Of a stretch of 64,000 bases of DNA, positions 1 through 64,000 are shown in pieces (positions within the stretch are counted from its first letter, which is position 1; each line of letters starts with the position of its first letter). Both the position numbers and the translations under genes were made by a program. Location: positions 1,054,001-1,118,000 of the forward strand of contig NZ_AP022834.1 of NCBI RefSeq assembly GCF_013394385.1, given 5' to 3'. This DNA comes from Kocuria sp. TGY1127_2 (GTDB taxonomy: Bacteria > Actinomycetota > Actinomycetes > Actinomycetales > Micrococcaceae). The notes beneath the pieces were generated by a model, which made no database searches, had not been told where the DNA came from, and worked only from the letters and a program-made list of their open reading frames with translations.

Positions 1-44
1 CATCGAAAGCGCTCCCGTTTCCTCGATGGCATAGCGCCGCGGAC

Positions 45-800
45 TCAGCTCTGAACCTCCTGGTCGGCTCCGAGCGAGCAGACGCAATCGGGCCAGAGTC
101 TTTGGTCCTCGTCCGGCCCCCGGTTCCCGGATGCGACCGTGTCCATGAGCCGCAATAGTTCTGTGGGTGACAATCCGGTTTCGCACCCGGTGGAGTCTTT
201 CGCGGGGCTAGCCGCAAGAATACAATCCGGGCAACGCCGACGGGCCCATGTCGTCGCGTTGCAGGGCCGTACTTCTCCGTGCTCGTCTCGACAGAGCTGC
301 AGACAGGGGACGTCCGGTGCCAACGGGAGGTCCCAATCGGTTTCCTGCTCGGGCCAGCTGGTGTGGACGATGACGTCCGGGTGAACGACGAGTTCACCCA
401 GCCAAGGATTCGGCGTGCCCCACCGGTCGTGCCCCGGATACAAGGCCTCGATATATCGGTCTTCGGGGCGATGTCCGCCGCTGACCAGAACCTCGGGCAC
501 ATAGGTCGCCAAAGTCCACATGAGGCACCGTACGCGGGGCCGCCCGCGGTGGAAAGGGCGATAACTGCTCGACATTGTGTCGAGGGCGTCCACCGCCGAG
601 CGATCGCACAGCATGGGAAACGCAGCCGAAGTCCGCACGTAATGCGATACGGCATCAGCCACCGGCCCCGGAATCCCAATGAACAGGGGCCTAGGCCGGC
701 CCGTCCGAGTCAATGTCGCGGAATGCACGGATGTGGTCCTCGGCGGGCTCGCAGTGTGAAAACGCGCTTCGGTGGAGTGAAGAACACGGAAGTCAGTCAT
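45..800 (-). CDS. Hypothetical protein, cysteine-rich C-terminal half
   Basis: I do not recognise this 251-residue protein. The frame stays open further upstream, but ATG at 800 follows a GGGGG ribosome-binding site and avoids long overlap with the divergent peptidase gene, so it is chosen. No signal peptide or membrane segment is obvious. The C-terminal half is rich in Cys (CLQLC, PCNA, RCPDC) and in Trp/Pro, which could hint at a metal site. In related actinobacteria a ThiF/cyclodehydratase-like gene often lies near this spot; a resemblance is possible but not demonstrable by eye. Plus-strand frames across the region are also open, so even the coding strand is not certain. Confidence 0.5.
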   Translation of the reverse strand: MTDFRVLHSTEARFHTASPPRTTSVHSATLTRTGRPRPLFIGIPGPVADAVSHYVRTSAAFPMLCDRSAVDALDTMSSSYRPFHRGRPRVRCLMWTLATYVPEVLVSGGHRPEDRYIEALYPGHDRWGTPNPWLGELVVHPDVIVHTSWPEQETDWDLPLAPDVPCLQLCRDEHGEVRPCNATTWARRRCPDCILAASPAKDSTGCETGLSPTELLRLMDTVASGNRGPDEDQRLWPDCVCSLGADQEVQS

Positions 801-924
801 GCCCCCAACTTTGCCTGGTCTCTCGCCCGGCAACAGGGTAATCCACAGGCAGCCGGTGCGGTACCCTCTCACTGCGAGGCTTCGTCCGTGGCCGTATTTG
901 CCCCGCGCCGGTAAGCTTCTGTCG

Positions 925-1506
925 ATGCCAGGACTTCCTTCTCGCGAACGGCTCGCCGCAACGCGTACACGACCAGAGGTCGAGATCAGACGTTCCGCAC
1001 GACGGCGAAAGACCATTTCCGCCCGCTGGGAAGGGAAAATGATCGTCCTTCTGGTGCCTGGCACCATGGCGACGCCGGTCGCACGGGACTACCTCGAACG
1101 GTTGCTTCCCAAATTGCTGTCGGAACGGTCTGGGGCTCGTGACGACCCTCGACGGACCGACGCATACCTGGGGGAGCGGGCATCGGTGATCGCTCGGACC
1201 TATCTCGACGATCGCGTCAAACCGGTCTCCATAGGCTGGGTGACCAATCAGAACACGCGGTGGGGCTCAACCACTCCCGCAACCGGCAGGATACGAATCT
1301 CCCACCACCTGTGGGGTGCGCCCGAATTCGTTGTCGACTACGTGATCCATCACGAGCTCTGTCATCTCGTCGAACCGTCTCACAACAACCATTTCAAAAA
1401 GCTCGAGGCTCAATTCCCGCACGTCGAGCTGGCCAAAGCCTTCTTGGAAGGCATTATTTTTGAAAGACACCGCTTGGACACAGAAAACGCCGGTCCCTGG
1501 GAGTAA
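925..1506 (+). CDS. YgjP/SprT-like M48-family zinc metallopeptidase
   Basis: A 193-residue cytosolic protein of the YgjP/DUF45 type. The zinc site is visible as HHELCH at residues 142-147 (HExxH), followed by SHNNHF with the third His near 156, and preceded by the family's TRWGS motif near 111-115. Family members are annotated as M48-like peptidases; the E. coli homologue has been linked to nucleotide hydrolysis, so the substrate is uncertain. ATG at 925 is preferred; an upstream extension to 799 would add low-complexity sequence and collide with the divergent gene. It converges on the DUF2342 gene, sharing a bidirectional terminator that overlaps its last codons. Confidence 0.82.
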   Translation: MPGLPSRERLAATRTRPEVEIRRSARRRKTISARWEGKMIVLLVPGTMATPVARDYLERLLPKLLSERSGARDDPRRTDAYLGERASVIARTYLDDRVKPVSIGWVTNQNTRWGSTTPATGRIRISHHLWGAPEFVVDYVIHHELCHLVEPSHNNHFKKLEAQFPHVELAKAFLEGIIFERHRLDTENAGPWE

Positions 1507-1520
1507 AGGGCCGGCGTTTT
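1484..1520. terminator. Bidirectional rho-independent terminator
   Basis: A 13-bp stem (AAAACGCCGGTCC with GGGCCGGCGTTTT, one G-U pair) ends in TTTT on the plus strand and, by symmetry, on the minus strand. It overlaps the 3' end of the M48 gene and lies just past the stop of the convergent DUF2342 gene, so it can serve both. Confidence 0.85.
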
Positions 1521-1552
1521 CCGCCTGGGACGACTGATCGTGACGTCGGTGG

Positions 1553-2959
1553 CTACTGAGTCTGGGGCCCGCGACCGGAATCCTCGGGTCCATCGGAACC
1601 TGACCCCGAGTCGTCTTGGCCCTCGTCGTAGCCTCCCGAGAGAAGCTTCTCCAATGCGGCGTCCATCTCCTCGTCGGTCGCGTTCAAAAGGTCGCGTGCA
1701 GAGCCGAAGTTTTCGGGCTGGTCCAGGTCTTCATCGGTGGGCAGATTTTCAGGGGCGGACCAGAGAGCGTCGCGCTTCTCGACGCCGTGCTCTTCCTCGT
1801 AGCCCTTCCAGAACTGTGAGGCCTCGCGCAGGCGGCGGGGACGGAGCTCCAAACCGATGAGGGATCCGAACGCTTTCTCCGCCGGGCCACCGCCGGCACG
1901 ACGACGCCGCAGAGTTTCGGTCAGCGCCGCGGCACTCGGAAGATTCTTGGTCGCTTCCGTGCTGACGTGATCCACCCAGCCCTCGACGAGCGCCAGCAAC
2001 GTTTCCAACCGCCGCAAGGTCACTTCCTGGTCTTCGGTGAGTGTCGGCTTGAAGATGTCGCCGGACAGCGCATCCTGAAGCGACTCGGGATTCATGGGGT
2101 CCATGTCCCGGGTCGCCTCTTCGATCCGGTCCATGTCGACATGGATACCACGAGAGTATCGCTGGATGAGCTCCATGATGTTCTCACGCAACCAAGGATT
2201 GGCGTGGAAGAGCCGGATATGGGCCGCCTCCCGAACCGCCAAGAACAGCATGACTTCCTGCGCGGGCAGGTCAAGGCCTTCGCCGAATTCGGCGATATTC
2301 GAAGGCAGGAGAGCGGAGCGACCGGGTGCGAGAGGAAGACCGATGTCAGTTGAGGAGACGACCTCCTTTGACAATTCACCGACTGCTTGGCCCAGCTGCA
2401 TGGCGAACATCATGCCGCTCATGCCTCCGATCACGGAGGCGCCCTGGCCCAGCATGGACTTCATCTCCTCGGGCATCTGCTGCGTCAATGCCTCGCTCAT
2501 CGCCTCGGTCACGGAATTCGCAACCGGCTCCGAGATCTCACGGAATGTATCGAAGCAGTTCTCGATCCATTCGCTGCGCGACCAGCCTTCATCAGACAGC
2601 GACGCACGGTCGAAATCGATCGCGGGATCGAGCCATAGCTGTGCCAGTTGCGCGGCGTCCTTGACGGCCGACTTCTGGTTGCTGGTGACCGAAGGATCTT
2701 TCTCCGCGGAGGCGATACGACGGGCGTGTTCGCGTGCTTGGCCCCAATTCGGGGAGCCATCGGAGTTCATCCCGGACATCATCGACTGAATCTGGGAGAA
2801 CATCCCGGACATCATGGCTGGGTCGACCGGCAGGGCCATCCCTTGCAAATCCTCCGGGTTGATGCCTTGACCAGAGGACAGCTTCCGGAACAACTCCTCG
2901 AAGGGGTTGTCCTCGTTGTCGTCGTTCTTGCCGTTGTTGTACGGATTATTCGTACTCAT
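1553..2959 (-). CDS. DUF2342 'zinc-dependent metalloprotease'-family protein
   Basis: A 468-residue protein of the actinobacterial DUF2342 family (Rv3195-like), often annotated as zinc-dependent metalloprotease or F420-associated hydrolase. Visible features are an N-terminal Asn/Asp-rich head, a Met-rich segment (about 55-70), the family core REAAHIRLFHANPWL near 245-260 where some relatives carry a metal-binding His motif, and an acidic Gly/Ser-rich tail. There is no HExxH, so protease activity is an annotation habit rather than something shown here. Start ATG at 2959. It is divergent from the Lon-like PDZ protease gene; that pairing is conserved in actinobacteria from memory (Rv3194c/Rv3195). 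Confidence 0.82.
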   Translation of the reverse strand: MSTNNPYNNGKNDDNEDNPFEELFRKLSSGQGINPEDLQGMALPVDPAMMSGMFSQIQSMMSGMNSDGSPNWGQAREHARRIASAEKDPSVTSNQKSAVKDAAQLAQLWLDPAIDFDRASLSDEGWSRSEWIENCFDTFREISEPVANSVTEAMSEALTQQMPEEMKSMLGQGASVIGGMSGMMFAMQLGQAVGELSKEVVSSTDIGLPLAPGRSALLPSNIAEFGEGLDLPAQEVMLFLAVREAAHIRLFHANPWLRENIMELIQRYSRGIHVDMDRIEEATRDMDPMNPESLQDALSGDIFKPTLTEDQEVTLRRLETLLALVEGWVDHVSTEATKNLPSAAALTETLRRRRAGGGPAEKAFGSLIGLELRPRRLREASQFWKGYEEEHGVEKRDALWSAPENLPTDEDLDQPENFGSARDLLNATDEEMDAALEKLLSGGYDEGQDDSGSGSDGPEDSGRGPQTQ

Positions 2960-3191
2960 GACACCTCGTGGTCGTTGGTTGCCGTGAGGTCGAATGCGCT
3001 CACGACATTTCTTCTCTTGACTTCATTAAAGAGCAATGGGACCGGACGCGTCAGTCCCCACCCTGGTTTTTCAGCTCATGGCACATAGGCGGGCGTCGCG
3101 CACAACTCGACGAGGTCCGCCCCAGGAGCTGTCCAGTTCAGTGAGTTAACATAGCGGGGCAGTTTGCTGACCGAAGTAAGAGAGTTCGACG

Positions 3192-4277
3192 ATGTCCCAT
3201 CTCCAGACCCGATCCCTGCGATCTAGGAGGTTCCGTCGACCGCAACTGGGAACGATCGCAGGTTTGGCAACACTCGGCCTGGTCGCGGCAGGAGCCCTTC
3301 TTCCTCCCGATTTCGTGACGGAAGGGGCCGGACCGACTTTCAATACGATCGGTGACTACCAGGGAAAGCAACTCATCTCGATTTCCGGCCACCCCACGTA
3401 CCCGACCGATGGTGACCTGGATATGACGACGGTTTACGTCGCGGGTGGCCCCAACGGTGCGACGGGTGCGCTCAATGTCCTGAGCGCTTGGTTCAACAAA
3501 GACTCGACGGCACTTCCCGCCGATGCGCTCTACGAGCCCACCATGACCCAACAACAGGTCAGCTCGCAGAACACGGCGGATATGACTAATTCGCAATCCT
3601 CGGCCCAGGCGGCCGCGGCGAAGCATCTCAATCTCGAATACAGCACCACGCTTACCGTGCAGGGAGCTACTGACGATGCCGCCGCGAAGCTCGACAAAGG
3701 GGATGTGCTGAAGTCCATCGATGGAAAGCCTCTCAAGACGTACGAGCAGCTCAAAACGACCCTTGCCGACGGGAAGGGCACTCCGATCGAGCTCGGTTAT
3801 ACGAAGGGCACGGGCGGCGAAGAGAAAACTATTCGAGCGACGCCCCAGAAGGATCCTTCCTCGGGCGAGTACCGCCTTGGTCTGTATCTGAAGTCCGACT
3901 ACGACTTCCCGTTCCACGTCGACTACGGACTCGAATCCGTGGGCGGCCCGAGTGCGGGCATGATGTTCACGCTCGGGATCATCGATGAAATGACCGAAGG
4001 AAGCATGACAGGCGGAAAACATTTCGCCGGTACAGGGACCATTGATGCGGACGGAAAAGTCGGAGCGATCGGCGGAATTCGTCAGAAAATGATCGGAGCC
4101 AAGAATTCTGGAGCAAGCGTATTCCTGGCCCCGTCGGAGAACTGCGATGAGGTCGTGGGTCACATTCCGGACGGACTTTCCGTGGTGAAAATTTCGACGA
4201 TCGACGACGCCGTCAACGCCGTCGAGAAGGTCGGCAAGGGGGAGGATCCGGCCTCGCTGCCGCAATGTACTGGGTAG
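3192..4277 (+). CDS. PDZ and Lon-like serine protease, membrane-anchored (YlbL type)
   Basis: A 361-residue protease. After a basic N-terminus comes one membrane anchor (about 20-40), an extracytoplasmic region, a PDZ domain (about 145-220) and a C-terminal Lon-type catalytic domain. The Ser-Lys dyad is visible: GGPSAGM with Ser254, and GGIRQKMIGAK with Lys299. Family members are thought to degrade membrane or exported proteins; substrates here are unknown. It lies 187 bp upstream of the UPF0182 membrane protein, an arrangement shared with mycobacteria (Rv3193c-Rv3194c). Start ATG 3192. Confidence 0.92.
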   Translation: MSHLQTRSLRSRRFRRPQLGTIAGLATLGLVAAGALLPPDFVTEGAGPTFNTIGDYQGKQLISISGHPTYPTDGDLDMTTVYVAGGPNGATGALNVLSAWFNKDSTALPADALYEPTMTQQQVSSQNTADMTNSQSSAQAAAAKHLNLEYSTTLTVQGATDDAAAKLDKGDVLKSIDGKPLKTYEQLKTTLADGKGTPIELGYTKGTGGEEKTIRATPQKDPSSGEYRLGLYLKSDYDFPFHVDYGLESVGGPSAGMMFTLGIIDEMTEGSMTGGKHFAGTGTIDADGKVGAIGGIRQKMIGAKNSGASVFLAPSENCDEVVGHIPDGLSVVKISTIDDAVNAVEKVGKGEDPASLPQCTG

Positions 4278-4350
4278 GCCGTCGCAGTGCGGACGAGGAT
4301 TCCGGACTGTAGTTCAATTCTTCTGGTCACAAGTGGAGTTGCACACACAA

Positions 4351-4429
4351 AAAGGGCAAAATGGAAGTTCACGGTTTTCCGGTCGGTGAGATCGGGTCGA
4401 CCGTGTTGTGAGAATGGCAATTGCCCTTT
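4351..4429 (+). repeat. Long-range inverted repeat in UPF0182 leader
   Basis: AAAGGGCAA (4351-4359) is perfectly repeated inverted as TTGCCCTTT (4421-4429), enclosing about 60 bases. The right arm also sits in the palindrome GGCAATTGCC (4417-4426). It ends about 35 bases before the GTG start of the UPF0182 gene. It could be an RNA leader fold or chance; no U-run follows it. Confidence 0.35.
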
Positions 4430-4463
4430 CGCTCATCCACCGCACCGCTAGTTGAGGATTCCC

Positions 4464-7400
4464 GTGACCACAGGACCATCGACTCCAAGTTCACCCCGCG
4501 ACAAGTCCGGAGCCACCGGTAAGAAGAAGAAACGCCCTCTTCTGACGACGTTCATCATCGTCGTGGCCTTGGTCATTGCTTTCGTTTATATCTCCCAGGT
4601 CTATACCGAGGTCCTTTGGTACGACCAACTGGGGTACATCGGGGTCTTCATCCGCGAGAATCTGATCAAGATCGCAGTATTTGCCGTAGGCGCGCTGCTC
4701 ATGGGAATCGCCATCTGGCTGAGCCTTCGCACCGCTTGGAACAAGCGGCCTGCTGAGCGCCCTCAAAGGGCCAGTACCGATGAGGAGAAGTCCGCCGACG
4801 GGGAGTCCGTGAGCGATCTGCAGTCCGTGTTCAACCAGAACATGGAGCGGTATCAGCAGGCGCTCGAGCCGATGCGCCGGGTCCTCATGATCGCCATCCC
4901 GGTGGTCTTGGGCCTTTTCGGCGGGATGACCATGCTTGCTCAGTGGGACACCGTAGCGTTGTTCTTCATGCAGGAGCCTTTCGGGGAAAAAGATCCTCAG
5001 TTCGGCTTCGACATGTCCTTTTTCATGTTCACTTTGCCTTTCCTGCGCTTGATCGCGGGGTACCTCATCACCATTCTGGTCCTGTCTGGTGTCGGGGCTC
5101 TCGTGACTCATTACCTGTACGGCGGCATCGTCGTGCATGAGAAGGGCATTACGACCACCAAGGCGCTCAAGGTTCAGATGGGCGTTATCGCGGCAGTCTT
5201 GCTTCTGGTGCTCGCGGTGAATTTCTGGTTGGCTCGCTACTCGACGTTGCTGTCGAACAAGGGCTCCTGGACCGGTGCGCTCTTCACGGATGTCAACGCC
5301 GTGATGCCGACCAATGCGATTCTTTCCGTGGCCGCTCTGATCGTTGCGTTGCTCTTCGCATACTCGGCATTCGCCGGACGGTGGCGCTTGCCTCTGATCG
5401 GAACCGCAATGTTGCTCGTTGTTTCCCTGGTGGCGGGGGGCCTTTACCCGTGGGTTGTGCAGCGTTTCCAGGTCACTCCGACCGAGCAGTCGATGGAGAA
5501 CCAGTACATTCAGCGGAACATTGACATGACGAGGGATGCGTACGGCCTCAGCGGCATGCAGATGCAGGATTACGACGCTACCGTCGAAACGGGCAAGGGC
5601 GCACTGGACGGGGACACCCCGACCGTGTCGAATATTCGTCTTCTCGACCCCAACGTCGTTTCGAATTCCTTTGCACAGCTTCAGCAATTCAGGCCGTACT
5701 ACCAATTCGGAAAGACCCTGGCGGTTGATCGGTACAACGTTGACGGACAGAACGAGGACACCGTCATTTCGGCCCGCGAGCTGAACCCGGACCAGAACAA
5801 GGGGTGGTACAACCAGCACGTCGTGTACACGCATGGCTACGGTGTGGTTGCCGCCTATGGCAATCAGGTTCAGGCCGATGGCAAACCCAAATTCATGCAG
5901 GAGGGGATCTCCGCGAAGGGTGTCATCTCCGATGACTACCAGCCACGTATTTACTTCGGGCAGTCTTCCCCGAATTATTCGATCGTGGGCGGGTCCGACG
6001 GCGAACCCAACCTCGAGTTGGACCGACCCCAGACCCCCGACGACGAAGGCTCCGGAGACGCCAAATACACTTACACGGGCAACGGCGGACCGAAGGTCGG
6101 AAGCTGGTTCAACCGGCTGGCCTACGCGATCAAGTACCAGTCTTCGGATCTCCTGCTCTCCGACGCCGTGCGCTCGGATTCACAGATCCTGTACGACCGC
6201 GACCCCGCTGACCGTGTCAAGAAGGTGGCGCCGTATCTCACGGTGGACGGCAATCCGTACCCGGCTATCGTCGACAACAAAGTCGTGTGGATGGTCGACG
6301 CTTATACGACGTCGAGCAACTATCCGTATTCGACACCGACATCTCTTGGCGACGCGACACAGGATTCCCAGACGGAGGCTGGAGGAAGTAAAGCGTTGCC
6401 GAATGAGAAGGTCAACTACATTCGCAACTCGGTCAAGGCGACAGTCGACGCCTATGACGGTTCAGTCGACCTGTACGCGTGGGACGACCAAGATCCGGTG
6501 CTGAAGGCGTGGCAGAAAGTCTTCCCGACGACGGTCAAGTCCTACAAGGACATGAGCGCGGATCTGATGGATCACGTGCGGTACCCCGAGGACTTGTTCA
6601 AGGTTCAGCGAGAGCTGCTCAACAAGTACCACGTGACGGACGCGAACAGTTTCTACGCGAGCGACGACGTCTGGCAGACGCCCAAGGATCCCACGCAGGA
6701 ACAATCGCAGGATCTGCCTCCGTATTACATGTCCTTGCAGATGCCCGGGGACCAGCGCACCAGGTTCTCCCTGACGAGCTCGTTCATTCCGCAGCAATCT
6801 GACTCGAACACTCGAAATGTCATGTATGGCTTCGTCTCGGCCAACGGTGACGCAGGTACCGGCAAGGATGGCGTCAAGGACCCCGATTACGGCAAGCTGA
6901 ATTTGCTGGAGCTTCCGCGTCAATCAGTGGTTCCGGGCCCGGGTCAGGCGCAGAACCTGTTCGATTCGGACACGAATGTTTCGACGGAGCTCAACTTGCT
7001 CCGCCAGGGCGCCTCGCGGGTAGTCAACGGTAACTTGCTCACCCTGCCAGTAGGCGGCGGCATCCTGTATGTCCAACCGGTTTACGTTCAGTCCAGTGGA
7101 GATGCGTCGTATCCGACGTTGCGCCGCGTGCTGGTCGGTTTCGGTGAGAAGGTTGGTTTCGCGCCGACCCTCGACGAAGCCCTCAACAAGTTGTTTGATG
7201 GTGATTCGGGTGCGCAGACAGCGAAGGATGCGGGCGTCGACACATCCGCGGCCGATCCCGAATCGGGCGGGGACTCCGGCAACGGCAGCTCGAGCGGCGG
7301 AGAATCGCCGGACTTGAAGAAGTCCCTCGACGATGCGAACAAGGCCATGAAGGACTCGTCGGAAGCGATGAAGAACGGAGACTGGGCTGCTTACGGTCAA

Positions 7401-7475
7401 GCTCAGGATCGTTTGAACAAGGCCCTTGACGATGCCCTCAAGGCTGACGGCGCGGACGCCTCGAAAGAGAAGTAG
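4464..7475 (+). CDS. UPF0182 family large membrane protein
   Basis: A 1003-residue integral membrane protein of the UPF0182 (COG1615) family, about the usual length. The N-terminal third holds about seven hydrophobic helices (first near residues 25-45, last near 300-330). The remainder is a large extracytoplasmic domain containing PTEQSMENQYIQRNI and PYYMSLQMPGD, typical of the family. It ends in a Gly/Ser-rich linker and a Lys/Ala-rich helical tail. Function is unknown. GTG at 4464 is chosen because TGAGGA lies five bases upstream; the frame extends to a TTG at 4452 that would consume this ribosome-binding site. It is followed by a strong terminator. Confidence 0.93.
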   Translation: MTTGPSTPSSPRDKSGATGKKKKRPLLTTFIIVVALVIAFVYISQVYTEVLWYDQLGYIGVFIRENLIKIAVFAVGALLMGIAIWLSLRTAWNKRPAERPQRASTDEEKSADGESVSDLQSVFNQNMERYQQALEPMRRVLMIAIPVVLGLFGGMTMLAQWDTVALFFMQEPFGEKDPQFGFDMSFFMFTLPFLRLIAGYLITILVLSGVGALVTHYLYGGIVVHEKGITTTKALKVQMGVIAAVLLLVLAVNFWLARYSTLLSNKGSWTGALFTDVNAVMPTNAILSVAALIVALLFAYSAFAGRWRLPLIGTAMLLVVSLVAGGLYPWVVQRFQVTPTEQSMENQYIQRNIDMTRDAYGLSGMQMQDYDATVETGKGALDGDTPTVSNIRLLDPNVVSNSFAQLQQFRPYYQFGKTLAVDRYNVDGQNEDTVISARELNPDQNKGWYNQHVVYTHGYGVVAAYGNQVQADGKPKFMQEGISAKGVISDDYQPRIYFGQSSPNYSIVGGSDGEPNLELDRPQTPDDEGSGDAKYTYTGNGGPKVGSWFNRLAYAIKYQSSDLLLSDAVRSDSQILYDRDPADRVKKVAPYLTVDGNPYPAIVDNKVVWMVDAYTTSSNYPYSTPTSLGDATQDSQTEAGGSKALPNEKVNYIRNSVKATVDAYDGSVDLYAWDDQDPVLKAWQKVFPTTVKSYKDMSADLMDHVRYPEDLFKVQRELLNKYHVTDANSFYASDDVWQTPKDPTQEQSQDLPPYYMSLQMPGDQRTRFSLTSSFIPQQSDSNTRNVMYGFVSANGDAGTGKDGVKDPDYGKLNLLELPRQSVVPGPGQAQNLFDSDTNVSTELNLLRQGASRVVNGNLLTLPVGGGILYVQPVYVQSSGDASYPTLRRVLVGFGEKVGFAPTLDEALNKLFDGDSGAQTAKDAGVDTSAADPESGGDSGNGSSSGGESPDLKKSLDDANKAMKDSSEAMKNGDWAAYGQAQDRLNKALDDALKADGADASKEK

Positions 7476-7509
7476 GCCGGGTTCCGTGTAATCGTCGAGC
7501 AGCCGGAAC

Positions 7510-7549
7510 GCCGGTCCGCGAGAGTGTTTTCTCGCGGGCCGGCTTTTTT
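7510..7549 (+). terminator. Rho-independent terminator of UPF0182 gene
   Basis: Stem GCCGGTCCGCGAG (7510-7522) with CTCGCGGGCCGGC (7531-7543), followed by TTTTTT. This is a textbook intrinsic terminator 35 bases past the stop codon. Confidence 0.9.
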
Positions 7550-7643
7550 GCTGTCATCGGGAGCAGATAGGGCCCCTTATGAGGAGCAGATGCGGGTGTG
7601 CACCTCTTTTTGGGTGACCTCACCCACAAACAGGTCTTTTCGT

Positions 7644-7672
7644 TTGCGAGGCTGGGGGAGCGTGCGTATAGT
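7644..7672 (+). promoter_or_regulatory. Housekeeping promoter for initiator tRNA
   Basis: -35 TTGCGA (7644-7649), spacer of exactly 17, -10 TATAGT (7667-7672). Transcription would start near 7679, a few bases before the mature tRNA 5' end at 7685. The fit to the major-sigma consensus and the position are both good. Confidence 0.75.
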
Positions 7673-7684
7673 AGAACAAGTCGC

Positions 7685-7758
7685 CGCGGGGTGGAGCAGT
7701 TCGGTAGCTCGCCGGGCTCATAACCCGGAGGTCGCAAGTTCAAATCTTGCCCCCGCAA
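7685..7758 (+). tRNA. Initiator tRNA-fMet (CAT)
   Basis: 74 bases without encoded CCA. The acceptor arm CGCGGGG pairs with CCCCGCA, leaving the C1-A72 mismatch diagnostic of bacterial initiator tRNA. The anticodon stem-loop CCGGG-CTCATAA-CCCGG carries the three consecutive G-C pairs of initiators, with anticodon CAT at 7719-7721. The T-arm is GCAAG-TTCAAAT-CTTGC. Discriminator base A at 7758. It is a single-gene unit with its own promoter and terminator. Confidence 0.97.
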
Positions 7759-7763
7759 CGAAG

Positions 7764-7800
7764 AAAGACCACGTCAGCCTTTTGGCTGACGTGGTCTTTT
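7764..7800. terminator. Bidirectional terminator after tRNA-fMet
   Basis: A perfect 16-bp stem: AAAGACCACGTCAGCC (7764-7779), loop TTTT, then GGCTGACGTGGTCTTT followed by T. It terminates the tRNA and, on the other strand, the ArsR-family gene ending at 7818. Confidence 0.92.
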
Positions 7801-7817
7801 GCTTTAACGTGGTCGTT

Positions 7818-8126
7818 TCAGGATTCGACGTGACGGCTGTGGTTGAGGGCATCGAGAAATACGTGAGCGACGTGGTCGTCGGCCAGACTGTAGTAGATCG
7901 AGCGGCCAGAACGCCGGCCGGTAACGAGGTGGGCTTCGCGAAGGCTGCGCAGATGCTGAGACATCAGCGGTTGCGAGATGTCGAGAAGATCGACGAGTTC
8001 ACCCACCGTTTTTTCCCCTTCGCTGAGAAGATGGATGGTCGCTGCCCGGGCGGGCGATGAGAGTGCTGAAAATAATCCGCAAACAGGCTGGTATGAATCC
8101 AGTTCAATCGGGTCGTCGTCGTTCAT
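7818..8126 (-). CDS. ArsR/SmtB-family metal-sensing repressor, predicted Zn sensor (CzrA-like)
   Basis: A 102-residue winged-helix regulator. The recognition helix region is SQPLMSQHLRSLREAHLV, followed by the wing GRRSGRSIYYSL. The last helix reads D-D-H then H eleven residues later and H three after that (DDHVAHVFLDALNHSRH), matching the alpha-5 zinc site of CzrA/SmtB (D84, H86, H97, H100 in CzrA). No alpha-3 Cys site (CxC) is present, so zinc or cobalt is more likely than Cd or As. ATG at 8126 is chosen over 8132 because AGGAGG lies six bases before it, whereas it directly abuts the upstream ATG. No transporter gene adjoins it, so its target is unknown. Confidence 0.88.
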   Translation of the reverse strand: MNDDDPIELDSYQPVCGLFSALSSPARAATIHLLSEGEKTVGELVDLLDISQPLMSQHLRSLREAHLVTGRRSGRSIYYSLADDHVAHVFLDALNHSRHVES

Positions 8127-8219
8127 ATGCATCCTCCTGCGTGGCCTCGCGGCCCAATGGTCGCGGCGCCAGGCCCGCGATGGGTCCTGACGCCGCCGGT
8201 GATTGTACTGGGTGTTGGT

Positions 8220-8936
8220 CTAGCTGTTCTGGTTCTTGAGCGCCGCCAGTCGCGCCTCAACTTCCGATTGTTCGGAGAGGTCCTCCAAAGATTCGAACTG
8301 TGCATCGAGTGAGGAGGAGGCGAGTTCTTCTTGTCCCCTTACTCGCGCTTCTTCACGGCGAACCTTGTCCTCGAAGCGACTGACCTCACTCGTGGAGTCC
8401 ATGAGATCAAACGCGCGCAGCGAATCGTTGACCTGGCTCTGGGCCTGGACGGTTTTCTGCCGCGCATTGAGCTCATCTCGTTTTCGTGACAACTCGTCCA
8501 GTTTGGAGCGCATCTTGTTGAGACCGTCCTTGAGCTTTTCCACAGTCTCGGTTTGCGAAGCGATCTGCGGTTCGGCGTCCTTGGCCTCTTTTTCTGCGCT
8601 CATTTGACGCTGGAGGGCTACTTTCGCCAGGTTGTCAAATTTGTCGGCGTTGGCCGTATCACCATTGGAGCGATGCTGATCCGCTGTTCTGGACGCGGCG
8701 AGGGCCTTTTGGCCCCATTCATCTGCTTCCTTGACGTCCTCGGCGTGGTCCTCTTCGAGCATGCGCAGGTTGCCGATGGTCTGAGCCACGGCCTGTTCTG
8801 CTTCGACGATGTTGTTCTTGTAATCCCGCACCATCTGATCGAGCATCTTCTGCGGATCCTCCGCGGAGTCGATCAAGGAGTTGATATTGGCCTTGGCGAG
8901 TTGAGCAATGCGTCCGAAAATTGACTGCTTGACCAT
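8220..8936 (-). CDS. pspA: PspA/IM30 family envelope-stress protein
   Basis: A 238-residue, almost entirely coiled-coil protein of the PspA/Vipp1 (ESCRT-III-like) family. The N-terminal amphipathic start IFGRIAQLAKANINSLID and the following DPQKMLDQMVRDYKNNI are family hallmarks. PspA binds stressed membranes and helps hold the proton motive force. Start ATG at 8936 with AGGA upstream. It lies downstream of the coiled-coil TPM-related gene on the same strand and upstream of the ArsR gene. In Micrococcaceae a TPM-domain gene next to pspA is common, suggesting one membrane-stress unit. Confidence 0.92.
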   Translation of the reverse strand: MVKQSIFGRIAQLAKANINSLIDSAEDPQKMLDQMVRDYKNNIVEAEQAVAQTIGNLRMLEEDHAEDVKEADEWGQKALAASRTADQHRSNGDTANADKFDNLAKVALQRQMSAEKEAKDAEPQIASQTETVEKLKDGLNKMRSKLDELSRKRDELNARQKTVQAQSQVNDSLRAFDLMDSTSEVSRFEDKVRREEARVRGQEELASSSLDAQFESLEDLSEQSEVEARLAALKNQNS

Positions 8937-9051
8937 AGGAGTCCTCTTTCCTTGGGTGAAGACGGGGTGTCCGCCTTGCGATCGATGGGGTGTGGCTGGC
9001 TAGGAGTATTTGGTGTGGTGCAAGTGCGAGGTGGTTGGGATGGTCGGCGGG

Positions 9052-10653
9052 TCATAGGCCCTGGCCTGTGAAGCCACCGCCGAATCCGGGACCTCCCATA
9101 CCCGGCCCTCCGAATCCGCCGGGTGGTCCGCTGCGGCCGTAACCTGTTCCGAAGAGAATTCCGCCCAACGCGGCAGAGCCGTTGTTTCCGTGGCCGTATC
9201 CGCGACGGCTGAAGTCGTCGACATCACCCACAGCAATCCGCTGGGCGTCTTCAGCGAGGCGAATCGCTTGGTTGGCATGATTCAAGGCCCCGCTCGGATC
9301 CGACAGGCGCATTTTCTCAGCTTCTTCGAGATTCCTCTCTGCCTCGCCCAGGCGGGTTCTTGCTTGGGCTTGTACCCCGCCTCGCCGCGCGCGTACATAA
9401 TCCGATGCCGAGGTCAGCCGGGCCTGGGCGGAGAGCATCGTATGGGCAAGCGTTTCTCGGGCCGCTCGATCCCGTTCGTTCTGGTTGCGTACGCTCTCGA
9501 ACCCTCGATCCAATTCTTGTCTGGACTCGGATAGGCGACGGGACAGCGTCAATGGATCTATGGGTCCTCGAGCGCGTTCGGCCTCGATTTCCGTGACGAC
9601 AGTTTCGACGCTGGCGGTGCTGCCCGCTAAGTCGGCAAATGTGCCCCGTTCCATGAGCGAGCGAGCTTCTGCGAGGTCCGTTTTAGCCTGAGCCGTAGCT
9701 TCAGCCAGCGCACCATCGGCGCGTCGGAGCTCGTCACGGGAGTGTCCGATGGCTTCCAGGAGGGCCCGGGCTTGGCTCATGGCTTCTTCTCCTGCACGCA
9801 ACCGGACGACGGCTTCGGAGGAATTGCCGTCATCCAGACTGGACTGGGCTCCGGAGACGGCGTGGTCCGCAAAATCCAATCGATCCGTCGCCTGGCGGAG
9901 GTTGTCGGCGACCGAATCAGTTGCGTCGGGAGAGTAATCGGTCAGTAACGAATGATGTTCCTGTTCCCAGGTGGGCACATCATCGCGCAGGGCCGAGATG
10001 CTTCGCGTGAGCGAGTTGATAGCATCAGGCGCGTTTCGTTCGAGCTGTCTCAGTTCGGTGAAATTCTTTTCTTGCTTTTTCAGGGATTCTTGGGCCGAGT
10101 GGCAACCTTGAATAATCTCCGTGAGCCAGCTGCGTTGGTCTTCTTCCGAATCCGGGATTTCGTCGTCGAGTTGCTTCTGCAATTGGAAGCTCCGACGCAT
10201 GTGGACTTTGGCCTGATTTATGGCCGTCTGAAAAGGTCGGATCTGCTCATCACCGAACTGCGCTTGCGCGAAGGCCAATTCCTGCTCGCTCTGCGCGATG
10301 ACATCGTCGGTACTGACGAGGAGACTGCCGGCTTCAGCGCGCAGATCTGCGATGTCGGCAGGCGGGGGAGGCCCGTCATCGGCGTACCGGGCTTGAGCTT
10401 CGGCATATCGGGACCTCTGGTTACGGGATTTCCTCTTCGAGGTCATGTACCACCAAGCGAGGACAACAATGACGAGGACAAGTCCGAGGCCGGCGCCGGC
10501 ACTGAACGCGCTACCAACCCCTGCGGCGAGCGGAGCACCTGTATCACTCTGCGGGGCTGCGGCTGAGGCGGCGACGGGAGATGCCACAAGTCCTTTTGCC
10601 ACTACCGAGGAACCCAGCGCGACACCGAGTGCGTGACGTACTGACGAATTCAT
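9052..10653 (-). CDS. TPM-family-like membrane protein lacking the TPM domain; coiled coils and Gly-rich tail
   Basis: A 533-residue protein. ATG at 10653 follows GAGG and begins an Ala/Val-rich signal-like segment (1-32). After a short Gly/Ala stretch comes one strong membrane helix (about 52-70, LVLVIVVLAWWYM), a basic stop, then about 380 residues of coiled coil and a C-terminal Gly-rich tail with GGFGG, GMGG and FGGGF repeats. Relatives beside pspA normally carry an extracytoplasmic TPM domain of roughly 130 residues between signal peptide and membrane helix; here only about 20 residues separate them. Deletion of the domain is inferred from memory of the family. The frame extends upstream to 10767 without a good ribosome-binding site. 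Confidence 0.75.
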   Translation of the reverse strand: MNSSVRHALGVALGSSVVAKGLVASPVAASAAAPQSDTGAPLAAGVGSAFSAGAGLGLVLVIVVLAWWYMTSKRKSRNQRSRYAEAQARYADDGPPPPADIADLRAEAGSLLVSTDDVIAQSEQELAFAQAQFGDEQIRPFQTAINQAKVHMRRSFQLQKQLDDEIPDSEEDQRSWLTEIIQGCHSAQESLKKQEKNFTELRQLERNAPDAINSLTRSISALRDDVPTWEQEHHSLLTDYSPDATDSVADNLRQATDRLDFADHAVSGAQSSLDDGNSSEAVVRLRAGEEAMSQARALLEAIGHSRDELRRADGALAEATAQAKTDLAEARSLMERGTFADLAGSTASVETVVTEIEAERARGPIDPLTLSRRLSESRQELDRGFESVRNQNERDRAARETLAHTMLSAQARLTSASDYVRARRGGVQAQARTRLGEAERNLEEAEKMRLSDPSGALNHANQAIRLAEDAQRIAVGDVDDFSRRGYGHGNNGSAALGGILFGTGYGRSGPPGGFGGPGMGGPGFGGGFTGQGL

Positions 10654-10919
10654 GGGTAACCTCGCAAGCGTGGTCGGGGCGGGAACTCTTGCGCACCAGT
10701 CTAAGTGGTTTTTCTGCTCGGCCCTCGGGAAATCCACAGGATCTTCGCGCAGAGCATGTGTGGACACCTCGGCCCTGCGAAGTCCCAGGAAATGTCCAGA
10801 TTTCGCACAAGTCGCCCACAGTCGAGTGCGTCATAGTCGACTCAGATCCTTCTGGTCCGACCCGGTCAGCACCAGCATAAAATGACCTCGGCCTCGATCC
10901 ATGAGATGAAAGGCAAGAC

Positions 10920-12524
10920 ATGTCCAAAAACCCCGATGAGTATGGTCAAAATCCCGACAACTGGTCCGAAGGCTCCGGTCGTGAGCCACAGGATCCGGGA
11001 GCAGGACACGGAGAAACCGGGGACGCCGACGGGGTCGACCACAGCGTTCCCACGCAACCATTCCCTCAGTATGGGCAATCGGGTTCCGGGGCCTACGGCC
11101 AACAGGACGAGTCCGGACCAGACTCACATCAGAGCTTCGACGGCACGCGGGAAGCCCCCCAAGGTTACTCTCCCCAGGATCCCTACGGATATCAGTACGG
11201 TTCCGCCACCAACGGCCAGTACTACAACGAGAACCCCTACACGCAGCAGGGTTATTACGGAGCGAACGCTCGCGGGGTTCGTCAGAATCATCGTTTCGGC
11301 ACAGGGACACTCATCGGTGGAATGCTTCTTGCCGCCCTGCTCGGCGGGGGAGTTGCGGCAGGAGCCGGCGCGCTCATAGACAATCATTCGACGTCAGCCT
11401 CGGGATCCACAACGCCCAAGACGACGATCGTCAATAACCAGGATTCCGTTAACGCCGTGTCCGCGGCCGCTCAGAAGGCTTCCCCATCGGTCGCGACCAT
11501 CTCGGTATCGGGCAGTTCGCAGAGCGGATCGGGCTCCGGCGTCGTTCTGGACGACGAGGGGCACATCCTGACGAATACGCACGTTGTCACGCTGGATGGT
11601 ACGACGAGTAACGCCTCGATCCAGGTCAAGCTCTCGGACGGTACCGTCAAGCAAGCGAACGTCGTAGGGACCGATCCCACCTCGGATTTGGCGGTTATCA
11701 AGGTCGACCCCCAGGGTCTCAACCTCACCCCGGCTTCTACGGCGGATTCGAGCAAACTCAATGTCGGGGACATCGCGGTGGCTATCGGCGCACCGCTCGG
11801 TTTGGACGGGACCGTTACGGACGGCATCGTATCGAATCTGTCGCGCACTATCTCGGTAGCTTCCTCGGCGGCACCCGATGAGAGCGACTCCGGTCAGGAC
11901 GACTCCCAACAAGGGTCCTCGCCCTTCCAATTCCAATTCCCGGACAAGGATGGCGGAACCAAGAACAGTCAGTCCAACAAGACGATCGCATTGAACGTCA
12001 TGCAAACCGACGCCGCGATCAATCCCGGCAACTCCGGGGGTGCGCTGGTCAACTCCAAGGGGGAAGTGATCGGCGTCAACGTGGCCATAGCGTCCGCGGG
12101 GCAGTCGAGCGGCGGCTCGGGTTCGGATTCCTCCGGAAACATTGGTGTCGGCTTCTCCATACCGATCAACTATGCCAAGCGCATCGGTCAGGAGATCATC
12201 GACAACGGCAAGGCCTCACATGGCTACCTCGGAGCCAGCGTTTCGTCGAATCCTGCGTCGGGCGGGACAAGCCCGGACAGCTCATTCACCAACGGTGCCG
12301 TGGTCAAGAACGTCGTCTCAGGCTCGCCCGCCGAAAAGGCCGGGCTGAAGAAGGGCGATGTGGTGACCAAACTCAACGACCACGCGATCTCGGATGCGGA
12401 GTCCCTGACGGCAGCAGTTCGGGAAGCCCGGGCCAACGAGAAGGTCGGCATCAGCTACACGCGAGGTGGCAACACCCAGGACGGCGAGGTCACCTTGGGC
12501 GACGCCGACGATTCAGGGCAGTAG
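10920..12524 (+). CDS. HtrA/DegP-type S1C serine protease with PDZ domain
   Basis: A 534-residue membrane-anchored protease. A long Gly/Gln/Tyr/Pro-rich cytoplasmic N-terminus (1-125) precedes one membrane helix (about 126-153). The trypsin-like domain shows the full triad: His221 in ILTNTHVV, Asp256 in TSDLAVIK, Ser372 in NPGNSGGAL. A C-terminal PDZ domain (about 430-525) includes GSPAEKAGLKKGDVV. An Asp/Ser/Gln-rich insert (about 317-350) interrupts the protease domain. Likely role: extracytoplasmic protein quality control. It is divergent from the PspA-linked gene. Start ATG 10920. Confidence 0.94.
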   Translation: MSKNPDEYGQNPDNWSEGSGREPQDPGAGHGETGDADGVDHSVPTQPFPQYGQSGSGAYGQQDESGPDSHQSFDGTREAPQGYSPQDPYGYQYGSATNGQYYNENPYTQQGYYGANARGVRQNHRFGTGTLIGGMLLAALLGGGVAAGAGALIDNHSTSASGSTTPKTTIVNNQDSVNAVSAAAQKASPSVATISVSGSSQSGSGSGVVLDDEGHILTNTHVVTLDGTTSNASIQVKLSDGTVKQANVVGTDPTSDLAVIKVDPQGLNLTPASTADSSKLNVGDIAVAIGAPLGLDGTVTDGIVSNLSRTISVASSAAPDESDSGQDDSQQGSSPFQFQFPDKDGGTKNSQSNKTIALNVMQTDAAINPGNSGGALVNSKGEVIGVNVAIASAGQSSGGSGSDSSGNIGVGFSIPINYAKRIGQEIIDNGKASHGYLGASVSSNPASGGTSPDSSFTNGAVVKNVVSGSPAEKAGLKKGDVVTKLNDHAISDAESLTAAVREARANEKVGISYTRGGNTQDGEVTLGDADDSGQ

Positions 12525-12538
12525 ACCCAATGTCCTGG

Positions 12539-12569
12539 CTTCCCGAGGCGAGGAGCGCGCTTCGGGAAG
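12539..12569. terminator. Weak hairpin between convergent genes
   Basis: CTTCCCGA (12539-12546) pairs with TCGGGAAG (12562-12569) across a GC-rich 15-base loop, between the htrA stop and the convergent trmL stop. There is no U-run, so terminator status is uncertain. Confidence 0.4.
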
Positions 12570-12574
12570 TCGGC

Positions 12575-13063
12575 CTACAGAACCCCACCGAAATCGTGTT
12601 GGCGCCACGCCTCATAGAGCGCGATCGACGCGGAATTCGCTAGATTGAGGGAGCGCCGTCCCGGGATCATTGGAATACGAACCAATTCGTCGATCCGAGG
12701 ATTGTCTTGAACCTCGTCCGGCAGGCCGACGGACTCCGGGCCGAACATCAACGTGTCGCCCTCCTGGTACTTCACGTCGGCGAAATTTTTGGTGCCCCGA
12801 GTGCTGAACGCGATCATTCGTGACCCTTCCAGCGCCGCCCAGGCCGCATCAAGGTTCGGATGAACCGTCACGACGGCCAAGTCATGGTAATCGAGTCCTG
12901 CCCGCCGCAGATGCGCATCGGCAAAATTGAATCCAAGCGGCTCGACGAGGTGAAGATGGGCCCCGGTTACTGCAGCCAGTCGGATAGCGTTACCGGTATT
13001 GCCGGGAATTTCGGGGGTATAGAACAAGATGTTGAACACGTCGAGCAAGTCTAGCCGCGGCAT
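12575..13063 (-). CDS. trmL: tRNA (cytidine(34)-2'-O)-methyltransferase
   Basis: A 162-residue SPOUT methyltransferase that modifies the wobble base of tRNA-Leu using SAM. Family signatures are N-terminal ILFYTPEIPGNTGNAIR and, at the C-terminal trefoil knot, GPESVGLP, IPMIPGRRSLNLANSASIALYE. The length matches TrmL. ATG at 13063 has GGAGG only three bases upstream; ATG at 13078 has no ribosome-binding site, so the first few residues are uncertain. It is divergent from the cysteine desulfurase gene, and both serve tRNA modification. Confidence 0.93.
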   Translation of the reverse strand: MPRLDLLDVFNILFYTPEIPGNTGNAIRLAAVTGAHLHLVEPLGFNFADAHLRRAGLDYHDLAVVTVHPNLDAAWAALEGSRMIAFSTRGTKNFADVKYQEGDTLMFGPESVGLPDEVQDNPRIDELVRIPMIPGRRSLNLANSASIALYEAWRQHDFGGVL

Positions 13064-13171
13064 CGTCCTCCGTCTCATCGGGCAACATCGACACGAGCAC
13101 TAGAATGGGTGCGTCGGGCGGGGTAGGCCCCCGTCCCAACAATCGAACTCGTGACCGAAGGAGCATCCGCA

Positions 13172-14380
13172 GTGCAGGGCGTTTACCTCGACAACGCGGC
13201 TACCGCGCCCGTCAATGAAGCGGCATTGCAAGGCATGATCGACCAGATGCGTACCGGAGGGAACGCATCATCCCTGCACGCAGCAGGACGCCGGGCTCGC
13301 ATGGTCGTGGAGTCCGGACGCGAACAGATCGCCCGTGCCGTCGGCGCGGACCCGGCAGAGGTCATTTTCACCTCCGGCGGCACAGAAGCGGACAACCTCG
13401 CCGTCAAAGGCATGTTCTGGAAGAGGCAGGAAAATCACCCTGAGCGGGACCGCATCATCCTCAGCCCCGTCGAGCACCACGCGGTCAAGGATGCCGCGCT
13501 TTGGCTTGAGAAATATCAGGGCGCTCGCCTGGAATGGCTCAGCGTCGACGTCGAAGGACGCGTGGATCCTCACGAATTGAAGGACCTCTTGGCGGGTAGA
13601 TCCGACGACGTCGCGCTCGTGACCGTCATGATGGCCAATAACGAAGTCGGCACGGTGCAACCCGTATCCGCTCTGGCGGCTGTCTGCGAGGATGCCGATG
13701 TACCTTTTCACACGGATGCAGTGCAGGCCTTCGGCGCGATTCCCCTGAACTTCCACGGTACGGGGTGCACGACGATGGCGATCTCGGGCCACAAAATCGG
13801 GGCTCCGATGGGGATCGGGGCCCTGGTCGCCAAACGTCAGGCGCCTTTGACCGCGGTGATCCACGGCGGCGGCCAAGAACGCGACGTCCGGTCGGGGACG
13901 ATCGACTCGCCCGCCATTGCGGGCTTCGGTATTGCAGCGGAGCAGGCTTGCGCGCGCATGGGCGAAGAATCTGCACGAATCAAGAACTTGCGCGATCGTT
14001 TGATCGCGGGCATCCAGGACAGAATTCCGGAGGCCGTGCTGCGCGGACCCGGGGATCTGGCCGTTGAGAGTCGTCTCCCCGGTAATGCCCACTTCACCTT
14101 CCCGGGTTGCGAGGGGGATTCGCTCCTTTTTCTTCTCGACATGTCCGGTGTCCTGTCCTCGACGGGTTCCGCCTGCAACGCGGGGGTTCCCCGGCCTTCT
14201 GAAGTGCTTTTGGCCATGGGAGTTGAAGAGATCGATGCCCGAGGCGCCCAGCGATTTACCCTGGGAGTCTCTACGACGGAAGCCGACGTCGACGCCCTCT
14301 TGGACGCGTTGCCGGCCGCCTACGCTCAGGCGGTCAAGGCGGGAATGGCCGACCATGCTCCCAGTGGTCCCTGGAGCTGA
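13172..14380 (+). CDS. Cysteine desulfurase (NifS/IscS-like)
   Basis: A 402-residue PLP enzyme that converts cysteine to alanine and a protein persulfide. The PLP lysine is Lys208 in ISGHKIGAPMG; the persulfide-forming cysteine is Cys335 in SSTGSACNAG. GTG at 13172 is chosen because GAAGGAG lies eight bases upstream; a GTG at 13151 would put this site inside the gene. It lies 114 bases upstream of mnmA, so the likely job is sulfur supply for tRNA 2-thiouridine (Rv3025c-Rv3024c arrangement in M. tuberculosis, from memory). It may also feed Fe-S assembly. Confidence 0.94.
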   Translation: MQGVYLDNAATAPVNEAALQGMIDQMRTGGNASSLHAAGRRARMVVESGREQIARAVGADPAEVIFTSGGTEADNLAVKGMFWKRQENHPERDRIILSPVEHHAVKDAALWLEKYQGARLEWLSVDVEGRVDPHELKDLLAGRSDDVALVTVMMANNEVGTVQPVSALAAVCEDADVPFHTDAVQAFGAIPLNFHGTGCTTMAISGHKIGAPMGIGALVAKRQAPLTAVIHGGGQERDVRSGTIDSPAIAGFGIAAEQACARMGEESARIKNLRDRLIAGIQDRIPEAVLRGPGDLAVESRLPGNAHFTFPGCEGDSLLFLLDMSGVLSSTGSACNAGVPRPSEVLLAMGVEEIDARGAQRFTLGVSTTEADVDALLDALPAAYAQAVKAGMADHAPSGPWS

Positions 14381-14407
14381 TCCGATATTCGCGGTCCACG
14401 GGGTGCA

Positions 14408-14440
14408 GGGCACGGTGACGAGGGGAATAGCGCCGTGCCC
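14408..14440 (+). other. Intergenic hairpin before mnmA
   Basis: GGGCACGG (14408-14415) and CCGTGCCC (14433-14440) form an 8-bp stem with a 17-base loop in the spacer between the cysteine desulfurase gene and mnmA. No U-run follows, so partial attenuation or RNA processing is only a possibility. Confidence 0.35.
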
Positions 14441-14494
14441 GCGGACGTTGTACCGTGGCGAAGCCGACCAAAGAACCGTTGAGGAAGAGGACAC

Positions 14495-15670
14495 ATGAGG
14501 GTATTGGCAGCGATGAGCGGGGGTGTCGACTCCGCGGTTGCGGCGGCACGAGCAGTGGACGCGGGACATGACGTCGTCGGCGTGCATCTTGCCCTCTCCC
14601 GTATGCCCGGGACTCTCCGCACAGGTTCACGGGGCTGTTGCACGATTGAGGACTCCATGGACGCGCGTCGTGTATGCGACAAATTGGGGATCCCGTTCTA
14701 CGTGTGGGATTTCTCGGACCGTTTCAAGGAAGACGTCGTCGATAATTTCATCGACGAGTATGCCCAGGGTCGGACCCCGAATCCTTGCATGAGGTGCAAC
14801 GAGAAAATCAAGTTTTCAGCCCTTCTGGAGAAGGCCGTTGCCCTCGGCTTCGATGCGGTGTGCACGGGCCACTATGCCAAGGTCGTCCAGGACGAGGACG
14901 GCAACGTTGAGCTGCATCGCGCAGCCGATTGGGCCAAAGACCAGTCCTACGTCTTGGGCGTATTGACTCATGAGCAGTTGAAGCATTCGATGTTCCCTCT
15001 CGCGGAGACGCCCACCAAAGCTGAGGTGAGAGCCGAAGCCGAGGAACGCGGTTTTTCCATCGCCAAGAAGCCCGATTCGCATGACATCTGCTTCATACCG
15101 GACGGCGATACCCGAGGATGGCTTGAAGAACGCATTGACCTTGAAGAGGGAGAGATCAAGGACACTTCGGGCGAGGTTCTGGGAACTCACAAGGGTGCGC
15201 ACGCGTTCACCGTGGGTCAGCGCAAGGGATTGTCGATCGGTCGCCCCGCGTCGGACGGCAAGCCGCGCTTCGTCCTCGAGATCCGTCCTAAGACCAATGA
15301 GGTCGTCGTGGGCTCCAAAGAGATGCTTGCGGTCGACGAGATCCGAGGGATCCGAGAGACATGGGCGGGTCTTCCGGTTCCCGAAGTGCAGGCGTTCGGT
15401 ACCGGCCTGGACCATCCCGGTGCCGTCTCGGAATCTTTTCAGATCAAGGCGCAGGTGCGTGCGCACGCTGATCCGGTTCCTGCGGTGGCACATCTGGAGA
15501 TCGGTGAGGTCGACGGCGAAGCCGCGCGCGAACTGGTCGTACGTCTTGACGAGCCCCTGCGTGGTGTAGCACCTGGTCAGACCGTTGTCATTTACCAAGG
15601 AACCCGCGTGCTGGGGCAGGCGACCATCAACCGCGCATATTCGCTCTCGCGACCCGACATCGTCGGCTGA
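14495..15670 (+). CDS. mnmA: tRNA-specific 2-thiouridylase MnmA
   Basis: A 391-residue ATP-dependent enzyme that thiolates U34 of tRNA-Lys, -Glu and -Gln. The PP-loop SGGVDS is at residues 8-13. The two catalytic cysteines are visible: Cys101 in NPCMRCN and Cys199 in [10 protein letters not shown], matching the E. coli positions closely. The C-terminal beta-barrel domain follows. ATG 14495 is preceded by GAGGAAGAGG. The upstream cysteine desulfurase is the likely sulfur donor. Confidence 0.96.
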
Positions 15671-15750
15671 ATGCTGTTGGTGACAGCGCTGCGGTCAGAA
15701 GTTGCTCTCGGTATGCGGAGACGGCCGAGGGAACCGTAGACTGTCTCACT

Positions 15751-16140
15751 ATGACGCAGACTCCAGAGCCCCGCGAAACATTTGATGCCCGCGCCAGTTC
15801 CTTGAACGACGTCGACCCCTCCGTTTTCGAGGAGCTTCTCCAGATGCGGAGCACGATCGATAATATTGACGCGGCACTCGTCCACATGCTCGCTGAACGG
15901 TTCAAGGCGACGCAACGGGTCGGATACCTGAAAGCGCAATATCAATTGCCTCCTGGGGATCCCGGCCGCGAAGCAGCTCAGATCCAACGTCTCAGGAATC
16001 TCGCCAAGAACGCCCACCTCGATCCCGAATTCGCCGAGAAATTTCTCAACTTCATCATCAGCGAGGTCATTCGACACCACGAGCGCATCGCGGAGGATCA
16101 CAACGGTCGGGACAGCGAGGCCGTGGAGGGCGAGGAATGA
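15751..16140 (+). CDS. Chorismate mutase, AroQ class
   Basis: A 129-residue all-helical chorismate mutase that makes prephenate for Phe/Tyr synthesis. The AroQ core is visible: MRSTIDNIDAALVHMLAERF, then KATQRVGYLKAQYQLPPGDP with active-site Arg and Lys, and a last helix with FLNFIISEVIRHHERI. An N-terminal extension of about 25 residues is unlike secreted chorismate mutases, and there is no signal peptide. Its stop overlaps the ATG of the MetE-like gene (ATGA), implying translational coupling. Confidence 0.9.
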   Translation: MTQTPEPRETFDARASSLNDVDPSVFEELLQMRSTIDNIDAALVHMLAERFKATQRVGYLKAQYQLPPGDPGREAAQIQRLRNLAKNAHLDPEFAEKFLNFIISEVIRHHERIAEDHNGRDSEAVEGEE

Positions 16141-17177
16141 CGCTCAACTCGCCGTCCGGAGGCCACAGCCCTCGCGGGGACAGGATTGTGGCCTCATCCA
16201 GAGGGAGAGTCTCGGGAACCGAGTTCTACGAATCTCTCCTCGGCGTCCGTGGCGAATTGGGTGCTCCTCACCTTTCTCCTTTGCCCGAACTGCCCGAACG
16301 CGGGTTCTCGGCAACACGTACGGCCCGAACCATCGCATCTCTCGAGGAGCTCTACGCGGACGGTCAACCCTTCGGCTGGCGACTTGGGGCGCGTCCCAGC
16401 AAGGAGTCCCGGGCGGCAGCGTCGCAGTTGCACAGTGATATCAACATACTGGCGGATGTCATCGGTTCTGCGGGTCGGGGGCACAAAGGGCACACCGTCG
16501 TGTCGCTGACCGGACCCGTGAGCCTGGCCGCTGAGCTCAAATTAAGGAATGGGGAAGCCGTGCTGAGTGACCACGGCGCCCGTCGGGAGCTGGCGGATTC
16601 GCTGTGCGAAGGGCTGGGCTCTTTGACGCGGGCCCTCAGAACAGCGGTCGACGGAGAGGGACTGACCGTCAGATGGTGCGAGCCCGACCTGGAGCAAGCT
16701 CTCGCGGGTCAGATCCCTACCTCAAGTGGCTATCGAACCTTGAGGTCGATTCCTCGTGCGGAGGTTCGGAATTCACTGGCGGATATCGCGGAAGCCACCC
16801 AACGTCACGGAGTCGGCTCCGTCATCGACGTCGGTGGCCCGGTTCCCGACATGGAATTCGGGCGGTTCTTCGACGCCATTGCGGCCCGTCCGCACGGTCG
16901 GGGAGCTGACGAATGGGAACGCATCGCCGGCGCCGTCGACCGAGGACAATCGGCGTGGTTGGGCGTCACCGGTAGCGGAGCCCAGGACCAGACTGTGGAG
17001 ACCATTCGATCTTTCTGGAGAACGTGGCGGGACCTCGGACTTGGGGCACAAGATCTCGCCAAGGTGACGATCGAGGAAGAAGATGACCTCTCGACCGTCT
17101 CACCTGAACGAGGTTTGACCGTTCAGACCCGGAGCGCAGCGATTGCGGAGGGTCTGCTCGACCTGTCACGCGAGTAA
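16137..17177 (+). CDS. MetE C-terminal-like protein ('methionine synthase'-like)
   Basis: A 346-residue protein resembling the cobalamin-independent methionine synthase barrel, as found near mnmA and ligA in actinobacteria (Rv3015c-like). The clearest family match is TVVSLTGPVSLAAELKLRNG, with acidic and Arg residues around a barrel. The His/Cys zinc ligands needed by MetE are not apparent: the only cysteines sit in SLCEGLG and RWCEPDL. Catalysis of methionine synthesis is therefore doubtful. It overlaps the chorismate mutase gene by four bases. The ligA gene that usually follows is absent; mtrA comes next. Confidence 0.72.
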   Translation: MTLNSPSGGHSPRGDRIVASSRGRVSGTEFYESLLGVRGELGAPHLSPLPELPERGFSATRTARTIASLEELYADGQPFGWRLGARPSKESRAAASQLHSDINILADVIGSAGRGHKGHTVVSLTGPVSLAAELKLRNGEAVLSDHGARRELADSLCEGLGSLTRALRTAVDGEGLTVRWCEPDLEQALAGQIPTSSGYRTLRSIPRAEVRNSLADIAEATQRHGVGSVIDVGGPVPDMEFGRFFDAIAARPHGRGADEWERIAGAVDRGQSAWLGVTGSGAQDQTVETIRSFWRTWRDLGLGAQDLAKVTIEEEDDLSTVSPERGLTVQTRSAAIAEGLLDLSRE

Positions 17178-17337
17178 TCAGACCGGCTCTTACGTGACAT
17201 TCATTGCTTCACTGTCGGCACCGAAAGGATATTGCGTACTGATGTCGCGTAATGTTGCATGGAACAGTATGCCGACTTCAACCTGGTTTTGTTGTGCCCG
17301 TCGTGGGTAACCTCAGGGGAACTGGAAAGGAGCGCGA

Positions 17338-18027
17338 GTGAAGGCGCGAATTTTGGTAGTGGACGATGACGAGGCCCTCTCGGAGATGGTAGGTATCGTT
17401 CTGACCAACGAGGGCTACGAGCCCACATTCTGCGACGCGGGAGACCGTGCCGTGAGCGCCTTCGAAAGCTACGATCCGGATCTCATTCTTCTGGACCTCA
17501 TGCTGCCAGGAATGAGCGGTATCCAGGTGTGCGAGCGTATCCGAGAAACCTCGGACGTCCCGGTCATCATGTTGACCGCCAAGTCGGATACGGAAGACGT
17601 GGTTCGTGGTCTCGAGGCAGGCGCCGACGATTACATCGCCAAGCCCTTCAAGCCTGCCGAACTCTTGGCTCGAATCCGGACTCGGCTGCGGACCGGTGAT
17701 GCCCGTTCGGCCGAACGCATTGAGATCGGCGATCTGAGTATCGATTTGGCGGGTCGGGCCGTGACCCGCGGTGAGGCAACGGTGCGCCTGACTCCGCTCG
17801 AGTACGATCTGCTCGTCAATCTTGCACAGGAACCGGGCCAAGTGCTGTCCAGAGACCTTCTCCTCGATCGAATCTGGGGTTACGACTCCGATGCAGACCG
17901 GAGGCTTGTCAACGTCCACGTTCAGCGGCTCCGCGCTAAGATCGAAAAGGACCCAGAAAAACCTGACCTAATTCAGACCGTGCGAGGGGTTGGGTACAAG
18001 GCCAACGCGAGCCAGGTGCGACGCTAA
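17338..18027 (+). CDS. mtrA: Two-component response regulator MtrA
   Basis: A 229-residue OmpR-family regulator. The receiver domain has the acidic pocket (residues 9-11), phosphoacceptor Asp53 in LILLDLMLPG, and Lys in IAKPFKP. The DNA-binding winged helix (about 130-225) ends in HVQRLRAKIEKDPEKPDLI and VRGVGYKA. MtrA controls cell-wall hydrolases, septation and replication-linked genes in actinobacteria. GTG at 17338 follows GGAAAGGAG. It is six bases upstream of mtrB and forms the head of mtrA-mtrB-lpqB. Confidence 0.97.
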   Translation: MKARILVVDDDEALSEMVGIVLTNEGYEPTFCDAGDRAVSAFESYDPDLILLDLMLPGMSGIQVCERIRETSDVPVIMLTAKSDTEDVVRGLEAGADDYIAKPFKPAELLARIRTRLRTGDARSAERIEIGDLSIDLAGRAVTRGEATVRLTPLEYDLLVNLAQEPGQVLSRDLLLDRIWGYDSDADRRLVNVHVQRLRAKIEKDPEKPDLIQTVRGVGYKANASQVRR

Positions 18028-18033
18028 GAGGAC

Positions 18034-19725
18034 ATGGCAAAGCACACACCACATAGTAGAGCGAGGCGCTTTTTTGGCGCAGTTCCCGCTTTCATTAGGG
18101 GCATCCGCAAACAATGGCGGGAATCTCTCCAATTCTCCGCGGTGATCGTGGCGACCTCGCTTGCTCTGGTGGCTTTCATTTTTGCCGGCAACTTCCTCTC
18201 GACTCAGATCGCGAACAGTCTGTTCAAAGAGCGTCAGGAGCAGGCCCTCGAAGAATCCTCGAGCGGGTTCTCCGACGTCCAGAAGATATTCGACAATGCG
18301 GTGACCTCGGACCAGAACGAGGTCCAGTCGCTCATGCGCGAAACACTCACGATTCTGGAGAATCACGGGGCCGACGCAAAGCGCCAGTGGATTCTTATTC
18401 CGGTGGAATACCACCAGGGGCAGGGCTACGTGGGTCCCCTTAGTCAGAACGACTGGATGACGTCGTCGTCCGTGCCGCAGGACTTGCAGAAACAGGTCGC
18501 TGCCCAGAACGGCGTGTTCTGGCAGTCCTCGAAGGTTCAAGCCAACGGGAACGGTCCCGAGCTGCCTGTGATCTTCGTGGGCACCAAAGTCCATTTGAAC
18601 CAGGGCAACGATTACGCCCTTTACCTTGTTTATGATCTGTCCTCATCGCAAGGGACTCTGGATTACATCCAGCTGGTCATCGTGGCGGGCTTCGCAATCC
18701 TTCTGGTCTTCGTCGCGACTATTGTCTGGTGGGTCACGCGCTCCGTCATTCGCCCCATTTCGCAGACGGCGCGCTCGGCCGAAAGATTGTCGCGCGGCGA
18801 CCTGGGTGAGCGAGTCGTCGTCCGGGGCGAGAACGAAGCGGCGGTACTTGGCACATCCTTCAACCACATGGCCGACAGCATTCAGGAACAAATTGTTCAG
18901 CTCGAGACGCTGTCGAAAATGCAACAAAGATTCGTTTCGGACGTGTCCCATGAGCTGCGCACCCCGTTGACCACCGTCAAGATGGCGGCCGAGCTGTTGT
19001 ACGGCGGTCGGGACAACATGGATCCGTCCTTCCAGCGATCCACGGAGCTTCTCTACCACCAAGTCGATCGGTTCGAGTCGCTGTTGTCCGACCTCCTTGA
19101 GATATCCCGCTTCGACGCCGGCTCGGCGACCCTCGACTCCAGCACGGTTGACTTGGGCGACCTTGTCGAGGACACCGTGGAATCCGTGCGTCCGCACTTG
19201 GACAAACAAGGACTCGAAGTTCGACTGCACGGGACGGAACAGCGTTGCTCTGTGGAAATGGACCCGCGACGCATTGAAAGAGTGCTCAGGAACCTGCTCG
19301 TCAACGCGATCGAGCATTCCGAAGGGAAGCCAATCGACGTCCATATTGCGGCCAACGATCTCGACGCCGCCGTTGCCGTCCGCGACCATGGCATGGGGAT
19401 GACTCCGGAACAGACGCGTGAGGTTTTCAATCGTTTCTGGCGTGCCGATCCTTCGCGCAAGCGAACCTTGGGCGGTACCGGCCTCGGTCTGTCGATCGCG
19501 GCGGAAGATACTCGACTTCATCAAGGCAGATTAGAGGCCTGGGGCGAACTCGATCATGGTGCATGTTTCCGCTTGACGCTTCCCAAACAAGGGGGGCGAC
19601 CCGCGGGAGATTCGCCTCTCGGCCTGCCGCCGGAGGGAGTCCCCGACACACCCGCTTCGATCCCTGAGATCGAGGACAGTCACGGCGAAGACGAAGACGG
19701 ATCGCAGGAGGGCACTGAAGCATGA
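18034..19725 (+). CDS. mtrB: Sensor histidine kinase MtrB
   Basis: A 563-residue membrane kinase. Membrane helices lie near 33-54 and 211-235, enclosing an extracytoplasmic sensor domain. A HAMP domain (about 236-290) is followed by the H-box VSDVSHELRTPLTTVK with phosphoacceptor His306, then the N, G1 and G2 boxes of the ATPase (LLVNAIEHS, DHGMGM, GGTGLGLSIA). The C-terminal tail is Pro/Asp/Glu-rich. The partner is MtrA; LpqB is known to modulate MtrB activity. The stop overlaps the lpqB start by four bases (ATGA). Confidence 0.97.
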   Translation: MAKHTPHSRARRFFGAVPAFIRGIRKQWRESLQFSAVIVATSLALVAFIFAGNFLSTQIANSLFKERQEQALEESSSGFSDVQKIFDNAVTSDQNEVQSLMRETLTILENHGADAKRQWILIPVEYHQGQGYVGPLSQNDWMTSSSVPQDLQKQVAAQNGVFWQSSKVQANGNGPELPVIFVGTKVHLNQGNDYALYLVYDLSSSQGTLDYIQLVIVAGFAILLVFVATIVWWVTRSVIRPISQTARSAERLSRGDLGERVVVRGENEAAVLGTSFNHMADSIQEQIVQLETLSKMQQRFVSDVSHELRTPLTTVKMAAELLYGGRDNMDPSFQRSTELLYHQVDRFESLLSDLLEISRFDAGSATLDSSTVDLGDLVEDTVESVRPHLDKQGLEVRLHGTEQRCSVEMDPRRIERVLRNLLVNAIEHSEGKPIDVHIAANDLDAAVAVRDHGMGMTPEQTREVFNRFWRADPSRKRTLGGTGLGLSIAAEDTRLHQGRLEAWGELDHGACFRLTLPKQGGRPAGDSPLGLPPEGVPDTPASIPEIEDSHGEDEDGSQEGTEA

Positions 19726-21431
19726 GCGGACACCAACGGAGGACTTGGTCCGGCCGACGGACGTCGATCGTGCGCGCGGTGGCCTGGGTCGGCGTGGTTG
19801 GACTCCTCCTCGTCGGGTGCGGGAGGATTCCGACCAGTGGCCCTGTGTACCACTACAACGAACCCGATGCCAGCGCCTCGTCGGCGTCTCCAGCTTTCAG
19901 CCCTTCAGGACCGCAGAATGGCGCCTCCCCCTCGGAGGTCCTGAACGGTTTCATCAAGGCGGGTACCGGAGTAGAGAACGACTACTCTGTGGCCCGTGAA
20001 TACCTCACAACGGAATTGGCCGGGAGCTGGAAGCCCGAGGACCGGACTCTGGTTTACTCAGACGACGTCAAGATCGATTCGGGGCAGAGCGACCAGCAAG
20101 CCACGGCCGAGGTCAACGTGTCGACATCCATCGACGGTCGAGGGATTGCGACCTCGTTCAGGAACCCAGACAAGCAGCAGGTCGCCGCCAAGTTCACACA
20201 GGTTAACGGGCAATGGCGGATCGCATCGATTCCCAACGGCACGATGTTGTCCCGTTCGGAGTTCGAGCAGCTGTTCCGTTCGTTCACGCTTTACTTCTAC
20301 GACCCGACTTTCAGCTACGCGGTCCCCGATATTCGTTGGTTCGCCAACAGATCGACCGTGGCGACGTCGGTCGTGAGAGTCCTGCTGCAAGGCCCGGCTC
20401 CTTATTTGGAAGGAGCAGTTGCTACCGCGGTGCCGAACGGAACGAGCCTGATGCGCCAATCTGTCCCGATCAGCAATTCCTCCGCTGAAGTGGGGCTCGC
20501 GGGAACTGACGTGTCTGACGCGAACCAACTAACGCTCGAACGATTGAATACCCAACTCGAGCAGACGTTAAAGAGCACCAATTCCGTCGAGAGCGTGAGA
20601 CTCTCGGTCGATGATAAAGCCGTCGAGACAGGCAAACTTGGGGATTACCAGGCCGCCACGATCAATCCGCAGGTCCCCAGTCCGCAAGTCGGCGTGTTGG
20701 AAGGTGACCTCGTGACGTACGCGGACGGCCAGTCCCGAAAAGTTTCAGGCCTGGCCCCGAGCCAAGTTCAGCCGTCGATGCCGACCATGGACTCACAGCG
20801 ACGTGTCTATGCATACACCGATGAGGACCGAGAACACCTTGCCGTGAGGACAACCTCGGGCAAGGCGCTGGACACCGACATGGAAGAGTCCATTACCGCG
20901 CCGAGCGTCGACACGAACAAATGGGTGTGGGCTGGTGGCACTGAAGGGTCCGTTTACGCCCTCGACTCCGGGGGCGACAGCGACGAGCCTCAGAAGGTCG
21001 AGGCGGACTGGCTTCGCGACCAGCATATTCAGTCCCTGAGGATTTCTCGTGACGGTTCGCGGGCTCTGGTCGTCACCGGCGAAGGCGACAACGCCCGCGT
21101 ATGGGTCAGTGGCATCAAACGTAACGCCCAGGGCGCCCCGGAGAGTTTGGGAGAGCCCTTGCGGGTCGGTACAACTCGCAACGCAACGCAGGCTTCCTGG
21201 ATATCCGATACTGACGTGGTCGTCGCGAATACGCAGGACGGAACCGTGCAGACGGTTTCGCTGGCGGGTGAAACCAATGACGTCAATGGGCTGTCCGATA
21301 TCGAACACATCTCCGGTGGCAATGGCAAGGACTCCATTTACGCCCAAACCAGTACGGACACGTACTCGCTGACGGGGACGTCTTGGACCAGAGTCGACAC
21401 GAAGGTCAGAGACCTGGCCTATTCGGGATAA
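19722..21431 (+). CDS. lpqB: LpqB family lipoprotein
   Basis: A 569-residue lipoprotein of the MtrAB accessory family. The lipobox LLLVGCGR places the lipidated cysteine at residue 33. A GerMN-type domain (about 215-310) and a C-terminal beta-propeller-like region follow, as usual for LpqB. It acts at the outer face of the membrane and modulates MtrB signalling. It is translationally coupled to mtrB by the ATGA overlap, so the three genes form one operon. Confidence 0.95.
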   Translation: MSGHQRRTWSGRRTSIVRAVAWVGVVGLLLVGCGRIPTSGPVYHYNEPDASASSASPAFSPSGPQNGASPSEVLNGFIKAGTGVENDYSVAREYLTTELAGSWKPEDRTLVYSDDVKIDSGQSDQQATAEVNVSTSIDGRGIATSFRNPDKQQVAAKFTQVNGQWRIASIPNGTMLSRSEFEQLFRSFTLYFYDPTFSYAVPDIRWFANRSTVATSVVRVLLQGPAPYLEGAVATAVPNGTSLMRQSVPISNSSAEVGLAGTDVSDANQLTLERLNTQLEQTLKSTNSVESVRLSVDDKAVETGKLGDYQAATINPQVPSPQVGVLEGDLVTYADGQSRKVSGLAPSQVQPSMPTMDSQRRVYAYTDEDREHLAVRTTSGKALDTDMEESITAPSVDTNKWVWAGGTEGSVYALDSGGDSDEPQKVEADWLRDQHIQSLRISRDGSRALVVTGEGDNARVWVSGIKRNAQGAPESLGEPLRVGTTRNATQASWISDTDVVVANTQDGTVQTVSLAGETNDVNGLSDIEHISGGNGKDSIYAQTSTDTYSLTGTSWTRVDTKVRDLAYSG

Positions 21432-21521
21432 TTTTTCCGTCCACAGATTCCCGAATTCCGGCGGACTCCACCAGAGCGTCAGTCATCATTATGGTGACGA
21501 TGCCGTACAGGAGGGATCCGC

Positions 21522-22370
21522 GTGGAAAAAAGCGATGCGCTGCAGACCTGCGATCGGATGGCCTTGCGCCTGACGGACGCGTTGGCCGACGCCGTGGAGC
21601 TGATTTTTCCTCAACCGTGCGCGGGGTGTTCTGAAGGGCGAGGCCCCGTGTGCCGGATTTGCCGAGCTCTCGTGCACAGGCTTGTCTCTTGTCCGCGGGA
21701 TGTCGCCGATTCATTGCCCCAATGGCCCTCGCAGGTTCCTTGCTTCGCGGCCGGTTCCTACCGTCACGAATTGGCGAGGCTTCTCCTTGCGTTCAAAAAC
21801 GCCCAGCGGGTCGACGTCGCGCCATTTCTCGGTCGAGCGTTGGCGCGGTCCGTTGCCGAGGCCATGAAAGGCCGCTGGCCAGCGCAATACCGCACGCGGG
21901 GCTCGTCTTGGGGAGCTGACACCGTCTTGCTGGTCCCCGTACCCTCTTCGGCCGCGGCGTTCAGGAGGCGTGGATTCGTACCCAGCGAGCTGCTCATCCG
22001 CAAGGCCGTCGGATCGAGCAGCAGACTCCACGAGGCCAAACGACACGGTGGCTTGCGCGTTGCTCCGCTGCTTATCAGGAGGGAGACTCACTTTCGTGGG
22101 GTCGTCTCCTGCATGACGGGCCGTGCGAACGGACAAAAGGGCCTGAGCGCTCGCCAGCGTTCGCAGCGCGCGGACGGGTCCATGCATGTCTCTTTGTCTG
22201 TACCCGCCCGGTTGATGGGACTCCGACCTGAACTCCAGGGGCGCACATGCATCCTTATCGATGACGTGGCGACCACGGGATCGACCCTCCGGGAGTCCAA
22301 ACGCGCCATCGAGAAAGCCGGCGCCACAGTGGTGGGAGCGGCCGTCATCGCGAGTGTTCGTGCGCCCTGA
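21522..22370 (+). CDS. ComF family phosphoribosyltransferase-like protein
   Basis: A 282-residue ComF/amidophosphoribosyltransferase-like protein. Near the N-terminus is a zinc-finger-like set (CAGCSEGRGPVCRIC, then C at about 65). The PRPP-binding motif CILIDDVATTGSTL is at about 244-257. ComF supports DNA uptake in competent bacteria, but this gene is universal beside hpf and secA in actinobacteria, so its role here is unknown. GTG at 21522 follows CAGGAGGG. The gene lies in the lpqB-comF-hpf-secA block on one strand. Confidence 0.9.
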   Translation: MEKSDALQTCDRMALRLTDALADAVELIFPQPCAGCSEGRGPVCRICRALVHRLVSCPRDVADSLPQWPSQVPCFAAGSYRHELARLLLAFKNAQRVDVAPFLGRALARSVAEAMKGRWPAQYRTRGSSWGADTVLLVPVPSSAAAFRRRGFVPSELLIRKAVGSSSRLHEAKRHGGLRVAPLLIRRETHFRGVVSCMTGRANGQKGLSARQRSQRADGSMHVSLSVPARLMGLRPELQGRTCILIDDVATTGSTLRESKRAIEKAGATVVGAAVIASVRAP

Positions 22371-22544
22371 GAGAAACTCCGAATGTTTAGCGCGTCACAT
22401 TGATCGGGTGGGTGACGAAAGGTTCTTCGTCAATTAACGTTGAGTCAAGGAGACGGTCAGATCCGCTCCCTGTGAGGCTCGAGGGCCCGAGCGCGACTCG
22501 CTAGCCAGCGAGACCTCACCTCGCCCCAACCGCGGGAGGCCATC

Positions 22545-23246
22545 GTGGAACTCAATGTATACGGACGCAACGTCAAGGTCCCGGATCGCTTTCGGGAGTA
22601 TGCAGAGGAAAAGGTCGAGAAGTTCGAGAAGCTCAACGACCACATGGACGTCGTTGATGTGAAGGTCAGCAAGGTCGGAAACGGGCCTCAAGCCATCACC
22701 GTTGAGATCACCGTTCATGGTAAAGGCCCTGTTCTTCGTGCCGAAGCTCAAGGATCGGACAAATTCGCCGTATTCGAGGACGCCTACGCGAAGCTGCTCG
22801 AGAGGCTCCGCAGAGCAAGGGACCGCCGAAAGATCCACCGCGGCAACCACCGGCCACAATCGGTCTCGGAGGCAACCGGATCAATCCCGGTGATTGACGG
22901 GTCGTCCGGAGGCCAGGTGCCTATTGAAGATATTGTCTTGGAAAAGCAACCCGGAGACGACCAGCAGGATTCTTTCGACGACGGTTACTCGCTGGCCGAC
23001 GATGTCTCCCCAGTCGAGATCCGCAGGAAGACGTTCCCCACCGAAAAAATCACCGTGGATCAAGCGGTGGATCGCATGGAGCTCGTGGGGCACGATTTCT
23101 ACCTGTTCGTGGATTCGGAATTGGACAGGCCGGCGGCCGTCTATCGCCGCAAAGGTTGGACGTACGGGGTAATCGTTCTCGGGGACGACGCTCCGCCGGA
23201 AGGGCTCAACGAAACCAGGATGTACAAACCCGTTACTGAAGGTTGA
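22545..23246 (+). CDS. hpf: Long-form ribosome hibernation promoting factor
   Basis: A 233-residue long HPF. The N-terminal RaiA/YfiA domain (about 1-105, beginning MELNVYGRNVKVPDRFREYA) binds the 30S decoding and P sites. A variable linker is followed by the C-terminal dimerisation domain (about 165-230, with VEIRRKTFPTEKITVDQAVDRM) that joins two ribosomes into inactive 100S particles. GTG at 22545 is the first start of the conserved frame. It sits between comF and secA. A GC-rich hairpin follows the stop. Confidence 0.95.
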   Translation: MELNVYGRNVKVPDRFREYAEEKVEKFEKLNDHMDVVDVKVSKVGNGPQAITVEITVHGKGPVLRAEAQGSDKFAVFEDAYAKLLERLRRARDRRKIHRGNHRPQSVSEATGSIPVIDGSSGGQVPIEDIVLEKQPGDDQQDSFDDGYSLADDVSPVEIRRKTFPTEKITVDQAVDRMELVGHDFYLFVDSELDRPAAVYRRKGWTYGVIVLGDDAPPEGLNETRMYKPVTEG

Positions 23247-23267
23247 CGTGTCGCGTTGAAGACGATT

Positions 23268-23300
23268 GTCTCGCCCGGGCCAATACGGCCCGGGCGAGAC
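23268..23300 (+). terminator. Strong GC-rich hairpin after hpf
   Basis: A perfect 14-bp stem: GTCTCGCCCGGGCC (23268-23281), loop AATAC, GGCCCGGGCGAGAC (23287-23300). It lacks a U-run, which is common for actinobacterial terminators. It separates hpf from secA. Confidence 0.7.
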
Positions 23301-23462
23301 GCGCTCAACCCACAATTTTTGTCGCTACTAAGGCAAAACCCAGGCGCCTTGTTTAGACTTACGTAGACTGGGCTGTTGGGGTAGCACCTATGGCGGCCCC
23401 GCATGGCCTTAAACCGTGGTCACTGCACTTGGAATCTCGTCAGCTACTAGGAGTAAGTACTC

Positions 23463-26228
23463 GTGGCATCCTTCTTGGAAAAGGTTCTCCGCACCGGAGA
23501 CAAAAGACTGCTCAAAAAATTGAGGGTCTATGCCGATGCCATCAACTCGTTGGAAGATGATTTCAAGGAGTACACGGACGCTGAATTGCGTGCCGAGACT
23601 GACTCCTTCAAGAAACGCATCGAGGAGGGTGAATCGCTCGACCTCCTCCTGCCCGAGGCATTTGCTGTCGTTCGCGAGGCTGCGGGACGGACCTTGGGAC
23701 AAAGGCATTACGACGTTCAGCTGATGGGCGGCGCCGCCCTTCACCTGGGAAACATCGCAGAGATGAAGACCGGTGAGGGCAAAACTCTGGTCGCAACGGC
23801 CCCCGCATATCTCAATGCGCTGACGGGCAAGGGCGTCCACGTCGTCACGGTGAATGACTATCTGGCCGAGTATCAGGCCAATCTGATGGGGCGTGTCTAC
23901 CGGTTCCTCGGCCTTGAGACCGGCGTGATCGTCTCCCAGCAGACCCCTGAGGTGCGCCGGAAACAGTACGAAGCCGACATCACCTACGGTACGAACAACG
24001 AGTTCGGTTTCGATTATCTCCGGGACAATATGGCTTGGACCGTGGACGACCGGGTGCAGCGCGGACACAACTTCGCCATCGTGGATGAGGTCGACTCGAT
24101 TCTCATCGATGAGGCTCGGACGCCGCTCATCATTTCCGGCCCGTCGTCGGGGGAAGCGAACCGCTGGTACAACGAATTCGCCCGAGTTGCCAAGACGCTG
24201 GTTCGCGACGAAGACTACGAGGTTGACGAGAAGAAGAAAACCGTCGGCGTGCTCGAGAGCGGTATCGAGAAGGTCGAAGATCATTTGGGCATCGACAATC
24301 TCTACGAATCCGCAAATACGCCGCTGATCGGATTCCTCAACAATGCGATCAAGGCCAAAGAGCTGTTCACGAACAACAAGGATTACGTTGTCATGAAGGG
24401 CGAAGTCCTGATCGTGGACGAGCACACGGGGCGCATCCTTCCGGGACGCCGGTACAACGAGGGCGTTCACCAGTCGATCGAAGCCAAGGAACAGGTCGAG
24501 GTCAAGGCCGAAAACCAGACTCTGGCGACTGTCACACTGCAGAACTACTTCCGCCTTTATGACAAGCTCTCCGGCATGACCGGTACCGCTGAGACGGAGG
24601 CCGCGGAATTCGTCAATACCTATGAGCTGGGCATCGCCGTTATCGATCCCAATAAGCCGCTGATTCGTAAGGACCAGCCGGACTTGGTGTACAAGAACGA
24701 GGTCGCCAAGTTCGCGGCCGTCGTCAAGGACATCGCCAAGCGTCACGAGAAGGGCCAGCCGGTTCTGGTGGGTACCACGAGCGTGGAGAAGTCCGAGTAC
24801 TTGTCCAAGCTTCTCATCAAGGAAGGCGTTCCGCACGAGGTGCTGAACGCCAAGAACCACGCCCGTGAGGCAGCGATCGTCGCCCAGGCCGGCCGAAAGG
24901 GCGCCGTCACGGTTGCGACCAACATGGCCGGTCGCGGTACAGACATCATGCTCGGTGGCAACGCCGAATTCGACGCGGTGGACCGTATGACCGAGCTGGG
25001 TTACGACTCTCAGGAGCGTCCCGAAGAATACGAAGCCAAGTGGCCCGAGGTCCTGGCCGAGTGCGAGCAGGCGACCAAGAAGGAGCATGAGGAAGTCACG
25101 GAGCTCGGTGGTTTGTACGTGCTGGGCACCGAGCGGCATGAGTCTCGCCGCATCGACAATCAGTTGCGCGGCCGTTCCGGTCGCCAGGGCGACCCGGGTG
25201 AGTCCCGTTTCTACCTCTCACTCGCCGATGACCTCATGCGTCTATTCAACGGGGCGGCCGCCGGCCGGCTCATGGCCGGGGCACCGGACGACACGGCTCT
25301 CGAGCATCGCATCGTCACCCGAGTGATTGCATCTGCGCAGAATCAGGTCGAGGCCAGGAACGCCGAACAACGTAAGAACATTCTCAAGTACGACGACGTC
25401 CTCAACCGTCAGCGCGAGGCCATTTATTCGGACCGTGCGAAGATCCTTGAGGGCGACGATATAGGCGAGCAAGTCCAGAAGTTCATCGACGAGGTCCTGA
25501 CCTCGGCTATTGAGGACAAGACCAGGCAGGGGCACGCGGAAGACTGGGACCTCGAACGCCTCTGGGAGTCGCTGCAGACTATATATCCTGTCAGCATCTC
25601 GATCGAAGACCTCGAGGAGTCGGTGGGCGGTCGCTCGAAGATCACCCAGGAAAAGCTCATCGAAGAGATCCTGTCCGATGCGAAAGTCATCTACGAGACT
25701 CGTGAGGAAGAGGTCGGATCCGATGCGATGCGCAACATCGAGCGTCGGGTCGTTCTTTCCGTGATTGGGCGGCATTGGCCCGAACATCTCTACGAGATGG
25801 ATTACCTCAAGGAAGGCATCGGCCTGCGAGCCATGGCCCAGCGCGATCCCCTCGTCGAATATCAGCGTGAAGGCTACGCGATGTTCCAGACGATGATGGA
25901 CGCGATTCGCGAAGAGACGGTTGCATATTTGTTCAACCTCGACCTCACGAAGCAGCGTACGCAGATGTCTTCGCAAGCGCTGACCATTCCTCAGCAGCCG
26001 AAGTTCCTCCGATTCTCGGCTCCGAGTGAGGACGGCGGCGAGGAATCCCATATCGAGGCAAACCCCGAGGACGAAGCGCCAGCGGATGGGGCGCCTGCTT
26101 CGTCCGGGGGAGAGTCTTCGACGGCAACCACCGCGGCTTCGTCGGGGGACACCGTGTCAGGGGCGTCCGAGCAGAAGCCCGCTCGTGGGCGGGGCAGCAC
26201 GAAGAAGAGCCGCAAGAAGCGCAAATAA
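23463..26228 (+). CDS. secA: Preprotein translocase ATPase SecA
   Basis: A 921-residue motor of the Sec pathway that drives unfolded preproteins through SecYEG. Walker A MKTGEGKT is at about 101-108, the DEAD-box equivalent in [17 protein letters not shown] near 203-220, and motif VI in [18 protein letters not shown]. The preprotein cross-linking and helical scaffold domains follow. The C-terminus is an acidic/Ser-rich stretch ending in [11 protein letters not shown], with no SEC-C zinc motif, as usual for actinobacterial SecA1. GTG at 23463 is the family start. It converges on the Rv3235-family gene. Confidence 0.98.
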
Positions 26229-26276
26229 CTTTCGCGTGATCGCCGCGGGGCCCTGTGCTACGGGCTGACCCGAATA

Positions 26277-26319
26277 TGGGACCGGAGGCTGAACATTGTA
26301 TGTTCGGCATCCGGTCCCA
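26277..26319. terminator. Two-tier hairpin between secA and Rv3235-family gene
   Basis: The outer stem GGGACCGGA (26278-26286) with TCCGGTCCC (26310-26318) encloses an inner stem GAACAT-TGT-ATGTTC (26291-26305). It lies between convergent genes with no clear U-run and probably acts as a bidirectional terminator. Confidence 0.65.
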
Positions 26320-26415
26320 GATTCATATTGTCGAGGTCCGCCCTTCGCGGACCGGGGAATGTTCGGGTTTGAACGGACCGCTGGCTGGAGAACCGGCGCG
26401 GCGGGATGATGCAGA

Positions 26416-26928
26416 CTAGCCGATTTCGGCCTGAATGATTTGCCACTGACCTCTCGCCTTGTGGATGCGGAGGGCCAAAGCCCGGCAACGGTCACCGTTG
26501 CCCACGACGACGCTCGCCTCGTATTCGTTGTGTCCAACGGGTATGGCGCGGACCCGTCGAGGTCTCAGATTGGTCGGGTTGAAACGCTTGTTCCCGAAAA
26601 TGGGTTCGGCGGCAACGGGGCCTTCCGCGGTCTCGATCGTAGCCCTCCTCTCGATGCGCTCCAAGACTCTCGGATGCACCCACCGGACGAGCTGGCTCGG
26701 AGATCGTTTGCCCGAGATGACTTCGATAATTGCCACACCCATCGTGCCGGCTATGGCGTGGACCCGCCGAAGCTCCTCCCGAGGGTCTGTCGAATGATCG
26801 CGCCATTTGTAGAAAGAAGGTGGCCCTTCGGGGTGCGCCCGTGGCGTACCGCGCAGATTTTCGATGGACAGGACGGTCCCTCGTTTGTTGACGCGCCGAC
26901 GGCCTCGATGCTCTGGTCGTGAGCTCAT
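26416..26928 (-). CDS. Rv3235-family protein
   Basis: A 170-residue basic protein of the actinobacterial Rv3235 family, function unknown. Recognisable parts are DPREELRRVHAIAGTMGVAIIEVISGKRSPSQL split across about 50-85, with helical N-terminal half, and a C-terminal beta-rich part (EYEASVVVGNGDRCRALALRI). These proteins sit beside secA across actinobacteria. ATG at 26928 is chosen because AAAGGA lies upstream; an in-frame ATG at 26943 lacks one. The LysM gene lies upstream on the same strand, 90 bases away. Confidence 0.85.
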   Translation of the reverse strand: MSSRPEHRGRRRVNKRGTVLSIENLRGTPRAHPEGPPSFYKWRDHSTDPREELRRVHAIAGTMGVAIIEVISGKRSPSQLVRWVHPRVLERIERRATIETAEGPVAAEPIFGNKRFNPTNLRPRRVRAIPVGHNEYEASVVVGNGDRCRALALRIHKARGQWQIIQAEIG

Positions 26929-27018
26929 GGGAGATCCTTTCATGATCAGGGATGTTGAGAGGGAGAAGAAGCGATCGCCGGGTCACAGACTGCTCTCCGG
27001 ACCCATAGAATCCCGTGA

Positions 27019-27882
27019 CTATGACGAGAATCGATGGGGCACCGCAAGCACCGTGCCGGCATGGATCAGGTAAGGCCGGCCTCGGAGAGCCGACCGGTTC
27101 TCCGACTCCAGGGCGTGCATGGTTCGGAGGATGTCTCCGTCCGTGGCACCGGGCCCGGCCAAGTGACCTGCTATGGACCACAGAGATTCACCGCGATGGA
27201 CAACCCATTCCCGATATTCCACCGAGCCGGAGTCATTCGAACCCGCGGCAAGCCCGCGAGGTTCGTTCATGCTGGCGAAGTAGGGTGACGGTTTCTCGGT
27301 GGATTGCGCATCCAGATCGGAGGGTGTTCGCTGGTCAGAACGAGGCTCGGAAGGTTCCGGACGAACGGGGGAACCACCGAAGAGAGGGCTCACCTGGGCT
27401 GACAGTGAATCTGGGGGAGTCGTCCCGAGGGCGGCGGGGTCGCCGGATATGCTCCCCGGAGTCGCCAAGGACGGCGCCGATCCAATAATGATGTGAGTGC
27501 CCAACACAAGGCCCAAGACCCTGCGGAGAATCGGGGTATTGCGCCGGCTCTTCTGTCTACGCTGGGACGAGCTAGATCCTGCCGCGACGGCGATGAGTAC
27601 GGATGTCCCTTCAACACACCACCACAGAGACATGATGAGAGCGCCCGTTGCACAGAGCCCCATGATGAGTTCGTCGGCAGACGGCTCTGTGCCGCCTGTT
27701 CCGGACAGGACGCTGAGAGCCAGCTCGCCGACCCCCAACCGCAAGACCATGTATATGGAGAGCAGGGGCGGAACTGCTACGGCGCCGAAACCTGCGGCAA
27801 AACGGAGGGCTGCCGGCCGTGGACTGGTCTTTCCGAGATGCGATCGGCCGGGGTGGGGACGAGCTTGTGGGCTTTTGGTCAT
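27019..27882 (-). CDS. LysM-domain membrane protein
   Basis: A 287-residue protein. After a basic N-terminus there are two or three hydrophobic helices (about 30-55, 68-100 and 122-145), a Pro/Ser/Asp-rich spacer, and a C-terminal LysM domain (about 228-283, WVVHRGESLWSIAGHLAG to TVLAVP) expected to bind peptidoglycan. ATG at 27882 follows AAAGGAACACCGTG; a GTG immediately before it is an alternative. The frame extends upstream but without conserved-looking sequence. It belongs to the conserved HTH-LysM-Rv3235-secA neighbourhood. Confidence 0.85.
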   Translation of the reverse strand: MTKSPQARPHPGRSHLGKTSPRPAALRFAAGFGAVAVPPLLSIYMVLRLGVGELALSVLSGTGGTEPSADELIMGLCATGALIMSLWWCVEGTSVLIAVAAGSSSSQRRQKSRRNTPILRRVLGLVLGTHIIIGSAPSLATPGSISGDPAALGTTPPDSLSAQVSPLFGGSPVRPEPSEPRSDQRTPSDLDAQSTEKPSPYFASMNEPRGLAAGSNDSGSVEYREWVVHRGESLWSIAGHLAGPGATDGDILRTMHALESENRSALRGRPYLIHAGTVLAVPHRFSS

Positions 27883-28106
27883 CACGGTGTTCCTTTGATG
27901 CCGTTTGGTGCGAGTTGATGATCTATATTTACAGTGCACCCGGGGCTTCCGTAAAGGCCTGTGGATGAAGAAAAGGCGAAATGCTGGACCAAGAGTCAAT
28001 ACATAGCCTGCAACAAGCAGATTCATCGACAACACTCATTTACGGACGACGAAAAGCGTCTCACCGCCAGAGCACACGGTCCCAGGGGCAGGGACAGGGG
28101 GGGCTA

Positions 28107-28487
28107 TCAAACGACGTCGTCTCGATGGTGGATGAGTTCCGCCGTCTTTCTGTACCCCTCCGCGATGTAGTCCTCGAGGACTGATCGTTCTATCCGCCAT
28201 TGGCCCCGACCGCCGATCTGGATAGCGGGAAGCTCCCCGGAACGTACCAGAGCTCTCGTTTGTGATATGGAGATATTCAGGATGTCCGCGACGTCAGCCA
28301 AAGTAAGAAAGCGTCGCGCGGTCACGGGCAGGATTCCTTCCGAGATGCCGAGAATCGGCGGTTCGTCCGAGAGTACACACCGTATATATCTCGGGTTGTT
28401 CGCGGCCTCAAGTCGTTCACCCAAATGTGAAATACTTTCGGTCACCCCGATCGACGACAACATTCCACAGAACGGGGAGCCGACCAT
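28107..28487 (-). CDS. Helix-turn-helix (BldC/excisionase-like) DNA-binding protein
   Basis: A 126-residue frame whose C-terminal 65 residues are a MerR-like or excisionase-type winged helix: RFLTLADVADILNISISQTRALVRSG, then AIQIGGRGQWRIERSVLEDYI. About 55 N-terminal residues have no recognisable domain, and the start is uncertain (ATG 28487 or 28463; neither has a good ribosome-binding site). It is divergent from pdtaS. Related small regulators occupy this position upstream of LysM and Rv3235 genes in Micrococcales. Targets are unknown. Confidence 0.8.
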   Translation of the reverse strand: MVGSPFCGMLSSIGVTESISHLGERLEAANNPRYIRCVLSDEPPILGISEGILPVTARRFLTLADVADILNISISQTRALVRSGELPAIQIGGRGQWRIERSVLEDYIAEGYRKTAELIHHRDDVV

Positions 28488-28630
28488 AGAGGGCCTGAGT
28501 CGTCGTGACTGCTTGTCAGATGCTGACGGGGCTCATATCTAGTCGAGCTATTCCGACGCAACGACTACGGAGGGCACCTTGGCGGCCTCTAAGATGGTGA
28601 GTAGATAGCCACTCCACTTGCAAGGATGAT

Positions 28631-30211
28631 ATGACGCTCGCGGAACCTCTACTTAAAACCGGCGAATTCGGTCCGGGCGACTCAGAGTGGTTGCACCTTT
28701 TGGTCGGGGATTGGCAAATGATCGCCGATCTCGCACAAGGTGACCTTGTGCTGTGGTTCCCTGAAGAATTTCAATCGAGTGAGCGGAGCGGAAAAGGGCA
28801 AGGCGGTCCCGCTCCGCAAGCCGGATTCTCCGGGATGGCTCACGTTCGGCCCTCGACAACGCAAACCGTCTTCCATCGAGACATGGTGGGGCTTCGAATG
28901 AGCTCGCAGGTGGAGACGGCCGCGCGCATTTGTTGGTACGACCAGGCGACTCAGTTCTTGGACAGGGTCGACTGGAATGCGGAGTCGACGATGCGCGTGG
29001 TTCTGTACCCTCTCGTCAGAAACGGACGAACAGTAGCCGTCCTGTCGTTGCACCACGGCGAACAATCAGGTCGGATGCAGGGAAGACTCGACACTGTCTT
29101 CCGTGAAACCGCACGAGAGATCCTCAGTATGGTGGCCCGTGGGGCGTGGCCGGACTTCAGCTCGTCGAATGAGACTTCGCGCGGCAACCCGAGGGTCAGC
29201 GATGGCGTTATCCGTTTGGACGCCGAAGGTCGTGTCACTTTTGCATCTCCCAATGCTGTATCGGTCTACCGGCGACTCGGATTCGCGGACGCGTTGACCG
29301 GGAACCTTCTGGCCGATCTGACTCGGGACCTTCTCCCCGCCGCCGAGAAAGCGGACGAGACTCTCCCGCTCGTTCTCACTGGACGTATGCCCTGGAGGGG
29401 CGAGGTCAGCACGTCCAAGGTCAGCATCACGTTCAGGGCAGTCCCCTTGAGACGCCAGACGCGACGTGGGGAGGAGCGGTTCGGGGCGTTGCTCCTCTGC
29501 CGTGACGTGACGGAATTGCGCCGTCGCGAATTGGAATTAATGACCAAGGACGCGACGATCCGAGAAATTCACCACCGAGTCAAAAACAATTTGCAGACTG
29601 TATCAGCATTGTTGCGCCTGCAAGCCCGGCGAATGACTTCCTCCGAGGGGAAACTGGGATTGGAGCAGGCCATGCGTCGTGTGGCCACGATCGCCATGGT
29701 GCATGAGGCCCTGTCGCAGGGGCTGACGCAGAACGTTGATTTTGACGACCTGATTAATCGCCAGTTCCATCTTGCGGCTGAGGTGGCTTCCCCAGGACAG
29801 GCGGTTTCAACCGAAATGACGGGCGAGTTCGGCCAGCTTCCCAGTGAACTGGCCACGCCGCTAGCCTTGATCATCAACGAAATCGTGGCCAACGCTGTTG
29901 AGCACGGACTCGATGGGCATTCCGGGACCGTTACGCTCGATGGGCGTCGAGTGGATGCTGCGGATGGTGGGCAAGAACTCATCGTGACGGTGGGGGACGA
30001 CGGCATCGGGATGGGGGACAGCTACATCGAGGAATCGGGCGTCTCCGCCTACCGGCCTCCTTCCGAGGGAGAGGGCCTTGGAATGCAGATCGTTCGGACC
30101 CTCGTCGCCAGTGAGCTCAAGGGGTCCATAGTCTGGCGTCCGCGTAACGGTGGCGGAACGGAAGTGGTCATCACCGCACAAATTCCCGAGCGGGCAGCTG
30201 ACCGGTCATAG
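28631..30211 (+). CDS. pdtaS: Sensor histidine kinase, PdtaS-like (HisKA_2)
   Basis: A 526-residue soluble kinase with no membrane helices. An N-terminal GAF-like domain (about 1-170) and PAS domain (about 190-300) precede the HisKA_2 helix REIHHRVKNNLQTVSALL, with phosphoacceptor His at 314/315, and a C-terminal ATPase domain (NEIVANAVEHG, DDGIGMG, EGLGMQIV). The M. tuberculosis homologue senses ligands such as c-di-GMP or metals and phosphorylates the antiterminator PdtaR, which is not in this window. ATG at 28631 follows AAGGATGAT. It is convergent with whiB1, as in M. tuberculosis (Rv3220c/Rv3219 region). Confidence 0.93.
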   Translation: MTLAEPLLKTGEFGPGDSEWLHLLVGDWQMIADLAQGDLVLWFPEEFQSSERSGKGQGGPAPQAGFSGMAHVRPSTTQTVFHRDMVGLRMSSQVETAARICWYDQATQFLDRVDWNAESTMRVVLYPLVRNGRTVAVLSLHHGEQSGRMQGRLDTVFRETAREILSMVARGAWPDFSSSNETSRGNPRVSDGVIRLDAEGRVTFASPNAVSVYRRLGFADALTGNLLADLTRDLLPAAEKADETLPLVLTGRMPWRGEVSTSKVSITFRAVPLRRQTRRGEERFGALLLCRDVTELRRRELELMTKDATIREIHHRVKNNLQTVSALLRLQARRMTSSEGKLGLEQAMRRVATIAMVHEALSQGLTQNVDFDDLINRQFHLAAEVASPGQAVSTEMTGEFGQLPSELATPLALIINEIVANAVEHGLDGHSGTVTLDGRRVDAADGGQELIVTVGDDGIGMGDSYIEESGVSAYRPPSEGEGLGMQIVRTLVASELKGSIVWRPRNGGGTEVVITAQIPERAADRS

Positions 30212-30248
30212 TCTGAGCGGTCTCATCGAGTCGGCACCCAACGGAAAA

Positions 30249-30285
30249 CGCCGCCCCAGGAAGAAGAAATCTTCCGAGGGCGGCG
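30249..30285 (-). terminator. Terminator downstream of whiB1
   Basis: Outer stem CGCCGCCC (30249-30256) with GGGCGGCG (30278-30285), inner stem GGAAGA-AGAAA-TCTTCC. On the minus strand the hairpin is followed by TTTT, so it fits whiB1 best; it may also end pdtaS transcripts. Confidence 0.8.
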
Positions 30286-30325
30286 CCATAAATACGAGGG
30301 GGTGTGTCCAGTCAGACGTAAACGT

Positions 30326-30574
30326 CTAGGACGCGCGGCGGGCGCGTGCGGCGCGGCGTTTCATCGCGCGTCGCTCGTCCTCGCTCATTCCTCCCCAGAC
30401 ACCGGAGTCTTGGCCGGTTTCCATGGCCCACTGCAAGCAGGTGTCCATGACGGTGCAGCTTCGGCAGACGGCTTTGGCCTCCTCAATTTGAAGGAGGGCC
30501 GGACCGGTATTTCCAACCGGGAAGAAAAGCTCAGGGTCCTTTTCGAGACAGGCTGCGCGACTGCGCCAATCCAT
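30326..30574 (-). CDS. whiB1: WhiB1-type iron-sulfur transcription factor
   Basis: An 82-residue Wbl protein. The four cysteines binding the NO-sensitive [4Fe-4S] cluster are Cys9, Cys37, Cys40 and Cys46 (C-x27-C-x2-C-x5-C), followed by the GVWGG turn and a basic tail (RRAMKRRAARARR) that contacts DNA. WhiB1 binds the primary sigma factor region 4 and is essential in mycobacteria. Start ATG at 30574 with AAGGAG upstream. A hairpin lies in its 5' region (near 30655-30676). Confidence 0.96.
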   Translation of the reverse strand: MDWRSRAACLEKDPELFFPVGNTGPALLQIEEAKAVCRSCTVMDTCLQWAMETGQDSGVWGGMSEDERRAMKRRAARARRAS

Positions 30575-30654
30575 CGATGCACGCTCCTTGTTTCACATGT
30601 GATGCCCCGTCATGACGCGCCAAAATCGGTTCGCCAGCGAGTAATACAAATAAA

Positions 30655-30676
30655 GAGCCCCCAGGACGGGGGCTTG
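30655..30676 (-). other. Hairpin with U-rich tail upstream of whiB1
   Basis: Read on the minus strand, AGCCCCC-GTCCT-GGGGGCT is followed by CTTTATTT, the form of an intrinsic terminator, about 80 bases before the whiB1 ATG. No annotated gene lies upstream on that strand, so it may be a leader attenuator of whiB1 or the end of a small RNA. Arm boundaries are approximate by one or two bases. Confidence 0.45.
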
Positions 30677-30872
30677 ATTGAGAACTTCTTAAAGGTTCCC
30701 ACGTAAACTTCTCGTGAACAAGAGGGTCCGTCTGTCAAATTGACACATTAGTGATGTTTTATCTCACACTCGAGAGCGCTTGACACGGAAACCATCCCAG
30801 GCGTGATCACGCGGTCGAGCGGGAATTTCTGGTGGATCAGTCGGTTCGAATCGGTCCCGTTAGAATGGGCTC

Positions 30873-31316
30873 ATGACTGACTCTCGATCGGAAGAAGCAC
30901 GCTTGGAGAATGAGCCTCGGGTGAGTCCTTCCCGCCCCGTTTTCGTCTTGGCAGGTCTTGTCGGCCTCGAGGGTCTCTGTCTTGTCGGAGCAGGAATTTT
31001 TCAAACGGTCGAAGTCTTCTTCCAGGACCACGCCATGCCTTTCGGCGCCATCGTCATTATGTCCCTTCTGTACATCGGTTATGGCCTGTGGCTAATAGGA
31101 GCAGCACGGAGCACCGTCAAGGGCAGTCTGTGGCCGCGGGCTCTCATATTGTTGACCCAGATCTTTCTGATTGTCATCGCACTTCAGATGGCATCCGCGT
31201 GGGGCTGGTTACTCGTGGCCGTTCCCGTCCTGTACGGAGTACTTGTCGGTGTGCTGTTGTTCAGCGCCGCTGTCCAGAACCATCTTCTGCGAGCGAACGG
31301 ACTCCGCGAGAGATAG
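30873..31316 (+). CDS. Small four-helix membrane protein
   Basis: A 147-residue protein with a charged cytosolic N-terminus (about 22 residues) and four hydrophobic helices (about 23-44, 55-76, 84-104 and 108-132). No domain name is recognised; similar short integral membrane proteins sit near whiB1 in other Micrococcales. ATG 30873 is followed by typical codon use. Its last 108 bases overlap the 3' end of the convergent FtsK-like gene, so both coding ends need confirmation. Confidence 0.75.
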   Translation: MTDSRSEEARLENEPRVSPSRPVFVLAGLVGLEGLCLVGAGIFQTVEVFFQDHAMPFGAIVIMSLLYIGYGLWLIGAARSTVKGSLWPRALILLTQIFLIVIALQMASAWGWLLVAVPVLYGVLVGVLLFSAAVQNHLLRANGLRER

Positions 31317-34300
31317 CTCCGCTTCGGCGTGACGCGGTCTCCGAGAGCTTCTAGCCATACGGGGGATCTTGAAGCGCTCCCACGTCCCATGTGACAGGAC
31401 CAATCCTTCGTCTTCATCGAGGCGGAGTTTGTAGGGAGGCGTTGGCTCAGGCCGAAACCCGCACGAACCATTCTGGATCGGGCCCGCGAAAATCGCGCTC
31501 GTCGAGGAGCGTATCGATTCGGCCCATCGGCAGGTGATCGTCGCCGGTGATCCCATGGGAAAAGTGAGAATCGCCAAACGGTGGGAATGAACGATCTCAT
31601 CGACCCGATCCATCTCGGCAAGAGGCCAGCTCGGCACGTCTCGGACAACGGCCACGTTTGAGCCTGAGCCTGCGGGGGTATGTTCCAGCACCTGACCCAG
31701 CCCAGACGCCATTGGATTGTTTCCCGCCTCGAAGATTCGCCAGCCCAGATGTGGGTTAAAATTCGTCAGTACGTCCAGGAGCTGTTCTTCAGTGGTGCGT
31801 GACGCGTAGACCAACGCAAGTGCTTCTCCGGGGACGGCCAGCGCGCGACATTCCTTCGGCAGAGGCGAGCTTACGCCTACCAGGAGCTCGATTCCGGGCT
31901 TTTGCCCCGGGCCAGCTGGATACGGCTCTGGGTCGGTCACTCGAACCCTCGATCCGCGATGGTCTGGCAGGCACCACGTCAATTTCGGCCGCGGCCTCCT
32001 CATCATCGGTAAATTCACGACAGGTGCGATCGGTCGCCGTTTTGTCGAATCGCTCTCCTGTTTCGCCCGGACCAGATCGGTGAGGTCCCTGGTTGCATTC
32101 CGCGAAGGCGGAAGCAGTCCCAAGGGTCCCCGGTTCCGGGTCATCGTTCCTTCGCAGATCCACAGGTCGTCGAGCAGTTCGGCGGATTCGCGTGGGTGAG
32201 AAAGACGAAATTCATTGGAATCCGAATCTTGGGCAAAGATTTTGGCGGGGCAGTATTGTCGGATGTCGGGCGGAAGTCTTTTGCCCCCGAGAAGCGCGAG
32301 ATTCCAGTGGGCGCCGTGAGCAACGACCAAATCCTGAATGTTCTTCGCGAGGTCGTAGCCGAAAGCCACGAAGCTCTCGAGGAGCCTGTCGGTGCCCTGA
32401 ACGATCACTAGGACAGGATTCGAAGGGCTGCTCCGTGGCGTGCGAATGAGTTCGGTGAGGACTTCTACAACGAAGAGCGGGTCCGCCAGATCGGCCGCGC
32501 CACGAATATCCAGACCTGCCGTCGACGCCTTAGTGATCGTAAGGTGAAGTTCCGGATCGCATGAGATTGCGTAGATCGGCTGATTCGCCGTTGCCGCTGA
32601 CATCAAGAGTCTTGTTGCAAAACTAAGCTGACGCTGAACAGGTCCGACGACTTCGAGCGCGCCGAGTTCTCGACCCGTCCACAGCACAGGGCCTTGCCTA
32701 GCACGTCGGGGGATTTCGCCGTGGCCCAGGTACAGGCCGGGAGAGTGAACTGTAGCCATACTGCCAGCCACCATGTGCGGATCCGAGAATCGGGAAATCC
32801 GATTGTCCAGGCGCGGAGGTATGACCGGAGCCGTGGAACCCGATTCGATCATCCGAACCCGTTCCGTGAATTCGGCGATATGTTCGCCGAGAATCGAGTC
32901 TGTCGAAGCGGACGTCTTGCCCGTTCGGCCAGAACCCACTTCCTGGTGTGATGACCGTGGGATCCTCAAAGGCTTGAGCGGTGGGGTCCTGGGAAGAGCA
33001 TCCACATGAATGGCGTGAAAATGCAGGACCGCGCCGGCAACGCTCACGTATCCCGTGCCTGGGCTAGTCGCCGGAAGTTCTGCTGCTTGGGGAGTGCCGA
33101 TCACGCCGACGGGTTCGGGTTCGGAGGCGACGCGGAAACAGACGTTTACCGATACGTTCGCCCGAATATCGGAAGAAATTGCGCCTTGTGGCCGTTGGGT
33201 GGACATGACGAGGTGGATTCCGAGTGATCGGCCTGCCGCCGCTATGTGCATGAGCCTGTCCATGGCAGTGGGGAATGTGTCGACCAGGATTCTGAACTCG
33301 TCGACGGCGACCAGGATTTCCGGTAGCGGGCACCGCTTCGTGCCGGAATCACCACGGAACCCTTTGGTGTATTCCGGCCACGAGTGTGCTTTGACGTCCG
33401 CGAAGAGCGATTCCCTGCGGCGAATTTCCGCCTCGATGAAGGCCAAGCCTCGGAGGATGACAGGTTCGTCCAGATCGGAGAGAGCCGAGTGGACATGCGG
33501 CAAACGAGCTACAGGTCCGAAGCTGGTACCGCCCTTGAAGTCGATGAGGATGAACCCAATACGGTCCGGCGGATACCGCAGAGCCAAGGAAGTGAGAATT
33601 CCTCGCAAGAATTCTGATTTCCCTGATCCGGTGGTCCCGGCAACCACGCAATGTGGGCCGATTTCATTCAAGTCGTAGCTCAAGAGCTTTCCGCTTTTGG
33701 CGTCTTTCCCGAAATCAACCATGAGCGCTGCATCCTTTCGCGACAGTGACCAGCGGTCCGAAGCAGTCTCGATGGCGAGGTCTTCCCGAGTGGACAGCCG
33801 GCAGGAGGTCACGGACCGGTTGACGGGTACCAGAGAACGATTGACGTGGACCAATATCTCCAAGAGGTCCAGCGGTGGAATATCCGGTGCAGAGCACGTC
33901 AGTCCGACTCCGCTCACCGCCCCTATGCAGCCGTCCTTCGCCGTGCCTTCGGGCCTGATCACGAGTCCGTCGGGGGATGGGCTGACCAGAATCCCGTCCC
34001 ACGCGGCAGGCGGAGAGAGGCGAGGAGAGTCCAATCCGATGAAAACGATCATGCCTGGACCGTTCTCCAGCGTGAATCGGTTCGCGCATACCAGCGAAAC
34101 GGGAGGATTCGAGAGCGACGGAGCACTGTCGTCCGAGAAATTCACGAGCTGTCCCCACCGTCGTGAAAACTCTCGACAGATGTCGCAGTCTGCAGGACAA
34201 GCGGCCCATTCAAGGGGTAGACCGTCCACCAGCAAATGGGCAAGCAACGTAGCCATGCCGTCGTCGCGACCGTCCGTGCTCATCAGCAGGAGATGGGGGA

Positions 34301-35309
34301 CCCGAAGGCTCGTCAACACAGGCATGTTCTGCGCCGTATAGGTCGGACTCGAAAACCTATCCGAAATATGAAGAGCGCGAGGGCCTCGCCCCCACCTGAC
34401 CCACAGCTCTTGTGCAGACGTCTCATGGGGACGTCGTCCACGCGGCGATGGAGGACTTCTGCTCCACTCCGTAGAAGACTCGAGTCGAACAACGACCTCA
34501 GCAATTCGGGCTCCGATGGGAGGTACGAGGCGTGCGATGGAATTGAGCTCGCGGGAACGGGCTTCTGCGAACAGTTTTCGATCACGGCCCTTGCCTCGGC
34601 CCTTGGCCCACCAGTGGGCCAAGGTCACAATCGAACTCAAGCATCCGAAGAGGAGCATGAACCACATGTTCCAGACCAATGCGGTCACCACGCCGAACAG
34701 GATCGGCACGAGGCTGGTGAACAGCAAGATTTTCCGACCCTCCGAATCGCTGGCGAAGCGGAGATCTTGTGCGGGCAAGGGAAGGTGCGACACGGACAGG
34801 GGACGTTTTGTTGTCCAGTCCTCAAGCTCGAGGCGTGACCCGTTGACAGTAATGATCTCACCGCATGCGAGCTTGGTCACAGGTTTCTGATCGGCTGGAC
34901 GGAAGACGGCATGTTGATCAGTGACGTTCAGCGTGGCCGCGAAAGGAGGTAGATGCGGGTTGCTCAAAGAAATATCCGTGAGGTCCCGCCCCATGGTGAA
35001 ACTACCCCTCCTGACCGGGAAGTTGGTTCCGGCTGCGAAACCCTCGGTGCAGGTGATTCTGAAGGGCGCTGGCTCAGCTGGCGGGGACGAACCCTCTGAA
35101 GCGCGAATCATGGCTCCCTCGACGAACGGTGGGGATCCGAACTTCGCTTGATGAAGTGGGATACCTCCTACATGCCACGTTGTTTGACGGCCGATGTGCT
35201 CGTTGAGGAGGTCTTCGATGAGTGCCCCCTGCGTTCCGACAGAGGCTGAGATCCTCATCGAAAACCCTCGTGAAACCGTTGGATCAAAAATCGAAATATT
35301 GAGCTCCAT
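31209..35309 (-). CDS. EssC-like FtsK/SpoIIIE ATPase with FHA-like N-terminus
   Basis: A protein of about 1366 residues. In order: a ubiquitin-like/FHA-type N-terminus (GRDLTDISLSNPHLPPFAA near 108-126), two close membrane helices (about 193-235), a degenerate region, and one FtsK/SpoIIIE ATPase with intact Walker A VVAGTTGSGKS (about 555-565), Walker B ILIDFKGG (about 587-594), a second acidic strand ILVAVDEF (about 665-672) and STQRP. A downstream ATPase-like domain keeps LVIVQGTDRL but has no Walker A. This is the layout of type VII secretion ATPases (EssC/EccC). No WXG100, EccB/D/E or mycosin gene lies in the window. ATG at 35309 is chosen; the frame extends to a TTG at 35369. Confidence 0.85.
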   Translation of the reverse strand: MELNISIFDPTVSRGFSMRISASVGTQGALIEDLLNEHIGRQTTWHVGGIPLHQAKFGSPPFVEGAMIRASEGSSPPAEPAPFRITCTEGFAAGTNFPVRRGSFTMGRDLTDISLSNPHLPPFAATLNVTDQHAVFRPADQKPVTKLACGEIITVNGSRLELEDWTTKRPLSVSHLPLPAQDLRFASDSEGRKILLFTSLVPILFGVVTALVWNMWFMLLFGCLSSIVTLAHWWAKGRGKGRDRKLFAEARSRELNSIARLVPPIGARIAEVVVRLESSTEWSRSPPSPRGRRPHETSAQELWVRWGRGPRALHISDRFSSPTYTAQNMPVLTSLRVPHLLLMSTDGRDDGMATLLAHLLVDGLPLEWAACPADCDICREFSRRWGQLVNFSDDSAPSLSNPPVSLVCANRFTLENGPGMIVFIGLDSPRLSPPAAWDGILVSPSPDGLVIRPEGTAKDGCIGAVSGVGLTCSAPDIPPLDLLEILVHVNRSLVPVNRSVTSCRLSTREDLAIETASDRWSLSRKDAALMVDFGKDAKSGKLLSYDLNEIGPHCVVAGTTGSGKSEFLRGILTSLALRYPPDRIGFILIDFKGGTSFGPVARLPHVHSALSDLDEPVILRGLAFIEAEIRRRESLFADVKAHSWPEYTKGFRGDSGTKRCPLPEILVAVDEFRILVDTFPTAMDRLMHIAAAGRSLGIHLVMSTQRPQGAISSDIRANVSVNVCFRVASEPEPVGVIGTPQAAELPATSPGTGYVSVAGAVLHFHAIHVDALPRTPPLKPLRIPRSSHQEVGSGRTGKTSASTDSILGEHIAEFTERVRMIESGSTAPVIPPRLDNRISRFSDPHMVAGSMATVHSPGLYLGHGEIPRRARQGPVLWTGRELGALEVVGPVQRQLSFATRLLMSAATANQPIYAISCDPELHLTITKASTAGLDIRGAADLADPLFVVEVLTELIRTPRSSPSNPVLVIVQGTDRLLESFVAFGYDLAKNIQDLVVAHGAHWNLALLGGKRLPPDIRQYCPAKIFAQDSDSNEFRLSHPRESAELLDDLWICEGTMTRNRGPLGLLPPSRNATRDLTDLVRAKQESDSTKRRPIAPVVNLPMMRRPRPKLTWCLPDHRGSRVRVTDPEPYPAGPGQKPGIELLVGVSSPLPKECRALAVPGEALALVYASRTTEEQLLDVLTNFNPHLGWRIFEAGNNPMASGLGQVLEHTPAGSGSNVAVVRDVPSWPLAEMDRVDEIVHSHRLAILTFPMGSPATITCRWAESIRSSTSAIFAGPIQNGSCGFRPEPTPPYKLRLDEDEGLVLSHGTWERFKIPRMARSSRRPRHAEAELSLAESVRSQKMVLDSGAEQQHTDKYSVQDGNGHE

Positions 35310-38897
<3,588 letters not shown>

Positions 38898-38901
<4 letters not shown>

Positions 38902-39761
38902 CAGATATCAGCAATAGAGAGTTTCAGCGCCCCGGTCGAGGCCGGGGCCTGCTGGACGTCTTCAAGCACACATTCCTGCTTCGGCTCCTCGTCGACAAGG
39001 AACTCCAGGTCCGGTACCGCGGCTCGATTCTCGGTATCCTCTGGTCCTACGTCAAGCCCGGCGTACAGTTCATTGTCTTCTATATGGCCCTCGGCGTCTT
39101 CTTGGAGTTGAACAAGGGTCTCGAGAATTACGCCGTCTACCTGTTCTCCGGCATCGTGCTCATCAATTATTTCGGTGAAGCCTTTGGGAACGGGGCCAGG
39201 TGCTTTGTTGGCAACGGGGCGCTGATCAAAAAGATCTACCTTCCACGGGAGTTGTTTTCGGTCTCGACCATTTGGGTTGGGCTCATTCACTTCGTGCCTC
39301 AACTTCTGGTCCTTCTGATAGCGGACTTCGTGGTGGGCTGGCACCCCAACATTATGCAACTGGCGTGCGCTGTGGTCGGCCTCGGTATCCTGACGGCCTT
39401 CGCTTATGGTCTGGGACTGATCTTCGGCGTCGCCAACGTCTTCTTCCGCGATTCCGAGAATCTCGTGGACTTGTTGGTCATGGTCCTGACCTGGGCATCC
39501 CCGATTATGTACCCGTGGGAGCGAGTCGCTGACAAGGCCCCGGACTGGGTCCTTCACCTTTACTTGTCCAACCCGATTACCGTTGCTGTGGAGCTTTTCC
39601 ACTACGCTTTCTGGTACCCCACGCTCAGTATGGATTGGCACGTTCCACCCCATCTTCTGACGTTGTGGACTCCGCTCGCCATCGTGATCGCTATCGTTAC
39701 CGTTGTCATCGGTGACTTGCTCTTCCGCAAGTTCGAGGGCAACTTTGCACAGGAGCTCTGA
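38898..39761 (+). CDS. wzm: ABC-2 polysaccharide export permease (Wzm type)
   Basis: A 287-residue integral membrane permease of the TagG/Wzm family with six hydrophobic segments. The N-terminal LLRLLVDKELQVRYRGSILG and LGILWSYVKPG are typical of O-antigen and galactan exporters. ATG at 38898 overlaps the GlfT2 stop by four bases. With the following ATPase it should export the lipid-linked galactofuranan across the membrane, as Rv3781/Rv3783 do for mycobacterial galactan. Confidence 0.94.
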
Positions 39762-39767
39762 TTCATA

Positions 39768-40562
39768 GTGTCATGGCTCGATAACGACCCCGAGCTCTCG
39801 AAGCCGATGCCGCCGTACGTTCCTTCGTCGGAACCGGTAGTCATCAAAATCGACAATCTGGTCAAGCGCTTCGTCTTGAGGCACACACGTTCGATGAAGG
39901 AAGCCTTCGTATGGCTCATCAAAGGGCGCAAGGGCGATCTTTCAGAGAAATTCAACGCCCTCGACGGCGTTTCGCTGAATATTCACGAGGGTGAGCGTGT
40001 TGCCCTTCTCGGACTGAACGGTTCCGGCAAGTCGACCTTGTTGAAATTGATCTCCGGGGTTATGCACGCGGATGAAGGCGACCTCGTGGCCCGAGGCCGG
40101 ATCGCTGGGCTCATTGAGGTTGGCGCTGGTTTCCACCCTGACCTAACCGGCCGGGACAACGTGTACCTCAACGGCGCGATCCTGGGTATGACCAGGGAGG
40201 AGATTGACGAGAAATTCGACTCCATCGTCGAATTCTCGGAGATCGAACAATTTATCGATACTGAAGTCAAGTTCTATTCCTCGGGTATGTATTTGCGGCT
40301 GGCTTTCGCCGTCGCGGTGCATACCGATCCCGAGATCTTCCTGGTGGACGAGATTCTGGCCGTCGGTGATGAGCCGTTCCAGAAAAAATGCATCAAGAAG
40401 ATCAAGGAGCTTTCGCAGCGGGGCCGGACCCTGGTCGTGGTGAGCCACGACCTCGATATGGTCAAACGCCTGTGCGAGCGAGGCGTCGTGCTCGAAAACG
40501 GCAAGATCGTCGAAGACGGCGACATCCGGGACGCCGTCGCGCATCTTCGGCCGGACGGCTAG
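39768..40562 (+). CDS. wzt: ABC exporter ATPase (Wzt type, short form)
   Basis: A 264-residue ATPase. Walker A is GLNGSGKST, the signature KFYSSGMYLRLAFA replaces LSGGQ as typical of Wzt/TagH, and Walker B is IFLVDEILAVGD. It ends soon after the nucleotide-binding domain, so it lacks the C-terminal carbohydrate-binding domain of O9a-type Wzt and resembles galactan-exporter RfbE (Rv3781). GTG 39768 is six bases past the permease stop; AGGAG lies twelve bases upstream, a rather long spacing. A hairpin terminator follows. Confidence 0.94.
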   Translation: MSWLDNDPELSKPMPPYVPSSEPVVIKIDNLVKRFVLRHTRSMKEAFVWLIKGRKGDLSEKFNALDGVSLNIHEGERVALLGLNGSGKSTLLKLISGVMHADEGDLVARGRIAGLIEVGAGFHPDLTGRDNVYLNGAILGMTREEIDEKFDSIVEFSEIEQFIDTEVKFYSSGMYLRLAFAVAVHTDPEIFLVDEILAVGDEPFQKKCIKKIKELSQRGRTLVVVSHDLDMVKRLCERGVVLENGKIVEDGDIRDAVAHLRPDG

Positions 40563-40575
40563 GACTATTACGGGG

Positions 40576-40605
40576 GTGGCCCACTGCTTTTTGGCAGTGG
40601 GCCAC
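40576..40605 (+). terminator. Terminator of galactofuranan operon
   Basis: A perfect 12-bp stem GTGGCCCACTGC (40576-40587) and GCAGTGGGCCAC (40594-40605) with a T-rich loop. The U-run afterwards is weak, so some readthrough into the next membrane-protein gene is possible. Confidence 0.75.
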
Positions 40606-40637
40606 TACTCGTTTAAGGGGGTTACGGGGGTAAAGTG

Positions 40638-41723
40638 ATGCAAATGACAAACGCGCCGGCTCCCGCAGAAATGGTCGTACACGTAATTGCCGACCCCGGC
40701 CTTCCGACGGGCAGGCTGTCCGCGATTCGCGACTCTTTGGAGAACCGCCTGCAGGTGCTCTCCAAGTTGAAGATCAGGGTAGAAACGCAGAGCGAACTCA
40801 TCCGGATTCGACCAGACAACACCCTCGAGACCCGCCTTGTGGAGCATCTGTCGGAGGGACGAGTCGATGTGGTCGTCCTGCTGACCGAGATCCCGCGTTA
40901 CCTCGACAAACGCCCGCTCATCGCCGAAGCCTATCCTGATGAGCGAGTCGCCGTGATTTCCTGCCCGACGCTGGGAGCGTGGGCGACCAAGTCCAAACTT
41001 CTGCGGGTCGTCACCGACTGCACATACCGACTCATGAACGCGGAGCACGTCGCGGAGACCTACATCGACGATGGTTGGGGGCAGTGGGTCAGTCGTGATG
41101 ACAGATCCAGCATGATCATGCTCGCCAACCCCCGGACGGGGCTGCCCCGCACGGTGTTCGGCGTCATCATGGCCAACGAGCCGTGGCGGACGGCGCCCAA
41201 GCTCTCGAGGGCGCTGGCGGCCGCTTCTGCAACGGGTGCCTTCGGCATATTCTACAATTCGATCTGGCAGATGTCCGAGGCCCTGAGCTCCAACAGGTTG
41301 TTCGTCATTTCTGCGCTTGCGGTGATCTCGATGGTCGGCTGGTTGCTTTTCAGCAATCGGCTTTGGGAACAACCGAAATACGACCGGTTGTCCGTGATCG
41401 TGCTGCTGTACAACCTGTCCACCGTCACAACCCTGCTGTTCTGCGTCGTCGCACTGTATATAGCGCTGTGGGTCTTCATCTTCGTGGCAGGGGTCATTGT
41501 TATCGACCCGACGTTCATGGCGAGTGTGATCGGAGGTGACGTCAGTATCACCAACTACATGGCCATCGCGTGGTTGAGCGCCTCCATGGGGGTCGTTGCC
41601 GGTGCCCTAGGGTCAGGCTTCGATGACCAGATGGACCTGCGCCACATCACCATGGGCTCGAGGGAGCGGCAGCGTGCATATACCCAGCAGGATGATCCGA
41701 CGGGAGGCAATCCCTCCCGCTAA
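40638..41723 (+). CDS. Conserved hypothetical membrane protein
   Basis: A 361-residue protein of unknown function. Residues 1-210 look soluble and mixed alpha/beta ([29 protein letters not shown]). The C-terminal third has about four membrane helices (about 220-240, 258-295 as a long pair, 310-335). ATG at 40638 is seven bases after GGGGG; an adjacent GTG at 40635 is an alternative. It follows the galactofuranan exporter after a hairpin, so functional linkage is possible but unproven. Its stop overlaps the convergent smpB stop by four bases. Confidence 0.82.
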
Positions 41724-42196
41724 CCGAGATTGCGGTAGCGCATGGCGCGCTGGGCCTCACGCTTGTCTTGGGCCTCGCGCAGGGCGTGCCTTTTGTCGTA
41801 TTCTCTCTTGCCCTGGGCCAGAGCGATTTCGACCTTCGCTTTGCCATCGCGGAAATAGAGTTGAAGAGGTACGACCGTGAAGCCGGTTTCCTTGGTCTTC
41901 TGATCCAGCTTGTGGAGCTCTTGACGGTGGAGGAGGAGCTTCCGACGCCGTCGAGCCTCGTGATTAGTCCACGAGCCGTGACCGTATTCGGCGATGTGAA
42001 TGTTCTCCAGCCAGAGCTCACCTCTGGTCATCTGGCAAAAGCCATCCACGATAGAGGCTCCTCCGTCTCGCAAGGACTTAACCTCAGTACCCAGAAGGGC
42101 AATCCCGGCTTCATACGTATCCAGGATGGTGTAATCGTGACGGGCCTTGCGGTTGGTCGCTATGACCTTGCGCCCGTCGTCGTTCTTTTTAGCCAT
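41720..42196 (-). CDS. smpB: tmRNA-binding protein SmpB
   Basis: A 158-residue partner of tmRNA in trans-translation. The oligonucleotide-binding barrel shows [28 protein letters not shown] and the C-terminal tail [14 protein letters not shown] type sequence ([18 protein letters not shown]) that enters the decoding centre. ATG at 42196. It is 48 bases downstream of prfB on the same strand and about 1.4 kb from the tmRNA gene. In many Micrococcales ftsE-ftsX lie between prfB and smpB; here they do not. Confidence 0.97.
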
Positions 42197-42244
42197 GAGT
42201 CTGTTGATCTGGTTCTTCTGCCCGTCAGGGCATCGGTGAATGGA

Positions 42245-43363
42245 CTATGAATGGTCCGACTGCCGTTGACCGGCGCGCCATCGGATTCCGGCGTCGATGA
42301 AGTCGTCGATCGCTCCATCGAAAACCGCACTGGGATTACCTTCCTCATGGTTGGTCCGAAGATCCTTGACCATTTGGTAGGGGTTCAGAACATAGGAACG
42401 CATCTGGTCTCCCCATGAGGCCTTAACGTCACCGGCAAGCTCTTTTTTCTTCGCGTTTTCTTCTTCTTGGCGCTGAAGAAGCAAACGGGACTGCAAAACG
42501 CGCAGGGCGGCGGCCCGGTTCTGGATCTGCGACTTCTCGTTCTGCATGGAGACGACGATGCCGGTGGGTATGTGCGTCATGCGAACAGCAGAGTCCGTTG
42601 TATTGACCGACTGACCGCCCGGGCCGGAAGAGCGGAACACATCCACTTTAATCTCGTTCTCCGGTATGTCAATGCTGTCTGTCTGCTCGATCAAGGGGAT
42701 GACCTCGACCGCCGCGAACGAGGTTTGTCGCCGACCTTGGTTGTCGAACGGGGAGATGCGAACGAGTCGGTGAGTGCCCGCCTCCACTGAAAGCCTGCCG
42801 AAAGAATAGGGGGATTTGATCTCGAAGGTCGTGGACTTGAGTCCGGCTTCCTCCGCATACGACGTGTCCAGCACCTTGGCCGGATAACCGTGCTTCTCGG
42901 CCCAGCGCAGGTACATCCGCATGAGCATCTCGGCAAAATCGGCTGCATCGACGCCGCCGGCTCCGGAACGGATCGTGATGACGGCTTCCCGAGGGTCGTA
43001 TTCTCCCGAAAGCAACGTAACGATCTCGAGATCGGCCAAGGCCTTTTGAATCGAGGAAAGCTCCGAGTCGGCTTCGTGGAGCAGATCCGCGTCTTCCTCT
43101 TCCCGAGCCAGCTCGACCATGGTCTCGAGGTCATCGATTCGGCCCAGAAGCTTCTCGAGGCGATCCAACTCCGATTGACGGTGCGAGAGCTTGGAAGTGA
43201 CCTTCTGAGCCGCATCGGGGTCGTCCCAGAGATTGGGAGCGGCCGCGGCTTCTGAGAGTTCCGCGATGGTCGCACGGAGCCCCTCGACGTCGCTGACCTG
43301 CTCTATTTGAGCATAGGTAGCGCGGAGGTCCTTGATTGCTGCGGAAAAGTCGGTGGAAGCCAT
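42245..43363 (-). CDS. prfB: Peptide chain release factor 2
   Basis: A 372-residue RF2 that reads UGA and UAA stop codons. The tripeptide anticodon SPF is in [12 protein letters not shown] and the peptidyl-hydrolysis GGQ loop in [17 protein letters not shown]. As in other actinobacteria the gene is one continuous frame without the programmed +1 frameshift seen in enterobacteria. ATG 43363 is preferred; in-frame GTG and TTG just upstream are alternatives. It is oriented away from ssrA. Confidence 0.97.
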
Positions 43364-43588
43364 ATCCACCAAGTCTAGTCGATTGTCTAGCCCTCAGCCT
43401 CCGAAGAGGTGAGTCAGGGCGAATAAGAGACGGCTTCGCGCCTCCGCCTCGGCCGCGCAGACTTCGGGCTCTCGGCGGTAGTTGGGGTTTCCAAAGCGTC
43501 TTGAAGGGGGTATAGTAGGGAAGTCCGAAGGGTTGAAAAGTAAGAATATTTGACGGCCCTCCGGGAACGTAGATTGAAAACCAAATAT

Positions 43589-43958
43589 GGGGATGATCGG
43601 TTTCGACGATGCCAGTTGCGGCAGGTGAAGCGGGCCGAGAATGTAGAGTCATCTCGTTAACGTTCTCTGCAAAACAATAAGTGCCAAATCTGAAAAGCGC
43701 ACTGACTTCGCTCTCGCTGCGTAAGTAGCCAGAGCAGTCTGCTAGCCCGGGTTCGCTTTCGACCCGGTTCCTAGTATCAGTTTAGAAGGCCACTGCTCTA
43801 GTCCCTCTCCGTAGGGGGCTAGGGGACTTTTATGCGGATAGGTTCGGCGGCAACCAGTTTGTGGGAGTGCCGGAGCCGAAAACACCGATTCACAAACTGC
43901 GCCCGGAGAAACCCTGGCAAAGCTGCATCGGACCGGGGTTCGATTCCCCGCATCTCCA
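43589..43958 (+). ncRNA. ssrA: Transfer-messenger RNA (tmRNA)
   Basis: A 370-base RNA. The 5' acceptor strand GGGGATG pairs with 3' CATCTCC, and the T-arm is CCGGGG-TTCGATT-CCCCG; CCA is not encoded. The tag frame starts at GCC 43683 and ends with TAA at 43722-43724, giving AKSEKRTDFALAA, whose ALAA end is the proteolysis signal. The choice of resume codon is inferred from frame and the family's Ala-first rule; the GCA at 43669 is out of frame. Pseudoknot-like stems follow the tag. Confidence 0.96.
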
Positions 43959-43967
43959 CTTTTCACA

Positions 43968-44000
43968 ATGCCCGGACCTCATGCGTGAGGCCCGGGCATT
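43968..44000 (+). terminator. Terminator after tmRNA
   Basis: AATGCCCGGACCTCA (43968-43982) pairs with TGAGGCCCGGGCATT (43986-44000) with one mismatch, ten bases after the tmRNA 3' end. No strong U-run follows. Confidence 0.7.
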
Positions 44001-44156
44001 GTCATATCCGCAACAGCCTGGTGGCCGTATAGCCGTTCTATAGACTCTTCCCGAGAACGGAGCCGGCAATCCGAATCTGGTGGTGTGATTAAATGGCCTG
44101 TATACAACATATGCGGTGAACCACGTCGAGCCCACGGAAACGAGGAGAAGTCTCCT

Positions 44157-44906
44157 ATGACCAACAATCCCTCATCTGAGAACCACGAGCCAAACTCCGA
44201 AGAGAACGGTTCGGCTCCGCGCTTCGGCCAGAGAGACCCCCAAGCCTCCTACGGAGAACACAGCAACGGGGGCCATGAAGCGACCGAGGAACAGCCCCAG
44301 TACGGTAACTACCCTTCCCACGGCTCCTCCGTCAGCGGTCAGCCCGACGACGGAAATCGTTATGGCCAACAAGAACGCGGCTATCAACCGTTGCCGCACG
44401 ACTACGGCCAACAACCGTCCAACGACCAGTACAACGGGCAGCCTCGGTACGGTGCTCCTAACACCCAGGCTTATCCGATGAATGACTCGGGTCAACCTCA
44501 GTACCAGCCGAATAATTATGGCCAGCCGAATTATCAGCAATACCCGTCTCGGGCAGGGGAGCGTCCGAATGGTTGGGGGATGGGTCTGGCCGCCCTCATC
44601 TGCGGTATAGCCAGCGTCGTCCTGTGCTGGTTGGTCCTTCCTGGGATTGCCGGAATCGTAGCCATAGTGCTCGGTATCGTCGCGGTCAGGAAGCTCGGCA
44701 AAACCCAAGGGGCCAGTAAGGCCATGCCGATCATCGGTATCGTTCTCGGTGCGATCGGCGTGATTCTTTCTGTTATTGTCGGCGTGCTTTTTGCGATCGG
44801 TCTGTCGGTTGCCAATGACGCCGCCCAACAGTGCGGGGGATACTCCTCGGCCAACAGCGCAGAATTCGAACAATGCGTTGACTCTTACATCCAGTCGAAC
44901 TACTGA
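44157..44906 (+). CDS. DUF4190 membrane protein with Gln/Tyr/Asn-rich N-terminus
   Basis: A 249-residue protein. Residues 1-145 are low-complexity and rich in Gln, Tyr, Asn, Pro and Gly, with recurring QPQY-type units. The DUF4190 domain follows, with two long membrane helices (about 147-185 and 195-225) and a short extracytoplasmic tail with two cysteines (QQCGG and FEQCV) that could form a disulfide. Function is unknown. ATG 44157 follows GAGGAG. The gene is a single unit ended by a perfect terminator. Confidence 0.85.
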   Translation: MTNNPSSENHEPNSEENGSAPRFGQRDPQASYGEHSNGGHEATEEQPQYGNYPSHGSSVSGQPDDGNRYGQQERGYQPLPHDYGQQPSNDQYNGQPRYGAPNTQAYPMNDSGQPQYQPNNYGQPNYQQYPSRAGERPNGWGMGLAALICGIASVVLCWLVLPGIAGIVAIVLGIVAVRKLGKTQGASKAMPIIGIVLGAIGVILSVIVGVLFAIGLSVANDAAQQCGGYSSANSAEFEQCVDSYIQSNY

Positions 44907-44930
44907 TTCCGGGTCTCGCGAGGAGGCTGA

Positions 44931-44977
44931 CACGAAAAGGCCCCGCTACCGTGATTCGGTAGCGGGGCCTTTTCGTG
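44931..44977. terminator. Perfect 21-bp bidirectional terminator
   Basis: Arms 44931-44951 and 44957-44977 are perfectly complementary over 21 bases, around loop TGATT. The core is GGCCCCGCTACCG, flanked by AAAA and TTTT, so it works on both strands between the DUF4190 gene and convergent hisN. Confidence 0.92.
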
Positions 44978-44990
44978 CTGAAGAATACCT

Positions 44991-45830
44991 CTAGGATTCG
45001 GTGGGGATGAATTCACCCGACAACGAGGCCTCCGGATCACCGGCGGCCAGCTTGTCGAGTACTCTGCGGTGCAGATGTCCATTGGTTGCGACGGCATTGC
45101 CGCCGTGTGGGCCCTCCTCGCCATCGACGGAGGTGAACCGGCCTCCCGCCTCGGTCACGATCGGAACCAAAGCCGCCATATCGTGCAGGTTCAGTTCAGG
45201 CTCGCAGGCTATATCGACTGCGCCTTCGGCCAGGAGACAGTAGGACCAGAAGTCTCCGTAGGCTCTGACTCTCCATACCTGGTCGGTGAGATCGAGGAAC
45301 TGCTCGCGACGGCCGAGATCCTTCCACCCGGACAACGATGAGAAGGACAGCGAAGCGTCGTGCAGCGAGCTTATTGCAGACACGCCGAGGCGCCTCGCCT
45401 TAGCAATTGAACGGCCCGCGAAAGCGCCGCTTCCTTCCGCCGCCCACCAGCGTCGCTGAAGGGCAGGCGCAGATACTAACCCGACGACCGGCTTGCCCTC
45501 GTCCATCAGCGCGATCAACGTTGCCCACACGGGTACTCCCCGGACGAAATTCTTCGTACCGTCGATGGGATCCACGACCCACTGGCGAGGTGAGGAACCG
45601 GTTGCCCCAAATTCCTCCCCCACGACGGCGTCACGGGTCCGAGCACGGGAAAGATGTGAACGGATCAGTTGTTCTGCCTCGCGGTCGGCGTCCGTGACCG
45701 GAGTCAAGTCCGGCTTCGTTTCAACCGTGAAGTCCTGAGCCTGAAATTTTCCGAGCGTGTAGCGGTCAACGGCGTCGGCGATGACGTGCGCCAAACGCAT
45801 GTCATCGTTGTAGGGGCTCATTGAAGTCAT
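44991..45830 (-). CDS. hisN: Histidinol-phosphatase, inositol monophosphatase family
   Basis: A 279-residue Mg-dependent phosphatase of the IMPase fold. Metal-site motifs are GEEFG and DPIDGTKNF, with a third Asp in NLHDMAAL near the C-terminus. The actinobacterial members in this clade act as HisN in histidine synthesis, but inositol phosphatase activity is possible. ATG at 45830 has weak AGAAAG upstream; ATG 45821 is an alternative. It lies 37 bases downstream of rsgA in the aroA-rsgA-hisN operon. Confidence 0.9.
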
Positions 45831-45867
45831 GCTTTCTAGGCTATCCCATGCTCGAGGCGCCGCCCGG

Positions 45868-46977
45868 TTAGGAGGTCGCGCCAAGTTCCTTCACATCGTC
45901 CAGTCCTTCTTCGGTGGCTACTCCCAGTAGGCGCCGTAGCGACTCGAGTCTCTGCCCCGCGTAGTCTCCGGCCCTGCCGGAATCCACGAGAGCCTGGATT
46001 CCGCACCCTATGGCGTTGACTGCGTGCGTGCATCCTTTCGGGCAGTCGGCCGACCCAGGGGCCAAATCCTCGAATGCCCCGACCATAGTCTCCTTGGCGA
46101 CGTGGGCCAGGCCGAACGATCTGATTCCGGGCGTGTCCACGACCCACGTACCGGCCGCACCCCAAGCCGGGGAAATGGCCAGTGCCGATGAGGAGGTGTG
46201 CCGCCCGCGGCCTGTGACCTCGTTGACGCCGCCCGTGGACCGGGACGAACCGGCCAAGGCATTGACGAGGGTCGATTTTCCGACCCCAGAGTGGCCGAGG
46301 AACACGCTGACGTGGCCGTCGAGCTGGGCCTGCACGCCGTCGAGAAGGGCCGCATTCAGGGTCAGACTTTCGTGCTGGCCGACGCGGGTGAGCCCTTCCG
46401 CGGAGCCTTCCGGAGAGCTGGTCAGAATTCGCAGTGAGGTATTCGCGTAATAATCCCGAAGGGGAGCGGGGTCGCCGAGATCGGTTTTGGTGATGCAGAG
46501 GATGGGCTCAATGCCCGCGTCATACGCCGCGACGATCGATCGGTCGATGAAACCGGTCCGCGGGGTAGGGTGAGCCGCGGCTACAACGATGATCAGTTGG
46601 CTTGCGTTGGCCACAACGACCCTTTCAATGGGGTCGGTGTCATCCGCACTTCGGCGCAGGACTGTCGAGCGCTCCTCGAGACGTACGAGGCGTGCCAATG
46701 ATCCTTCCGACCCCGAGGTGTCTCCGACCAAGCCGACGAGGTCGCCAACGGCGATAGGGGTACGTCGCAAATCCTTTGCCCGGACCGCCGTGATCTGGGT
46801 TCCGGGCCCGCTTGTTCCGAGATCGATCGTGTATCGGCCGCGGTCAACGGTGACCACGCGTCCAATCACGGCGTCTTCGTGCGCGGGCCGGTCCTTGGTC
46901 CGGGGCCGGGAACCTTTCTTGTTGGCCCTGACATGAACATCGGATTCGTCCCATGACTGGGAAGAGCGTCGACGCAT
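45868..46977 (-). CDS. rsgA: Ribosome small-subunit-dependent GTPase RsgA
   Basis: A 369-residue circularly permuted GTPase for late 30S maturation. An N-terminal OB-fold (about 45-110) precedes the permuted G motifs: G4 TKTD, G1 GHSGVGKST, then G3 DTPG. The C-terminal zinc domain has [17 protein letters not shown] at 46977 overlaps the aroA stop by one base (TAATG), with GGAGGAGA upstream, so it is coupled to aroA. Confidence 0.96.
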
Positions 46978-48347
46978 TAGATGTCTCCTCCCTCGAGCAT
47001 GCCTTCCCACAGGGTGGTGAAGTCCGGCAGCGTCTTGGATGTGGTGTCCACGTTCTCCACGACGACGCCGTCAACCGCCAGCCCGATGACCGCCCCGGCC
47101 GTGGCCATACGGTGGTCTTCGTAGGTTTCGAAGAGGCCGCCGTGCCGAACGGGAGACAGCACCCGTATGCCGTCCTCGGTCTCTTCCGCCCGACCGCCCA
47201 GACGGTTGATTTCCGTCACGAGCGCCTTCAAACGGTCGGTCTCATGACCGCGAAGATGCCCAATTCCTCGCAGCCGTGAGGGCTGCTGGGCGAGAGCGGC
47301 GATGGCTGCCACGGTGGGAGCAAGTTCGCCGGCTTCGGAGAGATCGAGGTCGACCCCCGGCAACTGGCCGGTGAGGGCTCCTCCTCGCGGGCCGGTAACT
47401 TTCAGATCAGGCCCTTGACGATGAACTTCGGCCCCGAACTCGGGAAGGATCCGCCGCCAGTGATCGCCGCCTTGGGTCGTGGTTGCGGGCCAATCGGGAA
47501 TCGTTACCGTATTACCGGTGACCACAGCTGCCGCGAGGAACGGCCCCGCATTGGAGAGATCCGGTTCGACGGCGACGTCGTGGGCACGAGGTATCGCCGG
47601 AAGGACGCTCCAGGAGGAATCATGATTCGTCCGGACCGTGACGCCGTATTCGGCGAGCGTCTGGATAGTCATCTCAACGTGAGGCATCGACGGAATACCC
47701 GAACCCTCATGCCGGATCGTGAGGCCGCCCGGTAGGAGGCATCCGCTGAGCATCGCCGCGGACAAGAACTGGCTCGAAGTGCTCGCGTCGATGTGGATCA
47801 CACGCGTCCCTTCTCCGCGCTCACGGCCCTCGGCAGCCGCACCGCGGGGAAGAATGGTGAAAGGAAGGGTTCCTGTGCCCGCATCGTCCACCGTCGCGCC
47901 CAATTGACGAAGGGCATCGATGACCGGCGCCATGGGACGCTGCCGGGCACCCGCATCACCGTCGAACCGGGCCGGGACTCCCAGTATCGCCGTGAGCTGC
48001 GGGACGAATCGCATGACGGTTCCCGCGAGTCCCGTATCAATCTCAACCGTGTCAGGGAAACGAGCGTGACCACCGGAGGGGTGCTCGTCTAGGGAGACGG
48101 GATCGACCCTCACCAGCTGGCCATCACGTTCAAAACGTGCGCCGACCCTTTCGAGTGCCTCCATCATGAGGTTCGAATCCCTGGATTCGAGGGCTCCCCG
48201 AAGTGTGCTGGGCCCGTCGGCAATCGCCGCCAGGAACAAGTACCTGTTGGTGAGGGACTTGGAACCTGGCACTCGGACACGTGCGCTCCACGAGGAGTCG
48301 GGGAAGACCACGGGGGCGCGCCAGTCGCGGGCAACGGAAGGATTCAA
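46977..48347 (-). CDS. aroA: 3-phosphoshikimate 1-carboxyvinyltransferase (EPSP synthase)
   Basis: A 456-residue shikimate-pathway enzyme joining shikimate-3-phosphate and PEP. Motifs are PGSKSLTNRYLFLAA at the N-terminus, GLAGTVMRF, ASTSSQFLSAAML and RGHETDRLKAL. TTG at 48347 is chosen because GAGG lies seven bases before it and the conserved region begins soon after; the open frame to 48470 runs through a terminator hairpin and is unlikely to be coding. First gene of aroA-rsgA-hisN, close to sigH as in mycobacteria. Confidence 0.94.
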   Translation of the reverse strand: MNPSVARDWRAPVVFPDSSWSARVRVPGSKSLTNRYLFLAAIADGPSTLRGALESRDSNLMMEALERVGARFERDGQLVRVDPVSLDEHPSGGHARFPDTVEIDTGLAGTVMRFVPQLTAILGVPARFDGDAGARQRPMAPVIDALRQLGATVDDAGTGTLPFTILPRGAAAEGRERGEGTRVIHIDASTSSQFLSAAMLSGCLLPGGLTIRHEGSGIPSMPHVEMTIQTLAEYGVTVRTNHDSSWSVLPAIPRAHDVAVEPDLSNAGPFLAAAVVTGNTVTIPDWPATTTQGGDHWRRILPEFGAEVHRQGPDLKVTGPRGGALTGQLPGVDLDLSEAGELAPTVAAIAALAQQPSRLRGIGHLRGHETDRLKALVTEINRLGGRAEETEDGIRVLSPVRHGGLFETYEDHRMATAGAVIGLAVDGVVVENVDTTSKTLPDFTTLWEGMLEGGDI

Positions 48348-48408
48348 GAGGTACCTCGGCTGATTCTTGTATGGGTTGGGGAGTACACCGAATATTTTAA
48401 GCGCGAAC

Positions 48409-48434
48409 GGGGGTCCGCACGAATGCGGACCCCC
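48409..48434 (-). terminator. Terminator after DoxX gene
   Basis: A perfect 11-bp stem GGGGGTCCGCA (48409-48419), tetraloop CGAA, TGCGGACCCCC (48424-48434), about 45 bases past the DoxX stop and upstream of aroA. Confidence 0.8.
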
Positions 48435-48476
48435 GGATCGATCACAGGCGATCACATCGCCTGGTCTCACGCTGCA

Positions 48477-48989
48477 TCAGTTGCCGAAAACGTCTTCGGA
48501 CTTTTTCTTCAGACCGTCGCCCAGCTTATTGGACTTCTTTTTGACGTCCGCGCTGAGTTTTCCGGCGCGCCAGGCCAAAGAAGGGTTTCCTTCCGTATCG
48601 ACTGACGTCAAGGCGACGGCGCCCACGAGAGAGGCATTCTTGACGCCATCCGCGATGCGGGCTTCCTTCTTTTCCTTGGTGTCAGCCTCGGCGTTCGCAA
48701 AGTCGACGTAAGCGTTGATCGTGCCTGCTGCCAACAACAGTGTGGAGGAAAGACGCGGGAAGCGGCCGAGGGCGAACAACGCACCGGCGCCGACCTGAGT
48801 CGCGGCAATGGCCTGTCCGACGAGGCGTTCCTGGCCGCGCAAGGGAGCGAGCTGCGGTGCCGCTTTCGCTGCCGCATCGATAGCCGGCTTCAGGTGCTTG
48901 GCCGACTCCGGGGTACGCAGACGGTTGACACCGTTGTAGATGAACGATGCTGCCAACAGGGGGCGAGCAAGTTTGCGAACGATGGTCAT
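48477..48989 (-). CDS. DoxX family membrane protein
   Basis: A 170-residue DoxX-like protein. The N-terminal LARPLLAASFIYNGVNRLRTPE is the family start, followed by hydrophobic helices near 55-72 and 78-95 and a fourth weaker one near 115-130. The last 30 residues are Lys/Ser-rich (KKKSNKLGDGLKKKSEDV) and cytosolic. DoxX proteins are linked to thiol or redox balance in mycobacteria. ATG 48989 follows GAGGAGG. It is divergent from the redox sigma factor sigH; shared redox control is a reasonable guess. Confidence 0.92.
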   Translation of the reverse strand: MTIVRKLARPLLAASFIYNGVNRLRTPESAKHLKPAIDAAAKAAPQLAPLRGQERLVGQAIAATQVGAGALFALGRFPRLSSTLLLAAGTINAYVDFANAEADTKEKKEARIADGVKNASLVGAVALTSVDTEGNPSLAWRAGKLSADVKKKSNKLGDGLKKKSEDVFGN

Positions 48990-49137
48990 GATTCCTCCTC
49001 AACGTGGGAATTCGTTCTCGGCAACGGAGGATGCCGAACGAAAACCCGTGGGTTCACGATCATCCTATGTGATCGGGTCCACGGAGATACAGGTACGCCT
49101 GCCGTTTCGTGCCCTGCGAACAGAAAACCAATACGAC

Positions 49138-49163
49138 GGAATATAACGAACCGCGGGTCCGTT
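49138..49163 (+). promoter_or_regulatory. SigH/SigR-type autoregulatory promoter
   Basis: GGAAT (49138-49142), spacer of exactly 18, GTT (49161-49163). This is the SigR/SigH consensus (GGAAT-N18/19-GTT), 48 bases upstream of the sigH GTG. It implies positive autoregulation under thiol-oxidative stress, as in Streptomyces and mycobacteria. Confidence 0.85.
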
Positions 49164-49210
49164 GAAATTCACGACGACAAATACTGAGCAGTGCTGAGGG
49201 GTGATGCAGG

Positions 49211-49984
49211 GTGACGGCAACGTTGGAAAAGCCGTTGATGACGTCCGGGCCGACGTCCGGAGCATCTACGTCGACAAACCTTCTAGACTGGGATGAATTC
49301 ATCAGTAGGCCCAAGCGGAAGGAATCCGTGGACACAGTCGATCTGTCCCGCGAATCGGACGAAGAGCGCAAGGCTCGTTTCGAGCGGGAAGCCATGCAAT
49401 ATATAGATCAGTTGTATGCTGCCGCCTTGCGCATGGCCCGAAATCAGGCGGATGCACAGGACCTCGTCCAAGAGGCGTACACGAAGGCTTTTTCTGCGTT
49501 TCACCAATACAAGCCGGGTACGAACCTCAAGGCGTGGCTCTATCGCATCCTGACCAACACGTACATCAACCTGTATCGCAAGCGGCAACGCGAGCCGCAT
49601 CAGGCGAATACGGATTCCGTTGAGGACTGGCAGCTGGTCCAGGCTTCGGCCCACACATCATCAGGGTTGAAGTCGGCGGAGTCGGAGGCGCTCGAGCATC
49701 TGCCGGACAGTGACGTCAAAAGCGCGCTACAGTCCCTCCCGGAAGATTTCCGGATGGCGGTCTACTACTCGGACGTCGAGGGATTCGCGTACAAGGAAAT
49801 CGCAGAAATCCTCGATATCCCGATTGGTACCGTCATGTCCCGCCTCCACCGAGGACGCAGGCTCCTGCGCGAACAGCTGGCCGAATACGCCTCCGGCCTC
49901 GGATTCAGCACCGAAGGCGGTCGAAAAACCGGCTCCGGAAATAAGAAGACCAAGAATTCAACAGGCGCCCAGGGCGCCAAATAG
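49211..49984 (+). CDS. sigH: ECF sigma factor SigH (SigR-like)
   Basis: A 257-residue ECF sigma factor for thiol-oxidative and heat stress. Region 2 is visible as [20 protein letters not shown] and [19 protein letters not shown], and region 4 as [20 protein letters not shown] and [24 protein letters not shown] at 49211 is downstream of GAGGGG; an in-frame ATG at 49238 is an alternative, and longer and shorter SigR forms are known in Streptomyces. It is followed 35 bases later by its anti-sigma factor. Confidence 0.96.
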
Positions 49985-50019
49985 CGGTGAGAACGCCCAT
50001 CGTGAGGAAGGAAAGGATT

Positions 50020-50349
50020 ATGACAGACTGCCAAGAGACCGGCGGATGCCGCGAAGACAAGATCCATCGGATCTATGAATACCTCGACGGCGCTCTCTCC
50101 GCGGAAGACATCGAAGACATCTGTAAGCACTTGAATGAGTGCGAGACGTGTGCTCGAGAGTATGACCTGGAATGCGTGATCCGGTCAGCGGTCAAGCGCT
50201 CATGCTGCGAGCCCGCGCCGGAAGAGCTCAAACAATCGATCCTCGCAAGAATCGACTCATTGCGCGGCAGCACCGACGCTTCAGAACACGACCATTCGGC
50301 TCTGGGTGGAGCAGGCGACGACGCCTCGGACCGCCCGCTGGCTTCCTGA
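50020..50349 (+). CDS. rsrA: Zinc anti-sigma factor (RsrA/RshA)
   Basis: A 109-residue ZAS-family anti-sigma factor. The H-x3-C-x2-C motif is HLNECETC with His37, Cys41 and Cys44, and a further cysteine at 10, closely matching RsrA of Streptomyces (Cys11, His37, Cys41, Cys44). Disulfide formation releases zinc and SigH. ATG at 50020 follows GGAAAGG. A strong terminator follows. Confidence 0.96.
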   Translation: MTDCQETGGCREDKIHRIYEYLDGALSAEDIEDICKHLNECETCAREYDLECVIRSAVKRSCCEPAPEELKQSILARIDSLRGSTDASEHDHSALGGAGDDASDRPLAS

Positions 50350-50370
50350 CTGGGCCACGCCCCAAGGAAC

Positions 50371-50410
50371 AAAAAGGGCTGAGATGCTTTCAAGCATCTC
50401 AGCCCTTTTT
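50371..50410. terminator. Bidirectional terminator after rsrA and bL37 genes
   Basis: AAAAAGGGCTGAGATGCTT (50371-50389) is perfectly complementary to AAGCATCTCAGCCCTTTTT (50392-50410). It serves rsrA on the plus strand and the bL37 gene on the minus strand. Confidence 0.94.
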
Positions 50411-50469
50411 CTCGGCAGCCCAGCCGCTTCGCACAAGGCGAGGGCCGGTGCCACGGCCAAGCCAACTCC

Positions 50470-50544
50470 TTAGGAGTTAGGCCGCTTGCCATGGTTGGCT
50501 GCGTTCTTACGACGATCCTTACGCTTACGTCCACGCTTGCTCAT
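50470..50544 (-). CDS. Small ribosomal protein bL37 (24 residues)
   Basis: A 24-codon gene with ATG at 50544 and TAA at 50470. The product starts MSKRGRKRKDRRK and ends NHGKRPNS, eleven of 24 residues being Lys or Arg. This matches mycobacterial bL37 (from memory, starting MAKRGRKK and ending NHGKRPNA), a small actinobacterial 50S protein. GGAGG lies five bases before the ATG, an ideal ribosome-binding site. The shared terminator lies downstream. It is easily missed by gene finders because of its size. Confidence 0.92.
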   Translation of the reverse strand: MSKRGRKRKDRRKNAANHGKRPNS

Positions 50545-50737
50545 ATGAGCCTCCTTCCGCGCATCTTCGTACTCACGTATGAAGAGCGGCCCTGAAATGG
50601 TCAGCCCACCGCGGACCACCCGGCGCAGGGGCGCGCGGGATCAGGCAATGGGCATTGTGCATCATTCTGCCAGACAACACGACGCCGGTGCACATCGCCA
50701 CCGAAAAATGCGAGCGTGATCTCGGTCCAACCGAGAG

Positions 50738-51337
50738 TCAGTGCTGTTCCGGAAGCTGCAACCAGGAGTACCAGCCGCGATGCAGGACCAGCCATGCCAT
50801 CAATCCGTAACCGGCCTGACCGGGGCGTCCATCGTTTGCGGCCAGATCCTGGCGCCACTGCTCGTGGTGCTGCAACGGGTTGAACGTATCCACGTAGACG
50901 TGGCGTCGTCGGGTCGTAACGTCCGCATAAGCCGCGGAAAGGTCCGCGATACGGCGGTTCTGCTCGGAATCCAGGGTGGGCGGGGGACCGACGACCAGGA
51001 CCTTGATGTTGTTCTGCGAGGCCAAATCCACCATGTTGGCGAGATTCAGCCGACTGCGGGCGTTCGTGAGGCCCGTGTCGATGTCGAAGGTCGACGGCGC
51101 AATGACCAACCGGTTGTCCGCTCCGCTAGCGAAACGACGACTAGCCTCCTCGAACCAACGCTCGTTGAGGGTCTCGCTGCCTTCACCGGGGGCGGCCAAG
51201 TTGTACGAGACGACAGGCGCCACGTTCTGGGGCGTACGCGCCATGACCCGGCCGAACCAACCAAGGGCGCGCGGGTCACCAATACCAGCCAGCAGGTCGT
51301 CGCCGACCGCCACGATCCGAATGTTTCGTTGCTCCAC
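50738..51337 (-). CDS. SGNH/GDSL-hydrolase-like protein with altered catalytic residues
   Basis: A 199-residue protein with the SGNH fold pattern. Block I reads AVGDDLLAGIGDPRALGW, where the GDSL serine is replaced by Asp. The final block reads GRPGQAGYGLMAWL, where DxxHP would be expected, so the catalytic His also seems lost. The middle blocks (NLAAPGEGSETL, LVIAPSTFDIDTG) keep family shape. Either this clade uses different residues or it is a non-hydrolytic relative. Start ATG 51337. It lies 172 bases downstream of odhA on the same strand. Confidence 0.8.
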   Translation of the reverse strand: MEQRNIRIVAVGDDLLAGIGDPRALGWFGRVMARTPQNVAPVVSYNLAAPGEGSETLNERWFEEASRRFASGADNRLVIAPSTFDIDTGLTNARSRLNLANMVDLASQNNIKVLVVGPPPTLDSEQNRRIADLSAAYADVTTRRRHVYVDTFNPLQHHEQWRQDLAANDGRPGQAGYGLMAWLVLHRGWYSWLQLPEQH

Positions 51338-51509
51338 GAGATTCTTTCTGTTGTCTTCGGCGTCAGATCGTTGGCCGCCCGATTACGGACGTTCAACGAG
51401 TGCATCTAACGTAACGATAAACGTTCTTTGCTGCGCCCGCATGTCCGAACCCTCGCATTGACCATAGAAACATGGGAAATACGAGGGCTCGTGGACGACA
51501 TGCCGAGAT

Positions 51510-54500
51510 TTACTCGACGGCCTGCTGAACGAGGTGCTCGAGCTCGGCCTGGTGACGTTTGCCGGTGCCTGTCGCGGGGGACGCGGAGGCAGGCCGGGAC
51601 ACCAAGCGTATCTCACGGTCCAAGAGCGGCAACAACGCTGTCGTCAGGTAAGGCCACTGACCCTGGTTGGCGGGCTCGTCCTGGGCCCAGACCACTTCGG
51701 CGTTGGGGTACCGCGACAGTTGTTCCTTGATCTCGTCGAGCGGAAGCGGGTAAAGCTGTTCGACTCGGACAATCGCCGTCTGGCTGAGGCCCTTCTTCTC
51801 GCGGCGGGCAGCCAGATCGTAGTAGAGCCGGCCCGAAACCATGATGACTCGCTTGACATCCGAGTCATTGAGACCCAATTGGTCCGGAATCACCGTCTGG
51901 AAGTCACCCTGCGTAAAGTCCTCGACCGATGATGTCGCCGCCTTGAGACGCAGGAGCTGTTTCGGCGTCATGATGACCAGTGGGCGGTGAGGCCTGCTGT
52001 ACACGTGACGACGCAATAGATGGAAGTGGTTGGCCGGGGTGGACGGAACCGCGATGGTCATGTTGTTCTCCGCACACATCTGCAGGAAACGTTCCATGCG
52101 GGCGGACGAGTGGTCCGGGCCCATACCTTCGTAACCGTGCGGAAGCATGAGCACCAGCGAGGAACGCTGGGCCCACTTCTGCTCAGCCGAAGACATGAAT
52201 TCGTCGATGATCGTCTGGGCGCCGTTGAAGAAATCGCCGAACTGCGCTTCCCAGATGACTAGCGAGTCCGGACGCTCCACGGAGTAGCCGTACTCGAAGC
52301 CCATGACGCCGTACTCGGAGAGCAAGGAATTGTAAATCATGAACTTGGCCTGGTCATCCGCCAAATTCCGCAACGGCACCCACTCGGCATTCGACTGGGT
52401 GTCGTGAAGAACCGAGTGGCGCTGGACGAACGTACCGCGCTGGACGTCCTGACCCGACATGCGGACCTGGACGCCTTCCATGAGCAGTGAACCGAAAGCA
52501 ATCAATTCGCCGAAGCCCCAGTCGATCTTGCCGTTGGTCGACATCTCGTAGCGCTTCTTGACCAGCTGGCCGAGCTTCTTGTGAACCTGGAAGCCTTCCG
52601 GCATCTCATTGTGGACCTCGCCCACGCGGGCGACGACTTCCCGCGAGACGGCCGTAGTATCCGGCGAATAGACCGAGTCCTCGATCTGCTGAGCAGCGGG
52701 ACGCTCGATGTTCGACACGGCAGCAGCATCCCCCGTGACCAGGGGTGCGGAAGAAGTCTGGGCCTCGTGGGTTTCCGTGAACACCCGCTCGAGGCGCTCT
52801 TGGTAGTCCTTGAGCGCCCGATCCGCTTCATCCTGCGTGATGTCGCCGCGGCCAATGAGGGACTCAGTGTACAGCTTGCGGGTCGAGCGCTTGGCCTCGA
52901 TGAGCTGGTACATCATCGGCTGGGTCATCGACGGGTCATCGGCCTCGTTGTGGCCGCGGCGGCGGTAGCACACGAGGTCGATCACGACGTCCTTGTTGAA
53001 GCGCTGACGGTATTCGAAGGCCAGCTGGCCCACGCGGACCACGGCCTCAGGATCATCCGCATTCACATGGAAGACCGGCGCCTGGACCATGCGGGCGACG
53101 TCGGTCGAGTACGTTGAGGAGCGGCCCTCGCCCGGAGTCGTGGTGAAGCCGACCTGGTTGTTGACGACGATGTGCACCGTGCCGCCAACCTTGTATCCGC
53201 GCAGCTGCGACATCTGCATGGTCTCGGCCACGATGCCCTGACCAGCGAAGGCGGCGTCACCGTGGACCAGGATGGGCAGGACTCCGTAGGAGTTCTCCGA
53301 ATCGCCACCTTCGTCCAGGAGATCCTGTTTCGCTCGGACGATTCCTTCGAGCACAGGGTCGACCGCTTCGAGGTGCGACGGGTTGGCCGCGAGATAAACT
53401 TGCGTCTCATTGCCGGTGTCCGATGTGAAGACGCCCTCGGTTCCGAGGTGGTACTTCACGTCGCCCGACCCGCCAACAAGGCGAGGATCTTGCTCACCCT
53501 CGAACTCGCGGAACACCTGGGCGTAGGACTTGCCCGCAATGTTGGTCAGCACGTTGAGACGGCCACGGTGGGCCATCCCGATGCCGACACCCGCGAGGCC
53601 GTCATCAGCGGCGCCCGAAATGATCGAATCGAGCAACGGGATCAGCGATTCTCCGCCCTCGAGAGAGAAGCGCTTCTGTCCGATGTACTTGGTCTGGAGG
53701 AAGGTCTCGAATGCCTCGGCGGCATTAAGTTTGCCCAGGATGCGCAGTTGCTCGTCCCGGCTCGGCTTGGTATAGCCGTGCTCCAACTGCTGCTGGAACC
53801 ACTGGCGCTCGCTGGGGGACTCGATGTGCATGTACTCAACCGCCAGGGTCCGGCAGTACGCATCGCGCAGAAGATCGAGAATGTTCCGCAGGGAGAGCTT
53901 CGACGCATCCCCGAACCCTCCCGTGGGCCACTCACGGTCCAGGTCCCAAAGGGTCAGGCCGTAGGTCGCTATGTTGAGATCCGGGTGCTTGCGCATCACG
54001 TATTCGAGAGGGTTGACCTCCGCGATGAGATGGCCACGAACGCGATACGCGTGGATCAGCTGCTGGATTCGTGCAACCTTGTTGACCTCTTCCTCGGGGT
54101 TCACCTGGTTGTCGACGGCCCAGCGCACGGGCTCGAAGGGTATACGGAGGACCTCGAAGATTTCGTCGTAGAAGCCGTGCTCACCGAGCAGGTACTGATC
54201 GATCAGCTTGAGGAATTCGCCGGAACCCGCGCCCTGGATGACTCGGTGGTCATACGTGGACGTCAGCGTCAACATCTTGGAGACGCCCTCCCGCGCCAAA
54301 GTCTTGGGGGACGTTCCACGACGCTCGGCAGGGTAATCCAGGGCACCGACGCCGATGATGCAGGCCTGGCCCTTGGAGAGGCGGGGGACCGAGTGGACGG
54401 TTCCGATTCCGCCCGGGTTGGTCAATGATGCCGTGGTGCCCTTGAAGTCCTCGACCGAGAGCTTGTTGTCCCGAGCGCGCTTGACCATGTCATCGTAGGC

Positions 54501-55337
54501 ACCCCAGAACTCGGCGAAGTTGAGGGTCTCGGCCTTTTTGATATTCGGAACCACGAGGTTGCGGGATCCGTCGGGCTTCGGCATATCAATGGCCAAACCG
54601 AAGTTGATGTGGGCGGGATGAATGGCCGCGGGACGGCCCTTCTCATTCTCGCCGTAGACCACGTTCTGCGAAGGAAAGGCCTTGAGAGCCTTGATCACGG
54701 CGTACCCGATAATGTGAGTGAACGAGACTTTTCCGCCGCGCGAACGCTTGAGGTAGTCATTGATCAACATGCGGTTGTCGATCAGAACCTTGGCCGGAAC
54801 GGCTCGTACCGTCGTCGCGGTCGGGACCGTGAGCGACTCCTCCATATTCGTCACGACGGCCTTGGCCGGCCCGCGGAGAGTCTCGACCTTGTCTTCTTCC
54901 GTCTCCACGTTGCTCTTGGCGCCCTCCGGCAGCTGAGCGGGAATGGGACGCTTGGTCGTGGGAGATTCTTTGGCCTCGGCCCCTGCCTGTTGAGGAGCAT
55001 CGGTTTCTTTCTTGGCGCCGGCCTTCTGGGTGGAGGCTTTCTGCGCCGGCTGCGACGCGGGCTTTGCGGATGGCTTCGCCGGAGCCTCTTGCTTCTTCGG
55101 CTTCGCTGAAGCCGACGGTTCGGGCGCTGCGGGCTTCGCGGCCTGAACACTGGACTGGGTGCCGGACGGCGAGCTCTTGCTCTCTTGTTCCTGCATGGAT
55201 TCGAAGATGGGCCACCACTTCTTGTCCACCGAGTTCTTGTCTTGCTGGTATTGCTCGAAGAGCTCATCTACGAGCCACTCATTACCTGCAAATTCCTCAG
55301 GGATCTGGTGATGTGGCTGATCTGGCACTAGCTTCAC
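51510..55337 (-). CDS. kgd: Multifunctional 2-oxoglutarate dehydrogenase E1/E2-type (OdhA/Kgd)
   Basis: A 1275-residue actinobacterial TCA-cycle enzyme. After an N-terminal peptide (NEWLVDELFEQYQQDKNSVD) and an Ala/Lys/Pro-rich linker (about 50-140) comes a succinyltransferase-like domain (about 150-385, with TYDHRVIQGAGSGEF) lacking lipoyl domains. The thiamine-dependent E1 follows, with the GDAAFAGQG to NNQVGFTT diphosphate motif and RRRGHNEADDPSMTQP. It works with a separate lipoylated E2 and Lpd. In corynebacteria and mycobacteria it is inhibited by an FHA protein (OdhI/GarA), not in this window. GTG 55337 is the family start. A perfect palindrome lies 25 bases upstream. Confidence 0.97.
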   Translation of the reverse strand: MKLVPDQPHHQIPEEFAGNEWLVDELFEQYQQDKNSVDKKWWPIFESMQEQESKSSPSGTQSSVQAAKPAAPEPSASAKPKKQEAPAKPSAKPASQPAQKASTQKAGAKKETDAPQQAGAEAKESPTTKRPIPAQLPEGAKSNVETEEDKVETLRGPAKAVVTNMEESLTVPTATTVRAVPAKVLIDNRMLINDYLKRSRGGKVSFTHIIGYAVIKALKAFPSQNVVYGENEKGRPAAIHPAHINFGLAIDMPKPDGSRNLVVPNIKKAETLNFAEFWGAYDDMVKRARDNKLSVEDFKGTTASLTNPGGIGTVHSVPRLSKGQACIIGVGALDYPAERRGTSPKTLAREGVSKMLTLTSTYDHRVIQGAGSGEFLKLIDQYLLGEHGFYDEIFEVLRIPFEPVRWAVDNQVNPEEEVNKVARIQQLIHAYRVRGHLIAEVNPLEYVMRKHPDLNIATYGLTLWDLDREWPTGGFGDASKLSLRNILDLLRDAYCRTLAVEYMHIESPSERQWFQQQLEHGYTKPSRDEQLRILGKLNAAEAFETFLQTKYIGQKRFSLEGGESLIPLLDSIISGAADDGLAGVGIGMAHRGRLNVLTNIAGKSYAQVFREFEGEQDPRLVGGSGDVKYHLGTEGVFTSDTGNETQVYLAANPSHLEAVDPVLEGIVRAKQDLLDEGGDSENSYGVLPILVHGDAAFAGQGIVAETMQMSQLRGYKVGGTVHIVVNNQVGFTTTPGEGRSSTYSTDVARMVQAPVFHVNADDPEAVVRVGQLAFEYRQRFNKDVVIDLVCYRRRGHNEADDPSMTQPMMYQLIEAKRSTRKLYTESLIGRGDITQDEADRALKDYQERLERVFTETHEAQTSSAPLVTGDAAAVSNIERPAAQQIEDSVYSPDTTAVSREVVARVGEVHNEMPEGFQVHKKLGQLVKKRYEMSTNGKIDWGFGELIAFGSLLMEGVQVRMSGQDVQRGTFVQRHSVLHDTQSNAEWVPLRNLADDQAKFMIYNSLLSEYGVMGFEYGYSVERPDSLVIWEAQFGDFFNGAQTIIDEFMSSAEQKWAQRSSLVLMLPHGYEGMGPDHSSARMERFLQMCAENNMTIAVPSTPANHFHLLRRHVYSRPHRPLVIMTPKQLLRLKAATSSVEDFTQGDFQTVIPDQLGLNDSDVKRVIMVSGRLYYDLAARREKKGLSQTAIVRVEQLYPLPLDEIKEQLSRYPNAEVVWAQDEPANQGQWPYLTTALLPLLDREIRLVSRPASASPATGTGKRHQAELEHLVQQAVE

Positions 55338-57140
<1,803 letters not shown>

Positions 57141-57160
57141 CCCAGATCGGCATGTTTTAC

Positions 57161-57195
57161 GAACGCCGTCGCCTCTGAGGCGACGGCGTTCTTGT
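57161..57195 (+). terminator. Rho-independent terminator of guaB1
   Basis: GAACGCCGTCGCCTC (57161-57175) and GAGGCGACGGCGTTC (57177-57191) form a 15-bp palindrome followed by TTGTT, 20 bases past the stop. Confidence 0.85.
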
Positions 57196-57352
57196 TCGCC
57201 CGGGTCGAAAACTCGAGGTTTTCTTGAGCCTCGCATACCGCTGGGGGAGACCCCGCGCTACACTAAAAGCCTTATGGACGACCCTTTTAGTTGCTCTCAT
57301 CCTGGGCCGCCTCTTGCGCGCCGCCACACTTCCGGGACGGTGAATTGATCCC

Positions 57353-58747
57353 GTGGAATGGTTACTCGTTCTGGCCGGCATCCTCCTGATTCTCGGCACC
57401 GGATTCTTCGTCGCGGTCGAGTTCTCACTCGTGGCATTGGACCAACCCACAGTCGTACGCCATATTCAAGATGGCGATCGGCAGGCCGAACCGCTCCTGA
57501 AATGCCTAAAATCATTGTCCACGCAACTGTCGAGTTGCCAGTTGGGCATCACAATCACCACGTTGTTGACGGGCTACACGCTCGACGTCGGGATCCAAGG
57601 TCTGTTGACCGAAACCATAGACGGGTGGGGCATTGCCCCGGCTGTTGCATCCGCGTCGACCCTGATCGTCTCGATGCTCATTGCGACCCTCCTGTCGATG
57701 ACCTTGGGTGAGCTCATACCCAAGAACCTCTCGATCGCGGAGTCTTTCAGGATCGGCAAGGCGCTAGCCCGGTATCAACTTGCCTTCACCGCACTGATGA
57801 AACCTTTCGTGATCGTCATGAACGGTAGCGCCAACAAAGTCCTTCACCTCATGGGTCTCGAAGCGAAGGAAGAGCTCTCTGGTGCCCGTTCACCGGAGGA
57901 GCTATCCTCCATGGTTCGGCGTTCCGCCGATCTTGGAACCCTCGACGTCGGGACCGCGAATTTCGTGGCACGGACCTTGAACTTCTCCGAACACACCGCC
58001 TCCGACGTGATGACTGCCCGTCGCCAGGTCGTCATGTTGCCGACCACCGCCAACGTCCACGAGGTCATTGCCGAGGCCCGGAAAACCGGACATTCTCGCT
58101 TCCCGTTGTACGGTGAGAACCAGGATGATGTGAAAGGCGTGGTCCACATCAAGAGGGCCGTCGGTGTGCCTCCTGACCGGCGAGATACCGTCCAGGCCGG
58201 CGCGCTGATGGATGAGGTGCTCCGGGTCCCGGAGACCATCCATCTCGATGCCTTGTTGAGACAACTGCGCGAAGCTGCGTTGCAGGTGGCTGTCGTACTT
58301 GACGAATACGGCGGAACCGCGGGCATCACAACCCTGGAGGACCTTGTCGAAGAGATCGTCGGCGAGGTTGCGGACGAGCACGATCGCGCCGTCCCTGGCG
58401 TTCTCGAGACTGCGGACGGCCGTTGGCATTTCCCCGGACTTCTGCGTCCGGATGAAGTCACGGAAAAAGTCACCCCTTTGGACGTCGACGACGATCCTGC
58501 TTTCGAGACTATGGGCGGCTTCATGATGGATCGGCTCGGACGCATCCCCGAAATCGGTGACACCGTGCCGATCGAAACGGGAATCCTCGAAGTCGAGCGA
58601 ATGGACCATCGCCGTGTGGAACGGATCCTTTTCACCCCCTCCGTGCACGGATCTGACGAAACCCTTACCGAGGACCTGGGCCCGGTAAGGGCCGTGGATG
58701 GCAGCATCGACGCCGTCCGCCCGGCAAAGAATGCGAGCACTCGATGA
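57353..58747 (+). CDS. CNNM/CBS 'hemolysin-family' transporter, first copy
   Basis: A 464-residue DUF21-CBS-CorC protein. The CNNM transmembrane domain (about 1-185) starts LLVLAGILLILGTGFFVAVEFSLVALDQ with helices near 5-25, 65-85, 95-120 and 135-155. Two CBS motifs (about 205-330) and a C-terminal transporter-associated domain (about 345-430) follow. Family members export Mg2+ or affect Co/Mg tolerance; haemolysis is an old name. GTG 57353 fits the helix start, though the ribosome-binding site is weak. It overlaps the second copy by four bases (ATGA). Confidence 0.93.
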   Translation: MEWLLVLAGILLILGTGFFVAVEFSLVALDQPTVVRHIQDGDRQAEPLLKCLKSLSTQLSSCQLGITITTLLTGYTLDVGIQGLLTETIDGWGIAPAVASASTLIVSMLIATLLSMTLGELIPKNLSIAESFRIGKALARYQLAFTALMKPFVIVMNGSANKVLHLMGLEAKEELSGARSPEELSSMVRRSADLGTLDVGTANFVARTLNFSEHTASDVMTARRQVVMLPTTANVHEVIAEARKTGHSRFPLYGENQDDVKGVVHIKRAVGVPPDRRDTVQAGALMDEVLRVPETIHLDALLRQLREAALQVAVVLDEYGGTAGITTLEDLVEEIVGEVADEHDRAVPGVLETADGRWHFPGLLRPDEVTEKVTPLDVDDDPAFETMGGFMMDRLGRIPEIGDTVPIETGILEVERMDHRRVERILFTPSVHGSDETLTEDLGPVRAVDGSIDAVRPAKNASTR

Positions 58748-59895
58748 ACGATTGGGTTTCCCTAGCACTGCTGGTAGTTCTCCTCGCGGGGAACGCATTC
58801 TTCGTGGGCGGCGAATTCGCGATCATGTCAGCGCGTCGTTCCCAGATCGAACCGCTCGCCGAGGCCGGCAACAAGCGTGCGCAAACCACGTTGCGGGCCA
58901 TGGAGCATGTGTCCCTGATGTTGGCCTGTTGTCAGCTCGGCATCACGGTTTGCTCGCTTCTGATCCTGAACGTTGCCGAACCCGCGGTTCACCACCTTGT
59001 GGCCGGGCCGCTGACAAACCTGGGGGTTCCTTCCTCGGCGGCGAACATCGTGGGGTTCTTGTTGGCACTGCTCTTGGTGACGTTCCTGCACGTGATCTTC
59101 GGTGAGATGGTTCCCAAGAACATCTCCGTTTCGGTTGCCGACAAAGCGGCGCTGGTCCTGGCCCCGCCGCTGGTCATGATTTCTCATGCGGTCAAGCCGA
59201 TCATCGTCTTCCTTAACTGGCTCGCCAATTCGGCTCTAAAGATCCTGAAAGTCGAGCCCAAGGACGAGGTCTCTTCTACGTTCACACTCGAGGAATTGCA
59301 GACGATTGTCGAGGAATCAACCGCAGAAGGGTTGGTCACCGACGCGGACGGCATGCTCTCCGGAGCGCTGGAATTCTCGGAAAAAAGTGTCGGGGAAGTC
59401 ATGGTCCCGGTGGATCGGTTAGTCACCCTGCCTTCAGACTGCTCTCCCCACGACCTTGAAAAAGCCGTGGGACGAACCGGCTTTTCGCGTTTCGTGCTGA
59501 AATCCGACGATGGAAGCTACCTGGGGTACCTTCACGTCAAGGACGTCTTGTCGATCCCCGACGAGCGTTATCGCCAGCCCACCCCGTTGACCAGGGTCCG
59601 TTCGCTGATCAACCTTCGACCGGACACCACCGTCGAGGACGCCCTGAGCACGATGCAACGTACTCACGGGCACGTCGCCCGCGTCGTTGCACAGAGTGGC
59701 GAGACGATCGGCGTTCTGTTCCTTGAGGACGTGCTGGAGGAGTTGATCGGTGAGGTCAAGGACTCAACGCAGGCCATGGACTATCGACGCACCGGAATTT
59801 CTTACCGTGAGGAAAGCGCACGTTCGATGCTCCCGAAAACTTCGGGCCGAGGCGCGACGGCGGCCACCGCGAAGCGCCCTACCAAGGAAGCATAA
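58744..59895 (+). CDS. CNNM/CBS 'hemolysin-family' transporter, second copy
   Basis: A 383-residue paralogue of the preceding gene. The CNNM domain (about 1-185; LLVVLLAGNAFFVGGEFAIMSARRSQIE) and two CBS motifs (about 205-345, ending VLFLEDVLEELIGEV) are intact, but it lacks the C-terminal CorC-associated domain of its partner and ends in a basic Ala/Thr tail. The coupled pair may form a hetero-oligomer, with only one subunit carrying the C-terminal domain. It lies just upstream of the zinc-uptake operon. Confidence 0.93.
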   Translation: MNDWVSLALLVVLLAGNAFFVGGEFAIMSARRSQIEPLAEAGNKRAQTTLRAMEHVSLMLACCQLGITVCSLLILNVAEPAVHHLVAGPLTNLGVPSSAANIVGFLLALLLVTFLHVIFGEMVPKNISVSVADKAALVLAPPLVMISHAVKPIIVFLNWLANSALKILKVEPKDEVSSTFTLEELQTIVEESTAEGLVTDADGMLSGALEFSEKSVGEVMVPVDRLVTLPSDCSPHDLEKAVGRTGFSRFVLKSDDGSYLGYLHVKDVLSIPDERYRQPTPLTRVRSLINLRPDTTVEDALSTMQRTHGHVARVVAQSGETIGVLFLEDVLEELIGEVKDSTQAMDYRRTGISYREESARSMLPKTSGRGATAATAKRPTKEA

Positions 59896-59907
59896 GCCAT
59901 CGCTAAA

Positions 59908-59959
59908 TTGTGAACGATTCGCATCTGAGTAGACTTTTTGCAGATGCGATTCGTTCGCT
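59908..59959 (+). promoter_or_regulatory. znuA promoter with two Zur-like palindromes
   Basis: TTGTGA (59908-59913), spacer 16, TAGACT (59930-59935) is a plausible promoter. Box 1, TGTGAACGATTCGCA (59909-59923), is a TGnGAA-N3-TTCnCA palindrome, the shape of actinobacterial Zur boxes, overlapping the -35. Box 2, TGCGATTCGTTCGCT (59945-59959), lies past the -10. The two boxes also form a 16-bp inverted repeat (59912-59927 with 59941-59956, one mismatch) followed by CTTTTT, so it could instead be a terminator of the CNNM operon. Confidence 0.6.
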
Positions 59960-59990
59960 TTTTATTGAATGGTGCCTAGAAGGAGAAAAC

Positions 59991-60962
59991 ATGCGTGGTA
60001 AGGGCTGGGTCAGGGCTGTGGCCATCGCCGCAATCGGCGGGGTCGCTCTGACGGGTTGCTCGAATTCGGATTCGGGCTCCTCAGGTCGTTCGGAGAACGA
60101 CAAAATCACGGTGGTGACTTCCACGAACGTCTATTCCGACATCGTGAAGTCCATTGCAGGGGACAACGTCAAGGTCGAACCCATTATCAATTCCACCAGC
60201 CAGGACCCGCACTCCTATGAGGCGACCGCGCAGGACCGACTCAAGGCCAAGGACGCCGATCTGATCGTTGAGAACGGCGGCGGATACGACGCCTTCATGG
60301 AAGACATCAGCGAAGGATCCGATGCAAAGAAGATTGACGCCGTCGAGCTCTCCGGGCTGCCCGGAGCAGGCGAAGCGGGCGGTCATGACCACGATCACGA
60401 TTCCGACTCGGGTCATGAGCACGACCACGATCACGGCTCCTTTAACGAGCACGTCTGGTACAACCCGAAAGTCATGGAGACCGTGAGCAAGAAGATTTCC
60501 GACGAACTCGGAAGTCTCGACTCGGATCACAAGGATGATTATTCCAAGCGGGAACAGGAACTCGGGGATAAGCTCGGAAAGCTACAGGAGCGAGCCTCCT
60601 CGCTCAAGGGCGATGGCCGTCAGTATTTGGCGACCGAACCGGTTCCCGGATATTTGCTGCAGGCTGCTGGCCTCAAGGACGCAACTCCTCAGGACTTCTG
60701 CGAAGCGATCGAGGGCGACACTGACGCACCGGCTTCCGTGATCAAGTCTCTGAAAGACGAGCTGGACTCCGGTAACATCGCTTTACTGGGGTTCAACTCG
60801 CAGACCGAGTCTTCGCAGACCCAGGACGTCAAGAAATACGCCGAGGACCACAACGTATCGACGGTTTCCTTCACCGAGACCCTTCCCGATGACCAGGATT
60901 ACGTCGGCTGGATGAACATGAACCTGGACAATATTTCCTCTGCCTTGGACAGCCAGTCGTAA
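59991..60962 (+). CDS. znuA: Zinc ABC transporter substrate-binding lipoprotein ZnuA
   Basis: A 323-residue cluster A-I metal-binding lipoprotein. The lipobox VALTGC gives lipidated Cys23. A His/Asp-rich loop (about 126-148, HDHDHDSDSGHEHDHDHG) is typical of zinc rather than manganese binders, followed by the ligand-containing FNEHVWYN. ATG 59991 follows AAGGAG with five-base spacing; the frame reaches back to 59910 over the regulatory repeats. First gene of znuA-znuC-znuB, presumably repressed by the Zur encoded at the far end. Confidence 0.95.
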   Translation: MRGKGWVRAVAIAAIGGVALTGCSNSDSGSSGRSENDKITVVTSTNVYSDIVKSIAGDNVKVEPIINSTSQDPHSYEATAQDRLKAKDADLIVENGGGYDAFMEDISEGSDAKKIDAVELSGLPGAGEAGGHDHDHDSDSGHEHDHDHGSFNEHVWYNPKVMETVSKKISDELGSLDSDHKDDYSKREQELGDKLGKLQERASSLKGDGRQYLATEPVPGYLLQAAGLKDATPQDFCEAIEGDTDAPASVIKSLKDELDSGNIALLGFNSQTESSQTQDVKKYAEDHNVSTVSFTETLPDDQDYVGWMNMNLDNISSALDSQS

Positions 60963-60981
60963 ACTGACCTGCCTTCCCGAA

Positions 60982-61014
60982 CGGTGACGCCGGCCCCAAT
61001 CCGGCGTCACCGTA
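60982..61014 (+). terminator. Intercistronic hairpin between znuA and znuC
   Basis: A perfect 13-bp stem ACGGTGACGCCGG (60982-60994), loop CCCCAAT, CCGGCGTCACCGT (61002-61014), then ATTTGTT. It is positioned to attenuate or protect the transcript so that the binding protein is made in excess of the ATPase and permease. Confidence 0.75.
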
Positions 61015-61051
61015 TTTGTTACCACATACCGCCTCGTCAAGGAGTTTTATT

Positions 61052-61882
61052 GTGTCCCCACTGCAGCCTCCGAGCATCGCTCTGGACCGTGCTGCGCTGT
61101 CCTTTGGGGAGCGCACCCTCTGGACCGAGTTGACACTGGATATTCCCCAGGGCGAGTATTTCGCTGTCCTGGGTCCGAATGGATCGGGCAAATCGACGTT
61201 CCTCAAGACCTTGCTCGGGCTTCTGCCTCTTTCGGGCGGTTCAGTCCGCGTGCTGGGGGAGACGGTGCGGCGCGGTAATCCACAGATCGGTTATGTGCCC
61301 CAACAGCGTCCGTTTTCGCCGGATACCCCATTGAGGGCCCGAGACCTGGTGGGAATGGGACTGGACGGGCATCGCTGGGGGCCGGGGCTGCTGTCCCGGA
61401 AGCGCAGAGCCCGTGTTGACGAGTCGTTGGAACGCGTCGGTGCCACGGAATACGCGGCCGTTCCTGTGGGGCTGTTGTCCGGTGGAGAACAACAACGGTT
61501 GCGTGTCGCCCAAGCCCTGGCGTCCCGGCCCAGGCTGTTGTTGTGCGACGAGGCGCTGCTTTCCTTGGACCTGCGCCATCAGAGCGCGGTGAGCAGACTG
61601 ATAGAAGACTACCGAGAGGAGTCGGGTGCCACGGTGGTTTTTGTGACTCACGAGATCAACCCGATCATCGACGACGTCGACCGCGTGCTGTATCTGGCCA
61701 ACGGTCGATTCACGGTGGGCAGCGTCGAGGAAGTCATGACCACGGAAACCCTCACGCGTGTCTACGGTGCACCGGTGAACGTGGTCCAGGTCGACGGTCG
61801 CTATATCGTCGTGGGCGCCGGATCTGCTTCCGAGGCCTCTGGTTCGGACTGCCACGCGCACGACATCGGAGGGGAAGCCTGA
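61052..61882 (+). CDS. znuC: Zinc ABC transporter ATPase ZnuC
   Basis: A 276-residue ATPase. Walker A GPNGSGKST, signature LLSGGEQQRLRVAQALA, Walker B LLLCDEALLSLD (an unusual Leu-Leu-Ser after DEA where DEPL is the norm) and the H-loop FVTHEINPI are all visible. GTG at 61052 follows AAGGAG; the open frame from 61016 includes part of the preceding hairpin spacer. It overlaps znuB by three bases. Confidence 0.94.
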   Translation: MSPLQPPSIALDRAALSFGERTLWTELTLDIPQGEYFAVLGPNGSGKSTFLKTLLGLLPLSGGSVRVLGETVRRGNPQIGYVPQQRPFSPDTPLRARDLVGMGLDGHRWGPGLLSRKRRARVDESLERVGATEYAAVPVGLLSGGEQQRLRVAQALASRPRLLLCDEALLSLDLRHQSAVSRLIEDYREESGATVVFVTHEINPIIDDVDRVLYLANGRFTVGSVEEVMTTETLTRVYGAPVNVVQVDGRYIVVGAGSASEASGSDCHAHDIGGEA

Positions 61883-62829
61883 TGCTCATTGATGCACTAG
61901 CCCCGTCGCTGGTCGCCGTCGGCGATTTCTGGAGCCGGATTTTTGTCTTCGAAGACTACGGTGAACTGTTTGTTCTTCTCAGCCAGTCCGTCGTCGCGGG
62001 AGCCATTCTGGCTCTCATCGGGGGCTTCATCGGGACATTCGTGATGATGCGTGACGGCTCTTTCGCCGTTCACGGAATAGCCGAACTTTCCTTCGCAGGT
62101 GCCGCATTCTTCCTGCTCGTCGGGATGGACGTGATCACCGGGTCATTGCTGGGGTCGATCGCAGCCGCGGCGATCATCGGGATCCTTGGGGCCAGGGCAA
62201 GCCACAACAGCACATTCATCGGTGTGCTGATGCCTTTCGGCCTCGGGCTCGGAATCCTGTTCCTCTCGTTGTACCAAGGCAGATCGGCAAATAAGTTTTC
62301 GCTCCTGACGGGGCAGATCGTGTCCGTCGACGCAGCTCAGGTATCCGAGATGGCCATCGGGGCCGTCGTTGTGATCGGCGGGTTGCTCATCGTGTGGCGT
62401 CCCCTGACTTTTGCAAGTCTCGATCCTGACGTTGCAATCGCCAAGGGTGTTCCGATGCGAGGCCTTGCAATGGTCTTCATGCTGTTGCTCGGCATCTCGG
62501 TTGCTCTGTCCGTGCAAGTGGTCGGCTCGCTTCTGGTTCTGGCGCTCCTGATCACGCCAGCAGCGGCGGCGATCCAACTGACGGCGTCGCCGGTCAAGGC
62601 CGTGGTTCTCTCGGTCGTCTTCGCCGAAATATCCACCGTGGGCGGAATCATGCTCGCGCTGGCGGGCTCTCTGCCCATCAGCCCTTATGTCACAACCATT
62701 TCCTTCTTGATCTACATCGTCTGCCGGATCGTGGGAACGGTGCGTCGGCGAGTGACGGGGTCCGGAAGAAAAATGCCGGTTGCCGCCTCACCTCATGATG
62801 AGGAACGCGCAACCTCGCGAGTGCACTGA
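61882..62829 (+). CDS. znuB: Zinc ABC transporter permease ZnuB
   Basis: A 315-residue permease of the ABC-3 family with about eight or nine membrane helices. Typical sequences are AGAILALIGGFIGTFVMMRDGSFAVHG and the C-terminal LVLALLITPAAAAIQL. ATG 61882 overlaps the znuC stop (TGATG arrangement) and has GGAGGGG upstream. Its last 37 bases overlap the 3' end of the convergent zur gene. Confidence 0.95.
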   Translation: MLIDALAPSLVAVGDFWSRIFVFEDYGELFVLLSQSVVAGAILALIGGFIGTFVMMRDGSFAVHGIAELSFAGAAFFLLVGMDVITGSLLGSIAAAAIIGILGARASHNSTFIGVLMPFGLGLGILFLSLYQGRSANKFSLLTGQIVSVDAAQVSEMAIGAVVVIGGLLIVWRPLTFASLDPDVAIAKGVPMRGLAMVFMLLLGISVALSVQVVGSLLVLALLITPAAAAIQLTASPVKAVVLSVVFAEISTVGGIMLALAGSLPISPYVTTISFLIYIVCRIVGTVRRRVTGSGRKMPVAASPHDEERATSRVH

Positions 62830-63206
62830 GCGCACAATCCGGTGAGCTCGATGGTATGTGCGATTTCGGTGAAACCGAACCTGGATCCAACCTGTTCGGC
62901 CCATTGCTCGACGACGTCGGCTTCGATATCTTCCGCGGCCCCACAGCGACGGCACAGAAGATGATGGTGGTGATCATCGGCCAGGCACTTCCTGTACAGG
63001 GCTTGGCCGTCATCTGACTGGACCACGTCCACTTCGCCGGTGTCCTCAAGAGATTGGAGGATGCGGTAGACGGTGGCCAACGAAACCCTGCCTCCTCGAT
63101 CCGAGACGATGCGGTGGAAGTCCTGGGCTGAGTGAAATTCTTCCAGAGTATCCAACGCCTCGACCACCGTTCTGCGCTGCCGAGTATTGCGGAATTCCTG
63201 GGTCAT
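62793..63206 (-). CDS. zur: Fur-family zinc uptake regulator Zur
   Basis: A 137-residue Fur-family repressor. The winged helix (RQRRTVVEALDTLEEFHSAQDF, SLATVYRILQSL) is followed by metal ligands HHHHLLCRRCG and the C-terminal CAQC, forming the structural Cys4 zinc site. Adjacency to znuABC makes Zur the obvious assignment over Fur. ATG at 63206 is chosen because AGGAG lies five bases upstream; a GTG at 63260 would add 18 low-complexity residues. It overlaps znuB by 37 bases tail to tail. Confidence 0.94.
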   Translation of the reverse strand: MTQEFRNTRQRRTVVEALDTLEEFHSAQDFHRIVSDRGGRVSLATVYRILQSLEDTGEVDVVQSDDGQALYRKCLADDHHHHLLCRRCGAAEDIEADVVEQWAEQVGSRFGFTEIAHTIELTGLCAQCTREVARSSS

Positions 63207-63439
63207 TCGCGCTCCTGCGGACCCCTCGGATCCTTCGTGCGCGGGTTGCTGCGCGGCCACGGCCTCAATCCTCTTTCTTACCGATGTCTGAAGGCGGCCC
63301 GATGCCCGCCCACGGTGCGGTTGCTCTTTCGCACCATATTGTCCTCATTCTAGGTGTGATGGATCCTCGGCATCGCCCAGGGCGTAACGGCTCGACACTG
63401 CCCTTACCCCGAACAGCTCAGGACGATATTCTGGGTGTT

Positions 63440-64000
63440 ATGCGACTCACCAAGTTCACGCACTCATGCGTCCGACTGGAAAAGGACGGATCCGTTCTCG
63501 TCTTCGATCCCGGCAACTTCTCCGATGCTGCGGAGATCGGAACGGCTCTCGAAGGAGTCGATTATGTGGTCATCACACACGAGCACCCGGACCATTACGA
63601 CCGCGACACGGTCAATGAGTACCTCGATACACGGCCGGATGTCCAGGTTTACGCACCTGGTCCCGTTGCCCGGGAGATGAGCGAGTCGGTCCAGCACCCC
63701 GGGAGGATCCATGAGGTCCACGGCGAGGAGTCCTTTGACCTCGGACCGTACGCCATACGGACCTTTGGCGGCCAGCATGCTTTGATCCATCCACTCGTGC
63801 CTGTGGTGGAAAATATCGGATTTCTGGTGGACGACAACATATATCATCCCGGCGACAGCCTGATCGTTCCGCACAGGGCCCAGGTTCGGAACCTCTTGGT
63901 CCCGATTCATGCTCCGTGGAACAAGTTGCACGAGGTCGTGGACTTCTTGACGTCGGTTCGGCCCCATCACGCCTACCCCCTTCATGACGGGCTTCTAGCC
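63440..64000 (+). CDS. MBL-fold metal-dependent hydrolase, UlaG-like (partial)
   Basis: The first 187 codons of a metallo-beta-lactamase-fold protein that runs off the window. The N-terminal MRLTKFTHSCVRLEKDG, metal motif THEHPDHYD (HxHxDH) and YHPGDSLIVP are visible. The sequence resembles small UlaG-type hydrolases whose substrates are unknown. ATG 63440 has a weak ribosome-binding site. It is oriented away from zur across a 233-base gap in which I see no clear Zur box. Confidence 0.88.
   Translation, partial: MRLTKFTHSCVRLEKDGSVLVFDPGNFSDAAEIGTALEGVDYVVITHEHPDHYDRDTVNEYLDTRPDVQVYAPGPVAREMSESVQHPGRIHEVHGEESFDLGPYAIRTFGGQHALIHPLVPVVENIGFLVDDNIYHPGDSLIVPHRAQVRNLLVPIHAPWNKLHEVVDFLTSVRPHHAYPLHDGLLA

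What the first reader, a model, noticed from the sequence alone, without database searches (positions are those of the whole stretch)
31209..35309. Orphan EssC-like ATPase with one intact motor domain
FHA-like N-terminus, two membrane helices and tandem FtsK-type domains match type VII secretion ATPases. The window has no WXG100 substrate, EccB/D/E or mycosin gene. Only the first ATPase keeps a Walker A. It may serve a minimal secretion system with distant substrates or an unrelated membrane pump function.
Basis: partly seen in the sequence, partly recalled or inferred. Interest (0 to 1): 0.6.

Follow-up and report, generated by a model that had tools for sequence, protein, structure and literature searches.

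The report
Dispersed minimal type VII secretion pair
The gene is a membrane ATPase of a stripped-down type VII protein-secretion system in a Rothia-like bacterium: its only recognisable partner, a small WXG100 protein, lies 1.3 million bases away, and the two genes disappear together whenever a relative loses the system.

Summary
31209-35309 (-) encodes a 1366-aa EssC/EccC-lineage ATPase, not a chromosomal FtsK: Foldseek's best match to the C-terminal half is T. curvata EccC, and the genome has a separate FtsK. Only D1 keeps Walker A/B. D2 is dead across the family; D3 is dead in this sublineage and a few others. Yet it is not an orphan. The genome carries exactly one WXG100 gene, 1.27 Mb away, beside a response regulator/histidine kinase pair, with the WxG turn and a YxxxE export signal. 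Both loci are syntenic across Micrococcaceae. In 197 family genomes, all five without a T7SS-type ATPase also lack WXG100, and 188 of the other 192 have one. Counting genus members, the ATPase was deleted at its syntenic site at least six times, each time with the WXG100 gene also gone. The N-terminal domain is not an FHA but a predicted ubiquitin-like (YukD/EccD-like) fold fused to a single FHA, which may explain why no separate EsaB/EccD gene is found. Best reading: a dispersed, minimal type VII system exporting one WXG100 homodimer, outside the published T7SSa-j scheme. Secretion itself is untested, and EccB/EccE/mycosin/EssB/EsaA were not searched genome-wide.

The parts
31209..35309 (-). 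Solo T7SS ATPase gene (1366 aa + stop); ubiquitin-like - FHA - 2TM - D0 - D1 - D2 - D3
35085..35309 (-). Residues 1-75: predicted beta-grasp / ubiquitin-like (YukD/EccD-N-like) domain
   Evidence: AF2 secondary structure bb-a-b-b, mostly pLDDT 78-94; profile chain to YukD/EccD
34806..35075 (-). Residues 79-168: single FHA domain; GR kept but the S..H of the phosphothreonine site lost in this lineage
   Evidence: Foldseek/VIA hits to FHA domains, Z about 12; alignment
34605..34739 (-). Residues 191-235: two transmembrane helices
   Evidence: hydropathy, AF2 helices 189-213 and 217-261
33783..34601 (-). Residues 237-509: stalk and D0 (DUF) region
   Evidence: with the second TM helix it matches EccC of ESX-5/ESX-3 cryo-EM structures, VIA Z 10-11
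32970..33782 (-). D1 motor domain, the only one with Walker A and B
33615..33638 (-). D1 Walker A GTTGSGKS (residues 558-565)
33294..33317 (-). D1 Walker B ILVAVDEF (residues 665-672)
32100..32759 (-). D2, degenerate, no Walker A in any solo-type orthologue aligned
31320..32042 (-). D3, degenerate; P-loop site reads VYASRTTEEQLLDVL (other genera often keep GxxGSGKT..LLIDD)
30873..31316 (+). Small membrane protein gene, convergent and overlapping the ATPase 3' end; syntenic neighbour that stays when the ATPase is lost, so probably not a dedicated partner
30326..30574 (-). WhiB-family gene, syntenic marker
28631..30211 (+). PdtaS-like histidine kinase, syntenic marker
35606..36874 (+). glf (UDP-galactopyranose mutase), divergent syntenic neighbour

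Best explanation
It is the motor of a dispersed, minimal type VII secretion system. A membrane-anchored EssC/EccC-type ATPase with a fused ubiquitin-like domain and one FHA domain recognises the C-terminal YxxxE signal of a single WXG100 protein encoded 1.27 Mb away next to a response regulator/histidine kinase pair, and exports it, presumably as a homodimer, using ATP hydrolysis in D1 alone. D2 and D3 are inactive copies that probably serve as oligomerisation and substrate-docking platforms. Shown: lineage, domain architecture, synteny of both loci, paired loss. Inferred: physical interaction, signal recognition, homodimer, export, D1-only driving, regulation by the two-component system, and that no further dedicated subunits exist.
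For: Lineage: D1 groups with other Micrococcaceae solo ATPases (core clade 98/95) among T7SS ATPases; chromosomal FtsK is far outside. Fold: C-terminal model 501-1366 matches T. curvata EccC cytoplasmic domain, Foldseek E 1.4e-34, VIA Z 34.1, 660 residues aligned over three ATPase domains (model pLDDT 70); TM-D0 matches ESX-3/ESX-5 EccC. Partner: exactly one WXG100 gene in the genome, above the WXG100_ESAT6 cut-off; 15 invariant columns among 16 family members, including W43/G45 and Y83xxxE87; in RR-HK-WXG100 synteny across the family. Functional link: family 197 genomes, ATPase-/WXG- 5, ATPase+/WXG+ 188, ATPase+/WXG- 4, ATPase-/WXG+ 0 (Fisher p 5e-8); genus members G204 and G211 lack both. 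Eight genomes lack the ATPase between intact glf and small-membrane-protein/WhiB/PdtaS genes, at least six independent events (Fitch), and none has the solo WXG100; G144 keeps an N-terminal stub of the ATPase there. Loss is not genome shrinkage (G204 3.0 Mb, G211 3.3 Mb). No YukD/EccD gene in own genome. Purifying selection.
Against: No experiment. Seven genomes (G080, G146, G001, G020, G048, G092, G172) keep the solo WXG100 without this ATPase; all show an EccC-type ATPase signature (G146 confirmed as EccC plus EccD; G146, G080, G001 and G020 copies cluster in the tree), so the WXG100 is not exclusive to it. Four genomes have a T7SS-type ATPase but no WXG100 hit (two assemblies 71% and 93% complete; G097 and G114 hold only a T7SSd-like ATPase); G216 (87% complete) and G104 (WXG100 split over two frames) are further exceptions. 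Six losses is a modest number, and the 2x2 test ignores phylogeny. In S. aureus EssC, D2 Walker motifs are needed for assembly and D3 for secretion (PMC9436818), so a D1-only motor must work somewhat differently. Whether the RR-HK locus is intact in the loss genomes was not checked.
Confidence: 0.75

Rival explanations
1. The machine is a full T7SS whose other subunits (a membrane partner, an envelope conduit such as TsdI/EsaA, a kinase) are scattered in the genome and were not recognised.
For: Every characterised T7SS needs further membrane components (PMC11217815, PMC9436818); T7SSd-like loci of relatives L047/L210 carry linked kinase and large secreted proteins. EccB, EccE, mycosin, EssB, EsaA and TsdI were not searched genome-wide.
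Against: The one genome-wide partner search done, YukD/EccD, was empty in own genome. No conserved dedicated neighbour at either locus; the adjacent small membrane protein is retained when the ATPase is lost.
Confidence: 0.35
2. The WXG100 is mainly an intracellular effector or regulator of the ATPase or of the adjacent two-component system, not a secreted protein.
For: Conserved adjacency to RR-HK; D2 and D3 dead; FHA phosphothreonine site degraded in this lineage.
Against: Invariant YxxxE export signal and WxG; TM-anchored motor with EccC fold; WXG100 kept where a true EccC/EccD system replaces the ATPase.
Confidence: 0.15
3. It is an FtsK/SpoIIIE-like DNA translocase or conjugation coupling ATPase.
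For: D1 alone superposes on FtsK and TcpA motor domains.
Against: FtsK is a separate gene on a very long branch; three-domain EccC match, FHA and ubiquitin-like N-terminus, no FtsK gamma or 4TM domain hit; joint loss with WXG100.
Confidence: 0.03
4. A decaying remnant of an old T7SS with no present function.
For: Dead D2 and D3, repeated losses, a stub in G144.
Against: T7SS-type ATPase present in 192 of 197 family genomes, with the solo type syntenic in the many genera sampled; purifying selection in every domain; D1 motifs nearly invariant.
Confidence: 0.07

Closest known systems
T7SSd of Actinomycetota (TsdA/C/D/H/I; Garrett, Higginson and Palmer 2024, PMC11217815)
   Same: FHA-bearing EssC-type ATPase plus a WXG100 protein; no separate EsaB gene
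   Different: ATPase and WXG100 unlinked, no linked kinase, TsdH or TsdI; distinct ATPase clade with dead D2 in all members aligned; predicted ubiquitin-like domain fused to the ATPase
T7SSb EssC/YukB of Bacillota
   Same: TM-D0-D1-D2-D3 order, FHA domain, single WXG100
   Different: EssC has two FHA domains and active D1 and D2 (PMC9436818); linked essA/essB/esaA and a separate EsaB; here ubiquitin-like plus one FHA, D1 only
T7SSa / ESX EccC
   Same: Cytoplasmic three-ATPase architecture and YxxxE-type substrate signal
   Different: EccC lacks FHA; needs EccB/D/E and mycosin and usually an EsxA/EsxB pair; EccD absent here
Chromosomal FtsK/SpoIIIE
   Same: D1 is an FtsK-type RecA motor
   Different: Separate gene in this genome, no gamma or 4TM domain hit, very distant in the D1 tree

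Membership tests
Type VII secretion system (any) | FtsK/SpoIIIE-family ATPase of the EccC/EssC lineage | tested here: met
Type VII secretion system (any) | WXG100 protein encoded in the genome | tested here: met
   one gene, C1:2383438, over cut-off
Type VII secretion system (any) | ATPase and WXG100 functionally linked | tested here: met
   joint presence and at least six paired losses; genetic inference only
Type VII secretion system (any) | ATPase-dependent export of the WXG100 protein | not testable with these tools
   needs a knock-out and secretome
T7SSa (ESX) | EccD integral membrane protein with YukD domain | tested here: not met
   PF08817 no hit in own genome; G080 and G146 hit as positive controls
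T7SSa (ESX) | EccB, EccE and mycosin genes | not tested
   The genome search cap reached
T7SSb | Separate EsaB/YukD gene | tested here: not met
   PF08817 no hit in own genome, while the control search finds B. subtilis
T7SSb | Two N-terminal FHA domains on EssC | tested here: not met
   one FHA (79-168); residues 1-75 predicted ubiquitin-like
T7SSb | EsaA, EssA, EssB | not tested
   The genome search cap reached; not searched for at the ATPase locus either beyond the syntenic markers
T7SSd | Gene cluster with WXG100, kinase TsdD, TsdH and TsdI beside the ATPase | tested here: not met
   ATPase flanked by glf and small-membrane/WhiB/PdtaS genes in the window and most genera sampled
T7SSd | ATPase in the TsdC clade | tested here: inconclusive
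   linked, T7SSd-like ATPases of the same family fall outside the solo clade in the D1 tree; published TsdC references were not placed in it
Chromosomal FtsK | FtsK clade with gamma and 4TM domains | tested here: not met

The most novel reading that the evidence does not exclude
A two-gene type VII secretion system: one ATPase with a fused EsaB-like ubiquitin domain and a single active motor, plus one WXG100 homodimer, is the entire dedicated machine, with no separate channel, pseudokinase or protease subunit, conserved as near-core equipment of Micrococcaceae under a two-component regulator.
Probability: 0.4. Interest if true: 0.78.

Novelty: new variant of a known kind. Interest (0 to 1): 0.62.

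Why it matters
If right, this is the smallest type VII system known, spread over Arthrobacter, Rothia and relatives, and missed by surveys that look for gene clusters. It would make two open questions testable in simple hosts: what the irreducible T7SS translocon is, and whether D1 alone can power export while D2/D3 only dock substrate. The fused ubiquitin-like domain offers an explanation for the reported absence of EsaB in T7SSd and ties EsaB function to the ATPase N-terminus. A WXG100 gene standing alone beside a two-component system in an actinobacterial family also contradicts the 2014 statement that all actinobacterial WXG100 genes come in EsxB-EsxA pairs (PMC3935865).

Tried and rejected
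Chromosomal FtsK identity: rejected. The adjacent small membrane protein as partner: disfavoured, because it stays when the ATPase and WXG100 are gone. GSGRTGKT at residue 792 as a second Walker A: rejected, linker position and not conserved in the alignments. The separate-YukD hypothesis: no PF08817 hit in own genome. Direct profile comparison of the solo-family N-terminus with YukD/EccD was weak (best 61 columns, E 0.03, probability 2%); the ubiquitin-like call rests on the AF2 topology and on the chain solo to T7SSd-like N-termini (E 6e-6) to YukD+EccD (E 3e-5, score 30.9 against at most 9.8 in 100 column-shuffled controls). Neither Foldseek nor VIA listed a ubiquitin fold for residues 1-75, as FHA matches filled the list. 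No paper found in the held library describes this pair in Micrococcaceae.

Full report
What is there. The minus-strand ORF 31209-35309 encodes a 1366-aa protein with a conserved ATG at 35309. Pfam finds one FtsK_SpoIIIE domain; NCBIfam's best models are EssC and EccC, matched in D1 and below the whole-protein cut-offs. phmmer against the PDB puts T. curvata EccC, ESX-5 EccC5 and B. subtilis YukB first. An AlphaFold2 model of residues 501-1366 (mean pLDDT 70, D1 about 90) is best matched by the EccC cytoplasmic domain over all three ATPase domains (Foldseek E 1.4e-34; VIA Z 34.1, 660 residues). The N-terminal model shows a single FHA domain at 79-168, two TM helices, and a region matching the TM-stalk-D0 of ESX-3/ESX-5 EccC.

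Motor domains. D1 carries Walker A (558) and Walker B (669). Among the ORFs scanned, all but three (L042 and L043 GTTGAGKS, L051 GTTGCGKS) have GTTGSGKS in D1. D2 lacks a Walker A in every solo-type orthologue aligned; D3 keeps GxxGSGKT plus LLIDD in many genera but lost it in the window's Rothia sublineage and a few others. A D1 profile hits D2 as well in most other T7SS ATPases but never in the solo type. All domains evolve under purifying selection, so the dead domains are probably structural. In S. aureus EssC, D1 and D2 are the canonical ATPases and D2 is needed for assembly (PMC9436818), so this is a real departure.

N-terminal domain. Residues 1-75 have the order b-b-a-b-b with mostly high confidence, unlike FHA. 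Directly, the solo family's profile matches YukD/EccD only weakly. N-termini of T7SSd-like actinobacterial ATPases match it (E 6e-6) and match YukD plus EccD N-termini (E 3e-5, score 30.9; 100 column-shuffled controls at most 9.8; YukD against EccD itself scores 30.1). I read it as a fused EsaB/YukD-like domain; this is likely, not proven.

Where it lives. The window is G000:C1:1054001-1118000 of a 3.0-Mb genome. Its genus includes Rothia aerolata: contig NZ_BMDC01000001.1 has the same length as G059 contig 1. The ATPase sits between glf/galactofuranosyltransferase/ABC genes and a small-membrane-protein/WhiB/PdtaS block; this order is conserved in many genera, and ATPase-smem-WhiB-PdtaS recurs in Georgenia outside the family. 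192 of 197 family genomes have a T7SS-type ATPase; not all of these are the solo type, since T7SSd-like and EccC types occur as well.

The missing partner. The genome has one WXG100 gene, at C1:2383438, 1.27 Mb away (TIGR03930 over cut-off). It is 96 aa, with invariant WxG and a C-terminal YxxxE, the T7SS signal type (established knowledge), and sits after an OmpR-type regulator and HAMP kinase (MtrAB-like scores below cut-off). This RR-HK-WXG100 order is syntenic in all the solo-WXG100 loci examined.

Functional link. Family: no T7SS-type ATPase and no WXG100 in 5; ATPase and WXG100 in 188; ATPase only in 4; WXG100 only in 0 (Fisher p 5e-8, ignoring phylogeny). Of the 4, two are incomplete assemblies (71%, 93%) and two (G097, G114) hold only a T7SSd-like ATPase. 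Genus: two genomes lack both. G132 lacks the solo ATPase and the solo WXG100 and keeps only a linked T7SSd-like pair. At the syntenic site of eight loss genomes, glf and the small-membrane-protein/WhiB/PdtaS genes are intact and the ATPase is gone; G144 keeps a stub. On a tree of the flanking genes these are at least six independent events, and none of the eight has the solo WXG100. Genomes that keep the WXG100 without the solo ATPase (G080, G146, G001, G020, G048, G092, G172) show EccC-type ATPase signatures, confirmed as EccC with EccD in G146. So the WXG100 seems to need some T7SS ATPase, solo or EccC.

Mechanism proposed. ATPase hexamer in the membrane; YxxxE tail of the WXG100 homodimer docks on the inactive C-terminal domains; D1 hydrolysis drives export; ubiquitin-like and FHA domains gate the ring in place of EsaB/EccD and EssB. 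Only lineage, anatomy, synteny and paired loss are shown; the rest is inference from T7SSa/b.

Novelty. Garrett et al. 2024 define T7SSc-j from gene clusters; their only new actinobacterial type, T7SSd, has five linked components and no ubiquitin-like protein. The solo pair fits none of T7SSa, b or d on tested features, and no paper found in the held library reports it. It is a new variant of a known kind.

Limits. Secretion untested; only YukD/EccD was searched genome-wide among other T7SS parts; solo-type classification of all 192 ATPases was not done one by one; whether the RR-HK locus is intact in the loss genomes was not checked.

Noticed in passing
L047 (G195), L210 (G172), L048/L172 (G132): Second, T7SSd-like loci in some members of the family, with linked WXG100 and, in L047 and L210, a Ser/Thr kinase and a roughly 1000-aa secreted protein; a possible extension of T7SSd beyond the Olsenella and Bifidobacterium named in its description.
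   Followed up: partly
L144:6384-15200: Single 2939-aa ORF in an uncultured bacterium with seven D1-like FtsK domains by profile search.
   Followed up: no
G104:C1:889254-889537: Solo WXG100 split over two reading frames in a one-contig genome that keeps the full ATPase: frameshift or sequencing error.
   Followed up: no
L173, L174, L179, L191 (G003, G014, G179, G119): Shorter solo-type ATPases (about 1060 aa) that match the family profile only to position 1037 and apparently lack D3, not beside WhiB/small-membrane genes within the 20 kb read.
   Followed up: partly
L199:7380-7670 (G144): N-terminal stub of the ATPase between glf and the small membrane protein gene: a decaying copy.
   Followed up: yes

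Follow-up and report, generated by a model that had tools for sequence, protein, structure and literature searches.

The question raised by this locus is whether a frame of only 75 bases, lying beside the genes of a sigma factor and its anti-sigma factor in the 64,000-nucleotide stretch of DNA analysed here (the window), is a genuine gene, what it encodes, how it would be transcribed, and whether its place beside sigR-rsrA means that the ribosome and the thiol-stress response are controlled together. Genes as short as this one are easily missed, and the proposed product, bL37, helps to form the wall of the peptidyl-transferase centre across a large bacterial group. Taken as a whole, we explain the locus with high confidence as a bL37 gene with its own housekeeping promoter, a terminator shared with rsrA, an old gene order and a structured leader. 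The bL37 family is already known and modelled by NCBI, and the gene itself is an ordinary member of it; what our study adds is the depth of the linkage, the missing SigR-type promoter and the candidate structured leader. The features of the locus are listed in Table 1.

Table 1. Features of the bL37 locus, in window coordinates.
Feature	Positions	Strand	Evidence
sigR/sigH-type ECF sigma factor gene (start codon uncertain)	49328..49984	+	TIGR02947, 338.4 bits (cut-off 251.55)
rsrA, mycothiol-system anti-sigma-R factor gene, convergent to bL37	50020..50349	+	TIGR03988, 80 bits (cut-off 62.5)
Bidirectional intrinsic terminator in the rsrA/bL37 gap	50371..50410	both	folding z, U-runs
bL37 coding sequence, 24 codons and TAA	50470..50544	-	NF047428, PDB bL37 chains, dN/dS
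Short GCUC/GAGC hairpin with AUG in the loop	50539..50550	-	invariant, so no covariation evidence
Predicted 5' leader of the bL37 mRNA (start placed from the -10)	50545..50657	-	alignment, -10, fold; R1 match
Shine-Dalgarno sequence AAGGAGG	50550..50556	-	five bases before ATG; kept in genus
P2 hairpin abutting the Shine-Dalgarno sequence	50557..50589	-	fold and covariation
P1 hairpin near the leader 5' end	50604..50653	-	fold and covariation
Extended -10 element TGGCAGAAT, putatively of housekeeping type	50664..50672	-	position -128; counts in relatives
Conserved TGTGCAC, possible -35 region	50688..50694	-	genus alignment
SGNH/GDSL hydrolase gene, upstream of bL37	50738..51337	-	PF13472, 60.6 bits

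An earlier note on this DNA had proposed a 75-base gene of 24 residues, preceded by an ideal GGAGG site and matching bL37. Its coordinates, length and product proved exact, and the strand, which it had left unstated, is the minus strand. The frame from 50544 to 50470 is complete (ATG at 50544-50542, TAA at 50472-50470) and encodes MSKRGRKRKDRRKNAANHGKRPNS; the GGAGG core lies at 50554-50550, separated from the ATG by five bases. The product matches the NCBIfam bL37 profile NF047428 with 51.8 bits against a cut-off of 30 (E 6.6e-14), this being the single match to the profile in the whole genome (E 3.4e-12), and a phmmer search against PDB chains aligned residues 1-24 with bL37 of 7kgb, 5o60 and 8crx (E 1e-6 to 6.7e-6); a Pfam search with the product gave no match. 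The remark in the earlier note that the gene falls under usual gene-finder cut-offs concerns its length, but a curated NCBI model covers it. The curated model and the alignment to solved chains thus support the identification of the product as bL37. A GTG start at 50619, which would give 49 residues, was rejected, as the conserved Shine-Dalgarno site gives it no support. According to parts of three cryo-EM papers (PMC5876184, PMC6133939, PMC10085706), bL37 adjoins helix 89 of the 23S rRNA and the tip of the 5S rRNA in the 50S subunit, and the product encoded here would most likely bind the same pocket, as those parts describe for mycobacteria and Cutibacterium.

Since the frame is short and the region holds many open reading frames of similar length, a chance frame of basic composition has to be considered. 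The comparison of relatives gives this reading practically no probability. In the same-genus set of 35 genomes (the genus was taken as Rothia), the frame, its ATG and the AAGGAGG are retained in all 35; the loss of frame and ribosome-binding site in close relatives, which the earlier note had named as evidence against its own proposal, was therefore found in none of them, and AAGGAGG is invariant across the 29 distinct leaders. The 22 distinct coding sequences of the genus encode 11 peptides and vary in three columns at first codon positions, two at second and 17 at third positions; dN/dS is about 0.055 (ratio of sums over 219 pairs), and the peptide varies within the genus at residues 14, 15 and 24 alone. 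This coding-selection pattern, together with the NF047428 match, refutes the chance frame. At greater distance, bL37 was found in all 149 family genomes searched, which cover 32 of 32 genera, in 56 of 59 relatives, and in 67 of the 396 genomes of a phylum sample. Two departures from this pattern were observed. One genome (G377) carries, besides a normal bL37 beside rsrA, a divergent bL37-like frame with a C-terminal extension (MSKRADKKRARRNNNANHGKRPNSGKRLRATKL..., L098 3089-3202, +), which by inspection adjoins SDR, KdpA-like and two-component genes. In one family of the phylum sample, f4 (G225, G257, G268, G316, G343), none of the five genomes has a bL37 match and all five have an RsrA match; it is possible that bL37 has been lost there or has strongly diverged.

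The gene order around bL37 is also widely conserved. Among the 56 relatives that bear bL37, 54 have rsrA within 2 kb of it: in 45 the two genes are convergent, in seven bL37, sigR and rsrA follow one another on one strand, and in two rsrA lies 5' of bL37 on one strand; the remaining two have a SigR gene within about 1 kb of bL37, with no RsrA among the matches listed. A different collection, of 80 named SigR loci, has bL37 no farther than about 3 kb away in 75; in 72 of these bL37 and SigR are on opposite strands, and the five misses may stem from the text pattern or from cut contigs. In the phylum sample, rsrA is not listed for 14 of 69 bL37 matches, which does not equal absence, and its linkage counts are read as lower bounds: at least 21 of the 29 bL37 genomes of the same class have bL37 convergent with an rsrA within 2.4 kb, and one has it at a contig end, while the other seven of the 29, all of family f5, and the 38 bL37 genomes from other classes show no linkage to rsrA among the matches listed. 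From these counts we regard the order as old within the class. A literature search found no printed mention of the linkage, with many journals outside its coverage. In practice, the order offers a simple handle for locating bL37 in unannotated genomes. Local rearrangements occur as well. Seven genus members (L062-L068) have sigR-rsrA inverted relative to the window and still adjoining bL37, in the one-strand order SGNH-bL37-sigR-rsrA-aroA. In two loci (L060 3044-4048 of G432 and L061 3000-4202 of G447), bL37 lies 3' of sigR-rsrA on the same strand, an arrangement in which read-through from the sigR stress operon into bL37 is possible. In the window, the strand of bL37 also bears a long gene that, from its translation, we take to be the 2-oxoglutarate dehydrogenase-like Kgd.

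It is tempting to read so deep a linkage as co-regulation, with bL37 a member of the SigR/SigH thiol-stress response and ribosome composition adjusted to redox stress. The order holds in 54 of 56 bL37-bearing relatives and in 75 of the 80 named SigR loci and survives the local inversions of the seven genus members, and SigH/SigR is known to control a ribosomal protein gene, rpmE, directly, according to the part of PMC4803200 that also gives the SigH consensus GGAAYR-N17-GTT. However, the promoter evidence makes such co-regulation very unlikely. When GGAAYR-N16-18-GTT was sought within 250 bases upstream of bL37, no box was found in the 35 genus loci or in 51 other loci (0/86), and a looser GGAA-N18-21-GTT occurred in none of the 35 genus loci and two of the 51 others, against 2.1 and 1.0 expected. 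The element that is conserved there is of a different type: an extended -10, TGNNANN[AC]T, is present upstream of bL37 in all 35 genus loci, in 39 of 52 other loci and in 69 of 75 named loci, the numbers expected by shuffling being 7.4, 5.2 and 10.3. A simple sigma-70 scan came up empty in the bL37 region because this -10 fits TATAAT poorly. bL37 and rsrA are, in addition, mostly convergent, with a strong terminator between them in the window, and in the seven f5 genomes and the 38 outside the class the linkage itself is missing among the matches listed. SigH/SigR control of bL37 was accordingly rejected at the promoter level on the motif search. The earlier note had drawn attention to ribosome-composition and thiol-stress genes as neighbours; the adjacency stands and is widely conserved, whereas a functional link finds no support at the promoter level.

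We instead take the conserved extended -10 to belong to a vegetative promoter, whose sigma factor is inferred. In the mechanism that we propose, bL37 would be transcribed alone from this SigA-type, extended -10 housekeeping promoter, and its transcript would end at the hairpin terminator common to the convergent rsrA. Its place beside sigR-rsrA would reflect a gene order that is old; the motif searches gave no indication of SigR control. The earlier note was right about the shared bidirectional terminator: the hairpin at 50371-50410 has folding z values of -6.1 (+) and -6.9 (-), with U-runs on each strand, and a simple terminator scan did not pick it up.

The interval between this promoter and the start codon forms the last part of the question. 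In the genus loci, the -10 sits 90-133 bases 5' of the bL37 ATG, farther than in most other genera examined, and many other family members have short bL37 leaders without P1. Folded singly, most genus leaders form a hairpin close to where the mRNA is predicted to begin; its length and loop differ widely between leaders, and a contiguous helix begins at leader position 2-8 in all 29 distinct leaders. The strength of this helix is modest, with a mean score of 18.1 against 12.7 in shuffles over the 29 leaders and per-leader p from 0.01 to 0.83; the folding z averages -1.69 over the leaders and is -1.38 for the window's own. By folding, a hairpin occupies a similar place in three Kocuria loci (L148, L155, L159), a hint that the element reaches beyond one genus, and inspection by eye shows one at a like position in loci under two further genus labels of this family (g239, g259).

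Covariation was counted in two sets of the 29 distinct leaders, A2 (five sequences) and A3 (eight), which are two clades chosen because they could be aligned; the other 16 leaders were folded singly, aligned in A4 and left out of the covariation counts. In the window's clade of five, changes on both sides are seen in nine of 36 consensus pairs, the sequences being few and related, and the paired fraction of cells is 88.8%, compared with 28-46% when the alignment is slid. In the clade of eight, equally a matter of few and related sequences, both sides have changed in six of 21 pairs, and pairing extends to 97.6% of cells, compared with 29-58% after sliding; here a CCUU/AAGG pairing overlaps part of the Shine-Dalgarno sequence. 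The covariation score was reached by none of 500 shuffles in either clade, again with few, related sequences, and a second measure, further standard pair types, did not rise above the shuffles (181/500 and 179/500). An RNA model, R1, matches 50539-50659, having been built partly from the window sequence. The A2-based model matched 11 of the 35 genus genomes at E <=0.1 and left 24 without a match; five of the 11 are the training sequences, in each of whose genomes the bL37 leader is the sole strong site, and the remaining six belong to other species, where the bL37 leader is matched weakly. Two further weak matches (G000 and G417, E 0.05-0.06) lie away from the bL37 leader.

Searches for known relatives of this leader gave the following. 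At the gathering score, Rfam recognised only a tmRNA (43589-43961, +) and one tRNA gene (7685-7758, +) in the 64-kb window, neither of them at the bL37 leader; under relaxed settings the bL37 locus gave only weak sub-gathering matches, including microRNA families on the terminator hairpin, which we take as chance. A comparison of primary sequence between the leaders and the helix 89 region of their own 23S gene gave a longest shared word of 5.97 on average, against 5.96 in shuffles. A word common to three leaders, UAUCGAC, is at chance level (p 0.16-0.20), and the idea that the leader sequence imitates helix 89 of the rRNA was set aside, there being no excess of shared words over shuffles.

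As to function, the structured leader of the genus would tune the stability or the translation of the mRNA, and probably does so. A rather likely reading is that the hairpins do no more than stabilise the mRNA by protecting its end, or serve as passive spacers, in neither case binding a ligand: P1 begins 2-6 bases from the predicted leader's 5' end and differs widely in length and loop between leaders, no mimicry of helix 89 sequence was detected, and many family members do with short leaders lacking P1. Against so simple a role stand a second covarying hairpin, P2, situated 5' of the ribosome-binding site and, in the window's clade, directly against it, and the CCUU/AAGG pairing by which the Shine-Dalgarno sequence is partly covered in the other clade; the position of P2 and this pairing suggest translational control. 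A more elaborate candidate is a ribosomal-protein leader in which free bL37 binds P1/P2, closes the ribosome-binding site and so sets its own level. We consider this unlikely on the present evidence; if true, a protein of only 24 residues would be controlling a regulatory RNA.

The bL37 leader, whose function probably lies in mRNA stability or translation, resembles the ribosomal-protein leaders of PMC7247131, a paper listing 20 new ones, in having a conserved 5' leader structure on the mRNA of a single ribosomal protein gene; it differs in that L37 does not appear in the main text of that paper and that Rfam has no match for it. The main text of a review on extraribosomal functions likewise does not include L37. 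The likeness to rpmE is that of a ribosomal protein gene tied to the SigH/SigR system, but rpmE is a SigH target, whereas bL37 is a neighbour only and lacks the box. The planctomycete bL37 (NF047429) shares the product name in NCBIfam, but its profile gives the window product 10.5 bits, far under its cut-off of 40. The closest counterparts are the bL37 proteins of the solved ribosomes (5o60, 7kgb, 8crx), to which the window product aligns end to end over 24 residues, with ANHGKRPN near the end and, counted from the alignment to the 7kgb chain, identity at 17 of 24 residues.
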